A stretch of DNA of 64,000 nt from Clostridia bacterium (GTDB lineage Bacteria; Bacillota; Clostridia; Acetivibrionales; DSM-2933). Position 1 is the first letter of the stretch, and every line of letters starts with the position of its first letter. The stretch lies in the NCBI GenBank assembly GCA_026418275.1, contig JAOABQ010000091.1:1-64000 (forward strand). Direction: 5' to 3'. The position numbers were made by a program, and so were the translations under genes. The notes beneath the pieces are model-generated. The model did no database searches, was not told the DNA's origin, and was given only the letters and a program-made list of their open reading frames with translations. This document shows positions 1-64,000 of this stretch, one piece after another.

Positions 1-105
1 TATGATCGAGGAACTGATCTTGGTCTGTCAGATGAAGAGTTTAGAGTTGAAATCTCCAACGCACTTAATGAATGGCTGGGCAAGAAGAAGCCTGACATTA
101 TTTAA
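1..105 (+). CDS. C-terminal tail of an unidentified protein (partial)
   Basis: Frame 1 is open from the window edge and codes for 34 residues ending GKKKPDII before TAA. The segment is charged and probably helical (SDEEFRVEISNALNEWL). The start lies outside the window and I do not recognise the family. Downstream to 324 there is no gene; the stretch shows only a run of T-rich, non-coding sequence. Confidence 0.5.
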   Translation, partial: YDRGTDLGLSDEEFRVEISNALNEWLGKKKPDII

Positions 106-324
106 ATAAGAGGTCAGGTCTGGCTGTGTTTGACGCTTACAGTAAGGGCATAGGATGGGATTTCCATGAGCCGCTTCGTGCTTTTTCCAAGAATTCACCC
201 CCTTGTACTATTGGAATTTTTTGGTTAGCACACACTCATTATATCATAAAAACCAACATCTAATTTATATGAAGAAACAAATGATTAGATGTTTAGATTA
301 TAGAGTAAAACGAATTCCGTTAAA

Positions 325-370
325 ATAAAATAAAAAAAGCTGTCAGCCACAGAAAACCGACAGCGGGGAA
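325..370 (-). terminator. Rho-independent terminator of the GH16 gene
   Basis: On the minus strand GCTGTC pairs with GACAGC (359-364 with 339-344) around a 14-base loop and is followed by TTTTTTTATTTTATTTT. It lies 22-47 bases past the stop of the GH16 gene. Confidence 0.75.
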
Positions 371-385
371 AATAATCAATTGTTT

Positions 386-1867
386 TTAACGTACCGAATC
401 CAGGCGGGTGATGGTGTTATCCCGTAAGTTTTTAATTTGCGTAGTTACTTCATCCGGTGAAAGTACCCTGTTTTTCGCATGGTATACCCAATCTACATCC
501 TGAACGTAAGACCTTGTGCTGCTTGATGCTGCAAAACCGCCGCTAATGTACCAGTGGTTAAAATTGATGCTCATAAGGGATTCGGGATAATATTTGCCGT
601 TATGAACCGCTTTTAAGGCTCCATCAATGTAGTATTTAACTTCTCCGTTTGCCACTGTAAACGTCAACAAATGCCAGCCTGCATGACTGGTGTTGATGGA
701 ATCAGATTTACTGTCCTGAATCCAAGGCTCACCGGAGTACGTTTCCCAGGTAGTCATCCACATGGTGTTGCCGGAAACTCCCCAACCCCCATTAGGCAGG
801 TATTCAAAATCAATTTCACTGTAATTTGGATCCATGTTATAATTTAAAGGTGTAATGGTAAAAAATGTTTGAGTGATTTGGTCTCCGTCAGGGCTTCCCG
901 AAAACGGCTCATCCGTAAACCTTACTCTTGCGGCATAGGTGCCTTCCAAATACTTTCTTTGGTGGTATATTTCAGCCTGGGAAGTTCCGTACCCTGTACC
1001 GTTTGTAGTCGCTGTCAATCTTAAAATTTTATTTCCCGCATTTAAAGGATCAGTCAGGAAGGAAATGTTGTCTTTAGACCAGCTGCATCCGGACGGGCCG
1101 GGTCCCCCTCCTCCGCTGCGCACCGACCAATTGAAGGCAGACAGATTGCTATCATTAGCTCCTGTGTAATTGAAGTCATCAAACAGAATGTTATCCGTTT
1201 GAAGGGGAGTGGGTACCGGTGTGTTGGTAGGTGAAGGCGTTGACGGCTGCTGAGGTAAGTCCACCACAGGGTAACTTTCGGAAATTTGATTGAAATGCAA
1301 AATTGCAATCATAAGGTCGGACATATTGACCGCATTATCTTTATTGATGTCGTGATCGGAATTATATTTAGAATCTCCTTTGGCGCTGTTAAAGCTGACA
1401 ATCATTTCAATCAAATCGCTCATATTGATGGCGCCATCTTGAAGTCCGCCTATTTGTATATCGCCGGCCCAAATTGTGATTGGTGAACCGGATAGGGAGA
1501 GAATTAAATCACTGTTTACATTTACGGTAAATTTTCTCTTCAGATAACTGGCTTTACTGATAACAACTTCATACTGGCCGGATGCGGTAATCCAATTGAT
1601 TTCAAAGTACCCGTTGGAATCCGTGAAAGTATAGCCTTCTAAACCGGATACTTCTGCTTTAAAGCCGCTTTTAAGAAGGGAGGATACATCTCCGCTAAAG
1701 GTAAAATCCGGGGTTAGATAACCGGAAAGCTTATAATTGATCCGGGAGGTGGCGTTATTCTGATCACCGGTGCTTGAGGAAAAGGATTGAAACCCGGGAA
1801 TCATGGAAAACAGCAGCATAAAGACAAGACAGGAAATAATCCACTTCTTTAAAAATGATAATTTCAT
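386..1867 (-). CDS. Secreted GH16 beta-glucanase with X-module and dockerin
   Basis: 493 residues. A signal peptide (residues 1-28) is followed by an X-module/carboxypeptidase-regulatory-like domain (about 45-130). Next comes a dockerin of two duplicated calcium-loop segments (about 134-195; DGAINMSDL and DNAVNMSDL). A Pro/Thr linker (205-225) leads to a GH16 catalytic domain (about 227-470) with signature EIDFE, so E351 and E355 are the expected nucleophile and acid/base. GH16 enzymes cut beta-1,3(1,4)-glucans or related galactans; the exact substrate cannot be read here. The X-dockerin order resembles the type II anchoring pair of cellulosomal scaffoldins, which suggests docking to a cohesin protein. 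The dockerin lies N-terminal to the enzyme, whereas it is usually C-terminal. The ATG has an AGGAGG site 8 bases upstream. Confidence 0.88.
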   Translation of the reverse strand: MKLSFLKKWIISCLVFMLLFSMIPGFQSFSSSTGDQNNATSRINYKLSGYLTPDFTFSGDVSSLLKSGFKAEVSGLEGYTFTDSNGYFEINWITASGQYEVVISKASYLKRKFTVNVNSDLILSLSGSPITIWAGDIQIGGLQDGAINMSDLIEMIVSFNSAKGDSKYNSDHDINKDNAVNMSDLMIAILHFNQISESYPVVDLPQQPSTPSPTNTPVPTPLQTDNILFDDFNYTGANDSNLSAFNWSVRSGGGGPGPSGCSWSKDNISFLTDPLNAGNKILRLTATTNGTGYGTSQAEIYHQRKYLEGTYAARVRFTDEPFSGSPDGDQITQTFFTITPLNYNMDPNYSEIDFEYLPNGGWGVSGNTMWMTTWETYSGEPWIQDSKSDSINTSHAGWHLLTFTVANGEVKYYIDGALKAVHNGKYYPESLMSINFNHWYISGGFAASSSTRSYVQDVDWVYHAKNRVLSPDEVTTQIKNLRDNTITRLDSVR

Positions 1868-2090
1868 ACGTTTTATCCTCCTAATTGTACTCTCTCTAAG
1901 AAATTGTGCCTAACAGCAGATGTGTGGTGATATTATTAAAGAATTAAGAAACTTGTACTATCATTCTAAGATAAACGGAGTATTTATTCAAACAAAAGAA
2001 CCTTATCTATTTTACAAATTTTTTTTTGTATTTTTAGATACCTATTTGTATGCCCGGTGTTTACATGGGTATATTTTTATTTTATCATGT

Positions 2091-2185
2091 ATATTGAACG
2101 CGATAAAAATTTCACATTGCGCTTCAGCTTCCTTGACTTAACATCGTGAAAATTTTATTTGTCCATATTAAATCATTTTCACGAT
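2091..2185 (-). repeat. Dispersed repeat family A, copy 1 (inverted)
   Basis: Read on the minus strand this matches copies at 4636, 8518 and 48448. The first hairpin has arms ATCGTGAAAAT and ATTTTCACGAT; the second has arms built on GCGAT/ATCGC and ends TTCAATAT. This copy sits about 60 bases upstream of the radical SAM gene. It is the only copy in reverse orientation. The rest of 1868-2247 shows no gene. Confidence 0.8.
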
Positions 2186-2247
2186 TTATAAAGTTGGATG
2201 TGTTATGTATAACAGATGCGGGTAAAACAAAGTAGAGGATTGGGAAG

Positions 2248-3132
2248 ATGATCAAAGAGGTCAATGCCAAAACCTTATTGTCCAATTGCAAAAATCCCAG
2301 TATGTGGTTTGGGGTTAAATACAACATGAATATATACCGGGGATGCCAGCATGGATGTATTTATTGTGACTCAAGAAGTGAATGCTACAGGATCGAAAAT
2401 TTTGATGATATCCTCGTAAAAGTGAATGCAATTGATCTGTTGAAGGCAGAACTCCCGCGCAAGCGTGTTAAAGGAACGGTGGGCACCGGAGCAATGAGTG
2501 ATCCTTATGGACCTGTTGAGAAGGAATATCGACTTACAGGCAGGGCATTGGAAGTTATTGCGGAAAGAAGGTTCCCTGTTCACATAACAACAAAAAGCAA
2601 TCTGGTTTTAAGGGATGTTGAAACACTCCAGGAAATCAACCGGATTTATGCTTCGGTATCCTTTACCGTTACAGCGGCTGATGATGAACTGGCGGGAAAA
2701 ATTGAGCCTGGGGCACCCAGTCCTACAGACCGTTTCAAGGCTATGGGCGTTCTGTCCACCCTGGGGATTTGCACAGGAATAACCTTGATGCCTGTACTGC
2801 CCTTTCTGGAAGACAATGAAGAAAACATCCGGGATATTGTCATCAAAGCAAAAGAATATGGGGCATCCTATATTTACCCTAGCTTTGGAATGACCTTAAG
2901 AGACCGACAGCGGGATTACTATTATCGCAAGCTGGATACATTGTTTCCGGGTATAAAGGAAAAATATATTAAGAAATTTGGTCTCCGGTATGGATGTGGT
3001 GTGAATCATGGTTCAAAATTAAAACAACTATTTTATGAACTGTGTAAAAAATACGGCATCTCAACCAGTATGCCTTCTTATGAGAAAAAAATATCCGCTT
3101 ATCAATTGAGTATTTTGGATGGAGAAGGATAG
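2248..3132 (+). CDS. SPL-family radical SAM protein
   Basis: 294 residues. The radical SAM cluster motif CxxxCxxC is CQHGCIYC at residues 33-40, within the family-typical stretch NIYRGCQHGCIYCDSRSECY. Further conserved stretches are GTGAMSDPYGP, TTKSNLVLRD and MPVLPFLEDNEEN. This is the SplB-like family (spore photoproduct lyase relatives), common in clostridia and mostly uncharacterised. It should bind a 4Fe-4S cluster and S-adenosylmethionine in the cytoplasm. It is shorter than typical spore photoproduct lyase (about 340 residues), and I do not claim that activity. The ATG is preceded by GAGGATTGGGAAG. A repeat A copy lies upstream. Confidence 0.85.
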   Translation: MIKEVNAKTLLSNCKNPSMWFGVKYNMNIYRGCQHGCIYCDSRSECYRIENFDDILVKVNAIDLLKAELPRKRVKGTVGTGAMSDPYGPVEKEYRLTGRALEVIAERRFPVHITTKSNLVLRDVETLQEINRIYASVSFTVTAADDELAGKIEPGAPSPTDRFKAMGVLSTLGICTGITLMPVLPFLEDNEENIRDIVIKAKEYGASYIYPSFGMTLRDRQRDYYYRKLDTLFPGIKEKYIKKFGLRYGCGVNHGSKLKQLFYELCKKYGISTSMPSYEKKISAYQLSILDGEG

Positions 3133-3211
3133 GGATATACTTTTTTTGATCCTGTGTCATTGTATAGAATGAAAAATTCCTCAAATACTAATAAGACAAG
3201 GAGGGATTATC

Positions 3212-3442
3212 ATGGATCATACACAGAAAATAGTAAAAGTGAAAAAGAATGAAGATGGAGATATCACGGATGTAATGCTTAATGATGGTAACATTTTTTC
3301 CATAAATCAAGCGATTGAGATGGTTAAAAACGGCATGATTGAAGGTGTAAATGTAGGACATGCCAAAAACGGAAGAGCATATTTAAGAAGTAACCCCAAC
3401 GACACCCAAGAAGACAACTTGGATCATTTGCCTACTTTTTAA
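3212..3442 (+). CDS. DUF3892 domain protein
   Basis: 76 residues with no signal peptide or membrane segment. The pattern KVKKNEDGDITDVMLNDG, then INQAIEMVKNG, EGVNVGHAKNGRAYLRS and a C-terminal LDHLPTF, matches DUF3892, a small family found mainly in spore-forming Firmicutes. Function unknown. AAGGAGGGATT lies just before the ATG. It follows the radical SAM gene by 79 bases on the same strand and has its own likely terminator, so it may be transcribed alone. Confidence 0.85.
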   Translation: MDHTQKIVKVKKNEDGDITDVMLNDGNIFSINQAIEMVKNGMIEGVNVGHAKNGRAYLRSNPNDTQEDNLDHLPTF

Positions 3443-3462
3443 ATGTAAATGGAAAGCATCAG

Positions 3463-3495
3463 GGGCAGCTCAGGTAGCTGTCCTTTAAATTTGTA
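3463..3495 (+). terminator. Probable terminator after the DUF3892 gene
   Basis: GGGCAGCT and AGCTGTCC form an 8-bp stem (one G-U) with loop CAGGT, followed by TTTAAATTT. The T-run is short. Confidence 0.5.
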
Positions 3496-3607
3496 ACCGG
3501 GTCGGGTTTTCATAGGTAACTGTACTTGTAGAGTGTTGTCAAGGCTTCAGGTCTATGGGAAAATAAGTGAAGAAGTATTTAAAACAGCGTTTAAAAGAGG
3601 TGTCCAA

Positions 3608-4432
3608 GTGAATCAGAAGGATGAAAATAAAGATTTTGAAAAAAATAAAGACAGTCAGGACATACATAGGATCAATGAACATACAGATTTGCAAATATAT
3701 GAGGAGGCTAGTAAAAACACGGTAAAACCTAGGTCCCGGGGAACCGATCCGGAAGATGAAAAATCATTTTCAGTGGAAGCTGTCAAAATATTAAGGATCG
3801 CACAAGAAGAGGTTGCCTGGCTTTTGGACCGGGGATATCCGGTAAATGCTGTTATTACCTTGGTAGGAGGCCACTACCAGTTGACTGCAAGGCAGCGTCT
3901 GGCGGTACAACGTGCAACCAGCTCAACTACACAATGTTTGGAGCGAAGAAAAAGGCTTTTATCTCTTCAATCAGAACTTAAAGGGCCTCTGCAAATTGAT
4001 GGCTTCAATCTCATCATTACTTTGGAAGTAGCGCTTTCGGGCGGAATCCTACTATCGTGCAATGATGGAACAATCCGGGACTTAGCAGGCTTGAGAGGAA
4101 CCTACCATCCTATTGACAAAACGGATCAGGCGCTTTTGCTTTTAGGAAAGGCCTTTAAAGAACTCTCTGTTCCCGAGGTTACTTTTTGGCTGGATTCACC
4201 TGTTTCCAATTCAGGAAGGCTAAAAAGTAAGATATTGGAATATGGAGAGCAGTGGGGAATCCCGGTAAGGGTTGAACTTGTACCCAATGCGGATCCAATT
4301 CTATCAAGGATGGAGCGGGTAATAACCAGTGATTCAATTATACTGGATACATGCGGAAGTTGGCTGAACCTTGCGGATATGGTAATTAGGCAGTATATAA
4401 GGGAGGCGGTAGTTATTGATTTATCCAGATGA
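3608..4432 (+). CDS. DUF434 domain protein
   Basis: About 274 residues from the chosen GTG at 3608, which has AAAGAGG 7 bases upstream. An in-frame GTG at 3533 would add 25 residues but has no ribosome site. The first 70 residues are charged and low-complexity. The remainder (VAWLLDRGYPVNAVITLVGGHYQLTARQRLAVQRA, LSGGILLSCNDGTIRDLAGLRGTY, WLDSPVSNSGRLK) fits the DUF434 family of cytoplasmic proteins with an Asp-rich fold. No biochemical role is established to my knowledge. The gene stands alone between a terminator and convergent transcription. Confidence 0.8.
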   Translation: MNQKDENKDFEKNKDSQDIHRINEHTDLQIYEEASKNTVKPRSRGTDPEDEKSFSVEAVKILRIAQEEVAWLLDRGYPVNAVITLVGGHYQLTARQRLAVQRATSSTTQCLERRKRLLSLQSELKGPLQIDGFNLIITLEVALSGGILLSCNDGTIRDLAGLRGTYHPIDKTDQALLLLGKAFKELSVPEVTFWLDSPVSNSGRLKSKILEYGEQWGIPVRVELVPNADPILSRMERVITSDSIILDTCGSWLNLADMVIRQYIREAVVIDLSR

Positions 4433-4594
4433 TCTCTATCCACTGCCAAACCGAAATTTGATTTTCCGGTGTTAAAACTTTACGTTTGACAGAGCGTTTA
4501 GAGAACGGTTTTAGGTGAATTGTGATAGGTTGATGCAAAATTTTTTTGCTTTATCAATAGAAATTTTTCCAACCAAACATCGATCAACCCTTAT

Positions 4595-4629
4595 GGAAAA
4601 GGGGCTAAGTCTTAACACAGCCCCTTTCC
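4595..4629. terminator. Hairpin between convergent genes, possible terminator
   Basis: GGAAAAGGGGCT pairs with AGCCCCTTTCC around a 12-base loop. There is no clear T-run on either side, so termination is uncertain. Confidence 0.4.
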
Positions 4630-4635
4630 AATTAG

Positions 4636-4728
4636 ATCGTGAAAAGATTTGCATGGATAAATTGAATTTTCACGATATTAAATCAAGGAAATTGAAGCAT
4701 GATATAAATTCTTTATCGCATTCAAAAT
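4636..4728 (+). repeat. Dispersed repeat family A, copy 2
   Basis: Starts ATCGTGAAAA (preceded by AATTAG as in copies 3 and 4), with inner arm ATTTTCACGATATTAAATCA and the second hairpin TTGAAGC.../...TCGCATTCAA. It lies between two convergent genes. The first arm carries a small change (GAAAAGAT for GAAAATGAT). Confidence 0.8.
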
Positions 4729-4738
4729 AATTAATTCT

Positions 4739-5752
4739 CTATTTATATGCCTCCTGAACCACTCCCCAGCCTTTTAACTCTTCTTCGGTGCCGATCCAGA
4801 CCTCTATACCGATTTTAACCATAGGAAATAGTTCTTCTACACAAGGATTTAACATTCTAATACACCCGTGTGAAGCGTTTGTGCCGATTGAATAAGGGCT
4901 GTTGGTGCCATGGATGCCATAATCGTTTCCGCCTTTAGGAGAGAGTCCCATCCACCTGTAACCCAGAGGGTTTTTTGGAGAACCTCCCTTGACTGGCTTT
5001 GCATATCCACCTCCACCCCATGTTGGGTTAATGCTTTTATTAACGATTGTGAATTTGCCTGAGGGTGTTAAAGAAGGTGGATTACCGACGGCTATGGGAT
5101 ATTTTTTTACTACGGAATCCTTTTTATATAACGTCAGTATCCGTTTGGACTTGTTAATCACAATCCATTGGTCTTTACCAGGCGGCAGAGTGATTTTATC
5201 CGTGTATGTAAATGGCTGCGTGGAAGTCATCCTTTTAATCAGGGAAGAGAGGCTCTGTTTGCCCCAGATTCCGTCCACCTTCAAGTTGTGGTCGCTTTGA
5301 AACAGCAAAATTGCAGTTCTTAAATTCAAATTGGAATCCTTGGTTTGGATTCGAAAATAGTTCAACTTTTTTAATTCCTCAATATAATTGATTTTTTTAA
5401 TATCAATAGGGGGTGTGGTGATGGGAGGTGTAGGTGAAACCGGAGTATTTGTTACGGTAGGTGTTCCTGTTGGAGTACATTCTGCTGTGCCTGAGGGTGA
5501 TGGTGTGGGCGTAGGTGTATCCGTGGGTGTAATGATGGGAGTAGCTGTTGGCGTTACAGCAGGAACCCAGGATGGTGAAGGTGTAGTTGTATAATGATCT
5601 ATACTATTGCCCTCGGCAAATATATCGGTTTGAGGTCTGCTTTTACTTCCCGATGTGGTAATGTTTGCGTTACAAGCCAGGCAAACCAATAAAAGAGAAA
5701 TAATTTTGAAAGTGATTGTCCTCTTCATAAATAAATATCCAAAATCCTTCAC
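4739..5752 (-). CDS. L,D-transpeptidase with peptidoglycan-binding domain
   Basis: 337 residues. An N-terminal export segment (LLLVCLACNA; imperfect as a lipobox) is followed by a Thr/Pro-rich wall-spanning linker (about 55-118). A PG_binding_1 repeat (about 120-170) precedes a YkuD catalytic domain (about 195-325) with IHGTN and SHGCIRM, so the nucleophile is Cys297. YkuD enzymes make 3-3 cross-links in, or anchor proteins to, peptidoglycan outside the membrane. The start shown is GTG; an ATG 24 bases downstream (5728) gives a cleaner signal peptide (MKRTITFK) and is an alternative. The gene is single, facing the DUF434 gene. Confidence 0.88.
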   Translation of the reverse strand: MKDFGYLFMKRTITFKIISLLLVCLACNANITTSGSKSRPQTDIFAEGNSIDHYTTTPSPSWVPAVTPTATPIITPTDTPTPTPSPSGTAECTPTGTPTVTNTPVSPTPPITTPPIDIKKINYIEELKKLNYFRIQTKDSNLNLRTAILLFQSDHNLKVDGIWGKQSLSSLIKRMTSTQPFTYTDKITLPPGKDQWIVINKSKRILTLYKKDSVVKKYPIAVGNPPSLTPSGKFTIVNKSINPTWGGGGYAKPVKGGSPKNPLGYRWMGLSPKGGNDYGIHGTNSPYSIGTNASHGCIRMLNPCVEELFPMVKIGIEVWIGTEEELKGWGVVQEAYK

Positions 5753-6088
5753 TGGATTTAGTTCCCCCCTTAAGGTTTATAAAAATTAACGCCTTAAAAA
5801 TATATGCGGAAAACTAAATCTCATAACTGAAATTATTATATGAATCTAATTATAAATTGGTGAGCTTTGGGAAAAGGTTTCAATATGGATAGCTGTAGAG
5901 AGTGTAATGTTTATATCTGGTTGATGGGAAATAAAACCAGTCTGTTTTTTTGTTTTCATAATCGCAGTGTTAAAAAATGTTGTATGCCTTTATATTAACA
6001 GGGAGTCCTGATGGTTGAATAAGAAATAAACTTGGAGGCAAAATATAATTATGATTGGAGAAGACCGAATCCAAAGGAGGTTTTAAAA

Positions 6089-7180
6089 TTGCTATTTGAA
6101 TTGCCTTCCTATAGACATCCTGATTTTTCAGTGGAGCCCCTGAAGTCAAGCCCCGATATGCAAACTTTACCGGTAGTGAAGGAGGGAGTAGCTCCCTTAA
6201 ACTTTCATGCTACCAGTATATTTCCCGAGTATTTTAAAATCAATAACCGATGGGTTTTATTGCGAGAAAGCCGTATGGATTGCGCTGTAGTGGTAAAGGA
6301 GGACTACCGGCTTGAAGTAAAGGAATTTCGAAGATTACATGTTGGAGAACAGGTAGTAGTAGGAAGGGTTGACGATGGAAGTATTGGAATATACGTACAT
6401 ACAGAGGGGTTTAAGGGGGACCGAAAGCAGGGTGAAGCTTTTACTTTTAGAACGGGAAGGTCTAGGGAAACCTCTTTTTCAAGAGATTATGACAGGCTAT
6501 ATGATTTATTGAGATTTGAAAGGGAAAATGGTTACATTGTTTGGGTTTTAGGGCCTGCCATCGTATTTGACCAGGACTCCAGAGTGGCAATGGTATCTCT
6601 GATAAAAAACGGATATGCCAATGTGGTTTTTGCCGGAAACGCACTTGCAACTCATGACCTGGAAGGAGCCGTATTTAAGACGGCTTTAGGGCAAAGTATT
6701 TACACACAGGTATCCATGCCCGGTGGACACTATCACCATCTGGATGTGATTAACCAAGCCAGATCCTATGATTCCCTTGGAAAGTATGTAAAAGAGGAAC
6801 ATATTTTAGATGGCGTAGTGCATGCCTGTGTAGAAAACAATGTACCCCTTGTCTTGGCAGGTTCCATACGGGACGACGGACCGCTGCCGGACGTGGTGCC
6901 GGATGTTTACCGGGCACAAATGATAATGCGGGAACATACCAAAAAAGCGACAACGGTGATCGGTCTTGCTACACAGCTTCATTCCATTGCCACAGGAAAT
7001 ATGACTCCTTCTTATCAAGTGGTGGGAGAAAATATAAGACCTGTTTTTATCTACAGTGTGGATATTTCAGAGTTTGCAGTAAATAAACTGCGGGATCGGG
7101 GAACTTTGGAGGTGACCTCCATTGTTTCCAATGTGCAGGACTTTTTAGTCAATGTGGAGCGCAATCTGGTAGGGAAATGA
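6089..7180 (+). CDS. Archaeal-type ornithine cyclodeaminase (TIGR00300/LOR-SDH family)
   Basis: 363 residues from TTG at 6089, which has AAAGGAGG with an 8-base gap. The longer frame from TTG 6032 has no ribosome site. Family features are FHATSIFPEYFKINNRWV, a central WVLGPAIVFDQDSR, FAGNALATHDLEG and LAGSIRDDGPLPDV, with NAD-binding-fold character in the C-terminal half. Characterised relatives (a Methanococcus enzyme and the C-terminal domain of cyanobacterial ArgZ/AgrE) convert ornithine to proline and ammonia. That reaction is inferred here from family membership. It is followed 35 bases later by the ThrE genes, and arginase lies just beyond, which supports a role in arginine/ornithine breakdown. 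Confidence 0.8.
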   Translation: MLFELPSYRHPDFSVEPLKSSPDMQTLPVVKEGVAPLNFHATSIFPEYFKINNRWVLLRESRMDCAVVVKEDYRLEVKEFRRLHVGEQVVVGRVDDGSIGIYVHTEGFKGDRKQGEAFTFRTGRSRETSFSRDYDRLYDLLRFERENGYIVWVLGPAIVFDQDSRVAMVSLIKNGYANVVFAGNALATHDLEGAVFKTALGQSIYTQVSMPGGHYHHLDVINQARSYDSLGKYVKEEHILDGVVHACVENNVPLVLAGSIRDDGPLPDVVPDVYRAQMIMREHTKKATTVIGLATQLHSIATGNMTPSYQVVGENIRPVFIYSVDISEFAVNKLRDRGTLEVTSIVSNVQDFLVNVERNLVGK

Positions 7181-7215
7181 GCTTTAAATCAAACGAAGTA
7201 TAAACAGAGGATATT

Positions 7216-7995
7216 ATGCCGGAACAGGTTGTGAATATGAAACCCGGTGAAGTGATGGAAATTGCCTTAAAGTCTGGTGAAATCCTTCTTAAAAGTGGAG
7301 CGGAAATCTACAGGGTAGAAGAAACAATCATAAGAATATTTGAAAGTTATCAAATGGAATGTGATTGTTTTGCTCTTCTTACAGGAATATTTATATCTGT
7401 AAAGGATGAAGAGGGAAGAACATTAACCCATATCCGGCGTGTTAAGGGATATGCTTTTGACCTTACCCGCATTGAAATGGTTAATTCATTTTCCAGGAGT
7501 CTGCAAACAAAGCGAATTTCCTACCGGGAAGCCCTCAAACACCTGGGAGAGATTGAAAGGTATCCGGGTTATAGATTTTCCACCCGGTTTTTTGTTTCAG
7601 GGTTCATTGCTTTTATTTATACACTCATCTTTAAAGGAAACTTTTACGAAGCGACAGCGGCAATTTTTGTGAGTTTATTTGTGTTTGGCGTGAAATCAGG
7701 AATTGAATTGATTGGTTTTTTTCCTTTCATCGTATTTTTTATATCCGGTGTCACTGTTGGAGCAGTAAGCCTTATTGCAGGGATTGTTTATCCCGGAATC
7801 AACATTTATAAGGTTATTATGGGAGGGATTATGATCTTAACGCCGGGAATGACCATGATGAGCGGTATAAAGGATGCGCTGCATGGGGATATAGTATCCA
7901 GCCTTTACAGGCTGGCGGAGGCCATATTGACCATTGTTGCTGTAGGCATAGGAATAGGAATTGTATTGTCCGCGGCCATCAATTGGGTTAGCTGA
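7216..7995 (+). CDS. Threonine/serine exporter family protein, large subunit (ThrE N-terminal part)
   Basis: 259 residues. The cytoplasmic N-terminal part (about 1-115; LKSGEILLKSGAEIYRVEET, CDCFALLTGIFISV) carries the DUF1212 signature. About five membrane segments follow (from residue 125), including GGIMILTPGMTMMSGIKDAL. In ThrE of Corynebacterium both halves are one protein; here, as often in Firmicutes, they are split into two genes. Amino-acid export is known for ThrE, but substrate in this clade is not. AGAGGA precedes the ATG. The next gene starts 7 bases after the stop, so the two are translationally linked. Confidence 0.88.
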   Translation: MPEQVVNMKPGEVMEIALKSGEILLKSGAEIYRVEETIIRIFESYQMECDCFALLTGIFISVKDEEGRTLTHIRRVKGYAFDLTRIEMVNSFSRSLQTKRISYREALKHLGEIERYPGYRFSTRFFVSGFIAFIYTLIFKGNFYEATAAIFVSLFVFGVKSGIELIGFFPFIVFFISGVTVGAVSLIAGIVYPGINIYKVIMGGIMILTPGMTMMSGIKDALHGDIVSSLYRLAEAILTIVAVGIGIGIVLSAAINWVS

Positions 7996-8002
7996 GGTAG
8001 TT

Positions 8003-8446
8003 ATGAATGATTTGCTGCTTGCTTTTTTCGGAAGCTTGCTTCCGGCCATACTATTTAATGCCGATGCTAAAAGGCTTTTTTGGATTGGTTTATCCGGGGC
8101 CGTAGGTTGGCTTATTTTTATCAATATAAGTGAAATGATACATCAAGTTGTTTTCCCCACTTTTTTAGGCGCTTTTTCTGTAGGGATTTACAGTGAAAGT
8201 ATGGCCAGACTCGTGAAGTCCCCAGCAACTGTGTTTTCAGTCTCCGGAGCATTTCCCCTTGTACCGGGGATTGGAGCATATACCACTGTGCAGCTTTTGG
8301 TTCAAAATAAACTTCAGGAAGCAGCGGGCAAAGCACTGGAAACCATCTCCAGTGCCGGGGCTATTGCATTGGGAATTATGGCCGCGTCAGCGATTTTTCG
8401 GATTGCTAAAAAAATCAGGCAGGGCTCTACTGATTACCAAAGATAA
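8003..8446 (+). CDS. Threonine/serine exporter family protein, small subunit (ThrE C-terminal part)
   Basis: 147 residues, four predicted membrane segments, DUF3815-like (AFFGSLLPAILFNADAKRL, LVPGIGAYTTVQLLVQN). The ATG at 8003 is preceded by TGAGGT, which overlaps the stop of the upstream half; the frame could open 14 codons earlier inside the upstream gene but that lacks support. It should pair with the preceding protein to form one transporter. It is the last gene of the ornithine cyclodeaminase operon. Confidence 0.88.
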   Translation: MNDLLLAFFGSLLPAILFNADAKRLFWIGLSGAVGWLIFINISEMIHQVVFPTFLGAFSVGIYSESMARLVKSPATVFSVSGAFPLVPGIGAYTTVQLLVQNKLQEAAGKALETISSAGAIALGIMAASAIFRIAKKIRQGSTDYQR

Positions 8447-8517
8447 AATAAGTGATTCCGTAAGTAAAATACTTGTAGAAGCGGTAGTTTGCAAGCTGAA
8501 AAATACACTTTAATTCG

Positions 8518-8612
8518 ATCGTGAAAATGATTTTGCACCGGTAAATTGAATTTTCACGATATTAAATCAAGGAAATTGAGGCGCAATGTAAAATCTTTAT
8601 CGCGTTCAATAT
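8518..8612 (+). repeat. Dispersed repeat family A, copy 3
   Basis: Begins ATCGTGAAAATGATTTTGCA, contains the ATTTTCACGAT partner arm and ends ATCGCGTTCAATAT. The second stem TTGAGGCGCAAT.../...ATCGCGTTCAA is nearly perfect. It lies between the convergent exporter and arginase genes. No other terminator is evident there, so the hairpins may serve that purpose by accident or design. Confidence 0.82.
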
Positions 8613-8629
8613 TCATTTAGGTGTTTACT

Positions 8630-9529
8630 TTAAATAATTTTCTTTCCTAATGCGGAGCAAATGAGTGATACTGCCAATTTACCCGTTTTATTCCGATGAT
8701 CCAAAATAGGGTTTACTTCCACAAACTCCATAGAACAAAGCTTTTTACTGGTAGAAATCATTTCTGTTGCGAGGTGGGCCTCCCGATAGGTAAGTCCGCC
8801 GGGGACCGGTGTACCCACACCAGGTGCTTCATCCGGGCTTAGCGCATCTAAATCAAAGCTCAAATGGAACCCTTCAGTGTCTGACTCAACGATACGCAAT
8901 GCTTTTTTTATCACATCCCTCATCCCGTACATATCAATATCTGTCATTGAAAAGACTGTAATGCCCGAACGTCTTATGAGCTCTGCTTCTTCTTTGTCAA
9001 GATTCCTGGCACCGATGATTACGACTTTTTCAGGATTTATATATTGAATTTCCTCCGGTTTAAACTTTGTTAGTTCCTTTACGCCCAACCCGGCGGAAGC
9101 GGCCAGTGACATTCCGTGGAGGTTTCCTGAAAGGGTTGTTTCTTCCGTATTACAGTCCCCATGGGCATCAATCCAAATAATACCGATGTTTTTGCGGACA
9201 CTTTGTGTACCCAGTATGGTCCCGGCGGCAATGCTGTGATCCCCTCCCAAAACAAGGGGGAAATTGCCTCTTTGCATGCTTTGCCGGACTGCATCTGAGA
9301 GAAGTGAATTGACTGCGGTGATTTCCTTGATGAATTTTGTTCTTGTATTATTGTTTTCTTCAATGCTTTCGAGAAGAGGGACCTCTATATTTCCCAAATC
9401 CTTACTATCGATGCCCAGATTATTTAATTCAGCTTTTAAACCCGCATACCTTACAGCACTTGGTCCCATATCCACACCCCTGCGGCTGGCTCCAAGATCT
9501 AACGGGACACCTATGATGTCAACAATCAT
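8630..9529 (-). CDS. rocF: Arginase
   Basis: 299 residues from ATG 9529, where AAAGGAGA is 6 bases upstream; a GTG two codons earlier overlaps that site and is less likely. The manganese-binding and active-site motifs are complete: GGDHS, WIDAHGDCNT with the following LHGM, and SFDLDALSPDEAPGVGTP. The enzyme hydrolyses arginine to ornithine and urea in the cytoplasm. Length is normal for bacterial arginases. Agmatinase is the main alternative in this ureohydrolase family, but the N-terminal GVPLDLGASRRGVDMGPSA favours arginase. It faces the ornithine cyclodeaminase operon, which would use its product. Confidence 0.9.
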   Translation of the reverse strand: MIVDIIGVPLDLGASRRGVDMGPSAVRYAGLKAELNNLGIDSKDLGNIEVPLLESIEENNNTRTKFIKEITAVNSLLSDAVRQSMQRGNFPLVLGGDHSIAAGTILGTQSVRKNIGIIWIDAHGDCNTEETTLSGNLHGMSLAASAGLGVKELTKFKPEEIQYINPEKVVIIGARNLDKEEAELIRRSGITVFSMTDIDMYGMRDVIKKALRIVESDTEGFHLSFDLDALSPDEAPGVGTPVPGGLTYREAHLATEMISTSKKLCSMEFVEVNPILDHRNKTGKLAVSLICSALGKKII

Positions 9530-9685
9530 CTGCACTCTCCTTTCGTTTTATATATATTTTCTATAAAAAAGTTAATAATATTCGCCGATGATAAGGATTC
9601 TTTGGTGACAGAGAAATTTATCTTACCCATATGTATTAAAAGCAATTTAACTATTTTTAATTTTATCAAAAAATTCAAGAAATAG

Positions 9686-9721
9686 GCCCCATACTCACTG
9701 TTTTAATGCAAAAATGGGGCG
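9686..9721 (-). terminator. Hairpin downstream of the kelch protease, weak terminator candidate
   Basis: GCCCCAT and ATGGGGC pair perfectly over 7 bp with a 20-base loop; on the minus strand CTATTTCTTGAATTTTTT follows. It lies 115 bases past the stop of the kelch protease, so it is a possible but not certain terminator. Confidence 0.4.
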
Positions 9722-9835
9722 ACCTTTTAAGTCAACCCCACTTTTATAAACAGGTATTGGTCAATTTATCCTATAGATTATCAAACACACCTTATTACAA
9801 TATGTAACAGAAAATTCTTATCGGTCTTTACACTT

Positions 9836-12800
9836 CTAAGGTGCAAACTCTTCTGTAACTGGGGCTAGAGTGAGAGCATCCCATCCACCCAATGCATAAA
9901 TCCTTTGATTTGCCGCTGATACAGTTAGGCCTTCTCTTTCATTTAGCATATTTGTTTTCAATGTCCAGGTATTTGATACGGGATCAAACTCCTCCACTTT
10001 TGAAGTTTCACCTGTATAACTCATAATACCGCCCAACACATATATTTTTCCGTTCAATGCTGCAGAAGACAAAGATTCCCTTGCAGAAGGCATATTGGCC
10101 TTTGTTGTCCATGTGTCTGTAACGGGGTTGTACTCTTGAACCAGGTTGGTCCTTCCACTGGGATTTCCGTCTGTACTCCCACCGATGATATATATTTTTC
10201 CATTTAGTACAGCAATAGCAAATTTTACCCTGGGAGTTGGCATATTAGCCTTTGTTGTCCAGGTGTTGTTTGAGGGATTATATTCCTGCACATCGACGGA
10301 GACATTACCGTCCGATTTCATACCGCCGATAGCGTATAATTTTCCATTTGCGGCAGCAACCCCCAGACTGTGTCTTGCGGTGGGCATATCGGCTTTGGTG
10401 ACCCATGAATTGGTGGCAGGGTTGTATTCTTCGACGCTGCCTAGAAAACTGCCGTTAAATCCGCCAATGACATATACTTTGCCATTTAATGAGGCAGAAC
10501 CATGGGATTTCCTGGCTATTGTCATACCAGCCCTCCAGGCCCAGGTATTGCTTTGGGGATCATAGGCTTGAACAATCTTGGTTGCTGCGAAGGTGGATGG
10601 GTCATATCCCCCGGTGACATAAACTTTGTTATTACATTCTGCCGAAGCGATATAGGGCATAGGGGCAGGCATATTTGGCTTTGCTGTCCAGATTCCCATT
10701 GGAACATATTCCAAAAGGGTATTTACGCTGTGGAAGCTAGTACCGCTACACCAGTCGATGGCACCCCCGGCAATATAAATTTTATTGTTGAGTTTTGTAC
10801 AGCCGAAACCGGTCCTTTCAAATTCCGGAATTTCCGCCTGCTGCCATTGATTGCTTACGGGATCGTATACTTCGGTATTTTCCGCTTCATCTCCACCAAT
10901 AGCATAAAGCATGCCGTTATATTCGACAAGGCTGTGTCCGTGCCTGGTGTGCAGCATATCCGTCTTCAAAGTCCAGGTATTCGTAGCCGGATTATATTCT
11001 TCCGTACTCTTTAGATATTGTATAGTACTATTTGCCCAGGTCAAGCCTCCGGTGACATAGATTTTACCGTTTACGACTGCCGCACCGGCGAAATCCCTTT
11101 TCGTGAGCATGTCTGCTTTGGCATTCCAGGTATCGGTGGCCGGATCATATTCATGTACTGTAGTACTGTTGTAATCCCCAAGTGCATAGATTTTTCCGTT
11201 TAAGACTACAACATTAAAATTTTCTTTGGCAACAGGCAGATCTGCCTTTTGTGTCCATTGATTGCTCCCAGGGTCGTATTCCTCAACAATATTGGTTTTT
11301 GTCCAATCATTGATACGTCCGCCCATGACATATATTTTTCCTCCAACTTCCGCAATGCCAAAATGGCTTCTGGTGGTAGTCATAGAGAGCTTAGGTGTCC
11401 AAGTGTCGGTAGAGGGGTTATATTCTTCAACTGTATTGACCATTTCATGGGCTTCGGTTTCCCCTCCCATTGCATACAGTTTTCCGTTTGCCGATATAAG
11501 CCCTACTCCTCTGACAGAATTTGAAATGCCGGATTTAAGCTTCCATGCAGGTGTGACTGCTGCACTCCCGTTTAAAGTGTAATCGATATAAAGGGTTGCT
11601 TCCGAACCGTCCCGGGTAATGGGAAAGCTGCTGGTACTTGACGCAAGAACTGTGCCATTAATATCGATCAGCTTGAAATCCTTGATGCTGAGAGGGGTTC
11701 CGTCTGCTGAATTATCTTTAAGGGAAATATACCAACGCTTGGGTGAGTTTAATATATTCTCCGAATTTTCTATAAGCTCGGCATAATCCAAGGCAAATGT
11801 GCCGTCTATGGGAGTCAATGTGCCGTCAAAGGCATATTCTCCGCCTGCGTCAGTTAATAGTGTATAGAATTTCTTGATTTTTTCAGGACTGGTTTTATTG
11901 GTTTCCGAGTATCCCAGAGAAACTTCAATTTGGTTTCTTTTCCCATGGTTTAACTTAAACTGCGCCATTAATTTGGGGGTGTATGCATTCTTTACGGTGA
12001 TCCAGTAAGCACTGTTTCCACTCCAACCAAATTTCCGTTGAATAGGGTTATAGGATCCCTGAACGGAAGATACTTTGTTTAACGCGTCGTAGGCCATCCA
12101 TCTGAAACCGTTGTTTCCGTCGTTGGTGCCCCAGGAGTTTGCTATTTTAAAAGCACCTTTTTCCCCGGGGTCTATCAGGGAATTTTTATTAATATCTGTC
12201 CAAATAGTATCGTTATATCCCACTAAGGTCATGGAGTGACCGCCGGATTCATAGCTTTGGACACATATTTGTTGTCCAACATATGGATCGTCTTCCAATA
12301 TAAAAGGATCGTTCCCAATTGTAGTATTATCCCAAAAGTTGGGATTCGATCCCATTACCAGGACATATCCATTATTTAAAAGGTTTTTGATGTTATAAAG
12401 ATCCTCATCGGACTCGGAGGTGATGGGGGTCGTATTGACGTCATCACCAAAATTTACATAGCCTATTTTATCGATTTTATAGTTGGCAGCATTCCTCCAT
12501 GTGTTTGGATCTGTACTCCACTCCAGATAATTCTTTGGATCAGCTTTCAATCCACTATATGGAAAGTTTGCCCAAGTAGCAGCACCATGTTCCTTCATAA
12601 TCCGGTAATTTGCGATAGGATTGCTCCCTCCATCCAGTCCACGATTATTCATATTGTAAGTCCATTTGGGAGAAAACTTTTTTAAATTATTCGGGTCATT
12701 TTTCGTGTCCCATCCTTTTGAGAACGCTGTCATATACGTCATCTGATAGTATGTAGTGGAAAATGCGGCACAGGACCCAAGCTCTGCTTGGTCCGTGATA

Positions 12801-13228
12801 GGAGGGAAGCAGGCAAGTTCACTATTGTCTACCTCGGAAGGCAGGGGATAAGTTTGAGACTGGACAGGTGCACTCCGCTGCGTTAGGGTCTGTTGGGTCC
12901 CTTCATAATTGCTGTAAGCAACCACTTCTTCTCCAAGGGGTACTGCGATGTCTTGAGACAAATCTTTTTGCCCTCTTTTTTTTAGCTCTTTGTTGAGCCT
13001 TTCAAGTCCTAGTTGGTTGGGCATAATTTTTTCTGCTTTTACTGCATTTTTTTTCAACCATTCCACATCTTCCTTTGAAGGCGGTAAAGAGCCTGTAACA
13101 TGAACGGGAGCTTTACTTTCCTTGGATTTTACATTTTCGGGGTTTGCCCAGGCATACATGCTTGATGATGTCAATAGTAATGCTGACAGGGCTATAGATA
13201 TAAATTTTTTTGTTTTGTTATGAAGCAT
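9836..13228 (-). CDS. Secreted papain-like cysteine protease with twelve kelch repeats
   Basis: 1130 residues. Signal peptide (about 1-28), propeptide-like charged region (30-130), then a C1 peptidase domain (about 132-420) with DQAELGSC (Gln147, Cys153), GGHSMTLVGYND (His331) and KIANSWGT (Asn364). All four papain catalytic positions are present. A calcium-loop-like insert DINKNSLIDPGE sits between His and Asn. A linker domain (420-585) leads to twelve kelch motifs of the form NGKIYVxGG...EYNPxTxTW (about 590-1128), enough for two six-bladed propellers. It is probably an extracellular protease with a binding platform; the target is unknown. AAGGAGTG precedes the ATG. It appears monocistronic. 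Confidence 0.88.
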   Translation of the reverse strand: MLHNKTKKFISIALSALLLTSSSMYAWANPENVKSKESKAPVHVTGSLPPSKEDVEWLKKNAVKAEKIMPNQLGLERLNKELKKRGQKDLSQDIAVPLGEEVVAYSNYEGTQQTLTQRSAPVQSQTYPLPSEVDNSELACFPPITDQAELGSCAAFSTTYYQMTYMTAFSKGWDTKNDPNNLKKFSPKWTYNMNNRGLDGGSNPIANYRIMKEHGAATWANFPYSGLKADPKNYLEWSTDPNTWRNAANYKIDKIGYVNFGDDVNTTPITSESDEDLYNIKNLLNNGYVLVMGSNPNFWDNTTIGNDPFILEDDPYVGQQICVQSYESGGHSMTLVGYNDTIWTDINKNSLIDPGEKGAFKIANSWGTNDGNNGFRWMAYDALNKVSSVQGSYNPIQRKFGWSGNSAYWITVKNAYTPKLMAQFKLNHGKRNQIEVSLGYSETNKTSPEKIKKFYTLLTDAGGEYAFDGTLTPIDGTFALDYAELIENSENILNSPKRWYISLKDNSADGTPLSIKDFKLIDINGTVLASSTSSFPITRDGSEATLYIDYTLNGSAAVTPAWKLKSGISNSVRGVGLISANGKLYAMGGETEAHEMVNTVEEYNPSTDTWTPKLSMTTTRSHFGIAEVGGKIYVMGGRINDWTKTNIVEEYDPGSNQWTQKADLPVAKENFNVVVLNGKIYALGDYNSTTVHEYDPATDTWNAKADMLTKRDFAGAAVVNGKIYVTGGLTWANSTIQYLKSTEEYNPATNTWTLKTDMLHTRHGHSLVEYNGMLYAIGGDEAENTEVYDPVSNQWQQAEIPEFERTGFGCTKLNNKIYIAGGAIDWCSGTSFHSVNTLLEYVPMGIWTAKPNMPAPMPYIASAECNNKVYVTGGYDPSTFAATKIVQAYDPQSNTWAWRAGMTIARKSHGSASLNGKVYVIGGFNGSFLGSVEEYNPATNSWVTKADMPTARHSLGVAAANGKLYAIGGMKSDGNVSVDVQEYNPSNNTWTTKANMPTPRVKFAIAVLNGKIYIIGGSTDGNPSGRTNLVQEYNPVTDTWTTKANMPSARESLSSAALNGKIYVLGGIMSYTGETSKVEEFDPVSNTWTLKTNMLNEREGLTVSAANQRIYALGGWDALTLAPVTEEFAP

Positions 13229-14302
13229 GATGACACTCCTTTATATAGTTTTATTTTACAAGTTACGATTGTATTGGAAGCAAGTTTAAACTAAAAATGT
13301 CCTAAAGATTGCTGTTTTTTAGGTCTTTTAAAAAGGGTGTTTATTTTAATATGGTTTGTACGCATAAAATACTGTTCTATAGATAACGAAGTGTAAACAT
13401 AGAAAATTTGAGAGATGAAATACCTGGTTTACTTAGGTGTCAGAAATCGAAATTTTTGCTTTTATAGTTCGTTATCTATAACTTGCTATGGGGAGTTTTG
13501 AACAATCCTCCTTTCCTAATTGATATAAAGACCTAAGAATACGGAGAGTTTTTCTCTGGCTAGTGCCTCGTAACGTAATTCTTTTCTAGAGTATGCGAGG
13601 CACAAACAGAGGGAATGCATTTTTAACACTTTGAAACTTAAAATTTGTTGTGCTAAAAAGCACTAGTATGAGTTAAGATTAAAAGGAACACCAACTTTAC
13701 GGTAAATAGAATTTGGCAGCAAGTACAGGTTGGAAAGCTTATGCAGCCTACACTTTTACTGTGCTTATAGTCGCTTCCTTCTGTTATATTTGTATTAGAT
13801 AGATACTACGAGGGAGAAGGCCATTTTATGTATCTGGAAATTATAAGTATTAGGAGAAAAATGTATGATAATGAAAACTATGGATGTAGAGTTTTTTCGT
13901 AACTTATATTGAGATTATTATACAAAAGTGGATTAGGAAGTTCAATATGTCAAAAGTCACTATTTTTACTGTGAGAATATGACTTTCGTCACTTTTTGTT
14001 ATTAATTTAACAGGCAGAAGCGAATATATTTAACAAGGGGTTAAACTATTTCTAAAAATTAAACTTTAAAATGAGTAGAAGTAGTGGTAAAATTATTTTA
14101 TATACATAATGCCGATAAATGATTAACTTATTTTTCAAGAGAACAGTCAAATCATGATGAATACTATTTTGTTTCAAATACATGCATGCTTCACAACTCA
14201 AGTCGCTGTCATTAGAAATTTCCAAAGAAAAGGTCAATATTCATTTTAATCCGAAGTGGTATAAAAGCTTAAAACGTGTTGTCTCCAACTATTTTTCCAT
14301 AA
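13229..14302. other. Long intergenic region upstream of the sensor kinase
   Basis: About 1.07 kb, AT-rich, without a convincing gene; the only frame above 60 codons (14052-14237, minus) has no ribosome site or recognisable product. It holds repeat B copy 1. I see no riboswitch or tRNA. Confidence 0.6.
13378..13480 (+). mobile_element. MITE-like repeat family B, copy 1
   Basis: TATAGATAACGAA (13378-13390) is mirrored exactly at 13468-13480 as TTCGTTATCTATA. Taking TA as a target duplication, the element is TAGATAACGAA...TTCGTTATCTA. An inner stem ACCT...AGGT makes the whole element one long imperfect hairpin. No coding capacity. The interior matches copies 2 and 3. Confidence 0.8.
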
Positions 14303-16087
14303 GTGATGGTGAAAAAATTGAATGATAAAATGAAAAAAAATAAACGGACGTTAAAAAAGAGAGTACGGAAGATTATAGCCTTTTGTGTTTTTTTAACTGT
14401 TGTATTGTTCAGCGGGGCTGTTATCTACGGCACCATGCATATGGTTAAAATGGAGGGAGATTTTTTATCTCAGCAAATCAGCCGAGGAATAGCGATGGAG
14501 ATGAATTCTTCCTACTTTCTTAGAAGCATGGGGATAAAAAGCCTTGAAGAGTTCAATCCCGAAAGTACTTTTGCGGAGGAATGGCTGGAAAACATAAGAA
14601 AGCGGGAAAAGGACACATATATCGAGGAAATCGGAATAAATGCAGGATTCGACAACCGGGAAGAAAAAAACCTGGCAACCAGTAGGGATTTGGAGTCTGT
14701 GATTTATACCCGGATTGTAATCAATAACAGAATTGTCTATTTAAACGGTAAGTTTAACGATAACAAGAACACTCAAAATATTGAAGCTGAGCATGATTTG
14801 CTAAGTAAAATTTACAGGTACTTTATAAATACCCAGACAACCAATGACCTCATAAATTCTTCAGGTAAAAAAATTGGTGAGGTTACGGTTATGATCAGCT
14901 CCGACCTCTTATTTATGCAAGCAATCCTTATAATTTCCGGAATCATATTTTTGGGAATGGTTATGATCGGGGTTGCAAATCTCATCGGTAAAATTCTTAC
15001 TATATCCGTATCAAAACCTCTTGAACAGCTAAACTATAAAATCGATGCTCTAGCGCATGAAGACTTTGAAAGCTGTATCAATAAACAAATTGTATTAAAA
15101 AAGCCATTACGGGAGATTGAAAACCTTGCAGATTCTACAAACTTAATTATGTACAAAATGAAGGAATATAAAAATATTTTAATGCAGCAAAAAGGTGAGT
15201 TGGTCGAAAAAAACGAAGAATTGGAAGCACAAAATGATGAATTAATAAGGTCAAGAACACAAATTGAGGAGCAAAAGTGCGTTCTTGAGCAGCAAAATGA
15301 GGAACTGGAAGCTCAAAATATAGAGCTTTTTGAGTCGAAGAAAAAGATTGAAGAGACCCAGACCCTTTTGGTTCAGTCCGAAAATATGGCTTCGGTAGGA
15401 CAGCTTACCGCCGCTATAACCCACGAGATCAATACTCCGTTGGGGGCCATAATGAGCAATGTACAGATTTGCGACATGCTGACCAAGATGCTAAATAGCA
15501 ATGAGACGGTAAATTCAAATGAGGAACTAAAAGAATTAATGGAGCAAATGAAAGAAGCCAACAGTGTGAGCATAATGGGCTGCAAACGCGTTATTGAAAT
15601 TATCAAAAGCCTCAAAACCTTTTCAAAAATTGATCAGGCGGAATTCCAGCAGGTAAATATTGTTGAGGGAATTCAAAGTGTGCTTATATTGACATCCAAC
15701 TTATGGAAGAACAAAATCAAAATTTATGAGGAGTATGGGGAAATACCTCATGTGAAATGCTTTCCGGGCTTATTAAACCAAGTGTTTATGAATATTATCA
15801 CCAATGCTATTCAGGCTATAGAAAATTCAGGAGAGATATATATAAAAACCTATAAGGACGATAAGAATGTATATGTATCCATCAGGGATACGGGTTCGGG
15901 AATCAGGGAAGAGCATCTTGAAAGAATATTTGATTCGGGATTTACCACCAAGAATACTGGGGTGGGCATGGGAATCGGCCTAAAAATCTGTCAAAACATT
16001 ATTCAAAAACATAATGGAGAAATCATTGTGCGGAGTGATTGGGGGAAAGGTACGGAGTTTATTATAACGGTACCTCTTGAGGTTTAA
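14303..16087 (+). CDS. Membrane sensor histidine kinase
   Basis: 594 residues. Membrane segment (about 25-47), extracytoplasmic sensor region without a family I recognise (48-205), second membrane segment (206-230), HAMP-like linker (231-285) and a coiled coil of repeated EELEAQNDEL/EELEAQNIEL blocks (290-365). The HisKA domain follows with phospho-acceptor about His374 (THEINTPLGA). The HATPase domain (about 470-592) shows N box NIITNAIQAIE, DTGSGI and GMGIGLKI. The start is GTG 14303 or ATG three bases on; the ribosome site is weak. The HD-GYP response regulator gene begins 91 bases later and is the likely partner. Confidence 0.88.
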   Translation: MMVKKLNDKMKKNKRTLKKRVRKIIAFCVFLTVVLFSGAVIYGTMHMVKMEGDFLSQQISRGIAMEMNSSYFLRSMGIKSLEEFNPESTFAEEWLENIRKREKDTYIEEIGINAGFDNREEKNLATSRDLESVIYTRIVINNRIVYLNGKFNDNKNTQNIEAEHDLLSKIYRYFINTQTTNDLINSSGKKIGEVTVMISSDLLFMQAILIISGIIFLGMVMIGVANLIGKILTISVSKPLEQLNYKIDALAHEDFESCINKQIVLKKPLREIENLADSTNLIMYKMKEYKNILMQQKGELVEKNEELEAQNDELIRSRTQIEEQKCVLEQQNEELEAQNIELFESKKKIEETQTLLVQSENMASVGQLTAAITHEINTPLGAIMSNVQICDMLTKMLNSNETVNSNEELKELMEQMKEANSVSIMGCKRVIEIIKSLKTFSKIDQAEFQQVNIVEGIQSVLILTSNLWKNKIKIYEEYGEIPHVKCFPGLLNQVFMNIITNAIQAIENSGEIYIKTYKDDKNVYVSIRDTGSGIREEHLERIFDSGFTTKNTGVGMGIGLKICQNIIQKHNGEIIVRSDWGKGTEFIITVPLEV

Positions 16088-16177
16088 AGGTTGAAATGTA
16101 GGGTTGACATAAACTGTTTTCCTTAAAAAGGATAATAGCATTAATTGTTTCTAATACAGTTTCGGAGGTAAGCGGTG

Positions 16178-17245
16178 ATGAGTAAAGCAATTATGATTGT
16201 GGATGATGAGCAGATGATAACAAGTACCTTGGCTGCCTTGATTAAAATGTTTTTAAAACGTCAGGTTATGACGTTTAATGATCCTGAGGAAGCACTCAAA
16301 TCGGAGTGGTTCATAAACAATGATGTGGATTTGATCATATCCGACTTCTTAATGCCGGGAATGAACGGGATAGAATTTTTAAAAAGTGTAAGAGAAAAAA
16401 ATCCCGATGCGGTAACCATCCTTTTAACCGGGTATGCAGACAAGGAAAATGCCATTAAGAGCATCAATGAGGTTGGGGTTTATTATTATCTGGAAAAGCC
16501 TTGGGATAATACAAACCTGATAAAAATTATTCAAAACGGATTGGAGAAAAAAGAATTGTCCGATGAACTCAAAGTAAAGTACTTTGAGCTAAAGGAATCC
16601 AACTTGGAAGTGGAGCGGCTTTATAACCTGTTAAAAAACGATTATCAAAAGGAAGTTGAAAACGTAAAAAACCTTGTAGTATCCCTGGCAAATGTTATAG
16701 AAGCAAAGGACAAATATACCGATGGTCATACGCGGCGTGTCGGGCTCATCAGCGGTTTGATCGGACAGAAGCTTCATATGTCCCGGGAGCAAATACATAA
16801 CCTGGAGATTGCAGGAATCATCCATGATATTGGAAAAGTGGGTGTCCCGGAAGGCATTTTAAACAAACCGGGAAAACTGACCGATGAGGAATTTGAAATT
16901 ATGAAAAGGCATTCGGTGATCGGAGAAAATATCTGCAAGCCGCTAAGCTGTCTTCAAAAATGTCTTGATCCGGTAAGGCATCATCACGAAAAACTGAATG
17001 GTTCCGGGTATCCGGACGGACTTCAAGGAAGTGAAATTTCCCTTGAAGCCAGAATCCTTGCGGTAGTAGATATTTTTGACGCGTTATATTCCAAACGGCC
17101 CTATAGAGACAAGCTCCCCATGGACAAAGTAAAGGCAATCATAAAAGAGGAAAGGGATAGGGGGGCATTGGATGAGCGTGTTGTAGATGTTTTATTTGAA
17201 CTTATCGATACAGAAAGTTTAAATGATATTATAGAAAACGGATAG
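16178..17245 (+). CDS. Response regulator with HD-GYP c-di-GMP phosphodiesterase domain
   Basis: 355 residues. Receiver domain (about 3-120) with DDE near the N-terminus and phospho-acceptor about Asp56 (IISDFLMPGMNG). A coiled linker (125-165) joins it to an HD-GYP domain (about 165-345) with EAKDKYTDGHTRRV, HDIGK and HHEKLNGSGYP. HD-GYP enzymes hydrolyse cyclic di-GMP, so the pair probably links a membrane signal to c-di-GMP turnover. This organisation is RpfG-like. Start: ATG 16178 behind CGGAGG; GTG 16175 is equally close. A strong hairpin follows the stop. Confidence 0.9.
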   Translation: MSKAIMIVDDEQMITSTLAALIKMFLKRQVMTFNDPEEALKSEWFINNDVDLIISDFLMPGMNGIEFLKSVREKNPDAVTILLTGYADKENAIKSINEVGVYYYLEKPWDNTNLIKIIQNGLEKKELSDELKVKYFELKESNLEVERLYNLLKNDYQKEVENVKNLVVSLANVIEAKDKYTDGHTRRVGLISGLIGQKLHMSREQIHNLEIAGIIHDIGKVGVPEGILNKPGKLTDEEFEIMKRHSVIGENICKPLSCLQKCLDPVRHHHEKLNGSGYPDGLQGSEISLEARILAVVDIFDALYSKRPYRDKLPMDKVKAIIKEERDRGALDERVVDVLFELIDTESLNDIIENG

Positions 17246-17249
17246 AAAG

Positions 17250-17284
17250 GCACCTTACCCTGATCCTGGGTAAGGTGCTTTCAA
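17250..17284 (+). terminator. Terminator hairpin after the HD-GYP gene
   Basis: GCACCTTACCC pairs perfectly with GGGTAAGGTGC (11 bp, loop TGATCCT), followed by TTTC. It lies 4 bases after the stop. The short T-tract is the only weakness. Confidence 0.7.
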
Positions 17285-17344
17285 GTAAAGGCGGTATTGT
17301 AAAACCATCGTAAGTATTGGCATTAAAAAAGTTGTGAACTGGCT

Positions 17345-18772
17345 CTATTTCAGCTTATTATAGATGGCATTGGTCAATTCGAAACCTAAAGTATCATGAT
17401 TGACATCCCAGAACATAACGCCTCCGTATCCTTTATTTCTTACATAATCACACTTGTTTTGTACCGACCATACATCATCGTAGTTATACATTTTTTTAAG
17501 GCTGCTGTTGTAAAGGTAGGGAACTTTGGATTCATTATTGGAAGCCGGATATTTTACGTAACCGCTTTGGGACTCCAGCTCTTTAATGATAGAATAGGAG
17601 CACTCGCCGCCATTTAAATATGTGGTAAAAAGACCGTTATATCCGCTGTTTCCCAAGCCCTCATAGAAATAGCCATAAAATGGTATGCCCAGGATTATCT
17701 TTCCTCTGTTATTTGACCCTGCAAGAAGCGTATATTGGTTCATTGTCCAATCGACATTTAACTGGGTTTTGGCATCTTGCGGGTGAGGATCCCTGGAATC
17801 CAAGTAAAGTCCCGAGTGAAATGCAGTATATGCATTGTAGGAACCGCTCCAAGGTCCATGATAGTTATAAGACATAACATTGATAAAATCAATATAATCT
17901 ATGAAAGCAGCGGGGTCAATTCCCTGGATATGGTTTAAGCCGGCTCCCACACCTACACTTAATACTTTATTGAATCCGATTCCAGTCCGCAAATCCCGTA
18001 AAAGGTAGGTGAAGTTCGTTTTGTCCTCGGGTCCTGCCGGATTACCCTCGTCGTAGGGTGAACCGTCGGGGGGCCTGCTAATGGTGGGAAATTCCCAATT
18101 GATATCAAGTCCGTTGAGTCTGGGGTTAGCGTTTAGCAAAGATTGTACACTTTGAACGAATATGGACCTCTTGGTAGGGTCCGCGGAAACCTCATGGAAT
18201 TTGCCTGACTTAGTCCAGCCTCCTACACAAACCAATACTTTTACATTAGGGTAATTTTGTGCCGCTGACAGGAATGCGTTGAACTTTGAAGGATCAAGTA
18301 CTTCGATTTGGTAGCTGTTATTAATTTTTGCAAAAGCATAGATCAAATGCGTTACCTTGTTCCAGGGAAGACTGGCCGGCGGCAAAGCGTTAAGGGCTGT
18401 TGCGCTGTAGTAGGCAATAATTTTTTTAGACTCTGTTCCGCTGCCAAGTGAAGTACTGGCGTAAACGGTAGTGCTCTTATTGTTGTAACGGTCTGTGATA
18501 TAGAAGCTGTGTTGTCCGGATGACAAGTTTGTAACGGTAAAATTCTTGTTGTATGTCCAATTATTATATACCCCGTCACAGTAGACATAGTAGTAAGGCT
18601 CGCTGCCATCCCAGGCAAGAGAGACGGAATTGCTTGTGGTTCCGGTGACATAAAGGTTTGTAGGTGCAGCAGCGTATACACCGGGCTGGCTGGTTAAACC
18701 TGAAAAAATCAGCAGGCACGCCAGGAATAATAGTATCCATTTGCTTTTTCTTACTTCAGTGAAAGAAAACAT
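17345..18772 (-). CDS. Secreted GH18-family glycoside hydrolase with fibronectin-III-like domain
   Basis: 475 residues. Signal peptide (about 1-34), an FN3-like beta domain (36-108), then a GH18 barrel (about 116-475) with IIAYYSA, KVLVCVGGW, the catalytic-strand motif NGLDINWEFP (220-229), MSYNYHGPW and GGVMFWDVNHD. E227 is the expected acid. The usual DGxDxDWE motif has Asn220 for the first Asp and Asn225 for the penultimate Asp, which could change activity. Canonical members cleave chitin; activity here is uncertain. AGGAGGG precedes the ATG. The gene stands alone, facing the HD-GYP gene. Confidence 0.85.
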   Translation of the reverse strand: MFSFTEVRKSKWILLFLACLLIFSGLTSQPGVYAAAPTNLYVTGTTSNSVSLAWDGSEPYYYVYCDGVYNNWTYNKNFTVTNLSSGQHSFYITDRYNNKSTTVYASTSLGSGTESKKIIAYYSATALNALPPASLPWNKVTHLIYAFAKINNSYQIEVLDPSKFNAFLSAAQNYPNVKVLVCVGGWTKSGKFHEVSADPTKRSIFVQSVQSLLNANPRLNGLDINWEFPTISRPPDGSPYDEGNPAGPEDKTNFTYLLRDLRTGIGFNKVLSVGVGAGLNHIQGIDPAAFIDYIDFINVMSYNYHGPWSGSYNAYTAFHSGLYLDSRDPHPQDAKTQLNVDWTMNQYTLLAGSNNRGKIILGIPFYGYFYEGLGNSGYNGLFTTYLNGGECSYSIIKELESQSGYVKYPASNNESKVPYLYNSSLKKMYNYDDVWSVQNKCDYVRNKGYGGVMFWDVNHDTLGFELTNAIYNKLK

Positions 18773-19390
18773 TTTAAAACCCTCCTTATATTAAATTCAA
18801 CAGTCTATACATGATAAACCATTGATTTTTATACATTGATAACATATGGGGTTACCAGGTCTTAAAGTGATTTTCCCAGCCTGCAAATTACTCCTTTGTC
18901 ATAGGGGAAATTACTTGCTGGAAACCACGCGTGTAATTTTTAATTATGTTTTATAGATATATGAGTATGAAAGAAGACGGATGATCTTTGAGTGATCTGG
19001 ATAAGAAAGCACGTCCAGCTGGGGATGCTGGTATTTCGGGTGTTTGGCTCATTCATTCCAGAATATTAGCAATAAAATTATAATAAGCTATCTATTATGC
19101 ATGTAAAATTACATTGTGCCACGGGAGCATTCAATGCTGGGGTATTACTTAAAGAAGCAGAATGTAAGGATTTTTCTAAGCTATATCTATAATTATTATA
19201 GTATGACAGTGTACACATCATTGATAACAAAAATTTAATTTTAGTTGATGAAAAAGGAAATCTATGTTAAGAATATGATAAAGTTTTAGAGTATATCACG
19301 AATTTTAAAAATAAAATGAATATACTCTTCATAGATATGTTTCGTTACATGATTTGTTAAAGATTTACCTAAGATAGGAAGAAGAATAGA
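18773..19390. other. Intergenic region with a possible gene relic
   Basis: 618 bases without an intact gene. On the plus strand about 19198-19360 reads as a coding-like peptide (DNKNLILVDEKGNLC, one stop, EYDKVLEYITNFKNKMN) interrupted by TAA near 19267. It may be a decayed gene, but I cannot name a parent. Confidence 0.3.
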
Positions 19391-20047
19391 TTATTGACGC
19401 CTTAGAAATTTAATTTTTTCAACAAATTTTTCTGACAAAAGCCTAATGGATTCATAATCGTCATTTTCTGCCCCACGGGTAATGTTTCTGCCTATACCTA
19501 CAACATCCGAGCCCGCATCAAACCATGCACCTATATTTTCCAAGGTAACTCCGCCTGTCGGCATAAGCGGGGCCTGGGGAAGAGGACCTTTGATGGCTTT
19601 TATGATTGCAGGTCCAAATAACTCCGAGGGGAATACTTTAACAATATCAGCTCCTGCCTCCATACATTCCGCTACTTCCTTCACAGTCATAGCTCCAGGA
19701 AAGTATGCAGTTCTATACCGGTTGCACATTTTTGCCGTCTCGGTATTAAGGTAAGGGCTAATGATATATTGGGCTCCACTGGATAGGGCAATTTTTGCGG
19801 TTTCAGGATCCAGTACGGTTCCTGCCCCGATTAAGATACCGGACTTACCATATTGATCGGATAACTCTTTTATAAGTTCTGCCGCGAAGGACATGGTAAA
19901 GGAAAATTCAATGGTTTTGATACCTCCCTGGACACAGGCTTCAAAGATTTTTACTGCCCTTTCCGGGGTATCTGTCCGAATAACCACTAAGATACCATTT
20001 TGTTTTATTTGGTGGAGGATGGCTTCTTTATCTTTTGGTATGCGCAT
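19391..20047 (-). CDS. eda: KDPG/KHG aldolase (2-keto-4-hydroxyglutarate / 2-keto-3-deoxy-6-phosphogluconate aldolase)
   Basis: 218 residues from ATG 20047, which has AAAGGA about 8-9 bases upstream; the open frame extends 22 codons further without support. Class I aldolase features are GILVVIRTDTPERA, IEFSFT, GAGTVLD, PYLN, PGAMTVKE, the Schiff-base lysine in DIVKVFPSELFGP and PTGGV. Eda splits 2-keto-3-deoxy-6-phosphogluconate to pyruvate and glyceraldehyde-3-phosphate, or hydroxy-oxoglutarate to pyruvate and glyoxylate. The HMGL-like aldolase gene lies 153 bases upstream on the same strand, with two hairpins between them. No kinase or dehydratase of an Entner-Doudoroff branch is nearby, so the substrate is open. 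Confidence 0.88.
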   Translation of the reverse strand: MRIPKDKEAILHQIKQNGILVVIRTDTPERAVKIFEACVQGGIKTIEFSFTMSFAAELIKELSDQYGKSGILIGAGTVLDPETAKIALSSGAQYIISPYLNTETAKMCNRYRTAYFPGAMTVKEVAECMEAGADIVKVFPSELFGPAIIKAIKGPLPQAPLMPTGGVTLENIGAWFDAGSDVVGIGRNITRGAENDDYESIRLLSEKFVEKIKFLRRQ

Positions 20048-20073
20048 TATATGAGTCCTTTCATTTTTATAAT

Positions 20074-20153
20074 CAGCTGTATGGCCTGATAGATCAGGCC
20101 ATATAGCTGACAATGAATACCCTGGCGCAGCTTTCCGGTTGGAAAAGCTGCAT
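20074..20153 (-). promoter_or_regulatory. Two consecutive hairpins between the aldolase genes
   Basis: At 20074-20109 a 17-bp stem (CAGCT.TATGGCCTGAT against its complement, one G-U) has only two loop bases. At about 20128-20152 GCAGCTTTCC pairs imperfectly with GGAAAAGCTGC. Neither is followed by a T-run. They could be an operator, an mRNA processing or stability element, or an attenuator for eda. Confidence 0.5.
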
Positions 20154-20200
20154 ATCCCGGAGGGGGACGGGTAAAATTGTTTTTATGAAATCATCATTTA

Positions 20201-21220
20201 CTAATCTCCGTTGATCACTGAATCATAAAAGCCTGTGTAATCCTTGCTGTTATTGCCCATAAAATTGATCGCGGTGCGGGGATGCTGATTGAGCTGACCT
20301 GTGATCGCATAAGGAACATCATAACCCCATGAGATTTCTTTCCTTAAAGGAACAATATGGTCCTGAATACACTTAAGAACCGGTCTTAAACGGAATTTCG
20401 GATTCTTTAAAAAGCCGAGAATCAGCTCCATAGGGCAATTTCCGGCACCTCTGCCCAAGCCGCCGATGGTAGCATCAACAAAGCTTGCGCCCATAATCAA
20501 TGCTTCAATGGTGTTTGCGTAAGCCAGCTGTTGGTTATTATGGGCATGGATACCTATCTTTTTACCGCTTGCTTGTGCAAATCTCAAGTATTTGTGAACC
20601 AGTGTCTGGATATCTTCGGAATATAAAGACCCAAAACTGTCAACCAGATAAATCACATCCACCTCTGTTGCTGACAGGATTTCCAGTGCTTCATCCAGTT
20701 CACTTTCTTTGACGAGGGACGCAGCCATCAGATTGAGGGTTGTTTCATATCCTTTATCATGTGCATCTTTAATCATGTCTACAGCAATGGGAATTTGATG
20801 TACATAAGTAGCTACCCGGACCAAATCGATAACGCTTTGGCTTTTGGGCAGAATGTCCTCATGATAATCGGTCCTTTCCGCGTCGGCCATCACTGAAAGC
20901 TTTAGATCGGTATTATTGTCCCCTACAATTTTTTTAACATCTTCTTCATTGCAAAACTTCCAGGCACCATGGTTGCTTGGGACAAAAATCTTTTTTGAAG
21001 CTTTGTATCCCATTTCCATATAGTCTACACCTGCTTCGATGCAGGTCTCGTATACTGCCTTAACAAAATCGTCGGTAAAACCAAAATTATTGATAAGCCC
21101 GCCATCCCGTATGGTGCAGTCCAATACTTTAATATCAGGCCGGTAGGTCATCCATGTACCCTTTTTTTCTATCACTCTGGTTTCTTTTTCATTAGCGCTT
21201 AAACTCTTTTCTGTACTCAT
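20201..21220 (-). CDS. HMGL-like (DRE-TIM) aldolase domain protein
   Basis: 339 residues. The start is ATG 21220 with GGGAGGA 8 bases before it; an ATG seven codons earlier overlaps that site. DRE-TIM metalloenzyme signatures are LDCTIRDGG (metal and catalytic Asp), MEMGYKAS, LVDSFGS and the metal site GIHAHNNQQLA, then GGLGRGAGNCP. Relatives include 4-hydroxy-2-oxovalerate aldolase, homocitrate synthase and HMG-CoA lyase. This particular clade, often called aldolase catalytic domain protein, sits in sugar-modification clusters in other bacteria, so its substrate is unassigned. It is likely cotranscribed with eda. The last residues beyond the barrel (PYAITGQLNQHPRTA) resemble the DmpG/LeuA C-terminal lid. 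Confidence 0.82.
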   Translation of the reverse strand: MSTEKSLSANEKETRVIEKKGTWMTYRPDIKVLDCTIRDGGLINNFGFTDDFVKAVYETCIEAGVDYMEMGYKASKKIFVPSNHGAWKFCNEEDVKKIVGDNNTDLKLSVMADAERTDYHEDILPKSQSVIDLVRVATYVHQIPIAVDMIKDAHDKGYETTLNLMAASLVKESELDEALEILSATEVDVIYLVDSFGSLYSEDIQTLVHKYLRFAQASGKKIGIHAHNNQQLAYANTIEALIMGASFVDATIGGLGRGAGNCPMELILGFLKNPKFRLRPVLKCIQDHIVPLRKEISWGYDVPYAITGQLNQHPRTAINFMGNNSKDYTGFYDSVINGD

Positions 21221-22056
21221 AACAAAATTCCTCCCAATCATATCAATTCATTTTTTAGGTTTTTAAGTTGTGCTGCAAAGGATATTGAAAGACAATAAAA
21301 AAACGATTACCTAGTGATAACGAAGTGTAACATAGTAAAATCGAGAATTGAAACACCTGATTTGCTTAGGTTTTTCAAAAATCGACCTTTTACTTTTACA
21401 TTTCGTTATTCTGAAAACCACCTCACTTTATGAATAAAAACATAATCCGGTTAGGGATTACAAATTCAAAAAGCAGGCTATTTCCAAGATAATCGACCAT
21501 TCTCATATCATAAACTGCATGCCTTTAAGTTAATATTTTAACGATGTAAATTTATTAGTACTTTGAAATTTTTATGCTTTACACAAATTCGCGCGTCAAT
21601 TACGTGGATTTGAAAAACATCTTGTTCAAAGCACGATGATACGTATATTGAATTATTTTTAGCAGATGATATAGAAAAATAGAAAAGGGAAAGAATTCTT
21701 AATTATATAGATACCACAAAATCCTATACCGTTTGATTACGCATGTACCGATATTTTATACATGAATATCAAATGCAGGGACCTTGGCGGCATCCTATAT
21801 AAAAAGCCCGTTGAAAAAAGAATAAATATTTAAAATTCTACGCCATTCTACCATTCTACAACATTGCCATTAAAAATATATGATTTATATTATCAGATTA
21901 TCCCATGGATTTCAACTGGTTTCAAAAATTTGGTTTATATTTCTAAAGGTTTGTTAATAAATCAGGAAAGAACGAGATATACTATATAATTCATTTTTAG
22001 TTATGACCGGTTAAAGCCCAGAAAATGATATCTACCGATAGCGAAAGGAGACGGCT
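21221..22056. other. Intergenic region between divergent genes
   Basis: 836 bases, AT-rich, containing repeat B copy 2 near the aldolase gene. A TATAAT-like hexamer at about 21983-21988 may serve the acyl-CoA synthetase gene, but I found no convincing -35 partner. No gene seen. Confidence 0.5.
21313..21411 (+). mobile_element. MITE-like repeat family B, copy 2 (degraded ends)
   Basis: Interior GTGTAACATAGTAAAATCGA...CACCTGATTTGCTTAGG...ATCGACCTTTTACTTTTACA aligns well with copy 1. Terminal repeats are worn: GTGATAACGAA on the left and TTTCGTTATTC on the right. Same orientation as copy 1. Confidence 0.7.
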
Positions 22057-24300
22057 ATGCAATTTTCGGATAATACAATAAGCAGTATAAACAGTATTTT
22101 GAGAGAGGCCTACTTGGAAGAAAGGAATACCTTATTTGAATATGAGGTATATAAAATCCTAAAATGCATGGGACTTGAAGTTCCGGAGTTTATACTTGTA
22201 GAAGACCCTTTAGAGGTAAATGCCAAAATGCTTAAGAACTTTGAGCATGATATTGTTGTAAAGATCATTTCGCCTCAAATCTCACACAAGCAGAAATTGG
22301 GTGGGGTTAAGATAATTAAAAATTGGGACCCTTTGTACATACAATTCGTACTGTCTCGGATGAAGGAAGAAGTTTTATCTCATTTTCCGGAGAATGATAA
22401 GCCTGAGATTAAAGGGTTTCTTATTGTCCAATACATTCCCCATACCCAATCCCTGGGCTATGAAATATTAATCGGTTTTAAGGAAGATCATGCATTTGGT
22501 CCTGTCCTCACCCTCAGTAAAGGTGGTGACGATGCGGAGTTTTTTGCAAAGTTTTACGACCCTGCGAACCTCTTTTTACCGCTCCTTAACTATGGTGACG
22601 CGTTGAAAGTGATGGATACCTTGAAAATTAAGCATAAATTCGGACAAATCGGCCATCCGGAGTATTTGGAATATATAGCGAAGGCAGCTTCTCTGATAGG
22701 GTACCTTGCATATCGTTATTCCTTTATTCCCCAGCAGAAGCCTCAATTCATTATCAAGGCTTTTGAAATAAATCCCTTTGCAATATCCCATGACGACCGG
22801 TTTGTAGCGATTGACGGCTTTGCACAATTTATTCCTTATGACGAGGAAAGGAAAGTTGTACGCAAAAACAATTTGGATCACATGGACGCTTTCTTTAAGC
22901 CCGAAGGGATTGCTGTCATCGGAGTTTCGTCAAAGCCTGAAAAATTCAGTATAGGGAGAGATATTGCCCGGCTTTTGCATGATTTAGGGAGAGATGATTT
23001 GTATTTTGTCAACATCAAAGGCGGATCGGTTGCAATAGGGGAAAAGGAGTATCCTTTGTATAAGTCGTTTCAGGATATTCCGGATAAGGTTGATTTAGTG
23101 GTATATGCGGCGCCGGCACAATATACTGTCGATTTTATCAGAGAGCTCCCTCGAAACGGGCCCCGGGCAGTGATTTTAATTTCCGGAATCCCTTCCAATG
23201 TGAAATATGCTGAGTTTGTAAAGCAGTTAGACTCTGTAAAGCCACAGGAAGTCAGGATTATCGGCCCCAACTGTATGGGAGTCTATTATGCGCCGTCAGG
23301 TGAACACAAAGGAATCGATACACTGTTTATCGATGAGAAAAGGCTTGAGCTCAAGGCTTCAAGCTATAGCAACACGGTACTCTTGACGCAAAGCGGCGGG
23401 TTGGCCATTACGGCCATTGACAAACTGCAAAAGTCCGGTTTGTTTAAATCAGTAGTCAGCTTTGGAAATCAATACGATATTAAAATTACCGATTTGATAG
23501 ACTATTTCAGCAAGGATCCGGCTATTGATGTTATAGCTTTATACGTAGAAGGGTTTGATGATGGGGAAGGCAGGGAATTCTACGAGCTTGCCGGGAAAAC
23601 AATAAAGCCCATTATCGTCTATAAGGCAGGGAAGACGGAAGCAGGCGCAAGGGCGGCAGCTTCACACACGGCCTCCATGTCCGGCAGTTACGATGTTTTT
23701 AAAGCTGCTTGTAGACAGGCAGATATCATTTTGGCGGAAAATATTGAAGATAATTATAACTATATAAAGATTTTTTCGCTTCTGGCACATAAAATTCCCT
23801 CCGGAAACAGGGTTGCAGGGGTGGTAAATGCAGGGTTTGAATCGACTGTCGGTGCGGATGAATTGAAAAACCTCAAACAGGCGGAGCTGTCTTTAGAAAC
23901 GGTTAAAAAGCTGAATGCTATTAATAATTATGGTTTGGTGGACACGTCTACACCGATTTTGGATGTTACGGCTATGGCGGATGACAAAGCCTATGCGGAT
24001 TTCGTAGAAGCAATTTTAGAGGATGAAGGTGTGGATTGTGTCTTTGTCGCCATTGTTCCTCATGTTGTTGCACTTAAAACAACACCTGAAACCTGTCATG
24101 ATCCCGACAGCCTGGCCAATCTTTTGGTAAGCCTTAGCCAAAAATATAAAAAACCTATTGTGGTATCTGTGAATGCGGGAAGATATTATGAGGAATTTGT
24201 TTCCATTATGGAGGAGAGCGGGCTGCCTGTTTATCCGGATATCCGGTCGGCCATAAAATCACTGGATACCTTTGTAACCTATCATGAAAGACTTGGTTGA
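22057..24300 (+). CDS. ADP-forming acyl-CoA synthetase (acetate-CoA ligase family), beta-alpha fusion
   Basis: 747 residues. An ATP-grasp domain (about 15-270; beta-like part) precedes a CoA-binding Rossmann domain (about 280-410; FFKPEGIAVIGVSSKPEKFS) and a succinyl-CoA ligase-like domain (about 430-580) with LLTQSGGLA and ASHTASMSG, so His537 is the expected phosphohistidine. A further C-terminal region (600-747) closes the protein. Such enzymes couple acyl-CoA cleavage to ATP synthesis in fermenters, or activate acids. The order ATP-grasp first is the reverse of the more common alpha-beta fusion. AAAGGAGA precedes the ATG. The kinase gene 137 bases downstream may be separate because it has its own promoter candidate. 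Confidence 0.85.
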   Translation: MQFSDNTISSINSILREAYLEERNTLFEYEVYKILKCMGLEVPEFILVEDPLEVNAKMLKNFEHDIVVKIISPQISHKQKLGGVKIIKNWDPLYIQFVLSRMKEEVLSHFPENDKPEIKGFLIVQYIPHTQSLGYEILIGFKEDHAFGPVLTLSKGGDDAEFFAKFYDPANLFLPLLNYGDALKVMDTLKIKHKFGQIGHPEYLEYIAKAASLIGYLAYRYSFIPQQKPQFIIKAFEINPFAISHDDRFVAIDGFAQFIPYDEERKVVRKNNLDHMDAFFKPEGIAVIGVSSKPEKFSIGRDIARLLHDLGRDDLYFVNIKGGSVAIGEKEYPLYKSFQDIPDKVDLVVYAAPAQYTVDFIRELPRNGPRAVILISGIPSNVKYAEFVKQLDSVKPQEVRIIGPNCMGVYYAPSGEHKGIDTLFIDEKRLELKASSYSNTVLLTQSGGLAITAIDKLQKSGLFKSVVSFGNQYDIKITDLIDYFSKDPAIDVIALYVEGFDDGEGREFYELAGKTIKPIIVYKAGKTEAGARAAASHTASMSGSYDVFKAACRQADIILAENIEDNYNYIKIFSLLAHKIPSGNRVAGVVNAGFESTVGADELKNLKQAELSLETVKKLNAINNYGLVDTSTPILDVTAMADDKAYADFVEAILEDEGVDCVFVAIVPHVVALKTTPETCHDPDSLANLLVSLSQKYKKPIVVSVNAGRYYEEFVSIMEESGLPVYPDIRSAIKSLDTFVTYHERLG

Positions 24301-24371
24301 TCTTACTTTGGTATTCTCAATAAAATGGGGTTATCCGTAACCATGTTTACCCTTGGTATCTATAGTGCATA

Positions 24372-24400
24372 TTCAATTATAGAATGCTTTATGATATGAT
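24372..24400 (+). promoter_or_regulatory. Possible sigma-A-type promoter of the giant kinase gene
   Basis: TTCAAT (24372-24377) and TATGAT (24395-24400) are separated by 17 bases, and lie 38 bases upstream of the ATG. The -10 is good, the -35 weak. Confidence 0.35.
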
Positions 24401-24437
24401 AAAGTTAGCTTTTTAAACCGGGGGTCGGAGTATTTAC

Positions 24438-27400
24438 ATGAATTTGATAGGTCAGACAATCAATCAAAAATATCATATCATAGAGATGCTTGGAGAGGGC
24501 GGAACGAGTGTTGTCTATAAAGCCAGGAAAAATCCGGGCAGCCGATTTGTTGCAGTCAAATTTATGAAAGAAAAGGTTACGACAAAGTATGTTGAAGATT
24601 TAGTCCGATTTAGAAAAGAATCCGAGATCATAAGCAGGCTCAGCCACCCCAATATTATCAGGGTCTTTGATACGGGAGAATACGGAGACCGCCCTTACAT
24701 TGTTACAGAACTTTTAGAAGGTGAAAGCCTGGATTCCATCATAATAGATGGAAAAGCAAGGAGGCTTTCGGTTGTTTTGGAATTGATGAAGCAGCTTGCC
24801 GGTGTATTGAGCTATGTGCACGGTAAAGGGATTATTCACCGGGATATAAAACCGGGAAATATATTTGTAATTGAGGATAACAATACCCAAGTCATTAAAC
24901 TTCTTGATTTTGGAGTCTCCAATGTCTTGGAACTAGGGGCTTTAAAGGATGAAGACTTTATTGTGGGTACTTTTTCATATATGTCCCCGGAGGCAACCGG
25001 CTTTTTAAATAGAAGGATCGATGAGAGAAGTGATTTGTATTCGGTAGGTGTTGTTTTCTATACTTTATTGGCGGGAAACCCTCCATTTACCGAAAAAGAT
25101 GTGAATAAGCTTTTGCATCAGCAAATTGCGCTCCAGCCTCCTGATTTAGGCAGCAAAAATGAGGAGATTCCCAATGCGGTTAAAAAAATTGTTATGAAGC
25201 TTTTGGCAAAGGATCCGGATGACCGGTATCAGAGCGCCTATGGTCTTCTTTATGATATTCAAAGATTTCTACAGGGAGAACGGGATTATACTCCCGGAGA
25301 ACGGGATCAGAGAATAAGAATTGATTATAATACCAAATTGGTGGGCAGGGAAATCGAGCTGCAAAAGATCAAGGATCTTTTTGAAAAGGCTGAGGAAGGC
25401 TCGGGACATGTCCTGCTGGTTCGAGGTGAGGCAGGCAGCGGCAAAAGCAGATTGGTGGAGGAGTTTTCAAGGTTTGTATATGAGAAGGACGGAGTCTTTT
25501 TAAGAGCCCGGTGTATTGACCATCAAAATAAAACGCCTTACCTGATTTTTAAGGATTTATTGGATGATTACATCCGCTACCTGCAAAAATTGAACCCTGA
25601 GGAGTATACCGGAGAAATAGAACGGTTAAAAAATATAGTCGGGGATTTCACTGAGATTATTATAAGTCTTAATCCGAGAATGGAAAAGTATCTGGATAAA
25701 AGTGAAAAACTTGCCCCGCTAGAGCCTGAAAGAGCTAATCAAAGACTCCTCACAATCATGTCCGAACTGTTTTTACAACTCCCTTATCATGACAAAACTG
25801 TTGTGTGTTTTATAGATGATTTGCATTGGGTGGATGAGGGCAGCTTGAGTCTCCTTAGAGAAATTCTCAGAAAAATAGAATACAAAGGCCTTTTTATCAT
25901 TGGTACTTATAGGGACAATGAGGTAAATAAAGAGCATGGTTTGAATACTTTAAAAGAAGAGGCAAAGGCGAAGGAATATGCCTTTTCGGAATTAAAGCTT
26001 CCATGTTTTAACCGGTCTGTTTTGAACAAATTTATTTCAGGCCTTTTGGGTGAAAAGGAAGAGAACGCAAAGGATTTAACAAACTATATATTTAAAAAAA
26101 CCTCTGGTAACCCGTTTTTTTCTATAAACTTAATTCGTGAATTTGTTGAAAAGGGAGCCATCAATTGGGACAAAGGATCTTGGGATACAGACTGGAAAAA
26201 ACTTAGAACCTTAGCTGTTTCAAACAACATGGTTGAGACGATTCTAAGAAGAGTAGAAGGTTTGGATTCCGAGCAGGTAGAACTTTTATGCATTGCATCG
26301 GTTATTGGAAGAGAATTTAATATTCAATTGCTTTACCGGCTTACAAAAATGAAGCAGGCAAAAGTAATTGAGCTTTTAGAACGTTGTATTTCTCTGCAGT
26401 TTATCGATAGAAGCCAGGAAAGAGGAAAATTTATCTTTGCCCATGACCGGATCAGGGATGTATTTTACCAGAAGTTGACAGATGAAGAAAGGCAGGATAT
26501 TCATTTAGAGATAGCAAAAGCCATTGAGGCGGATGACAGCGGAAATCCTGAAAATGATGTTTTTGAATTGGCTCATCATTATGTAGAGGCAAAAGAAGAG
26601 GAAAAAATGCTTGAATATGTTATACCCGCTGCAAACCGCGCTAAAATAACCTATGCAAACGAGGAAGCTGTGAAGTATTACAAAATAGCCATGGGTTTAT
26701 TGGAAAAAAAAGAGGGGAAAGGCAGCGAAAAGTGGATTAAATGCAGTGAAAACCTTATCGATATTTATTTGACCACAGGGAAAAATGATGAGGCCATAGC
26801 ACTTTCCCAAACCATTCTTCCCCTGATTCTTATACCTGTTGATAAGGCAAGGATATTTAGAAAACTTGGAATCGCATATTTTAAAAAAGGGGATTGGAAG
26901 GAATGTGAGAATCACCTGTCCAAGGGATTAGGCCTTTTAGGAGAGAAACTTCCTATTGGGAAAACCGGGATCGTTTTCTCTTTAGTAAGAGAGCTCTTTT
27001 CGCATGTTGTGCATAGTGTATTTCCCTTTGCGGCGGGGATCGGTAAAAAGGGAGTACGGATGGAAGACAGGGAAGTGATTCAATCCTATCTGATTATCAA
27101 TTGGATGTATATATTAAGCGATCTTAAAAAGCTGGCATGTAATATTTTGAGAATGCTCAATCTCTCGGAGATAAGACTTAAAAACACAGCCGAGCTTGGA
27201 ATCAGCATCAGTGGTTTTGCTGCTGCCTGCATGACACTGCCTTCCTTTAAAAGAGCCCAAAAGTATCATTTGAAAGCCCTGCGTTTGAGAAAAGAACTGG
27301 GAAATGAGTGGGGCGTGGGGCAAAGTTTGCAATTTCTGGGCTTTACCTATTCCTGGAAAGGAATGCACAAGGAAAGTATTCATAATTTTGAATTGTCCAG

Positions 27401-29579
27401 GGTCAAGTTTTCAAAGATCGGCGACCTGTGGGAGTTGGGAATGGTTTTAAACGGGCTTGGTTATGCGTACCGGTATACCTCGGATTATAAAAAGTGTATT
27501 GATTTTCAAGGAAGATACCTTGATATCAGTGAGGAGATTAAAAATCTGTACGGTACCATATCCGGACATATCGAGCTGGCATTCGGCTATGTTGAAGCAG
27601 GAGAATTCTATAAAGCTGAGCCGCATTTGCAAAAGGCAATTGAAGCAAGCAGGGAGAATAATATTCAGTACCTTTACTGCTGCTCGCTAATTTGTAAAGG
27701 TTATTTGGAACTGGAACAGGACCGGTTTGAGGAAGCTGTGGAATTACTGGAGGAAGCAAAAAGCATTCATGAGAAGAATGCTTTCCTGAAAGATTATACC
27801 GTAAACCTTTATAATTACCTTGCAGAGGCCTATATCGGGAAATATAGGACGGCAGAAAGCACAAACAGCTTGACAAAAAAGGAATCAAAAATGATCTTAA
27901 ACCACTGCTCTCTGGCGCTAAAGTACACAAAAGCCTGGGCCAATCATTATGGCGGCGCTTTGAGATGCCTGGCCAAGTATTATGCCTTAACCGGCCGGTA
28001 CAAAAAGGCAGAAGCCTTTTTGGGCAAAAGCTTACTCTATACGCAAAAAATAAACCGGAAATATGAGACGGCAAAGGCATATTTTGAATTCGGCATACTG
28101 TATGAAAATATGGGAAGGCATGAGGAGTCCAAAAAGAAGTATCAGGAGGCCTATAACATATTTAAAGCGATCGAAGCAAAGGAATATGTAAAAAAATGCG
28201 GTACCATTTTAAGCGGCGACAAGACGGACGCTGAATCGGAAAAAAGCACTACATCCAGACTCAAAATCGAAAGAAAGCTCTCTACCATTCTAACCGCCAG
28301 TAGATACTTAAGTTCAATTTTGGAATTGGATGAACTTCTGGAAAGAATTATGGATTGTGCTCTAGAGCATGTGGGTGCGGAAAGGGGCGCTTTATTACTG
28401 TACCCAGAAGAGGGGAAAAAGGATTTGGAGCTTGTTGTAGCAAGAAATGTTTCAAAGGAGGAGCTTTGGGGTGAGAACTGCTTTTGGAGCAAGGGAATTA
28501 TATCTAAGGTTGAAAGCGAAAAAAAGGCAGTGATTATATCCGATGCACTTTCAGACGATAACCTCAAAATAAATTCCAGTGTAGTCATCAATAAAATCAG
28601 GTCTGTATTATGTGCACCGGTCTTATCCAAGGGAAAAATGCTGGGCCTCATCTATTTGGATAACAGCTTGGTGAAAGGGCTTTTTAATGAAGATGATCTT
28701 TCGGTTTTAGATCTCATTGCAAGCCAGGCCGGTGTTTCGGTTGAAAACGCCAGACTGTATAACAGATTAAGATTATATTCAAATGAGATTGAAAGATCGA
28801 GGGATGAAATCGCACAATGGAATGAAACCTTGGAGCAAAAGGTTATAAAGCGGACAGAAGAGTTGGAGCATCTCAATAAGGAATACAAAGATCTGACTGT
28901 GGAGTTAAAAGAAAAGAACATTGAACTCAACCTGTTGGTTGAACAATTGAAGGCGTATGCCCAAACTGCTGAGGAACTTGCGGTAACCAAGGAGAGGAAC
29001 CGCTTTGCCATGGATGTTCATGATACCATGGGGCATAGTATGATTTTGCTTATCAATCTATTGGAAGTATGTAAAATTCACATGAATAATAGTCCTGAAA
29101 AGGCAGCTGCCAGTTTGGAAGAAGCCATCAGTCTGGCGAGAGAAGGAATTAGGGATTTAAGACGCTCCATCTATGGCCTGGTGCCGGAAAAACTGGAGGC
29201 AAATAAGTTTATAACAGCTTTAGAGCGGCTTATTGGAGATTTTAAATCCTCCGGTGTCCACATTGATTTTTCTGTAAACGGCATCTACGACTACCGGAAT
29301 CCGCTCTACACCTATACCTTATTTAAAGCTTGCCAGGAGGCCATGACCAATGCTGTTCGTCATGGTGAGGCGAAAAATATAGTAATCCGTCTTACGTTTA
29401 GTGGTGGCTGGATTAAGCTTCTTATAAGGGACGACGGAATAGGGTGCGCCGATATGAAGAAAGGCTTTGGACTTAGCGGAATGGAGCAAAGAATTAAAGA
29501 TTTAAAAGGGGATATCAGCTATAAATCCAGTGAAGGGGAAGGGTTTACAATTGAAATACTATTACCCTTGGATTTGTAA
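24438..29579 (+). CDS. Giant hybrid: Ser/Thr kinase - AAA ATPase - TPR - GAF - histidine kinase
   Basis: 1713 residues. Hanks-type kinase (about 10-275) with LGEGGTSVVYKA, Lys41, HRDIKPGN (134-141) and DFG (157-159). An AAA/STAND ATPase follows (about 300-650) with Walker A GEAGSGKS (330-337) and Walker B VVCFIDDLHW. A long TPR-like helical region (about 690-1260) leads to a GAF domain (about 1280-1440), a coiled coil (1450-1520), a HisKA_3 dimerisation domain with DVHDTMGHS (about 1530) and a HATPase domain (1620-1712). The kinase/ATPase part is like PknK-type proteins; the fusion resembles large sensor kinases known in cyanobacteria and myxobacteria. No response regulator is adjacent. The only nearby gene on the strand, 18 bases on, is a membrane protein. 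Confidence 0.9.
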   Translation: MNLIGQTINQKYHIIEMLGEGGTSVVYKARKNPGSRFVAVKFMKEKVTTKYVEDLVRFRKESEIISRLSHPNIIRVFDTGEYGDRPYIVTELLEGESLDSIIIDGKARRLSVVLELMKQLAGVLSYVHGKGIIHRDIKPGNIFVIEDNNTQVIKLLDFGVSNVLELGALKDEDFIVGTFSYMSPEATGFLNRRIDERSDLYSVGVVFYTLLAGNPPFTEKDVNKLLHQQIALQPPDLGSKNEEIPNAVKKIVMKLLAKDPDDRYQSAYGLLYDIQRFLQGERDYTPGERDQRIRIDYNTKLVGREIELQKIKDLFEKAEEGSGHVLLVRGEAGSGKSRLVEEFSRFVYEKDGVFLRARCIDHQNKTPYLIFKDLLDDYIRYLQKLNPEEYTGEIERLKNIVGDFTEIIISLNPRMEKYLDKSEKLAPLEPERANQRLLTIMSELFLQLPYHDKTVVCFIDDLHWVDEGSLSLLREILRKIEYKGLFIIGTYRDNEVNKEHGLNTLKEEAKAKEYAFSELKLPCFNRSVLNKFISGLLGEKEENAKDLTNYIFKKTSGNPFFSINLIREFVEKGAINWDKGSWDTDWKKLRTLAVSNNMVETILRRVEGLDSEQVELLCIASVIGREFNIQLLYRLTKMKQAKVIELLERCISLQFIDRSQERGKFIFAHDRIRDVFYQKLTDEERQDIHLEIAKAIEADDSGNPENDVFELAHHYVEAKEEEKMLEYVIPAANRAKITYANEEAVKYYKIAMGLLEKKEGKGSEKWIKCSENLIDIYLTTGKNDEAIALSQTILPLILIPVDKARIFRKLGIAYFKKGDWKECENHLSKGLGLLGEKLPIGKTGIVFSLVRELFSHVVHSVFPFAAGIGKKGVRMEDREVIQSYLIINWMYILSDLKKLACNILRMLNLSEIRLKNTAELGISISGFAAACMTLPSFKRAQKYHLKALRLRKELGNEWGVGQSLQFLGFTYSWKGMHKESIHNFELSRVKFSKIGDLWELGMVLNGLGYAYRYTSDYKKCIDFQGRYLDISEEIKNLYGTISGHIELAFGYVEAGEFYKAEPHLQKAIEASRENNIQYLYCCSLICKGYLELEQDRFEEAVELLEEAKSIHEKNAFLKDYTVNLYNYLAEAYIGKYRTAESTNSLTKKESKMILNHCSLALKYTKAWANHYGGALRCLAKYYALTGRYKKAEAFLGKSLLYTQKINRKYETAKAYFEFGILYENMGRHEESKKKYQEAYNIFKAIEAKEYVKKCGTILSGDKTDAESEKSTTSRLKIERKLSTILTASRYLSSILELDELLERIMDCALEHVGAERGALLLYPEEGKKDLELVVARNVSKEELWGENCFWSKGIISKVESEKKAVIISDALSDDNLKINSSVVINKIRSVLCAPVLSKGKMLGLIYLDNSLVKGLFNEDDLSVLDLIASQAGVSVENARLYNRLRLYSNEIERSRDEIAQWNETLEQKVIKRTEELEHLNKEYKDLTVELKEKNIELNLLVEQLKAYAQTAEELAVTKERNRFAMDVHDTMGHSMILLINLLEVCKIHMNNSPEKAAASLEEAISLAREGIRDLRRSIYGLVPEKLEANKFITALERLIGDFKSSGVHIDFSVNGIYDYRNPLYTYTLFKACQEAMTNAVRHGEAKNIVIRLTFSGGWIKLLIRDDGIGCADMKKGFGLSGMEQRIKDLKGDISYKSSEGEGFTIEILLPLDL

Positions 29580-29597
29580 AGTTTTGGAGGGGAGACT

Positions 29598-30221
29598 GTG
29601 CTGTTTGAAAAAGGAGCAGCGGGAAAGCATGTATTAGCCTTAAAAAAAAGGACACGTAAGAAATTTGCTTTTGCTTTCCTGCGATTTATAATTTATGGAA
29701 TGATTGGTGTTTTTGCTGAAGTATGTCAGTACTCTTTTGTAAAGATTGGACGAATGATTCCGGGGGTGGAGTGGTTTTTCAAGTTCCAGTGGAGAGTGGA
29801 TGACAAGCTGGATTTAAACGGAATTTGGGAGGTTCCCTGGTACACATTATACGGCCAGTGCTCGCTCTGGATGTTTCCGGTTTATGGACTGTGTGCATTG
29901 CTTTTTCTGGAAAGGGTTTATAGGATAACCAAAGTCCGCAGATACAACTGGATTATAAGAGGGATTTGTTACTCTATCACCATTACTTTGTTTGAAATTG
30001 TTTCCGGATTCATTTTATGGGGGATAACCGGATATAAAATTTGGTACTACAGCGATGTTGCCAATTTATTTAACATGACCTCATTATTCTTGCTCTTTGT
30101 ATGGTTTGTAACCGGGCTATTTGTAGAAATTGTATATAAAGAGCTCTTAGAAAGCTCTTTAAGAAACAGGTCTTTAGAGATTATCGAAAAAACCGTAGAG
30201 GATGTATTGTCTATAAAGTAA
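29598..30221 (+). CDS. CmpB-like membrane protein (putative ABC-transporter type IV family)
   Basis: 207 residues. About five membrane segments (around 28-48, 88-106, 118-140, 143-155 and 158-178) with a polar loop. The pattern RFIIYGMIGVFAEV, YGQCSLWMFPVYGLC, LFEIVSGFILWGITGYKIWYYSD fits the PF06541 family. The permease name of that family is not backed by clear biochemistry. GTG start with GGAGGGGAG upstream. It follows the giant kinase by 18 bases and is probably cotranscribed, so it may be a membrane partner of that cytoplasmic sensor (inference). Its stop is 3 bases from the stop of the opposite gene. Confidence 0.75.
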   Translation: MLFEKGAAGKHVLALKKRTRKKFAFAFLRFIIYGMIGVFAEVCQYSFVKIGRMIPGVEWFFKFQWRVDDKLDLNGIWEVPWYTLYGQCSLWMFPVYGLCALLFLERVYRITKVRRYNWIIRGICYSITITLFEIVSGFILWGITGYKIWYYSDVANLFNMTSLFLLFVWFVTGLFVEIVYKELLESSLRNRSLEIIEKTVEDVLSIK

Positions 30222-30224
30222 CTT

Positions 30225-31490
30225 CTATAGAAATAAGAATCTCTCGGGATTTGTGCTGCAGAAAAGATTTTTTTCATGGGAGGACAAGTGCTGGGTATTG
30301 GAAAATACATGAAAGTATGTACAGTAGGATTCGGTTTTTAAAAGGTTAACCATAAAATCCGATCCGAACAACACTCTTTCCAAAACCTTTTGCTTTAAAG
30401 CCGGAGGTTGGATGTGGATAAGATCCTTTAAAGTCTTATAATATGTATCATTAAAGCCCCTATAAGAAATATCGGTGTAAACATGCTCATATTTTTGAAT
30501 GAGCTTTAAAATAATATTTTGCCATTCGGTGGAAGCTTCCTGTTTCCCGAAATGTGCCAGATTGAGCTTAAGTTTTGTATATTTTTCTAAGGCGGATACC
30601 CATTTTTCCGGGGAGGTCATTTTCATAAGCCCTGTATTGCTGACAGCCTGAAACCCCTCATCACTTGAGTGGCAAGTAATGGGAATTTGTTTTTCCTCAC
30701 AGGTTTGATATAACAATTCTACTTTCATGCGTTCTTCCGGATCGGTTGGCCATGGATCAAATCCCATCAGCGGATAAAGCTTGATACCTGCAAATAGGCT
30801 TTTTTCACTGTCCAAGTGCCCATCAAAGCTTTCCATGTTTGAATGAAAGGATCGGGCTGTGCCCTTATAACTGCCAAAAAATTTCTTAAGTAAATTTTCT
30901 AATTCCTCATAAGTATAATTTTTTGTATTGATACCTAAAAACGGGTATATCTCAAAGATTTTATGGTGTGAATGCTTTTTATACTCGGTAATCCCGTTCA
31001 AAACATCACCGGCTTGCTCAAGGATGGTTTTAATGGAATGCCCATGGGCATAATGCAGGCCCTGAAAATGTGAATGTTCGAGTCCAAAATCAATGGTAAG
31101 GGGGGTGAGGACAACCTTGTCATAGGTTTCACCGCCAACCGCCAGTTTTCCCTCCTTAAATATATGCTCAAGAAAACAGTTTTCCAAAAGAAGAAAAATG
31201 TTGCCGATGTCATTTTCCATGGTAACCAATAGGTTTAAAAAATTATGCGGCGACTCCTTCAAACCCGTCATTTCAAGAATTTCTGTAATGTTCCTGTAGT
31301 TGAAGGGCTTGAAAAACAAAAACCTCAATAAAACATAATTGGCCAGAAAAAATGTTTTCAGCCGGTGCTTTTTGATATATTTATTTGTACCTTTTAAAAA
31401 ATTAAAGGTAAAATGTTGTACAAAGGCTGAAAAACTTGGATGATTCATATTCAAAGTGTGAAAGTGGATATCATAAAACTTTCTTTCCAT
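30225..31490 (-). CDS. Amidohydrolase-family (TIM barrel) metal-dependent hydrolase
   Basis: 421 residues, cytoplasmic. Metal-binding features of the amidohydrolase superfamily are DIHFHTL near the N-terminus, PITCHSSDEG, LNLAHFGK, VYTDIS and LFGSDF. It is closest in layout to Amidohydro_2 proteins (decarboxylases or lactonases). An N-terminal region (20-150) is longer than in simple members. No substrate can be inferred from neighbours. GGAG lies about 10 bases before the ATG. It runs tail to tail with the CmpB-like gene with a 3-base gap and no terminator between them. Confidence 0.78.
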   Translation of the reverse strand: MERKFYDIHFHTLNMNHPSFSAFVQHFTFNFLKGTNKYIKKHRLKTFFLANYVLLRFLFFKPFNYRNITEILEMTGLKESPHNFLNLLVTMENDIGNIFLLLENCFLEHIFKEGKLAVGGETYDKVVLTPLTIDFGLEHSHFQGLHYAHGHSIKTILEQAGDVLNGITEYKKHSHHKIFEIYPFLGINTKNYTYEELENLLKKFFGSYKGTARSFHSNMESFDGHLDSEKSLFAGIKLYPLMGFDPWPTDPEERMKVELLYQTCEEKQIPITCHSSDEGFQAVSNTGLMKMTSPEKWVSALEKYTKLKLNLAHFGKQEASTEWQNIILKLIQKYEHVYTDISYRGFNDTYYKTLKDLIHIQPPALKQKVLERVLFGSDFMVNLLKTESYCTYFHVFSNTQHLSSHEKNLFCSTNPERFLFL

Positions 31491-31666
31491 GGTGAGCGGT
31501 CTCCAATCCTATAGCCTTAAATCCAGAAGAATTATAACATAAGAACCTTTAGGAATCCATACAGAAAAGCGTATAATAGAAGAAAATGTGACAAAGTGGA
31601 AAACCTCGCATAGTTAAGGTTCTTTCGCATACATTGTATTGAATAGTTTATTTCGAGGTAAAATGT

Positions 31667-33481
31667 ATGCGTAAAATAAGAAGACTTTTTATATGGGGAA
31701 TCCTTTGTTTGAATATTTGCTTGATTTCTGCTTGCAGCGGCAAAAAGGAAGAGCTGAGATCTACGGAACCCGACCTGGGGTTATATCCCGCTGCTTTGAG
31801 TGCAATAGGGGGCGTGAAATGGGGGTACATCGATAAAAGCGGTAAATTCGTCATTAAGCCTCAGTATACCAGTGCGCAGGGTTTTGGTAAAAATGGTCTG
31901 GCAGTCGTTTCACTAAATGATTGGTTTGGGGTCATCGATACCAAGGGGAAATATATCGTAATACCTAAATACAGTTATATTGACGAATATTCCGAGGGTT
32001 TCACAAATGCAGTAGATCAAAGAAAGACAGTTGTTTTGGATGAGAAGGGAAAAACAATTTTTGAAACCAACGGGTATGTGGGACGGTTCCGGGATGAAAG
32101 AGCAGTGTATGGAGATACGGGGGCCCATAACAAATATTTATACGGGTATATCGATAAGACGGGAAAAATTGCAGTAGAGCCCAAGTATGAAACCGCCGGG
32201 GATTTTGATAAGGGAAAAGCGGTTGTAAAATTTGAAGAGGGTGGGTACGGGATTATCGATAAACAGGGAAAGGTACTTCATACTTTCAACTATCATTATG
32301 TGGGAGATTTAGGTGATGGACTTTTGGCATTCAAAAGTGAGGGCGAGGGTAAGTTCGGTTTTATCGACACAAATGGAAAAGTGGTGATAGAGCCACGGTT
32401 TACAGGTGTTCAACCATTTAAAGACGGCAGGGCAGTTGTAAATACAGCCGAAGATTATTTTAAAGGGAAGTACGGTTTGATCGATAAAAAAGGGAATTTT
32501 GTGATTCGGCCCGAGTACAGCGATATTCTGGAGTTGGGGGAAGGTTTATACGCTGTAGGCATACCCATTGATACGGAGTATGCTCCGAAGGGCTCAAAAT
32601 ATGCCATTGCAAATAAGGATGGTAAAATTGTGAGCGATTTCTTGTACTATGGTGTTTCGGAATACAATCATGGGATGGCTTCGGCATTTGACAATACAAA
32701 AACATTTTTTATTGATAAAAAAGGAAAAAAGTCAGATCATTTGCCTGCGATGGAGGGCAGTGGAACTCTTAAGCTGCTTGGGAGTTTGGTGAAGGCAGAT
32801 GTAGATCAGAGGATTACGTACCTAGGTAGGGACGGAAAAATCATATGGAGGCAAAATCCTGAGATTCCCCTTGGTGGGAGCTATTCCGTTTGGGAGAAGA
32901 AATATAAGCCGAATCGGAACTATCTTGTATATTACCCTGAGGTCAAGGGAGTGGAAAACAAGGCTGTAGAAGCCTCCGTAAATGAGAAGCTAAGGGATAT
33001 GGCAGTTACAGAAAATGTGAACAGCAATACGGAATTGGACTATTCCTATGAAGGGGATTTTAATATTCCGTTTTATAAAAAGGATTTATTGGTTTTAAAT
33101 ATTACAGGGTATAATTATCCCTTTGGTGCGGCACACGGAATGCCTACCAATATATACGCACATTTGGATTTGAAAACGGGCACCTTTTACCAGTTAAAAG
33201 ATCTGTTTAAAGAAAACAGCGATTATGTCGGGCGGTTAAGTGAAATTGTAAAATCCCAGATTGAAAAGCAGGGAGAAAATTCCGACGTTTGGATGGATAG
33301 TTATAAGGGAATAAGTCAAGATCAACATTTCTTTATAACAAGAGATGTATTGAATCTTTACTTCTATCCCTACCAAATAGCCCCTTATGCGGCCGGGTTT
33401 CCCACATTTTCCATACCCTTTGGAGAAATTATGGATATAATTGATGTCGAGGGCCCGTTTTGGAGGTCTTTCCATGATTAG
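31667..33481 (+). CDS. WG-repeat lipoprotein with C-terminal DUF3298 domain
   Basis: 604 residues. Lipoprotein signal with lipobox ISAC (Cys about 23). The region about 45-370 contains eight or so WG/KWG repeats of the type YGYIDKTGKIAVEPKYETAGDF. The C-terminal part (about 430-600) with YPFGAAHG, LDLKTGTFYQLKDLF and YQIAPYAAGFPTFSIPFGEI matches DUF3298/RsiV-type extracellular domains. In RsiV that fold binds lysozyme; here the role is unknown. No anti-sigma or sigma gene is adjacent. CGAGGTA precedes the ATG; a bidirectional terminator follows. Confidence 0.85.
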   Translation: MRKIRRLFIWGILCLNICLISACSGKKEELRSTEPDLGLYPAALSAIGGVKWGYIDKSGKFVIKPQYTSAQGFGKNGLAVVSLNDWFGVIDTKGKYIVIPKYSYIDEYSEGFTNAVDQRKTVVLDEKGKTIFETNGYVGRFRDERAVYGDTGAHNKYLYGYIDKTGKIAVEPKYETAGDFDKGKAVVKFEEGGYGIIDKQGKVLHTFNYHYVGDLGDGLLAFKSEGEGKFGFIDTNGKVVIEPRFTGVQPFKDGRAVVNTAEDYFKGKYGLIDKKGNFVIRPEYSDILELGEGLYAVGIPIDTEYAPKGSKYAIANKDGKIVSDFLYYGVSEYNHGMASAFDNTKTFFIDKKGKKSDHLPAMEGSGTLKLLGSLVKADVDQRITYLGRDGKIIWRQNPEIPLGGSYSVWEKKYKPNRNYLVYYPEVKGVENKAVEASVNEKLRDMAVTENVNSNTELDYSYEGDFNIPFYKKDLLVLNITGYNYPFGAAHGMPTNIYAHLDLKTGTFYQLKDLFKENSDYVGRLSEIVKSQIEKQGENSDVWMDSYKGISQDQHFFITRDVLNLYFYPYQIAPYAAGFPTFSIPFGEIMDIIDVEGPFWRSFHD

Positions 33482-33513
33482 TGCGGAGAGGTTGAAAGTT
33501 TATAGGAATAGGG

Positions 33514-33551
33514 AAAAAGCTTTCAAGCCAGCTTCTTTTGAAAGCTTTTTC
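33514..33551. terminator. Bidirectional terminator
   Basis: AAAAAGCTTTCAA pairs with TTGAAAGCTTTTT (13 bp) around a 12-base loop. It separates the convergent WG-repeat and MBL genes and works on both strands by its A/T flanks. Confidence 0.85.
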
Positions 33552-33586
33552 TCTTGTTGGTTTAAAATGAAGTGTTGTTGAGCCTG

Positions 33587-34351
33587 TTAAAACTTTATGA
33601 CTTCTCCGTCTTTGGGGATCAATACCCTTGATGTCAAGCCATTCACTGCAAGAAAATGACCTAAGGCCTCTCGGGTCAGTCCGCAGTGATTTATGGCCTC
33701 CATATGTATGGCGACGACCCGGGAATTGGGTGCTTTCTGGCAGACCTTTAATATATCCGCGGAGGTCATGGTAATCGGCTTGCCCAGGTCAAATCTGGCA
33801 GCACCGGCATAAACAATAATCACATCAGGGTTATGTTTTTCAAGGGCTTTTTCTACTTCGGGGCACCAGACCGTATCACCTGCGATATAAAGGGTAGGCT
33901 CTCCTTTAGAATGAATTACAAAACCGGAAACACAGCCCATTCTATAACGTATTACACCGTGTCCATGTCTTCCGCGCGTACGTGTGAAACGAAGTTCCTT
34001 CCAGTCAAAATCCGGATTCACCGGAATGATATTAAGGAAGCCGTCGGCTGCCAGCTTATTTTGGTCTTCCGGTTGACAAAATAGGGGGATACTTTTGGGA
34101 AGAAGGCTTTTTGCCGTAGCATCATAGTGATCCGAATGGGTGTGGGTAATTATAATCCCGTCAAGTGAATTTATGAATTTTCCAAGCTTTTTATCCTCGT
34201 AAGGAAGTTCAACCGTGGGGTTTGGTGTCTCGTTTCTTTTTAACTTAATGGGAGGGCGTGTATGTACTTTATCCAGCATCGGGTCAACAATAAGCTTCCG
34301 GCCGCTTACGGTCAGAATAAAAGTAGCATGTCTTAAATGTTGTATTTCCAT
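33587..34351 (-). CDS. MBL-fold metal-dependent hydrolase (UlaG/UPF0173-like)
   Basis: 254 residues, cytoplasmic. Metallo-beta-lactamase fold motifs are THTHSDHYD, TRGRHGHG, IAGDTVW and AIHMEAINHC. Opening residues HLRHATFILTVSGRKLIVDPML are typical of the UlaG/YtkL branch, which hydrolyses lactones or phosphoesters; the substrate is not evident. GGAGGTAAAAGA precedes the ATG. A repeat B-like element (34380-34471) lies just upstream and could carry part of its promoter. Confidence 0.82.
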   Translation of the reverse strand: MEIQHLRHATFILTVSGRKLIVDPMLDKVHTRPPIKLKRNETPNPTVELPYEDKKLGKFINSLDGIIITHTHSDHYDATAKSLLPKSIPLFCQPEDQNKLAADGFLNIIPVNPDFDWKELRFTRTRGRHGHGVIRYRMGCVSGFVIHSKGEPTLYIAGDTVWCPEVEKALEKHNPDVIIVYAGAARFDLGKPITMTSADILKVCQKAPNSRVVAIHMEAINHCGLTREALGHFLAVNGLTSRVLIPKDGEVIKF

Positions 34352-34378
34352 TCTTTTACCTCCAAGCTTTTAGTGGAT

Positions 34379-34472
34379 CTATAGATGACGAATGATAAAT
34401 AGGTGATTTCCGGATACCTTTGAAAGCAAAGTTAATAGCTAGAAAACCACTTTAAAATTTGGTTATCTATAG
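34379..34472. mobile_element. MITE-like repeat family B, copy 4 (divergent interior)
   Basis: CTATAGATGACGAA (34379-34392) mirrors TTGGTTATCTATAG (34459-34472), with TA at both outer ends of the shared TAGATAACGAA terminus. The interior differs from copies 1-3 apart from a central AGGT/ACCT stem. Assignment rests on the ends. Confidence 0.55.
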
Positions 34473-34577
34473 GAAAATGTTTTGTTATAATTAAATTATA
34501 AATCTAAGCTATAAGAGAAAGAATATCGCGGCAAAAACAGATTGTGTTCATGACTTACATGATGAAAGGAGTTTTAT

Positions 34578-34991
34578 ATGCTTGATGATATGGATATAAA
34601 AATACTGGCGCTTCTTCTAGAGAACGCAAGGTATCAATGGAAGGAGATCGGGGAGAAGGTTCACCTTACGGGGCAGGCAGTGGCTGCCAGAATTCGAAGG
34701 CTTGAAGATATGGGGGTCATAGAAGGATATACGGTAAAGCTAAATCCGGAAAAAACCGGATATGCGGTCACGGCGTTTATAAACGTATTTATGAAAAGTA
34801 ATGATCACTATGCTTTCCAGGATTTTTTAAAGAAATGTAAAGAAATTAACGAGGCACACCGAATAAGCGGAGGAGGCTGCTATTGGATTAAAGCCGGGGT
34901 CAAGAGCAATGATGAGCTTGGTTGTCTTCTGGATAAAATATTAAGATATGCCAATTATAGTATCAGCCTATCCATTGAAAAAATAAAATAA
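34578..34991 (+). CDS. Lrp/AsnC-family transcriptional regulator
   Basis: 137 residues. The N-terminal winged helix (about 1-60) has DMDIKILALLLENARYQWKE and LTGQAVAARIRRLEDMGVI, and the RAM/AsnC ligand domain follows (about 65-135), slightly short. Family members sense amino acids and form octamers; its targets are unknown. AAAGGAG precedes the ATG. It is divergent from the MBL gene across repeat B copy 4 and may regulate it. Confidence 0.85.
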   Translation: MLDDMDIKILALLLENARYQWKEIGEKVHLTGQAVAARIRRLEDMGVIEGYTVKLNPEKTGYAVTAFINVFMKSNDHYAFQDFLKKCKEINEAHRISGGGCYWIKAGVKSNDELGCLLDKILRYANYSISLSIEKIK

Positions 34992-35034
34992 ATATCCGTC
35001 TGCTAAATGGAACATCTTTTTTGTGTTCCGTGAT

Positions 35035-35664
35035 TCACATAGGGCTTTTATACTTCTTTTCCAGCCCTGCAAAAAAAATATCGATCATAATATCCAATTT
35101 TTCCTTTATAAATTTATGCTCAGGACTTTGCTGGCAAAAATGGATCAAGCCGCTTAAATAGGCAAGGAAGGCAGTAGCTATATCTTCGGGGCTTAAATCC
35201 TTTGGCTGGATCTCTCCTTCATCAACAGCAATTTGAAGGGCATAAACAATGAGCTTTAAGATTTTTTGTTTTCTCTCCTTTAATATGTCTATTATATCAG
35301 CAATTTTCGGCATGTCTTCCTGTGTATTATGAATAAGTCTATAAGTATGCAAAAACTTTTCATTACCCAGGATTTGATCCAATATATCGGTAGATATACG
35401 TTTTAACGTATCGAAAGTAGTTCCTTGATCTTCTATTTTACTTTGAACAACATCATTGATCATTGTATTCACTTCATTAATAAGGGCTGCAAATAAATTC
35501 TTCTTATTTTCAAAATGATGATAAACTGTAGCTCTTGTAGTATTTGCTGCTTTTGCAATTTCATTCAAGGTGGTTTCCCCATATCCTTTTGTACTAAAAA
35601 TCATTAGTGCGGCATCAAGTATTTTGTTTTTTGTAAATGCAGCTTCTTCAAAAGTTTTTTTCAT
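35035..35664 (-). CDS. TetR/AcrR-family transcriptional regulator
   Basis: 209 residues from ATG 35664, with AGGGGG 8 bases upstream; a GTG three codons earlier overlaps that site. The N-terminal TetR helix-turn-helix is AALMIFSTKGYGETTLNEIA...TRATVYHHFENKKNLFAAL; the C-terminal two-thirds is helical ligand-binding. TetR proteins usually repress a neighbouring gene; the divergent xanthine/uracil permease is the obvious candidate, but no operator was identified. Confidence 0.87.
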   Translation of the reverse strand: MKKTFEEAAFTKNKILDAALMIFSTKGYGETTLNEIAKAANTTRATVYHHFENKKNLFAALINEVNTMINDVVQSKIEDQGTTFDTLKRISTDILDQILGNEKFLHTYRLIHNTQEDMPKIADIIDILKERKQKILKLIVYALQIAVDEGEIQPKDLSPEDIATAFLAYLSGLIHFCQQSPEHKFIKEKLDIMIDIFFAGLEKKYKSPM

Positions 35665-35903
35665 GGTTATCACCCCCTAAGTTTAAATACTAGCGCGCAC
35701 GTTTGTAAAAGTCAATGGAAGACTTACCTATGACCGATAATGCATGATTAGGAATTAATAAAACACACTAAAATGATAGAGGTTGTTATTATGCCGGGTA
35801 ATGATTAAAATAAATAAAGGACCTATAGATAAGATAAATAAAATTATATAAACCAAGTAAATATGGAATAATAATAAAAAGGTTATATATGACAAACTTT
35901 AAT

Positions 35904-35911
35904 AGGAGGGG
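35904..35911 (+). promoter_or_regulatory. Strong ribosome-binding site with no canonical start behind it
   Basis: AGGAGGGG lies six bases upstream of GTT (35918) in the permease frame. The frame is open from TAG at 35903 onward. This decides that the true N-terminus is near 35918. Confidence 0.6.
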
Positions 35912-35995
35912 ATTACCGTTAAAAATTATATTGATGTAGAACAAAAGCTCCCTTTAATTAAGACAATTCCTCTAAGTCTGCAGCATCTTTTCGCT

Positions 35996-37207
35996 ATGGT
36001 GGGAGCGACCATTCTTGTTCCTATTATCACCGGCATGAGCCCCGCTATAGCACTTTTTTGCAGCGGAATAGGCACACTGCTTTACATTTTTTGTACAAAA
36101 GCAAAACTCCCGGCATATATTGGCTCCTCTTTTGCGTTTATAGGCCCAACACTTGTAGCAACTGCCAATTACGGAGCGGCAGGAATGCTGAGCGGAGTTA
36201 TTGCATCCGGTTTGGTGTATACCATTGTTGCGCTTATCATAAGTTATACTGGGATTGGCTGGATTAATAAAATTCTTCCGCCTGTTGTGGTGGGATCGGT
36301 AGTTTTGGTAATCGGGTTAGGCCTTGCCGGTGTTGCAATAGATTGGTCCGGACTTAGCCCAAAGCCAAGCGCTTCTGTGGCAGCAGCCCTTACCAGCATT
36401 CCACTGTGGGCATGGGTTACAGTTTCTGTGGTAACTTTGCTTGTAGGAATCCTGGGAAGTATGTTTTTTAGGGGATTTCTTGGTGTAATTCCCATACTGA
36501 TTGCCATGGTTGCAGGATATGGAGCAGCTTTGCTTTTTGGTGTTGTATCAAAAGAGACAGTAAATGCAATTGTTTCGGCACCTTTTTTTGCTATCCCTGA
36601 GTTTGTTTTCCCAAAATTCAACTGGGGTGCAGTGTTTTTAATGGCTCCTGTTGCATTTGTTACGCTGGCAGAGCATATTGGGCATGTGTATGTAACGAAC
36701 AATGTGGTGGGAAGAGATTTTACAAAAGATCCGGGGCTTCACAGATCGATTTTAGGTGATGGAGTTGCTACCATGTTTGCAGGATTTGTAGGAGGTCCCC
36801 CCAATACAACCTATGGTGAAAATATTGGTGTCATGGCAATTACAAGGGTTTACAGTGTATGGGTTATAGGCGTTGCAGGAGTTATTGCAGTACTTTTATC
36901 CTTTGTGGGACCGGTTGCTGTCATGATCAAGAATATGCCCTTGCCTGTAATGGGAGGAGTCAGCATCTTGCTTTTTGGAATTATTGCTTCTTCCGGATTT
37001 AGAGTTTTTGTGGAAGACAAAGTTGATTTCGGGTTAAAACGGAATTTAGTTATCGCGTCGGTCATTATTGTTATAGGGATTGGCGGTGCCGTATTAAAGT
37101 TTCATATGGGAGGGAGCGAAATAGAAATATCGGGTGTTGCATTAGCTACCCTGATAGGGATCATTTTAAATTTGATTTTACCGGAAAAGAGCAGGACTGA
37201 GGGTTGA
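35996..37207 (+). CDS. Uracil-xanthine permease (NCS2 family)
   Basis: 403 residues from the first canonical start, ATG 35996. About 12-13 membrane segments; family motifs include VGATILVPIITGMSPAIAL, the TLAEHIGH segment and GGPPNTTYGENIG (substrate site). The conserved N-terminus continues upstream in frame to 35918 (KNYIDVEQKLPL... and PLSLQHLFA, containing the family QH motif of TM1), preceded by AGGAGGGG. The expected start codon there is GTT. It may be a mutated start, or translation may use a non-standard codon; ATG 35996 has no ribosome site and would delete the QH motif. NCS2 proteins import purines or pyrimidines with protons. Divergent from the TetR gene. Confidence 0.85.
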   Translation: MVGATILVPIITGMSPAIALFCSGIGTLLYIFCTKAKLPAYIGSSFAFIGPTLVATANYGAAGMLSGVIASGLVYTIVALIISYTGIGWINKILPPVVVGSVVLVIGLGLAGVAIDWSGLSPKPSASVAAALTSIPLWAWVTVSVVTLLVGILGSMFFRGFLGVIPILIAMVAGYGAALLFGVVSKETVNAIVSAPFFAIPEFVFPKFNWGAVFLMAPVAFVTLAEHIGHVYVTNNVVGRDFTKDPGLHRSILGDGVATMFAGFVGGPPNTTYGENIGVMAITRVYSVWVIGVAGVIAVLLSFVGPVAVMIKNMPLPVMGGVSILLFGIIASSGFRVFVEDKVDFGLKRNLVIASVIIVIGIGGAVLKFHMGGSEIEISGVALATLIGIILNLILPEKSRTEG

Positions 37208-37413
37208 AACAAGAGATAATAGCATACTTATTCGCAGTAATGGCGTCAATTTAAGTATAACAATACTAAAAGACGTTATAGTAAAAGTAAACACTCGTTT
37301 TGAAAATACAGTTGAAATGAGCGGGAGATACCTACCTGTCATGAACAGATAAACCGTAATATTATACTAAAAAGTAATATTTAAATAATATGAAGTAAAA
37401 CATGATTTATATA

Positions 37414-37449
37414 AAAAATCCAGCCTCTGTGCGCAAGCTGGATTTTTTG
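37414..37449. terminator. Bidirectional terminator
   Basis: AAAAATCCAGC pairs with GCTGGATTTTT (11 bp, loop CTCTGTGCGCAA) between the convergent permease and mscL genes. Confidence 0.85.
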
Positions 37450-37469
37450 CTATATGGATTAAAATATGA

Positions 37470-37901
37470 TTAAAGCGTTGATGTGCAGTTTGGGCATCTT
37501 GTAGCATCAATATGGATTTCACTATAACAATAGGTACATTTTTTTGTTGTTATAGGAGCTGGAACTTCCTTTTTCTTGGTAAATTTGCCAACCTGGCGAA
37601 TGACAATAAATATTGAGAACGCAATAATGAGAAAATCGATGATGTTGTTAATAAACCGCCCATAATTTAATGTAGCGGCACCTGCTTTCGTTGCTTCCTC
37701 CAATGTCTTGTAGCTGCCCTCACCAAGCACAATAAATAGATTTGTAAAATCTATGCTTCCGAGTAAAAGACCTATTAGAGGCATAATGATGTCAGATACT
37801 AGGGAGGTGACTATTTTTCCGAAGGCAGCTCCAATAATTACACCCACAGCTAAATCAATAACATTTCCTTTCATTGCAAATTGCTTGAACTCTTTTAACA
37901 T
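37470..37901 (-). CDS. mscL: Large-conductance mechanosensitive channel MscL with C-terminal zinc ribbon
   Basis: 143 residues from ATG 37901 (GGGGGTC upstream). MscL signature [33 protein letters not shown], two membrane segments (about 15-45 and 75-100), and a C-terminal [18 protein letters not shown] with two CxxC pairs. MscL opens under membrane tension on osmotic downshock. The zinc-ribbon tail is absent from E. coli MscL but occurs in some Gram-positive homologues. Its terminator is shared with the permease. Confidence 0.92.
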
Positions 37902-37972
37902 ATTGTGACCCCCAATAAGAAATTTGATTGGTATCATTATACCACACAAGCTTTAAAGGTAACATAAAATAT

Positions 37973-38012
37973 AAAGGCCCAAGCTGTGTGAAAAGCTTAG
38001 GCTTTATTTTTT
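37973..38012 (-). terminator. Terminator of the TadG-like gene
   Basis: On the minus strand GCCTAAGCTT pairs with AGCTTGGGC around a TTCACAC loop and is followed by TTTATATTTT. It lies about 30 bases past the stop. Confidence 0.75.
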
Positions 38013-38041
38013 GATGTATAATTATGATTGGGGGGCTAAAC

Positions 38042-39112
38042 TTATTTGATAAGTTTTATCCCGCTGGATGGAATGCTTTTGAGTTCATTTGTTCCGCCAA
38101 TAATGCTGAGGCCACTGCCGTTGATTGCAACAGAATTTCCGATGACCCTTCCGTTTACTGTTTGATTTGATCCGTTTAACGTGATGCTTCCGTTAGGCGC
38201 ATAGAGGATACCGTCAAACTCTGCACTAGCCCCGTTTACTGTAATATCTCCAGACTTGGAGTAAAAACAGACCGCATCCTGGGTAGAGGCATTTAAATTG
38301 CTGCCGTTAAAGGTAATATTGCCGGTAGCCAGCACGCAGCCTTTCCCTTTAAAATGACTTCCGTTTACTGTGACATTGCCTTTAACATAAATGGGGGCAT
38401 CGATGTCCATGTAACTTCCGTTAAAAACCTTGTCACCGTTAAAAACTTGCCCTGCCTGTTCAGCTTGCAGTCTGATCACTTCGGAAAAATCGGGCATTTC
38501 CACATAGGAGGCGTTGGGAACACGGCTTCCAATACTGATTTGGCTTCCATTTACCGTGACTGTGCTCAAAGCTTCACAAGCACCGGTAATGGTTATTTTT
38601 GAACCGTTGGCAACGAAATTCCTATTGGTATGAGCGCTTCCTTTAACATATTGACTGCTCCCATTGAGGGTTAAAGTTGTATTTTTACTGCCGGAAAAAA
38701 GGACGTAGTTGAATGCATCCCCAATACTGCCGATGGCAGCAGAGGCACTTGGATTAACCGTAGTACCCTTTAGGCCGAAAATTTTTGCAAAGGTATAAGG
38801 AATATCCTTCGTACCTTTGATATCGATCCGGCTATTGGAGTCCGAAAAAGAGACTAAAATATTGGAGCTTTGAAACCCGTTTAATTGAATGTATTTGGTG
38901 GCAGCGTAAGACGCTTTCGAGGTATCGGGCAGCTCAAGTGCTGCGGCAAGGGCAGCAGAGTCAAGGGCGTTTTGAAACTTTTGTTTTTCGATAATTAATG
39001 TTCCGATATCAGCGACAACTGCACATAATCCGATGAGTGCCGTAAGGAGAAGGGTAAAAAGAATCATGGAGGTGCCCCTGTTGTTTCGTAATATACGAAA
39101 TGCCTTCATCAA
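38042..39112 (-). CDS. TadE/TadG-like protein with repeated NGS beta-strand motifs
   Basis: 356 residues. The N-terminus (about 1-60) matches the TadE/TadG-like pilus-assembly entry region (NNRGTSMILFTLLLTALIGL, one membrane segment, then QNALDSAALAAALEL). The following part (about 135-350) is a series of some nine short repeats of the form xTVNGSxxxI, spaced 15-25 residues apart. That predicts a right-handed beta-helix (DUF7305/bactofilin-like), located outside the membrane. No flp, tadA or cpaF genes accompany it. Function unknown; surface structure or cell-envelope scaffold is an inference. Its start is ATG 39112, with the gene transcribed alone. Confidence 0.75.
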   Translation of the reverse strand: MMKAFRILRNNRGTSMILFTLLLTALIGLCAVVADIGTLIIEKQKFQNALDSAALAAALELPDTSKASYAATKYIQLNGFQSSNILVSFSDSNSRIDIKGTKDIPYTFAKIFGLKGTTVNPSASAAIGSIGDAFNYVLFSGSKNTTLTLNGSSQYVKGSAHTNRNFVANGSKITITGACEALSTVTVNGSQISIGSRVPNASYVEMPDFSEVIRLQAEQAGQVFNGDKVFNGSYMDIDAPIYVKGNVTVNGSHFKGKGCVLATGNITFNGSNLNASTQDAVCFYSKSGDITVNGASAEFDGILYAPNGSITLNGSNQTVNGRVIGNSVAINGSGLSIIGGTNELKSIPSSGIKLIK

Positions 39113-39214
39113 AGCTCACCTCCATAACTTAATTATACTAAGAATGTTATACTTAAGCATGGGAATTAAAGACTAATTTTTATGAATCGAAAGACCTATT
39201 TATTTGAGTTCTAT

Positions 39215-39430
39215 CTATTCGAAGTTACTTTCCGGGAGGCTGAGTTTGCCTGCCGCTACAATTTCTTCGAGTATTTTCACAATTAAAACGTAGCGATCGG
39301 CACTTTCCTGGTCATTTCTTTCATTGGCAGCTTTTAAGGCCATTTTATAATACCCGAAGTAATGGGCCGCCTTATACATGATTTCCGTCCGTTTTTTATT
39401 GGCTTCCTTATATACACATTGGGTACACAT
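39215..39430 (-). CDS. Small CxxC protein of unknown function
   Basis: 71 residues starting MCTQC, then helical (YKAAHYFGYYKMALKAANERNDQESADRYVLIVKILEEIV). AAAGGAG is 9 bases upstream of the ATG, so the gene is real. It lies 32 bases after the ankyrin gene on the same strand and 103 bases before the TadG-like gene. I do not recognise the family. Confidence 0.7.
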   Translation of the reverse strand: MCTQCVYKEANKKRTEIMYKAAHYFGYYKMALKAANERNDQESADRYVLIVKILEEIVAAGKLSLPESNFE

Positions 39431-39462
39431 CGGTAAGTCTCCTTTACTTAAGGGAGTGAATA

Positions 39463-40608
39463 TTACTTCATCTTTACCTTCCTGGCTTTATTCAGTAAAT
39501 CATAGATTTTATCACATTCATTTTTATGCTTAAAATCAAACCAATCAACCCTTTTTCTAGTTGCTTTCAGCAATTCAAATACATCCAGGTTATTATGGTC
39601 CTTTACGGAGATAGAGGCTCCTTTTTCAAGAAGAAGTTTGACCATTTCGCTATTACAGTTTCTAATGGCTGCAAATAAAGCCTTCGAGTCATGAATATCG
39701 GCACCTTTTTCAATGAGGAGCTTTGCTGTTTCTATATTTTTGTTAAATGCAAATAGGAAAAGTAAATCTCCTAATTTCTTACGGTTTAACTCTGATTCTT
39801 TTTCCAGCAGATAACGGAATATTTGATCCTTATCTTTAGAAAGAGCTGCATAAAGGGCAATAAGTATTTTCTCACTTTTAAAGTCAACACCCTTTTCAAC
39901 TAAAAATTTTACGGTTGGCATATCATTGTACATAACAGCTCTATGAACCACTGAAGAAAGATGAAGTGATCCTCCCTTTTCAATAAGGGTATTTATTAAA
40001 GCGTAGTTTTTAGCGTGAATGGCGGCGCCTAACATTTCTTCCCCGGCTTTTCCTTTGATATCCACTCCTTTTGTTAGCATTAGGTTAATAAGATCAATTA
40101 AATCTTTATTTGGTTTATTATCTTTTCCGTAAGCCTTCAATTCTGGGTGATAAGCAAAATCATTTGGATTAGCACCGATATTGATTAAAAATATTGCCGT
40201 ATTATAGTGTGAGTTGTTCAATGCATGTGTGAGAGGAGTTTGCTTGTTCCCATCTGCTTTATTTACATTTGCTCCGTTTTCCACCAATACTCTGACCACT
40301 TCATTAAATCCAAAGGAAGATGCAACAAATAATGGAGGGGAATCCGCCAGAATATTACGTGTTATCATTTGCGTTGGGGCATAATCCAAAATTACTTTTA
40401 AAGACTCGGGCTGGTTGTTGCTTACTGCGTAATACATAGCTTTTTTTAAAATAGATGCATCTTTAACGTTTTCAAGTTGTTTTTGTAGCCGCTTAGTGTT
40501 TCCGGACCTAGCAGAGTCAATTGCACTTGTGAAAAAATGCGCATAGATAATACAAGAGCTTAAAACCAAGGAAAATAAAATAGAAAGTATAATTAAAAGT
40601 TTCTTCAT
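39463..40608 (-). CDS. Ankyrin-repeat protein with N-terminal membrane anchor or lipobox
   Basis: 381 residues. The N-terminus is hydrophobic (KKLLIILSILFSLVLSSC) and could be a lipoprotein signal (LSSC) or a membrane anchor. From about residue 35 there are around eight ankyrin repeats (PLFVASSFGFNEVVRVLVENGANVN, TAIFLINIGANPN, TAKLLIEKGADIHD, MVKLLLEKGASISV), most likely outside the cell. Such proteins mediate protein binding. Start ATG 40608; the GTG four codons earlier overlaps AAAGGAG. It lies 19 bases after the ABC permease stop, suggesting the same operon. Confidence 0.85.
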   Translation of the reverse strand: MKKLLIILSILFSLVLSSCIIYAHFFTSAIDSARSGNTKRLQKQLENVKDASILKKAMYYAVSNNQPESLKVILDYAPTQMITRNILADSPPLFVASSFGFNEVVRVLVENGANVNKADGNKQTPLTHALNNSHYNTAIFLINIGANPNDFAYHPELKAYGKDNKPNKDLIDLINLMLTKGVDIKGKAGEEMLGAAIHAKNYALINTLIEKGGSLHLSSVVHRAVMYNDMPTVKFLVEKGVDFKSEKILIALYAALSKDKDQIFRYLLEKESELNRKKLGDLLFLFAFNKNIETAKLLIEKGADIHDSKALFAAIRNCNSEMVKLLLEKGASISVKDHNNLDVFELLKATRKRVDWFDFKHKNECDKIYDLLNKARKVKMK

Positions 40609-40627
40609 CGCTAAATTCACTCCTTTG

Positions 40628-41686
40628 TCATGAAAAACGCTTATTATAATGCTTAATTAAATAGCCGATAAGAAAATAAAGGGGTATGGGCAGAAGCAGG
40701 CTGAAAAGAATTATGAAATCAGGCCGGTACCCAAGTGGGGTGGATGAGGTAAAAATAAAATAGATTTTATGTATTAGAAATCCTGCAGAGTAGGCCATAA
40801 CAATTTTATAAAGTTTATCGAAATTACCTGTAGTGGTAAGAGAACCTGTTTTTTCAAGGTGACTTTTTCGAAAAAATTTCCATGAAAGGAAATAAAAGAG
40901 TAGAATAAGTGCAAAGAGAAATACCATAATTAAAAAAAATTGAAAAAGGTTCATATCTGAGATGAATTTATGGAATGTATCACCAAAAAGGTAGCTTTCA
41001 CTATAGCGAATAAAGTTGCTAAACCACTTCATCTCAAAAAGGTTTTGAATTGCTGCAGATACTATAGGGCGCTCGAATTCGCTGCCTGTTGCTCCCAATA
41101 AGCCATAATAAATCGACAGTATACCATAAATTTGGTATAAGATTGTAAAGGGAAAAGCGGCTAAAAGCATGGTAACAAGGCTTCCGAAAACAGCAGAGCC
41201 ATTTAGGGATTGAGCCAGCGTAACAAAACCAAAAATACAAAACTGGAAGAGCAACATTAGAAAAAACCATTTTGTAATATGAATAAAGAAAGCCTTCCAG
41301 CAAAAATTGATGATCAGCATGGCATTCATTACCACATACATGGAGACACAAGGAATAAAAAGGTTGTATATCCCGACCAGCCACTTACTTTTAATGATTT
41401 CATGCCGCTGGAAGGGCATAGATGCGGCTAAGGTGTAGTTGGACAGCTTTCTGTCATAGAAAAACAGGGTTGCAGACATGAGGGCAATGGTGATCATGAG
41501 AAAAAAGAATGCATAAGGGTATCTTAAGAATTCATTCAAAGAACGTAAAGTAGGCGGTGTATTTTCAGTGTTTACTATAAAATCAGGCATAAAAAAGAAG
41601 AATAATTCAAAAAAAAGCAAAAGCATAAACCATTTTGAAACTTTCCAATCCCTATAGATTAAGGCCTTGCTTGGCAGCTTTTTCAT
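40628..41686 (-). CDS. ABC-2-type transporter permease
   Basis: 352 residues, about six membrane segments (around 18-36, 58-77, 112-135, 146-170, 174-195, 248-268, 300-345). The sequence around YDRKLSNYTLAASMPFQRHEIIKSKW is typical of ABC-2 family permeases of YtrC/YxlG type. It overlaps the ATPase gene by four bases (ATGA), so the two are translationally coupled. The substrate is unknown; relatives handle acetoin, antibiotics or cell-wall-stress compounds. Confidence 0.8.
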   Translation of the reverse strand: MKKLPSKALIYRDWKVSKWFMLLLFFELFFFFMPDFIVNTENTPPTLRSLNEFLRYPYAFFFLMITIALMSATLFFYDRKLSNYTLAASMPFQRHEIIKSKWLVGIYNLFIPCVSMYVVMNAMLIINFCWKAFFIHITKWFFLMLLFQFCIFGFVTLAQSLNGSAVFGSLVTMLLAAFPFTILYQIYGILSIYYGLLGATGSEFERPIVSAAIQNLFEMKWFSNFIRYSESYLFGDTFHKFISDMNLFQFFLIMVFLFALILLFYFLSWKFFRKSHLEKTGSLTTTGNFDKLYKIVMAYSAGFLIHKIYFIFTSSTPLGYRPDFIILFSLLLPIPLYFLIGYLIKHYNKRFS

Positions 41687-42561
41687 AATATATCACCCCC
41701 AAAGGAATATACAAAAACATCTTCCAGATTCATATTGATTTCTTCAACCAGCGTTGCGCCTGCTGATAAAAGTTCCTTTTTAAAATCATCCGAATGGTTT
41801 CTTGTTATAATATAATAAATACTGCCGGTATGACTAATATTTAAAATATCTTTATTTTTAAGAAGCGAATCAGGCATGCCTCCCGGAAAAACTGCCTGTA
41901 ACTTCTGTATTTTATGTTTTATTTCATCAACGGAACCCTGAGACTTAATTTCTCCTTTATTAATGACTGCGATATTGTCACATATTTGCTCCAGATCGCT
42001 TAGATGATGGCTGGAAATTAAAACGGTGGTGCTCCGGTCGGCTACGTCCTCCAAGAGAACTTGGGTAAACTGCCTTTTGGCCATAGGATCCAAACCTGAA
42101 GTGGGTTCATCCATGATAAGTACTTGGGGCAGTGTGCTTAAATTAAGCATAAAAGAAAGCTTGGTTTTCATGCCTTTAGACAATGATTGGACTTTTTTAG
42201 TGAGGGGAATGCCAAAAATTCTGTTGAGTTCGTCAAACTTCTTTTGGGAGAAATTTTGATAAGCCAATTTAAAGAAAAGTACCATTTCTTTTACTTTGTA
42301 GGAATCATAAAGGTGACTTTGATCCGAAACATATCCCATAAGCTCCTTTGCCTTGGTATTATCAAAAACATCCCAGCCATTGACTTTTATTGAACCCTGG
42401 TCTAACTGCCATATCCCTGTAATTAGTTTAATTAAAGTTGTTTTGCCTGCACCATTGGGCCCAATGAGACCCAAGACACTGCCTTTCCTTACCTGAAGCG
42501 TAATATTCTTCAGTATTTCGGAATCATCAATTTTTTTAAAGACTTCCCTTACTTCTATCAA
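41683..42561 (-). CDS. ABC transporter ATP-binding protein (YtrB-like)
   Basis: 292 residues from TTG 42561. That start follows the GntR stop by 4 bases with GGAAG 7 bases before it; the open frame runs upstream but overlaps the regulator. Motifs: Walker A GPNGAGKT, Q-loop near VSDQSHLY, signature LSKGMKTKLSF (ABC-type LSxGxxxK), Walker B VLIMDEPTSGLDP and H-loop SSHHLSD. It forms a transporter with the permease below. GntR - ATPase - permease is the same order as the ytrAB(C) operon of Bacillus subtilis. Confidence 0.88.
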   Translation of the reverse strand: MIEVREVFKKIDDSEILKNITLQVRKGSVLGLIGPNGAGKTTLIKLITGIWQLDQGSIKVNGWDVFDNTKAKELMGYVSDQSHLYDSYKVKEMVLFFKLAYQNFSQKKFDELNRIFGIPLTKKVQSLSKGMKTKLSFMLNLSTLPQVLIMDEPTSGLDPMAKRQFTQVLLEDVADRSTTVLISSHHLSDLEQICDNIAVINKGEIKSQGSVDEIKHKIQKLQAVFPGGMPDSLLKNKDILNISHTGSIYYIITRNHSDDFKKELLSAGATLVEEINMNLEDVFVYSFGGDIL

Positions 42562-42565
42562 GGTT

Positions 42566-42946
42566 TCACTTCCTTTCCATTTCACTATAAATATCATTTA
42601 AAATTTCTAAGAGCTTACTTTGATCCAATCCCATATAATGTGCTTCAATGACAATGTCTTTGATATGTTTTCTTATGTTTTCCAACCTGTCCTCATCTGC
42701 TTTCGGACTATAGCTTGACGAAACGAAAGTTCCTTTTCCGATGAGGGTTTCAATGACTTTTTGGCGCTCCAACTCCGCGTAAGCCTTACTTACCGTATTG
42801 GGATTGGCAGTAATGAGCTTTGACATTTCCCTTACCGAAGGTATTTTTTGCCCTGGAAGGAGAATACCTTTTAAAATGTTTTCCTTAATCCCATCAACAA
42901 TCTGTTCATAGATGGGTTTACTGGACCGGGCATCAATTTTAATCAT
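42566..42946 (-). CDS. GntR-family transcriptional regulator (YtrA subfamily)
   Basis: 126 residues from ATG 42946, with AAGAG 9 bases upstream. The GntR helix-turn-helix (about 10-75) is YEQIVDGIKENILKGILLPGQKIPSVREMSKLI, with ANPNTVSKAYAELE; the C-terminal tail is short (about 45 residues), typical of YtrA. The longer frame to 43054 is not supported. An operator with 19-bp arms lies 18 bases upstream, suggesting autorepression of the whole operon. Confidence 0.9.
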   Translation of the reverse strand: MIKIDARSSKPIYEQIVDGIKENILKGILLPGQKIPSVREMSKLITANPNTVSKAYAELERQKVIETLIGKGTFVSSSYSPKADEDRLENIRKHIKDIVIEAHYMGLDQSKLLEILNDIYSEMERK

Positions 42947-42963
42947 AATTACACACTCTTTAC

Positions 42964-43006
42964 AATGTATTAAGTGTACTATGGTAAATAGTACACTTAA
43001 TACATT
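42964..43006. promoter_or_regulatory. Operator with 19-bp perfect arms upstream of the GntR/ABC operon
   Basis: AATGTATTAAGTGTACTAT and its exact complement ATAGTACACTTAATACATT are separated by GGTAA. It is a very strong inverted repeat in front of a YtrA-type gene. Regulation by that protein is an inference. Confidence 0.75.
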
Positions 43007-43102
43007 AGCATATTTGGTCATTTTTGTAAATCCCTTGGGTAAAAATTTTTTCATTCATAAGTAAAAAGGGCATTCGAGTTCTTGAAAATTGCAGGGATCA
43101 AA

Positions 43103-43151
43103 TATGAAAAATGGGACCTTTACTAGGGACAAAGGTTGTGAATTTTTCATA
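43103..43151. promoter_or_regulatory. Long inverted repeat upstream of the small membrane gene
   Basis: TATGAAAAAT...ATTTTTCATA (10 bp) encloses ACCTTT...AAAGGT (6 bp). The region lies between divergent genes, about 78 bases upstream of 43229. Role unknown. Confidence 0.4.
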
Positions 43152-43228
43152 AGGATGGTAAAATGTTATTAAATATGTGAACACTATACTTAAGTTTTCG
43201 TCCTGATTAAAGTTTGGGGATGGTATCC

Positions 43229-43552
43229 ATGCTGCAGTTGGTCTTTGCAAGTATTTCAATTTTATTAATGGGTTTTATAACGTTGCTGTTTACGGTGGTT
43301 AGAGGTTATTTTAAGAAACTTGTTTTTCTACCCGCTGATATCAGGTGGATGCTTGAAAACTCTTCTGGGTTAAATCATTTTACTATGTTTATCATTCAGT
43401 CAAATTTGGGGCTTTTTACCTTATGTATCCTATTTCGTGTTTCAAACCATATCATTCTAAGTCTGGATATACTGTATTTCTTAAGTATTTTAATTCTGAT
43501 CCTATACCATACCAGGCGGGAATCACCAAATCTCCTTGTTAAATGTATTTAA
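43229..43552 (+). CDS. Small membrane protein of unknown function
   Basis: 107 residues from ATG 43229, with GGGG 9 bases upstream; in-frame starts at 43214 and 43220 overlap that site. Three predicted membrane segments (about 3-24, 47-67 and 72-92), polar C-terminus. No family recognised. The gene is followed by a stem-loop and the SecA-like gene 87 bases on. Confidence 0.5.
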   Translation: MLQLVFASISILLMGFITLLFTVVRGYFKKLVFLPADIRWMLENSSGLNHFTMFIIQSNLGLFTLCILFRVSNHIILSLDILYFLSILILILYHTRRESPNLLVKCI

Positions 43553-43614
43553 TTGCTTCCATTAGTGAGGGTTTAGGGTTTTATTCTCCTTAAAACCCTT
43601 AGAAGCATTCAATT
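43551..43614 (+). promoter_or_regulatory. Stem-loop between the small membrane gene and the SecA-like gene
   Basis: AGGGTTTTA and TAAAACCCT pair around TTCTCCT, and outer arms AATTGCTTC/GAAGCATTCAATT extend the stem. There is no T-run, so it may be a processing or leader element rather than a terminator. Confidence 0.4.
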
Positions 43615-43639
43615 ATAATTTGTAAGGAGGTTTTTTGTT

Positions 43640-46033
43640 ATGTTCAAAAATTTAAAAAAATTAAGAGATTTCATAAGAAATATGAAAAATGATTCTGTGA
43701 TATCGGATCTTAGTAGATATAGATCAATAATTGAAAGGATCAATGGTTTTAACTTTGATAAGCTTAAGGAGGAAGAGTTGAAAGCAAAATCTTTTATTTT
43801 AATGAATAAGGCTCAAAATGGAATTTTCACCGATCTACTTCTGCCGGAAGCTTTTGCTCTAGTGAAGGAGACAGTAAAAAGACAGCTTGGAATTTGCCCT
43901 TATGATGTGCAGTTGTTAGCCGGGATAGCCATGCATCAAGGAAATATTGTCCAAATGCAGACGGGCGAGGGAAAGACTTTGGCGGCTGTATTTCCGGCCT
44001 ATTTAAACGCGCTTTCGGGAAAAGGTGTTCATATTCTTACATTTAACGATTACCTGGTCAAGCGGGATGCCGCGTGGATGGGCCCTATTTATGAGCTTCT
44101 TGGTTTAACGGTAGGGTATGTCCAAGAGGGAATGACGATAGAGGAGAGAAAAACTGCGTATAACTGTAGTATTACCTATTTAACTGCAAAGGAAGCAGGG
44201 TTTGATTTTTTGAGAGGGGCTATCTGTACAGAAAAGGAACAGCTGATACAGCGTCCGTTTCACTTTGCAGTGATTGATGAAGCCGATTCTATTTTGATTG
44301 ATGAAGCACGGATTCCTCTGGTTATAGCGGGAGAAACTCTGGAGAAAGAAGAACATCTTGAATTGGCAGACCGATTGGTGAACTCTCTTCAACCGGACAT
44401 TGATTTTGATACGGATGAACATTCGGAAAATGTATTTCTGACCGATCAAGGAATGGACCGTATTGAAAAACTGCTGGGTTGCGGTAATTTATATGCTCCT
44501 GAAAATATAGAATTGCTGACCAAACTCAATAATGCGTTGTATGCTAGGGTACTGCTTAAAAAGGATATAGACTATATTGTACGGGGAGACAGGATTAAGC
44601 TCATTGATCCGTTCACAGGCCGTATCGCAGCTAATAGGCATTGGCCTCACGGTTTGCAGGCAGCAGTGGAGACGAAAGAGGGAATTCAGTTTATATCCAG
44701 AGGAAAAATTCTGGAATCCATTACAATGCAGAGCTTTATAAGATTGTATCCCAGGGTATCCGGCATGACGGGAACTGCTGAAGCAGCGGCAAGGGAATTT
44801 GAGGGATTTTACGGGCTTAAGGTGGTTATCATACCGACACATAAGCCAAGCTGCCGGGAAGATCTTCACGATCTGGTTTTTACCCATGAGACTGTGAAGC
44901 TGAAATTTGTGGTAGATGAGGTCAAGCGGGTTCATGAAAAAGGACAGCCTGTTCTTATCGGTACCGGAAGTGTGGAAGAATCGGAGATGCTTGCAAAGGC
45001 ACTTGAAGAGGTGGGCGTCTTATGTAATGTATTGAACGCAAAAAACGATGAGGCAGAAGCAAAAATCATTGCAGATGCGGGACGGATCGGTGCCGTAACC
45101 GTTTCAACCAATATGGCCGGAAGGGGTGTTGATATCAAATTGGGTGGAGAAAAGGGCGATACCCAAAAACAGGTTGAAGAATTGGGAGGATTATATGTTA
45201 TCGGTACTACCCGTCATGAGAGCAGAAGAATCGATGACCAGCTGAGAGGCCGTGCCGGACGTCAGGGAGACCCCGGGAACACCCGCTTTTTCATAAGCTT
45301 GGAAGATCCGTTGATGGTAAAACATAAGATGCATGAGGCAATTCCTGAATTAGGCAAGATTTATAGGCAGGAAGGTCTGGTGGATGATCCTGTGATTGGG
45401 AAAAAAATTGCAAGTGCCCAGAGAAGGATTGAAGGCAATCATTTTGATATACGAATGAGCCTCTTTAAATATACATATACCATTGAAAAGCAGCGTCAGA
45501 TTATACATGGAATAAGGATGGATCTATTGCTGGATAAATCGGCTGCCGGTGATTTAAAGTACAAGGAGAATGTAAGGTTTAAAAGGTTATGCCGGCATGT
45601 AAGCGGTAGGGGATTGGAAAAAGCACAAAAACAAAGTGCCCTTTTTTTCCTCAATAAATACTGGTCGGATTACTTGAGATATATTGCGTCGGTGCAGGAA
45701 AGCATCTACCTGGTAAATATCGGAGGAAAAGCACCCTTGGATGAGTTTAATAGGATTGCAATTGCCGCCTATGATGAAATGTGGATAAAAATAAATGAAG
45801 ATATACTGTATCTTCTTTCAACGGCTGAAATAACAGATGAGGGGATTGATCTGGAAAGAGAAGGCTTAAAAGGGCCCTCTGCTGCCTGGACCTACCTTGT
45901 GAAGGATAACACTGAGCAGTTGGGGATATGCGAAATCTGTAGAGATCCTATTGCTGCAGCCGTAAGTGGGCCGCTGCTTGTAACGTTGGCAGTTTACAAC
46001 CGGTTTATAAAGAAATCAAAGGTGATAAAATAA
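43640..46033 (+). CDS. SecA-like ATPase paralogue
   Basis: 797 residues. SecA motor features are MQTGEGKT (106-113), LTFNDYLVKRDA, VIDEADSILIDEARIPL (about 211-227), the preprotein cross-linking region, VSGMTGTA, TNMAGRGVDI and RGRAGRQGD. It is shorter than housekeeping SecA (about 840-900 residues) and lacks the CxCxSGxxxxxCH C-terminal zinc motif; instead it ends in CEICRDPIAAAVSGPLLVTL with a CxxC and a hydrophobic stretch. This suggests a SecA2-like accessory motor. No SecY2 or glycosylation genes are nearby. AAGGAGG precedes the ATG. Confidence 0.85.
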   Translation: MFKNLKKLRDFIRNMKNDSVISDLSRYRSIIERINGFNFDKLKEEELKAKSFILMNKAQNGIFTDLLLPEAFALVKETVKRQLGICPYDVQLLAGIAMHQGNIVQMQTGEGKTLAAVFPAYLNALSGKGVHILTFNDYLVKRDAAWMGPIYELLGLTVGYVQEGMTIEERKTAYNCSITYLTAKEAGFDFLRGAICTEKEQLIQRPFHFAVIDEADSILIDEARIPLVIAGETLEKEEHLELADRLVNSLQPDIDFDTDEHSENVFLTDQGMDRIEKLLGCGNLYAPENIELLTKLNNALYARVLLKKDIDYIVRGDRIKLIDPFTGRIAANRHWPHGLQAAVETKEGIQFISRGKILESITMQSFIRLYPRVSGMTGTAEAAAREFEGFYGLKVVIIPTHKPSCREDLHDLVFTHETVKLKFVVDEVKRVHEKGQPVLIGTGSVEESEMLAKALEEVGVLCNVLNAKNDEAEAKIIADAGRIGAVTVSTNMAGRGVDIKLGGEKGDTQKQVEELGGLYVIGTTRHESRRIDDQLRGRAGRQGDPGNTRFFISLEDPLMVKHKMHEAIPELGKIYRQEGLVDDPVIGKKIASAQRRIEGNHFDIRMSLFKYTYTIEKQRQIIHGIRMDLLLDKSAAGDLKYKENVRFKRLCRHVSGRGLEKAQKQSALFFLNKYWSDYLRYIASVQESIYLVNIGGKAPLDEFNRIAIAAYDEMWIKINEDILYLLSTAEITDEGIDLEREGLKGPSAAWTYLVKDNTEQLGICEICRDPIAAAVSGPLLVTLAVYNRFIKKSKVIK

Positions 46034-46041
46034 TACTAAAA

Positions 46042-46088
46042 AAATAGGGAGATAAGGGCAAATTCCGGTTGCCTTTATCCCCCTATTT
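46042..46088. terminator. Bidirectional terminator between SecA-like and purine permease genes
   Basis: AAATAGGGAGATAAGGGCAA pairs with TTGCCTTTATCCCCCTATTT (small mismatches) around ATTCCGG. On the minus strand a T7 tract follows the stem. Confidence 0.8.
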
Positions 46089-46127
46089 AAAATTAACAAA
46101 GTACCATTTTATTGTAAGAAAGTTACG

Positions 46128-47537
46128 CTATGCCCCGTACTTGGCCATTGCGATAAATCTTAAGATAAACAGTACTGCAAGGATATAGACTAAGGGGTGA
46201 ACGGTTTTACCTTTACCTGTAGCAATTTTCACGATAGGATAAACGATCAAACCTGAAGCGATGCCGTTTGCAATACTAAAGGTAAATGGCATCATGACCA
46301 CAGTGAGGAACGCAGGAAGTGCTTCGGTAAAGTCATCAAAATTGATATGCCTTAAAGCACCCATCATAAATACACCTACAATAATAAGGGCGGGAGCGGT
46401 TGCTTCGGATGGAACCAGACCTGCTACAGGAGCAAAAAACAAAGCAAGTAAGAAGAGAATCGATGTAACCACTGAGGTTAAACCCGTTCTTCCTCCTTCC
46501 ATAACCCCTGAAGCACTTTCCACATAGGTAACAACGGTGGATGTACCCAATACGGCCCCAGTAGTGGTTGCGATGGAATCACTGAGGAGTGCTTTGTTGA
46601 TTCTGGGGAGCTTTCCTTCCTTATCCAGCATACCTGCCTTACTTCCTGTACCGATAAGAGTACCGATGGTATCAAACAGATCTACAAGTGTAAAAGAAAG
46701 AACGATGGCTGCAATCGTAACCAGTGTACTGAATAAATTTGCATTATCCCCAAGTTTTAAAAGACCGCTAAAGTCAAACTGCCAGAATGTCGGTGAAATA
46801 CTTGGAGGAGCAGATACAACTGTAAAACCCTTAGGGATGGAGATGATGTCGGTAACAATACCGGCAACGGTAGTAATAAATATTCCGATTAACATGGAAC
46901 CTTTCACGTTTTTGGCTACCAGCAAACCGGTAATGATAAGACCGAAAATAGCAAGCAAGGTCTTAGGAGACGTAAGATTACCGAATGCGATAATGGTGGA
47001 AGGGTTTCCTGCCACAATTCCCGCATTTTTAAACCCTATAAGCGCAATAAAAAGCCCGATGCCTCCGCTGACCGCATACTTCAAAGTCATTGGGATGGCT
47101 TTGACTATGGATTCTCTTAGCCTGGTGATTGTAATGATAATAAAAATAATTCCGGAAATAAAAACCGCAGTCAATGCCTGCTGCCATGTATATCCCATTC
47201 CCAATACAACGGTAAAGGTAAAGAAGGCATTTAAACCCATTCCCGGAGCTTGTGCAAAAGGGTAATTGGCGTAAAGTCCCATAATGAGTGTCCCTATTGC
47301 TGCGGAAAGACATGTAGCTACCAGAACCGCACCTACCACAGGATCGTTGAAAGCATTGAATTGGGCGGCTTTATCCCCTAAAGCACCCGAAGCGTTCATC
47401 CCTGCCATTTTTAAAATATCCGGATTGACAAATATGATGTAGGCCATAGTAATAAACGTGGTGATACCTGCGATGACTTCTGTCCTTACTGTAGTGTTGT
47501 TTTCCTTCAATTTGAAGAATTTTTGTAAGAAGTTCAT
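46128..47537 (-). CDS. NCS2-family purine permease (AzgA/PbuG type)
   Basis: 469 residues, about 12-13 membrane segments. Family motifs: EVIAGITTFITMAYIIFVNP, QAPGMGLNAFFTFTVV, ITRLRESIVKAIP, LVDLFDTIGTLIGTGSKAG and GTSTVVTYVESASGVMEGGRTGLT. AzgA-type proteins import adenine, guanine or hypoxanthine with protons. The ribosome site GGAGAG precedes the ATG. The 290-base leader (47538-47831) contains a hairpin (GGTAAAAA/TTTTTACC, about 47680-47720). I looked for purine riboswitch core motifs there and did not find them. Confidence 0.9.
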   Translation of the reverse strand: MNFLQKFFKLKENNTTVRTEVIAGITTFITMAYIIFVNPDILKMAGMNASGALGDKAAQFNAFNDPVVGAVLVATCLSAAIGTLIMGLYANYPFAQAPGMGLNAFFTFTVVLGMGYTWQQALTAVFISGIIFIIITITRLRESIVKAIPMTLKYAVSGGIGLFIALIGFKNAGIVAGNPSTIIAFGNLTSPKTLLAIFGLIITGLLVAKNVKGSMLIGIFITTVAGIVTDIISIPKGFTVVSAPPSISPTFWQFDFSGLLKLGDNANLFSTLVTIAAIVLSFTLVDLFDTIGTLIGTGSKAGMLDKEGKLPRINKALLSDSIATTTGAVLGTSTVVTYVESASGVMEGGRTGLTSVVTSILFLLALFFAPVAGLVPSEATAPALIIVGVFMMGALRHINFDDFTEALPAFLTVVMMPFTFSIANGIASGLIVYPIVKIATGKGKTVHPLVYILAVLFILRFIAMAKYGA

Positions 47538-47831
47538 ACCTAACTCTCCTTTTGTTTAAATCTGTATAGAACACGATAAAATCTTAAATCTGGCAGATGA
47601 ATCATTTCTCTGCACAGAAAAAGGTTTTGGAATTACCGCAAACCCTATAGTGAATTACACAATGTATAATTATAGAACAAACTTGGTAAAAATTCTATAG
47701 GTTTTTACCGTTTTAAGCCAAGTATTTTGTAATAGAAACGAGTAAAAATAAGGGTTCCAAGCCTTTAAGTATAAAGAAAGATAAGTCCTGTATATAGAAG
47801 TATACGATTCTATTTACAGGACCAGGAAAGT

Positions 47832-48146
47832 TTATTGCAAAGGCTGTTGGAAATTTTGCGTTTGCTGTTCTTGTACAGTTTGTTTTCCCTTTTCTACGAA
47901 TTCGGCCTCCTTAGGGCAAATCATATATAAAAGCTGCTGGAGTTGGCCAACATGTTTCCTTTCTTCATCAGCGATATGGTATAGAATTTTTTTTACTCTC
48001 TCATCGTTTGTTGCGGAGGCATGTGCTTCATACCCGATAATGGCCTCCAGTTCACCGGCTATATCCAGCCTATGAGCCTGCGCTAACTCCTCATTCGATA
48101 GTTGTCTTGGCACATTTGCAACAAATGGGTTCCCTATAATTGCCAT
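47832..48146 (-). CDS. Ferritin-like / demethoxyubiquinone-hydroxylase-family protein
   Basis: 104 residues. Helical, with carboxylate-His pattern AGELEAIIGYEAHA and HIADEERKHVGQLQ (ExxE...ExxH), which can bind two iron ions. GNPFVANVPRQLSNEEL opens the protein as in clostridial members annotated as DMQ hydroxylase family. Such organisms lack ubiquinone, so a redox or iron role is more likely. It is short for a complete four-helix bundle and probably dimerises. AGGGAG precedes the ATG. Confidence 0.8.
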   Translation of the reverse strand: MAIIGNPFVANVPRQLSNEELAQAHRLDIAGELEAIIGYEAHASATNDERVKKILYHIADEERKHVGQLQQLLYMICPKEAEFVEKGKQTVQEQQTQNFQQPLQ

Positions 48147-48447
48147 TTTACCACTCTCCCTTATTTATTTATACTCAATTTGCATTAAAAGTATATAAAC
48201 CACCTCTCAAGGAACTTGTCACAGATTTGATTGATGAAAGATTACTCTATAGAATGCAAATTATATTATAGTTTTTCCCAGTATTAAAAAAATAAACATA
48301 TAAGAGCGGAATTTGCCATTAAGCAGTTTCTTGAGAATACTTTTTTGTGAGATATATATCATTTCTGGAACTTATTATCAGTCATTTGAGTCTAATAGAT
48401 GATGGCTTTTAAATTTAAAAGTTTCTATTAAGTATATAAGTAATTAG

Positions 48448-48541
48448 ATCGTGAAAATGATTTTGCATGGATAAATTTAATTTTCACGATATTAAATCAA
48501 GGAAATTGAAGCCGATGTTAAATCTTTATCGCGTTCAATAT
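48448..48541 (+). repeat. Dispersed repeat family A, copy 4
   Basis: ATCGTGAAAATGATTTTGCA...ATTTTCACGATATTAAATCA...ATCGCGTTCAATAT; close match to copy 3. Preceded by TAATTAG as in copy 2. It abuts repeat B copy 3. The rest of 48147-48724 has no gene. Confidence 0.82.
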
Positions 48542-48640
48542 AGATAACTAACTGTTAAAGTAAAATTTCGATTTCTGATACCTAAGTAAACCAGGTGTTA
48601 GTATCTCAAATTTTACCATATTTACATTTGATTGTCTATA
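48539..48640 (-). mobile_element. MITE-like repeat family B, copy 3
   Basis: TATAGATAACTAA (48539-48551) mirrors TTTGATTGTCTATA (48627-48640) with TA flanks. The interior (TTTCGATTTCTGATACCTAA, CCAGGTGTTAGTATCTCAAA) is the reverse complement of copy 1. It starts exactly where repeat A copy 4 ends. Confidence 0.78.
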
Positions 48641-48724
48641 CTGTAGGGATTCGATAATACGCTATTGTTCAATGACTTTATCTTACTCTAAAGAAATAAA
48701 TAATTTATCAATGGGAGGTTTTTT

Positions 48725-49993
48725 ATGGAAAAAAAACTATATCGAAGGATGGTAAAAGGTCTATTGGTTTGCCTGATATTTTTGAATATTACAGGATGCA
48801 GCGGGAATAGTGAGCCAGTGAAGATCCAGGGATACTCAAGCGTAAACCAGGTAAACAATTCGTACCCTATGAGCTTTTCATCAGATAAGCAGTTTGCTTT
48901 TAATTTGCTGGATAAATTGTTAGAAGAGGAAAAGGGCAAGAACTTTTTTATCTCACCCGCAAGTATCTTTCTAGCCCTTTCCATGGTTTATAATGCTTCG
49001 GATGGCGAGACAAAAAAGGAAATGGAGAAAGCATTGGAACTTCAAGGAGTTACTTTGGAAAAGCTAAATGGCTATTGTCAGAGCATTATAAAAAGTTCAA
49101 CCAGGGAAGAAGAGGGAGCCCGGCTGTCCATTGCAAATTCCATTTGGACCGAAAACGGAATTCAATTGAGCGAAGAATTCATTAAAAAAATGAAGGATTT
49201 TTACGCGTCTGAAGTGAATTCCTTAGACTTTGAAGATCCGAAAGCCGTTGATAAAATCAATGATTGGGTAAATGACAAGACAAACCAAAAGATTCCTAAG
49301 ATTTTAAATAACTTACCCTCTGCCGCTATGATGGTTCTATTAAATGCCATATATTTTAAAGGGTTTTGGGAACGGGATTTCGATAAAGGTAAAACAATGG
49401 ATGAGATGTTTAATTTGCCGGATCATACACAAAAAAGCATACCCATGATGAGTCAGGAGGGATCATATGCCTACGCGGAAGGTGAAAAATTCAGGGTGCT
49501 GAGTCTGCCTTATATCAATAAAAGTGCCCAGATGCTAATATTTTTACCGGATAAGGAGTCCAGCCTCAATGAATTTTTAACGGATTTTAAATTTGAGGAT
49601 TGGAAAAAATACAGAAATATATCCACCATTCGGGAAGGAAAGATTAAAATTCCCCGCTTCAGGATGGAATACGATATAGAATTAAATGATATACTTACCA
49701 ATTTAGGTATGGAAAAAGCGTTTAATCCGAAGCAGGCGGATTTCTCAAAACTGTTATCCGACAAATATAAAGGAAATCCAATATGGCTAGACAAGGTTAT
49801 ACATAAAACATATGTAAATGTCAATGAAGAAGGAACCGAAGCGGCAGGAGTTACAGGTGCAGTCATGTGTGGTGGTCTTATGGAAATTAAGCCCGAGAAA
49901 TTTGAGTTTATTGCGGACCGCCCCTTTTTCTTTGTGATTCATGATATCGGAAGCGATTTGATTCTTTTTTTGGGAGCAGTAAATGAGCCGTAA
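48725..49993 (+). CDS. Serpin (serine protease inhibitor) lipoprotein
   Basis: 422 residues. Lipobox ITGC (Cys about 25) anchors the protein to the outer membrane face. Serpin features: NFFISPASIFLALSMVYNAS, NAIYFKGFWERDF, PYINKSAQMLIFLP, then the reactive-centre hinge NEEGTEAAGVTGAVM and DRPFFFVIHD. The loop between the hinge and DRPF is about five residues longer than in antitrypsin, so the P1 residue (within MCGGLMEIK) cannot be set exactly. Inhibition of an external serine protease is expected. GGGAGG precedes the ATG. The secreted papain-kelch protease of this window is a different class. Confidence 0.9.
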   Translation: MEKKLYRRMVKGLLVCLIFLNITGCSGNSEPVKIQGYSSVNQVNNSYPMSFSSDKQFAFNLLDKLLEEEKGKNFFISPASIFLALSMVYNASDGETKKEMEKALELQGVTLEKLNGYCQSIIKSSTREEEGARLSIANSIWTENGIQLSEEFIKKMKDFYASEVNSLDFEDPKAVDKINDWVNDKTNQKIPKILNNLPSAAMMVLLNAIYFKGFWERDFDKGKTMDEMFNLPDHTQKSIPMMSQEGSYAYAEGEKFRVLSLPYINKSAQMLIFLPDKESSLNEFLTDFKFEDWKKYRNISTIREGKIKIPRFRMEYDIELNDILTNLGMEKAFNPKQADFSKLLSDKYKGNPIWLDKVIHKTYVNVNEEGTEAAGVTGAVMCGGLMEIKPEKFEFIADRPFFFVIHDIGSDLILFLGAVNEP

Positions 49994-50035
49994 AGAAAAT
50001 AATTAAACCATGAAATATAATAAAAAGCCCGTGAT

Positions 50036-50530
50036 GATCTACGCTCCGACTGATATAAATTCCTGACAACCCTACAGCAATCTTTCGACTGCTGTAAAGC
50101 TTTACAGAACCTATACCAATCTTTGCTCGACTGCTAGGAATACCTTAGAAACCTACTGCAACCGGCAGGCTGCAGTAAACCTCCAGCATATAAATCATTT
50201 GTACTATAAAGCAGGTATAAATGATTTATATGCCTGCGGAACCCTTAGCAATCTTAGCTCGAATATGATACATCCTTTTTGACCATACTGCAATATATTC
50301 TACTGCAATATAGCCTTACAGGACATATCACATTCTGCCCTCCGGCTAATATCAAGCCTTATCGTCAACCAAGCAGTTAAAACTTCTGCTGCTCAAATCT
50401 AAGTAAAAACTTTAATTTGTGGACGAGACCTAATATCAACCTTTGGCCGAATATTACAGAACCTTGTTAGACCCTGTAATACTCTTGGCTCAACCATCAC
50501 GAACCTTGTGATATTATTATTGACCGTAAA
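50036..50530 (-). repeat. Hairpin-rich degenerate repeat array of unknown type
   Basis: Read on the minus strand there are about six copies of a unit near TCGAGCAAAGATTG followed by TATAGGGTTCTG (about 50069-50090, 50104-50131, 50236-50262, 50341-50368, 50424-50451, 50465-50492). Each is flanked by inverted repeats: TACAGCA/TGCTGTA, a 16-bp palindrome at 50092-50107, a perfect 15-bp stem at 50186-50200/50219-50233, ATTACAG/CTGTAAT and ATCAC/GTGAT. No frame codes for a protein. It lies between convergent serpin and EamA genes. Confidence 0.6.
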
Positions 50531-50582
50531 TCTAGTTTTATGTACGGAAATGATTATATGCAAAGTTAACATTTGGAAATAG

Positions 50583-51533
50583 TTATTTGTCCACATGCGG
50601 TTTAACCGGAACCGTGTCGGGTCCGGCCGGGCTTTTTTCATTTAATGTTTTAGATAGTTGTACAATAACAACACCACCTAAAATAATGGTGCAAGATATT
50701 ATTTTTACGATTGTGATGGGCTCATCCAGAATCAGAGCTCCTAAAAGAACTGCGACTACCGGATTTACATAGGCATAGGTTCCAGCTTTTGCAGCAGGCC
50801 ATTTTTGTATTAGATACGTAAAGGATGTATATCCTAGAATAGAACCGATGAATATAAGGTAAACCATAGCACCCAAGCCTTCCGGTGTAATTTTTACTTT
50901 TGGGGCTTCGTTGAGGAAGATCCCTAAAATACATTGCCCAATACCACCGCACAGCATTTGAATACCGATGTGGGTTACGATGGAACCGGATTGGCGGGAG
51001 CTTTTGGAATAGACGGTACCGATGGACCAAAGAAGGGCTGCCAATAGTAAAAGTAGTCCTCCGGATAAGTCTACATCTCCTGCAGTTTGTGATGAAGTGA
51101 CAAGAAGTGCCACTCCTCCAAAACCTGTGATTAAGCCAATCCACCCGGCAAAACCGATTTTGGATTTTCCCGGTAGTATAAACTCGATTACAGCTGTAAA
51201 AAGCGGGCTGGTTGCCAAGATAAGAGCAGTAATACTGGAATGGACCCACTGGGATGCCCAAATTACAAGTCCATTTCCACCCAGAATAAGAATCGCTCCG
51301 ATGAGACCCTGGTTTAAATAATCTTTGAAAGAGGTTGGAAATGTTAACCCCCTCAAAGCTGCATAAAGCAGCATAAGCGTTCCGGCGACAGCAAAACGGA
51401 TTCCTGCAAATAATTCCGGAGGAAAGCTGCTTACACCGATTCGCATGACCAAATAAGTTGATCCCCAGATAATGCAAACGGATAGGTAGGCTAAAATTAC
51501 TCTAAATTCGTTTGGATTTTTAAAGTTTGACAA
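50583..51533 (-). CDS. EamA/DMT-family transporter
   Basis: 316 residues, ten predicted membrane segments in two EamA repeats. The N-terminal repeat opens YLSVCIIWGSTYLVMRIGVSSFPPELFAGIRF; the second shows LLLLAALLWSIGTVYSK. DMT transporters export or import metabolites; specificity is not readable here. TTG start with GAGGTG 8 bases upstream. Tail is polar (EKSPAGPDTVPVKP). No partner genes. Confidence 0.87.
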   Translation of the reverse strand: MSNFKNPNEFRVILAYLSVCIIWGSTYLVMRIGVSSFPPELFAGIRFAVAGTLMLLYAALRGLTFPTSFKDYLNQGLIGAILILGGNGLVIWASQWVHSSITALILATSPLFTAVIEFILPGKSKIGFAGWIGLITGFGGVALLVTSSQTAGDVDLSGGLLLLLAALLWSIGTVYSKSSRQSGSIVTHIGIQMLCGGIGQCILGIFLNEAPKVKITPEGLGAMVYLIFIGSILGYTSFTYLIQKWPAAKAGTYAYVNPVVAVLLGALILDEPITIVKIISCTIILGGVVIVQLSKTLNEKSPAGPDTVPVKPHVDK

Positions 51534-51920
51534 TCAAATTGCACCTCAATATTTAAAGTTATACTGTGAAAGGGCCGCATAATGCTTATTTGCACTCTTT
51601 TAGCAGTAATACGACATTTAAAACTTTAGGATTGTTTTTTTGTGCCATACACTTTAAGGATAATGAACCCTAAGATTAAAATTGAGTATACGCATGATTA
51701 TAACAGAAACTTAGTATATTTAGTACGGAATATTTATATATTGTTGGAAAAAAGTGACGACCCTAGGTCTGTTTTTAAAGCAAAATTCCCACATGAGATG
51801 AGTCTTTAGTCGGATGAATATGTAAAATAAAAAGTTTATAATTGAATATATAGAGAGATTAATCAAATCGGATGATAGAAAGGGAGGGACTTATGAAGCT
51901 CGGAAAGGGGGAGCAGCCAA
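51534..51920. other. Intergenic region, nothing recognised
   Basis: 387 AT-rich bases between divergent genes with no frame, repeat or hairpin that stands out. Confidence 0.5.
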
Positions 51921-52538
51921 TTGAAAAAGATATGGATATTTACGGCAATCATTTTAACGCTGCTGAGTTTCAGCATCCAGGTATCCGCGCAGCAGATCCA
52001 AAAGGATAATATTGTACTATTGGAGGAAGACAAGGTCCAGATAAAAGTTGGTGAGACAATTACACTTTCTGCAGAATCTTTCAAACAAGGGTCTTCTTAT
52101 GCGGATGAATGGCTGGGAGCTGCCAAGACTGCAACATTTTTCGATCAGGAAAGCGGGTATTATAAATCAACTGCAAGGTTTACTGCAAAAGAAGCGGGAA
52201 TATATAAAGTCACCTATAAAATGGTTATGTATTCGGGTAAAAGTAATGTCGCGTTTACCAAAATCGTATACAAAATGGTTGAGGTATTAAACCCTGTTAC
52301 AGTTCAAGGCGCAGTAGCAAAGAATGTGGTATTCCATGAAATTAAAAAGCCGGATGGAAGGGTTAGCGGATATATAGCAGTGGGAGAAGTTTACATTCTT
52401 TGGAGTGATGATACGCTGTCACCGTACAGTTCCATTTGCCTCTTTTTTACTTCCAGTGAAACCACAAAGGAAATTCAAGTAGAAATTGATATCAATAAGA
52501 ATTCCGTTAGTTATCCAATAACAGTGAGCCGGTTGTAA
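51921..52538 (+). CDS. Exported protein of unknown function, Ig-like
   Basis: 205 residues. Signal peptide MKKIWIFTAIILTLLSFSIQVSA with cleavage after about 23, then beta-rich sequence with KVGETITLSAESF and TARFTAKEAGIYKVTYKMV, which looks like a bacterial Ig-like or PKD-like fold. No catalytic motif. TTG start with GGGGGAG 7 bases upstream. A bidirectional terminator follows. Confidence 0.7.
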   Translation: MKKIWIFTAIILTLLSFSIQVSAQQIQKDNIVLLEEDKVQIKVGETITLSAESFKQGSSYADEWLGAAKTATFFDQESGYYKSTARFTAKEAGIYKVTYKMVMYSGKSNVAFTKIVYKMVEVLNPVTVQGAVAKNVVFHEIKKPDGRVSGYIAVGEVYILWSDDTLSPYSSICLFFTSSETTKEIQVEIDINKNSVSYPITVSRL

Positions 52539-52576
52539 CACTGTAACCATGGTGCAAAATAATAAAATACCGATTA

Positions 52577-52626
52577 AAATGAAGACTCCTTTGAGAATCA
52601 TTGCCTCAAAAGAGTCTTCATTTTGT
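52577..52626. terminator. Bidirectional terminator
   Basis: GAAGACTCCTTTGAG pairs with CTCAAAAGAGTCTTC around AATCATTGC; ATTTT on both sides. It lies between the exported-protein gene and the penicillin-binding protein gene. Confidence 0.85.
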
Positions 52627-52664
52627 GACAGAATATATTTAATATAAATACGTAATTTGATTTT

Positions 52665-55091
52665 TCAATCCAAGTCTTCCAGCGGGAACACCGAATCATG
52701 ATCAATATCATTACTATTTGAGTTTTGTCCCGCATCTGTACTTTGATAGGAACCCGGGCCGTGAATATTGCAATATTCTCCTGCAGGGAGTTCATACTTG
52801 AGATCACCTGGAGTAGGATCACCCGGTTTAACAGGCTTATATTCCTGCTTCCGTTGGATGAACACCTTTTCTATTAGGGACGTGCTTGGACAGTTAGGCC
52901 CAAATACCAAGTTCCTTTTGAGTACATCCTGACTATCCTTACATACCTTGCCCAGGACATGAACGTCACAGTCCTCGGTTGCACTTGGTTCGGTTCCCTT
53001 AATAAAAACTTCATTTTGTTTTATGCTGTTTCCTCTTGGGTCATTTGAACAGAGTTTGGAGGGTGTCTGACCCGAATAAATGCACACTGTTTTTTTAACA
53101 ATCCCCGGCGGTTCAGGAAAGTCCCGGGGTTTAAGATTTTCGTGAACCTTTTCCATTACAAGGTGCCACAGTTTTAATGCTTGGCTGTATTCTGCCGACT
53201 TGAGTGTTCTGGGGTGATCGTAACCATACCATGTAGCAGCTACATAATAAGGAGAATACCCCACAAACCACTTATCTTTATTTAAGCTTGTCGTACCTGT
53301 TTTTCCCGCAGTAGGCATCTTTCCCTTCTGGAGCTGCCCGTAGCCGTTGGTTGAAGCGGTACCATACTTACAAACGTCCTGCATCATACTGGTCATAACA
53401 TAGGATGTTGCTTCATCATATACAATGGTACTCTGGGGTTCTTTTTCGAGGATAATATTGCCGTCCTTATCTTCAACTCTTGTGTAGGTTGAGGGAGTAA
53501 AGTATATTCCCTTATGAGCCAGGGGAACATAGGAAGCCGCCATCTGCAGCGGATTTACACCATATTTCAGACCTCCCATGGCAATGGATACATTACCGTC
53601 CTCCTCCTTTTTAAGGTTGATACCGGCTTTTTTCAAGTACTCAAGGGATTTATCCGCTCCCAGATGGTCCTTCCATACTTTTGCCGCAACTACGTTGACC
53701 GAATCTCGAATCGCGCTTCGGATGCTAGTAAGCCCCCCGAATGTCTTTTCGTAGTTCTGAGGATACAAGCCTTTGGAGAGGCCATTCATGTAAACGGGAA
53801 CGTCGTCAATAACTGTGGCTGCAGTAATGAGCCTTTGGTCTACAGCTGGCCCGTAAACTGCGACAGGCTTTAAACTTGACCCCGGCTGCCGCTTCATTAA
53901 GGGAGATGAAGCTCTATTAAGACCTACGGTGGTTTTGGGGCCGTAACCGCCATAGAGAGCCCGAACCTGTCCGTTCCGGGGGTCAATGATTACCATCGCA
54001 GCTTGTGCATGTTCACCACCCTTATTGACTACCGGAAAGTTTTTCTCATTTATAAATACGTCGTCCATTGCTTTTTGCGCAGCCGAATCCATTGTAGTAT
54101 ATATTTTATATCCATTATTATAAATATTTTTAAGAGCGACCTGTTCAGAGATATTGTATTTGGCCATAAGATCTTTTTTTACATCAATGACCACCTGATC
54201 TACAAAATAGCTTTGACTGCTAATGCTTTTTGTAGCAGATTTGCCCTTGTCGTTAAATTTTAAGGGTTGCTTTAATGCTGCTTCATATTCGTCTGCCTTT
54301 ATAAAGTTGAGCTCAAGCATCTTTTTTAAAATAATTTCCTGGCGCTTTTTATTATTTTTTCTTCCCTCTGTTGTTAGGGGGTCATATTTTACAGGCCAGT
54401 TGGTAATACCCGCAAGACTGGCGCATTCAGCCAAGGTTAGATCTTTTACGTCTTTATTAAAATATGTTTCAGCAGCGGACTGAACTCCATAGCAGTTTTC
54501 GCCCATATAAATAAGGTTCATATAGATTTCAAGAATTTGAGCCTTTGTCAGGTCTTTTTCCAGTTGTAATGCTCTCCATTGTTCCTGTACTTTTCTCCGG
54601 ATGGAAATCTCTGTTTCTCCCGTAATATTTTTGACAACCTGCTGGGTAATGGTACTGGCACCGTAAGAGCTTCCACTTGGCTTGATAAGGTTTATAACAG
54701 CGCCGGCCATTCTTTTTAGGTCAATACCCGGATGATCATAAAAACGCTCATCCTCGATGGCAACAAAAGCATCTTTTAAGTACTGAGGGACTTGGCTTTC
54801 ACTTACCAGAATTCTGTTTTGCTCACCTTTTAACTGGCCGACTTCCTTTTCCTTTAAATCATACACAAAGGTTGTCAGGTTTTTTAGCTGCAGTTGTTCC
54901 GGGGTAATAGCGGGAGCTGATTTTACAAAACCTAAAACTGCGCCCCCCAAAATTCCTGTAACGATACAGGCGGTGGAAATAACGATTATTGTAATTATTT
55001 TTATTACCAAAAGGGTGAAATTAGCTGCTGGAGACCGCTGCTTTTTTTTCTTCGCAGTACTCCCTGAAACAGCTTTTTTTACAGGGTTCAT
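52665..55091 (-). CDS. Class A penicillin-binding protein (GT51 transglycosylase - transpeptidase)
   Basis: 808 residues from ATG 55091, with GAAGGAGG 5 bases upstream. One membrane segment (about 28-60), GT51 domain (about 75-255) with EDERFYDHPGIDLKRM and GASTITQQ, then the transpeptidase (about 330-640) with SSLKP (catalytic Ser about 399), SVN and KTGTT. A C-terminal tail (660-808) is cysteine- and Pro-rich. It polymerises and cross-links peptidoglycan at the outer membrane face. PBP1A/4-type architecture; numbering of the paralogue cannot be decided. Monocistronic. Confidence 0.92.
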   Translation of the reverse strand: MNPVKKAVSGSTAKKKKQRSPAANFTLLVIKIITIIVISTACIVTGILGGAVLGFVKSAPAITPEQLQLKNLTTFVYDLKEKEVGQLKGEQNRILVSESQVPQYLKDAFVAIEDERFYDHPGIDLKRMAGAVINLIKPSGSSYGASTITQQVVKNITGETEISIRRKVQEQWRALQLEKDLTKAQILEIYMNLIYMGENCYGVQSAAETYFNKDVKDLTLAECASLAGITNWPVKYDPLTTEGRKNNKKRQEIILKKMLELNFIKADEYEAALKQPLKFNDKGKSATKSISSQSYFVDQVVIDVKKDLMAKYNISEQVALKNIYNNGYKIYTTMDSAAQKAMDDVFINEKNFPVVNKGGEHAQAAMVIIDPRNGQVRALYGGYGPKTTVGLNRASSPLMKRQPGSSLKPVAVYGPAVDQRLITAATVIDDVPVYMNGLSKGLYPQNYEKTFGGLTSIRSAIRDSVNVVAAKVWKDHLGADKSLEYLKKAGINLKKEEDGNVSIAMGGLKYGVNPLQMAASYVPLAHKGIYFTPSTYTRVEDKDGNIILEKEPQSTIVYDEATSYVMTSMMQDVCKYGTASTNGYGQLQKGKMPTAGKTGTTSLNKDKWFVGYSPYYVAATWYGYDHPRTLKSAEYSQALKLWHLVMEKVHENLKPRDFPEPPGIVKKTVCIYSGQTPSKLCSNDPRGNSIKQNEVFIKGTEPSATEDCDVHVLGKVCKDSQDVLKRNLVFGPNCPSTSLIEKVFIQRKQEYKPVKPGDPTPGDLKYELPAGEYCNIHGPGSYQSTDAGQNSNSNDIDHDSVFPLEDLD

Positions 55092-55615
55092 ATGTACCTC
55101 CTTCAATACTCTCATTTGTGATTATAAAGACAAAACCTAATTCATTTTTTAGTATCTAGGATATTATATCATAAAAATATTTTGTTGCCTAAAGTTTTAG
55201 TAAACCTAGTATTGATTTTTGCCTATTTTATGCGGTTTCTTACATACTTTTTTCTGTTTTTAGTTTTATATAGAAAAAATCTAAAATAGTAATGCCAAAT
55301 CAGTCAATGCGAATAAATTATTATGCTTAAATTTACTAAAAAACAAGATGGTTTTTCTAAAGGATAAAATCAAGGATCGTTTTTCTATTGATAAATTCCG
55401 GTTTTTCTTATAAAATATATTTATTAACATATGTTGGTACTTTTTATCACAACAAATTTCTTGTTTTTCATAGTGCTAAATGCACTTCCTCTGTTTATAC
55501 ATCCCATACCCTGGAAAGGGATTACATTACAAGGCGCTTGAATTGGTATTTTGCTGATAGGATTGAAAATGTTTATTTACTGTAAGAATATTTTTTGAAG
55601 AGGGGGCGTGAAAAG
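55092..55615. other. Intergenic region, nothing recognised
   Basis: 524 AT-rich bases between the PBP and the XRE gene, transcribed divergently. The only longer frame (55388-55585) has no ribosome site and no recognisable product. Confidence 0.5.
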
Positions 55616-56074
55616 ATGGAAATCAAGGTTGGTGAGATCATAAAATTGAAGAGGGAAGAAAGGGACTTTTCCCTTGTTGAGTTTTCAAAAAAAGTAGGTA
55701 TTTCCCCAGGGTATCTTTCACAGCTTGAAAATGGACATAAGGCAAATCCAAAGCTTGAAATCGTGTTAAGGATTATTAGGGAATTGGACATAGATATTGA
55801 TATGCTTTTAGGAATTGAAAGGCCCAACGAGAATATAAACTTAAAAATTCCTTCTCTACTTAAGCTTGTTCTAGCCAAAGACAGGAATTTTAAAGTTTTA
55901 GAGGACAAAGAAGCCCTAAAAAAGCTTTGTAATATTATTGACAAGGCCTTAGAGAGCAAATACCTTATAGAAGACAAGGATCTTTATGAAATGTTTTTAG
56001 AGGACATCTACATACAAATTGAAACTACCTTAAAAAGGTATATGGCATTTCAAATTGTGAAAAATGTGATATAG
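55616..56074 (+). CDS. XRE-family helix-turn-helix regulator
   Basis: 152 residues from ATG 55616 with GAGGGGG 9 bases upstream. The HTH (about 5-62) contains FSLVEFSKKVGISPGYLSQLENG, followed by NPKLEIVLRIIRELDID, typical of XRE/SinR-like repressors. The C-terminal half is helical (KIPSLLKLVLAKDRNFKVL) and may be a dimer or sensor region. The operon target is unknown; it faces the bactofilin-M23 pair. Confidence 0.85.
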   Translation: MEIKVGEIIKLKREERDFSLVEFSKKVGISPGYLSQLENGHKANPKLEIVLRIIRELDIDIDMLLGIERPNENINLKIPSLLKLVLAKDRNFKVLEDKEALKKLCNIIDKALESKYLIEDKDLYEMFLEDIYIQIETTLKRYMAFQIVKNVI

Positions 56075-56156
56075 TAACCATTCATTATCAAATCAAAATA
56101 CTATGAAATTTTAATTACAATGCTTTACAATACATAAAAAAGGAATATTCTTAAGG

Positions 56157-56534
56157 TTAAGTGTTTTTAGCGTTTTTTTGTTCTGAAGCTTCTTTCATGC
56201 TGCATTTTCCGTTAAACATACCGCCTTCATCGGCAACAAAACTATGTACAATAATATCCCCAATCATTTTTGCAGATGAAAGGAGTTTCAGAGTCCCGTC
56301 AGCCTGTAAATTGCCTTCAACCATTCCGGAGAGAATGATATTTTTAGCATAAACATTGCCTTTGACTACGGCCTTGTCCCCAATAAACAAATCCCCATTG
56401 ATTTTTAAATCCCCTTTAAGGGTTCCATCAACCCGGACAGTTCCTTCAGATTGAAGATTTCCTTCAAAAATTGAATTTACACCAATGAGGGTATCGAATG
56501 TTGCTGATGCATCAAAAGCCTTTTTTTTAAACAT
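56157..56534 (-). CDS. Bactofilin
   Basis: 125 residues. The central beta-helix region has regular six-residue turns (GTLKGDLKINGDLFIGDKAVVKGNVYAKNIILSGMVEGNLQADG), characteristic of bactofilins, which polymerise into membrane-associated cytoskeletal filaments. Short unstructured tails at both ends. AAAGGAG precedes the ATG. The M23 peptidase gene lies 26 bases upstream on the same strand, the usual bactofilin partner arrangement, in which the filament positions the peptidase for cell shape or sporulation. Confidence 0.9.
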   Translation of the reverse strand: MFKKKAFDASATFDTLIGVNSIFEGNLQSEGTVRVDGTLKGDLKINGDLFIGDKAVVKGNVYAKNIILSGMVEGNLQADGTLKLLSSAKMIGDIIVHSFVADEGGMFNGKCSMKEASEQKNAKNT

Positions 56535-56560
56535 AATCCAAACTCCTTTATAAAAAGATT

Positions 56561-57490
56561 TTAATTTATAATAAGATATTGAAGCGGATCTACCTGAATA
56601 TCGTTGACTCGGACTTCAAAGTGTAAATGTGGTCCCGTACTCCGTCCGCTGCTTCCGACTTTTGCTATAGCCTTTCCTTTGGTTACAGATTGTCCTTCCT
56701 CTACCAAAAGCTCGGAACAATGGGCATACAATGTAGAGATGCCTCTTCCATGATTCAAAATGACAGTATTTCCATAGTTGCCAAACTTCCCTGAAAATGC
56801 TACTTTTCCGCTGGCAGAAGCGATAATATCTTCGCCGTAACCGGCGGCAAAATCAATGCCTTTGTGCTGCTTTTCATCATCGTTAAAGGGGTCTTTGCGT
56901 CCGCCGAAATTAGAACTGATTCTACCCGAGGAAGGACGAAGGGTTGGAATGGATTCAATATATTTATTTAATTTTTGTTCCGTTTCGGTGAGTTCTGGGG
57001 TATGAGCAAGGTTCAAATCCTTCAAGCTTTTGAGGTGATCAAGCATTTTTTTTAGCTCTTCGATATCGGTTATGAATTCCGGGTCGCTTCTTTCACCTGC
57101 CCTGCTGACAAGTGTATTGGTTAAACGTCCTGAAATATATTTATTGGCCATATCGGAGTATTTGTTATTAAACTCCTGGATTTTTTTATGAATGGCTTCA
57201 TTTTTTTTATTCAATTCGTCTAGTTTCAGTGCTTTTTCGTTAATTAGAATGGTATTTTCTTTGTTAAGACTTGTGAGTGTTTGTATTTCAGCTTTTAACT
57301 TTGTGTTTTCTCTCCCTGTCTGAATATAAAAAAACAGTAAGGAAAAGAATAATGCTAAAGTCAGAGCAAATATTGACGATAACTTTAAATAGAAGTATGA
57401 AAATTTAAATGCTTTGACTTTATCAGGGGAATGAGGTATAAAGAGTATTGAAAAATATTTTTTTTCTTTTTTTGATTTTCCTTTCATCAT
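56561..57490 (-). CDS. M23-family peptidoglycan peptidase with coiled coil
   Basis: 309 residues from ATG 57490 (a TTG three codons earlier is possible; ribosome site GGTGG weak). Membrane segment about 30-55, coiled coil (60-135), then a LytM/M23 domain (about 190-305) with HKGIDFAAG, ILNHGRGISTLYAHCS and GPHLHFEV; the zinc ligands H, D and H of HxxxD...HxH are present. It would act on peptidoglycan outside the membrane. Followed by bactofilin in the same operon. Confidence 0.88.
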   Translation of the reverse strand: MMKGKSKKEKKYFSILFIPHSPDKVKAFKFSYFYLKLSSIFALTLALFFSLLFFYIQTGRENTKLKAEIQTLTSLNKENTILINEKALKLDELNKKNEAIHKKIQEFNNKYSDMANKYISGRLTNTLVSRAGERSDPEFITDIEELKKMLDHLKSLKDLNLAHTPELTETEQKLNKYIESIPTLRPSSGRISSNFGGRKDPFNDDEKQHKGIDFAAGYGEDIIASASGKVAFSGKFGNYGNTVILNHGRGISTLYAHCSELLVEEGQSVTKGKAIAKVGSSGRSTGPHLHFEVRVNDIQVDPLQYLIIN

Positions 57491-57739
57491 ATAAAACAAC
57501 CACCAAACAAATTTTTAGATATTATTAATAAATTTAGACATTATTTCTGCTTTTAATTCAAAGTATAATATTATATAGTATTAAAAGCTAGTATAAAATT
57601 AAGAAAAATTTCTATTTTAAATGAATTTGTTCAAATTATATCTCATAATTTGCAAATAATTTCAATGAAGAAGGATTTTCTATTCCAATAGAGAATTAGT
57701 TAAAGTATATCTTTTACATTAAGTGAGGATGAACTTAAT

Positions 57740-60163
57740 ATGGCAAACATGCGAAATAAGTTGATAGCAGTATTTTGCATTATATTAACCATCGCTGTTT
57801 CTTCTTTTATCGTCTCATTATTAGGATATAATTCCATTATTTCCAAAGTGAATAATATTGACACAAACAAAGAACGGGTTTATCTGCTGCATGAGATAGA
57901 AAAACTTCTTGTTGACGAGCAGAAAATTCTTGTAGATAGTGTTATTCACTGTGAGGATTCGGAAACAGCACAATTTAATAAAAAAAATGAAGAGGCTCAA
58001 AGAAAAATCGATGAGCTTAAAAAACAGGGCAATCAGCTAAAGGAAGAGGATTTACAGAAGGTAGAAGCCCTGGGGGCATTGAATTTAGAATACAAGAGGG
58101 CTTATTCGGAGCGGATTTTACCAATGATCCAAAAGGAAAATGCAAAAGAACTCCAAAATGCATTTAAAGACACTGAAGAAAATATTACAGCAATGCTAAA
58201 GAATGGGCAGGATCTGAAGAAAGTCATTAGCGACAATACCTATAAAAAGGTAAAAGAAAATAACGATAAGCTTTATGCATTGAACAGCATCCTGTCTAAA
58301 AACAGGAGCAGCCTGGGAAACAGCGCTTTGACTGCAAATGAATTAGCCACTGAAGCCCGGAATTTGGAAAACTTTGTTCAAAAGGTTTACAAGGACTTGA
58401 GCAAAATAGACTTAAAGGATTATGTAGATGGGGATAAGGAAACTGATATCGGAAAGCTTCTAAGCCTTGGCAACATCAATACAATAAAAACAACCATCCA
58501 AAAGATGAAGGCAAAGCTTGTTGTATTATCTCAGGGTATTGAAAATAATAGTGAACAAGCTGCTTTGGCAAAAGGGATGCTGGAAAAGATAAATATGGAA
58601 AGCATAGAGCAAAATATAGAACTTTTAAGCAAAGTACAGTGGTTAAGCTTTTATATTTATGATAAAGCATATAAGGAAGCGGAGGCAATCATTTTAGCAG
58701 ATGAAAGCTTTAAAGGATATCAGGAAGCATCACAAAATTTAAATGCATCTATGGAAACGCTGGAGGAAATATTAACCGGAGATGAAAGGGCTTATTTAAC
58801 CAATATAGCAAATCTCAATCAAAACCTGGATAAGACGGTTGAACTGGTAAAGGTAGAGGTGAAAAGGCTTAACAGCAAGCAATTGGATACGCAGTATAAG
58901 GGCTCTCAGGAAATTGTTTTAAAATACAGTAAAATTACCGGTGAGTTGGAATCTTCCTTTAAGACATATCTTACCAACGATATAAAAACCTCTGAGGCTA
59001 TTAAGATATATATTATTGGGCTTCTGGTTGGAATTGTGCTTATTTCAGTGATATTCGGCATGTTTTTGACTTTTATCCTATACCGGATAATCAACCCGAT
59101 AAAAAATATAACCGGCCTTTTAAGCAGAGCACAGCACGGCGATCTAACCATGAGGGCAGAAGTAAAACGTAAAGATGAAATTGGGGAACTTGGATTAAAG
59201 GTAAACAGTGTGTTGGATGAGCAGCAGAAAATGGTTGGGCAGGTAATTACAGCAACTCGGGACATGAGCACACTGAAACAGAAGCTCTACGAAGTGTTTA
59301 ATCAAAGCAAGGATAATGTGGGAAAGCTATCCCATGGCTTTAAAAACGTGATTAAAAGTATGAAAAACGGCGCTTTAAGTAAAGACAAGGTTCAAGACGT
59401 AAGTGAATTGGCGTCGGGGGTAAAAGGCGTCTCAGAGGCAACTGAAAGGGTTATGAGCGACGGGATGAAGGCGATTGAAGTTGCGTTTACCGGAGAGAAG
59501 GTTGTGGAAGAGGCGGAAGCGGTTATACGCAAAGTGACGGATACGGTTCAGCAAATCGCAGGGTCAATTAACCAATTGGAAGCCTCCTCCGGGAAAATAG
59601 GAGATATTACCAATACTATCACCGATATTGCCTCCAGAACCAATCTGCTTGCTTTGAATGCGGCCATTGAAGCTGCCAGGGCAGGGCAGCAGGGAAAGGG
59701 CTTCACTGTCCTTGCCGATGAAATAAGAAAATTAGCTGAAGGCAGCAGCAAAGCAGCAGGAGATATAAAAAACCTTATAAAGGAAATTCAAAACCGGATT
59801 CAATTTGCTGTGGATAATATGAATGAAGGTGTTCAAAGCGTTGAAGAAGGTGTGGTCAAAATAAATAAGGTGAAATCAAATATCGGTGAAATCATAAACT
59901 CCATCCGGTATGTAGTCAATTCTATCAAAAGCACTGCAGAAGTAGTATACAAGCAGACAAACACAACAGAAGAGCTTGCAAAGGCCATTGACAGTATCAA
60001 TACTCTTACATCCGAAACGGTAAGTTCGAGTGAAAATCTGGATAAAAATCTTGAAGAGCATACCAATGTGATTCGTGAAATGGAGTCTTTATCCAGTATT
60101 TTGGATGGGGCGTCAGAAAAACTGAATGATATGCTTACTCACTTCAAGCTTCATGAAGGCTAA
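57740..60163 (+). CDS. Methyl-accepting chemotaxis protein
   Basis: 807 residues. Membrane segment (about 7-27), a long helical periplasmic sensor region (about 30-415; mostly coiled-coil heptads, no family named), second membrane segment (about 417-445), HAMP (446-500), then the MCP signalling domain with hairpin tip [19 protein letters not shown] (about 632-652). It senses an unknown ligand and controls CheA. GAGGAT precedes the ATG. It is not followed by che genes; the next genes are a hybrid kinase and an Hpt protein. Confidence 0.92.
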
Positions 60164-60249
60164 CATGTAATATTTATAAAACTAACAAACCCTTTAGGTA
60201 TAATTCCTAGAAATATATGGTACAATTAATCATAAGGCAAACTGATTCA

Positions 60250-60285
60250 ATTTATAGCTCCTTAGAGGGCTTTTTTTTTTATTGA
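60250..60285 (+). terminator. Probable terminator after the chemoreceptor gene
   Basis: AGCTC and GGGCT form a short GC stem (one G-U) followed by nine T. It lies about 90 bases past the stop. The remainder of 60164-60518 has a 19-bp tandem repeat and no gene. Confidence 0.5.
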
Positions 60286-60386
60286 CATTTACCTCATTTA
60301 GTTAGAAAATAATAATATGGGTTTTTATTATCCTTTCATTTGATATTTATCTTTAATAAGTTTTCTTCTATGAGATTCGCACTATG

Positions 60387-60424
60387 TTTATAAAGTATGT
60401 TCTAGTTTACAAAGTATGTTCTAA
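60387..60424. repeat. Tandem 19-bp direct repeat upstream of the hybrid kinase
   Basis: TTTATAAAGTATGTTCTAG and TTTACAAAGTATGTTCTAA lie head to tail (two differences). They end 95 bases before the kinase start and could be a regulator site. Confidence 0.6.
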
Positions 60425-60518
60425 GTGTATTTCCGATTAAATAAATATGTATGATGGACATAGGATATCTGTCTAAGTTAAGATTTCTGGATTTATAAAA
60501 TTTTGGAGGCTAATACAA

Positions 60519-63500
60519 ATGAAACTCCGGCAGAAAACGATTATCATCATCATTGTTACGCTATTAACACTGATTGCCTCACTCTATATCATATCTCAAG
60601 TTATTTTAGGCAAAGAGTTTGAACGCCTTGAAGAGGATTATACCCAAAAAAGTGTTCAACAAGGCCTGGGGGCTTTAGGAAATAGAATATCCAATATAGA
60701 GACGCTGCTTGCGGATTGGGCAAAATGGGATGATACCTATGCGTTCATCGAAACGGGAGATGAAGATTATATTCAATCCAACTTAGTAGATAATACATTC
60801 GAGGAATTAGGGCTTAATGCGATGGTGTTCATTCATTCCACCGGGAAAATTGTTTACGGTAAAGGATTCGATTTAAATACCGGTATGGAAGAGGATTTGC
60901 CGGAAGGACTCAAAGAAAGAGTGCTTTCACAGCCTTTTTTTAACCAGCATAAAAGTCACGAATCGGTGAAGGAAGGAATTGTTCTTTTGCCCAAGGGGCC
61001 TATGATTGTTGTTTCAAGGCCCATTTTGAGAAGTACTGGAGAAGGGGAGAGCAGAGGAAGCCTTATTGTTGGACGTTATTTGGACCAAAGAGTGATAGAA
61101 AAATTGAAAAAGGTGTCACGCCTCAATATAACAATAAAAACAGTCAATGAGGTTAGGAATTCCAATGACTATAAAGATATGGTTTCCCGTTTGTGGGAAA
61201 GGAAAAATGAAGGAAATCCCATTGAAACCATGGTTGTGGATAGTCAAAACATATCCGGATATGCCCTGATCGAGGATGTTTTTAATGAACCGGTATTGGT
61301 CATGAAAGTGGATTTAGAAAGAGAAATTTATACCCATGGAAAAAGAAGTATTAACTTTTTTACAGTTGCGCTTTTGATTAGTGGTATCGTTATTGGACTT
61401 ATTATTTTGTTATTGTTGGAAAAAACCGTATTGACACGTCTTGGACGTCTAAGTACCCGGGTAAACGAGATCGGTGTCAGCGGAGATTTGAAAAGAAGGA
61501 TTGAACTTGCCGGGAAAGATGAATTGGCCCTTGTAGCAAATGATGTTAACCGCATGCTGTATGCGTTGGATCAATCACAAAGAGAGCTAAAGGAAAGCGA
61601 ATACAAATACCGGCATTTATTTGAGAGCATGCTGGATGGATTTGCATATTTTAGAGTACTGGAAGATGGAAATTGGCATGAAACTAATATGGAGTATTTA
61701 GAAGTTAATGCTGCGTTTGAGGAACTAAGCGGACTAAAAAAAGAAGAAATTATTGGTAAGAAGATATCCCGGGTAAAAGAAGAAAATCAAAAAGATTTCA
61801 GTTGGTTTGAACTGTGCAGAAAATATATGGAGGTTGAAAACAGCAAGTTTGAATATTACTCAGAGGCTGCGGGAAAATGGTTTTTGGTGTCTGCCTATAG
61901 TCCTGGGAAGGGATATTTTATAACAGTTTTTCATGATATCACAGAAATTAAAGTGTTTCAAAAAAGCTTGCAGGAAGCGAAAGAAACAGCCGAGTATGCA
62001 AACAGGTTGAAAAGTGAATTTCTTGCCAATATGAGCCATGAAATCAGGACACCCTTAAATGCTATTATCGGTATGACTGAATTTTTAATAGATACTCCGT
62101 TAAATGATAGACAAAACCACCTGGTAGAAACCGTGCATAATGCAGGAGAACTTCTCTTGAAAATCATCAACGATATACTTGATTTCTCAAAAATCGAAGC
62201 AGGAAAAATTGAACTGGAACACTATGAATTTAACCTGACGGATACAATAGAGAAAGTTGCTGAGATTCTTGCAGTCAGGGCAAGACAAAAAAGTCTTTCC
62301 TTAATGACTTTCGTATCACAAAAGATTCCATTGGTTTATGGTGATGCAAACCGCATAAGCCAGATTCTTTTAAACCTTGTAGGCAACTCGATCAAGTTTA
62401 CCGAACGGGGAGAGGTTGTTATCCGTGCAAATACTGAAGAAACAGGAGAAGGAAATATTATCGTCTTGCTTGAAGTACAGGATACAGGAATCGGATTGTC
62501 TAAAGATTCCATGGACAGGCTGTTTCAGCCTTTTGTCCAGGCTGATGGATCAACAACCAGAAAATATGGGGGAACGGGGCTGGGACTATCCATTTCCAAG
62601 CGGCTTGTTGAATTGATGGGAGGAGAAATCGGGATCAACAGTACCGAGGGGAAGGGGACAACCTTCTTAATGAAAATACCCTTTGAGACTGATTTTAAAG
62701 ATAGTTTGTATGAAAAGCAGAAAATGATCCTGGATGCATGGCGAGCAGCGGAACAGAGTGGAATAGTCAGCCAGGAATATCCTGCAAAAGAGTTCTTCAT
62801 ACTTGCCGTTAACCGGTGTAATGTGGGTAGAAGTATTATTGGAGAGTATTTATCCTTTTACCAAATAAATTGTGAAAATACAGAAGATTTGGATGAAGCT
62901 TATCATCGGATTATAAGCCAGAGGAGCTTGGGCAGGCAGTATAATATGGTTATTGTGGATTCATGTGCCGATGACAAGGAAAACGCTTTGTTGTTTTCAA
63001 AAAGGGTTAAAGAAAGTGAAGCAGGAAAGGAACTGAAACTGGTATTACTTACAGTCTTTGACTCCAATGATTACTGTCAAAGTGCTTTGGACGCAGGGTT
63101 TTCTTTGGTTATGGTAAAGCCTGTGAGGCATCTTCAGTTTTTACACCGGATCATAGATAAAAGAGAACATACAGAAGACCAAAATAAGGACAAGCATGAA
63201 GAACAACCCTCAATTATAACCGGAGAGCCTAAAGAAAAAAGAGTTCTTTTGGTGGAGGACAACCCTATAAACCGTGAATTGGCTTCAATGCAGCTTGAAA
63301 AACTAGGGATGAAAGTGGATTGTGCTGTGAACGGCAAAGAAGCGGTACTTGTTTTGCGGGAAAAGGAATACGACCTGGTTTTTATGGATTGTCAAATGCC
63401 TGAAATGGACGGATTTGAAGCAACTTATCATATAAGGGAAATGGAAAAAAACTTAGGAAAACATATGCCCATTATAGCAATGACAGCCAATACGCTGGAC

Positions 63501-63605
63501 GGGGATAAAGAAAAATGCACAGCCGCAGGAATGGATGATTATATCAGCAAACCCGTAAGGGTAAACAAGTTAAAAGAAATCCTGGAAAAGTGGAAGGTAT
63601 TATAG
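60519..63605 (+). CDS. Hybrid sensor histidine kinase (CHASE4 - HAMP - PAS - HisKA - HATPase - pseudo-receiver - receiver)
   Basis: 1028 residues. Membrane segment (about 7-27), CHASE4-like extracytoplasmic domain (35-260, AKWDDTYAFIETGDEDYI), second membrane segment (278-298), HAMP (300-350), PAS (360-480), HisKA with MSHEIRTPLNAIIG (His507), HATPase (620-735). A receiver-like domain without the usual acidic pocket follows (about 755-880), then a true receiver (about 908-1028) with VEDN and MDCQMPEMDG (Asp957). TTTGGAGG precedes the ATG. The Hpt gene 33 bases later is the probable phosphorelay partner. Confidence 0.92.
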   Translation: MKLRQKTIIIIIVTLLTLIASLYIISQVILGKEFERLEEDYTQKSVQQGLGALGNRISNIETLLADWAKWDDTYAFIETGDEDYIQSNLVDNTFEELGLNAMVFIHSTGKIVYGKGFDLNTGMEEDLPEGLKERVLSQPFFNQHKSHESVKEGIVLLPKGPMIVVSRPILRSTGEGESRGSLIVGRYLDQRVIEKLKKVSRLNITIKTVNEVRNSNDYKDMVSRLWERKNEGNPIETMVVDSQNISGYALIEDVFNEPVLVMKVDLEREIYTHGKRSINFFTVALLISGIVIGLIILLLLEKTVLTRLGRLSTRVNEIGVSGDLKRRIELAGKDELALVANDVNRMLYALDQSQRELKESEYKYRHLFESMLDGFAYFRVLEDGNWHETNMEYLEVNAAFEELSGLKKEEIIGKKISRVKEENQKDFSWFELCRKYMEVENSKFEYYSEAAGKWFLVSAYSPGKGYFITVFHDITEIKVFQKSLQEAKETAEYANRLKSEFLANMSHEIRTPLNAIIGMTEFLIDTPLNDRQNHLVETVHNAGELLLKIINDILDFSKIEAGKIELEHYEFNLTDTIEKVAEILAVRARQKSLSLMTFVSQKIPLVYGDANRISQILLNLVGNSIKFTERGEVVIRANTEETGEGNIIVLLEVQDTGIGLSKDSMDRLFQPFVQADGSTTRKYGGTGLGLSISKRLVELMGGEIGINSTEGKGTTFLMKIPFETDFKDSLYEKQKMILDAWRAAEQSGIVSQEYPAKEFFILAVNRCNVGRSIIGEYLSFYQINCENTEDLDEAYHRIISQRSLGRQYNMVIVDSCADDKENALLFSKRVKESEAGKELKLVLLTVFDSNDYCQSALDAGFSLVMVKPVRHLQFLHRIIDKREHTEDQNKDKHEEQPSIITGEPKEKRVLLVEDNPINRELASMQLEKLGMKVDCAVNGKEAVLVLREKEYDLVFMDCQMPEMDGFEATYHIREMEKNLGKHMPIIAMTANTLDGDKEKCTAAGMDDYISKPVRVNKLKEILEKWKVL

Positions 63606-63638
63606 AGGGGGTAAACAATTCCTTAAGGGAGGATTCAA

Positions 63639-64000
63639 ATGATGGAAAACATTCAATCAAGATATGATTTTGAAGGACTGGCGAAGGAATTGGAAATAGA
63701 TATTCCCTTACTGGCAAGACTATTTCGCAACTATTTTACCGAGATGGCGTCTGAGACGGTAGAGATGGAGAATATGTTCCATAATAAGAACTGGGTTGGA
63801 CTTGAAAGGGTGATTCATAATATCAAGGGGGTATCGGCGAACCTTAGCATCCATGATGTATACCAAGAAGCTGCACTTCTTGATGAGCGGTTAAAAAAGA
63901 ATATGGTTGACGATGTGAAAATATATATTGATAAAATAGATAAATTGATTGCTGGGGCTAAAGATGAGGTCCAAAAGTTTTTAAGTCAAAATGGACATGG
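63639..64000 (+). CDS. Hpt-domain phosphotransfer protein (partial, cut by window edge)
   Basis: 120 residues visible. Hpt motif HNIKGVSANLS supplies the phospho-acceptor His, within an all-helical domain (LAKELEIDIPLLARLFRNYF, then YQEAALLDERLKK). AAGGGAGGATTC lies before ATG ATG. The protein continues past the window. It likely relays phosphate from the preceding hybrid kinase to a response regulator outside this window. Confidence 0.85.
   Translation, partial: MMENIQSRYDFEGLAKELEIDIPLLARLFRNYFTEMASETVEMENMFHNKNWVGLERVIHNIKGVSANLSIHDVYQEAALLDERLKKNMVDDVKIYIDKIDKLIAGAKDEVQKFLSQNGH

Follow-up and report, generated by a model that had tools for sequence, protein, structure and literature searches.

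The Clostridia bacterium studied here carries a gene that, judged by its sequence, encodes a UraA-type uracil permease of the NCS2 family with predicted transport activity, and in this gene the codon GTT occupies the position of the initiator. We assign a probability of about one half to the reading that this is a working uracil permease gene with a genuine but weak start at GTT. The gene lies in a stretch of 64,000 nucleotides, called here the window (positions 1 to 64,000 of contig JAOABQ010000091.1, assembly GCA_026418275.1).

The start region of the permease frame

The Shine-Dalgarno (SD) site of the permease gene is AGGAGGGG at 35904-35911 (+). It is followed by ATTACC (35912-35917) and by GTT (35918-35920, +), which the alignment of orthologues places at the initiator position; the next codons are AAA AAT TAT ATT GAT. 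The frame is open for 429 codons from GTT 35918 to the stop TGA at 37205-37207, and the uraA-like gene thus occupies 35918-37207 (+). Direct reading of the letters agrees in this with the preliminary description, which had reported a perfect SD site, six bases and then GTT in the permease frame. Two in-frame stops, TAA 35900 and TAG 35903, are located just 5' of the SD site, so that there is no upstream in-frame start. The earliest in-frame ATG, GTG or TTG is the ATG at 35996-35998 (+), and no canonical codon up to codon 90 is preceded by an SD match reaching 4 bases.

The distance from the end of AGGAGG to GTT is 8 nt, and it ranges from 5 to 9 nt in the scored orthologues that possess AGGAGG. 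This hexamer is present 32 times in the window, both strands considered. Behind seven of these 32 sites, at 4-10 nt, stands a canonical start whose ORF has 100 codons or more; among the others, the permease site is the only one from which an open frame of such a length begins no further than 10 codons from an in-frame stop. The arrangement of AGGAGG and GTT is not due to chance, and homology independently fixes the position of the start.

Two ATT codons were considered as starts and rejected: ATT 35912 is too close to AGGAGG (2 nt) and ATT 35930 too far from it (20 nt). A short ORF (35889-35939, +; ATG 35889, 16 codons and TAG) overlaps both the SD site and the GTT in a frame different from that of the permease. 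It is preceded by a weak AAGG and is probably due to chance. RNA structure masking the SD site was considered and rejected: the predicted folding around the start is like that of shuffled sequences (z 0.41), and 133 of 200 shuffles give a fold as good or better. Rfam elements were absent from 35600-36000 at E values up to 10 and from the whole window at the gathering score, and the number of promoter and terminator predictions equals that in shuffles. A TwoAYGGAY RNA motif (RF01731) was seen in another genome, beyond the permease gene of Clostridium sp. DSM 17811 and on the opposite strand (L041:4697-4850, -).

Identity, orthologues and history of the permease

The assignment to NCS2 made in the preliminary description is well founded. 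From codon 2 on, the protein scores 496.6 bits with NF007995, the NCBIfam profile for uracil permease (cut-off 477), and 331 bits with PF00860. The structure of E. coli UraA (3qe7) is matched with an E value of 4.8e-117, aligned from query residue 4, and this alignment contains the conserved core segments AEHxGH and NTTYGENIGVMAITRVYS, which we take to bind the substrate. The genome holds no second match to the permease protein, and the only other PF00860 member found in it is encoded in the same window, at 46260-47480 (-).

Start codons were compared in two sets of orthologues. A scan of genome contigs yielded 19 orthologues with 67-75% identity (18 Clostridium records and one Bacillota MAG), and all 19 have ATG exactly at the position of the GTT. 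The second set comes from the family of G328, in which 206 genomes were searched and 73 gave a match below E 1e-150; all 73 starts were read. At the codon in question, 67 of the 73 have ATG, two have TTG (L128 and L150) and one has GTG (L110), while in the remaining three (L136, L162 and L163) an ATG is found two to five codons upstream. Every orthologue in both sets thus has a canonical start at the position of the GTT or shortly upstream of it, which upholds the claim that GTT stands in place of a start codon. Neither the 19 nor the 73 orthologues, the latter from a family different from that of the host, include a GTT start; since some species occur in both sets, the two counts are not independent. 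Among 28 more distant homologues (L002-L030 without L025), 26 start with ATG and two with TTG, but the rule applied to them admitted canonical starts alone and this count is therefore no test for GTT.

As far as seen, the GTT appears to be private to this genome. The start codon drifts in the family, as GTG or TTG is found at the same codon in three of the 73 orthologues. The ancestral start codon was most likely ATG, and GTG is a plausible intermediate between ATG and GTT. Three features are combined in the window gene: a non-canonical codon at the homologous start, a well-spaced SD site and the lack of a usable canonical start. This combination was not seen in related species among the 19 and 73 orthologues.

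The permease ORF contains neither an internal stop nor a frameshift. The window protein keeps 166 of the 167 columns that do not vary among the other 25 orthologues of the alignment. In this test, run on the 25 orthologues and the window protein, 12 of the 25 break no column, six break one and seven break 2-9, and rows with close sisters score low by construction. The dN between the permease and four orthologues is 0.18-0.21; dS is saturated and not computable. The GC3 of the gene is 0.352; that of 21 other, hand-picked genes of the window averages 0.41 (range 0.28-0.46), and that of seven Clostridium-group orthologues lies at 0.12-0.22. Its codon usage correlates at 0.93 with that of the 21 window genes and at 0.77 with that of five Clostridium orthologues. 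This host-like codon usage reflects a long residence in a host of such composition.

In a tree of 54 rows, the window permease groups with 25 Clostridium-type orthologues in a set of 26 rows (support 98/98), and homologues from its own order (about 50% identity) stand apart from this set. Its sister in the tree is L035 (92/92), although the placement is not firm; the program that built the tree flags long branches meeting elsewhere in it. The rows omitted were L001, L050 and L051 (own genome), L025 (without a canonical start in its stretch), and L052 and L053, whose proteins are identical to those of L031 and L046. The gene has probably been exchanged between lineages and since adjusted to its present host. 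Conservation and codon usage together argue against an old pseudogene, and they would be compatible with a very recent loss. Conservation reflects past selection and does not date the change of the start codon.

Leader, neighbourhood and initiation in the host

No PyrR-box-like sequence with up to three mismatches to the consensus was detected in 34878-36310, and the leader of the permease (35674-35917) is devoid of such a sequence. A similar pattern is found beside the SD site in 44 of the 73 family orthologues. The host genome encodes a PyrR-family protein scoring above the cut-off, and the box pattern has three matches in it against one for the reversed control. Near one of these three (L098), inspection by eye revealed no listed ORF resembling a pyrimidine gene. 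That the weak start stands in for a lost PyrR control of the permease is only a possibility.

Divergently from the permease runs a gene for a TetR-family regulator (35035-35664, -; PF00440, E 2.4e-18). Its first listed start is GTG 35673; ATG 35664 is preferred on account of the site GGGGGTGAT and is the likely start. The imperfect palindrome in front of this gene (35682-35709, inverted repeat I1, 76% complementary) is a possible operator. With a GC3 of 0.281, lower than in any other of the 21 compared genes of the window, the TetR gene is possibly a separate acquisition. Elsewhere in the window, 48725-49993 encodes a bacterial serpin of nearly full family length (PF00079, E 7.2e-114), and 43640-46033 encodes a SecA-like protein of 797 residues, possibly a second SecA.

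Three infC genes, coding for initiation factor 3 (IF3), are present in the host genome (L063, G000:C49:104984-105487, -; L064, G000:C12:25263-25763, +; L065, G000:C74:44746-45240, +), and each of them has an ATT 8-9 nt behind GGAGG. In L064 and L065 there is also an in-frame ATG that overlaps the SD site; the ATT seems the likelier start in both. In a set of 60 genomes of relatives, 22 have at least two IF3 matches and two, the host included, have three.

A further candidate is the gene for RNase Y (L170:8868-10461, +, on C9; TIGR03319, 779.9 bits), a protein that matters to the cell. Behind its SD site AGAGGAGGTG, which contains GGAGG, are GTT 8878 at 5 nt and ATT 8881 at 8 nt, and the nearest canonical codon is an in-frame GTG (8872) that overlaps the SD site. 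Judged by these positions, RNase Y probably starts at one of the two non-canonical codons, ATT being likelier than GTT, and it may be a second case of a GTT start in this genome. The ORFs located 3' of it presumably encode YmdB and SpoVS.

A further scan of start codons covered a sample of the host genome (465,758 bases, about 8%). Its 289 non-overlapping ORFs of 150 codons or more include 275 with a canonical start candidate that has at least 4 matching SD bases in front of it (best candidates: 206 ATG, 41 TTG and 28 GTG) and 14 that lack such a candidate. In 11 ORFs an SD match of at least 6 bases precedes a non-canonical codon and every canonical one has fewer than 5. Eight of these 11 were inspected: in infC (C49), RNase Y (C9) and the permease the non-canonical codon is well placed behind the SD site, and the starts of the other five were judged ordinary or unclear. 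Of the two infC copies in the sample the scan recovered the one on C49 and missed that on C74. An altered initiator tRNA found no favour, as the sole match to a pattern with open anticodon and exact stem bases, which would miss changed stems, has the ordinary CAT. For the anti-SD sequence, no 16S rRNA match was obtained in the draft genome. If the readings of infC and RNase Y hold, non-canonical starts behind strong SD sites would work in this host.

Readings of the GTT codon and comparison with known systems

In the preferred reading, the long AGGAGGGG site would hold the 30S subunit and GUU would accept the ordinary fMet-tRNA (anticodon CAU), position one forming a G-U pair and position three a mismatch. 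The protein would then begin with fMet-Lys-Asn-Tyr-Ile-Asp-Val and be made at a reduced rate, a rate that IF3 should limit. We infer the initiation on GTT, as well as its strength and its response to IF3, to which it is probably sensitive. The location of GTT at the start position of the orthologues and the matching SD spacing both speak for a real start, as does the fact that the genome has a single match to the permease protein. Several observations count against it: the codon is one base from a normal GTG, none of the 19 or the 73 orthologues has GTT, the RNA around the start folds no differently from shuffles, and the other non-canonical starts of the genome are proposed from position, with rival in-frame codons in two infC genes (ATG) and in RNase Y (GTG).

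A start-codon mutation, a non-standard start and a sequencing error were the three options offered in the preliminary description. They are not fully separable, although the weight shifts towards a real, weak, non-standard start because of the conservation of the gene, its host-like codons, the further non-canonical starts that probably occur elsewhere in this genome, and the GTC and GTT starts of sigR described below.

An error of sequencing, assembly or consensus, with a canonical codon in reality and an ordinary gene, is unlikely but deserves serious attention. GTT and GTG differ in a single base call, the draft genome consists of 115 contigs with 5.83% contamination, and an exact 24-base probe of the region found no match in viral contigs. 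If this were the case, one call would have turned a normal gene into an apparent oddity. However, the ATG of 67 of the 73 family orthologues is two substitutions away from GTT, so that one error suffices only if the true codon is a neighbour such as GTG, and the remainder of the ORF is as clean and as conserved as described above.

Rather unlikely, though likewise a serious rival, is a recent mutation of the start codon that has left the permease nearly silent in this strain, either as a young pseudogene or as a strong hypomorph. A start at GTT should be far weaker than one at ATG, GTG or TTG. A cell able to synthesise its own pyrimidines may not need a uracil permease, and the absence of GTT from every orthologue examined also fits such a mutation. 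The gene shows, however, no further lesion, strong past purifying selection and an intact SD site, and for these reasons the mutation would have to be very recent.

We regard as quite improbable a more ambitious version, in which the permease, devoid of a PyrR-box-like leader, would in this lineage use a fixed GTT start, gated by IF3, to throttle the uptake of uracil. This would be a regulatory GTT outside Streptomyces, in a genome that has three IF3 genes and, with RNase Y (ATT or GTT), probably one more non-canonical start.

Entry from the short ORF at ATG 35889, through a frameshift near TTAAAAA or with a miscalled indel in the A-run hiding a fused frame, is very improbable. The short ORF does overlap the start and the A-run directly follows the GTT, but the SD of ATG 35889 is weak, no proper slippery heptamer is seen by eye, the N-terminus of the product would be absent from the orthologues and the perfect SD site at the orthologous position would be left as a coincidence. 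A start at ATG 35996, the first canonical in-frame codon and the choice of an annotator limited to ATG, GTG and TTG, is largely refuted by homology and by the NF007995 cut-off and is scarcely credible: as the preliminary description had argued, it has no SD site and would cost the protein its family-defining N-terminus (26 residues including PLSLQHLFA; 451.9 bits, below 477), and none of the 19 and 73 orthologues begins there.

Gene callers are usually limited to ATG, GTG and TTG, and starts of this type are consequently misannotated or their genes called pseudogenes. If true, a GTT start occurring naturally in the gene of a metabolic transporter would extend a very short list, and the three IF3 genes of the host would make start-codon fidelity a direct question in this bacterium. 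All 64 codons have reportedly been measured in E. coli (Hecht 2017).

Work on Streptomyces coelicolor sigR reports an experimentally demonstrated GTC start behind AGGAGGTG that is repressed by IF3 (PMC5472188). At this position, 32 of 34 Streptomyces have GTC and two (S. griseoflavus and S. griseorubens) have GTT, the latter inferred as a start; according to the same paper, annotators misplace starts of this type, infC starts with ATT in E. coli and with ATC in Streptomyces, and IF3 is termed essential (PMC5472188). Another report states that strong SD sites are more frequent in genes with GUG or UUG starts (PMC5622118). In the literature searched, as far as its text was accessible, the proposal for the two Streptomyces sigR genes is the only one of a bacterial GTT start. 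Besides the sigR paper, the matches to 'GTT start codon' concern mitochondrial genomes, and the accessible portions of PMC11445065, PMC6397469 and PMC11497404 contain nothing on GTT.

The permease and Streptomyces sigR share a start of the type GT-pyrimidine behind a very long SD site (AGGAGGGG in the permease, AGGAGGTG in sigR). However, while the GTC of sigR has been proved at the bench, the GTT of the permease belongs to a transporter gene, has been seen in one genome and is known from its sequence. The ATT of infC, of which three copies seem to be present in the host, is likewise a non-canonical start behind a strong SD site, but it is ancient and belongs to an autoregulatory loop, whereas the GTT of the permease looks recent and is associated with no known loop. 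With UraA of E. coli (PDB 3qe7, 5xls and 8omz), a member of the same NCS2 family, the permease has PLSLQHLFAM and NTTYGENIGVMAITRVYS in common, and the two differ only in the start codon and probably in regulation.
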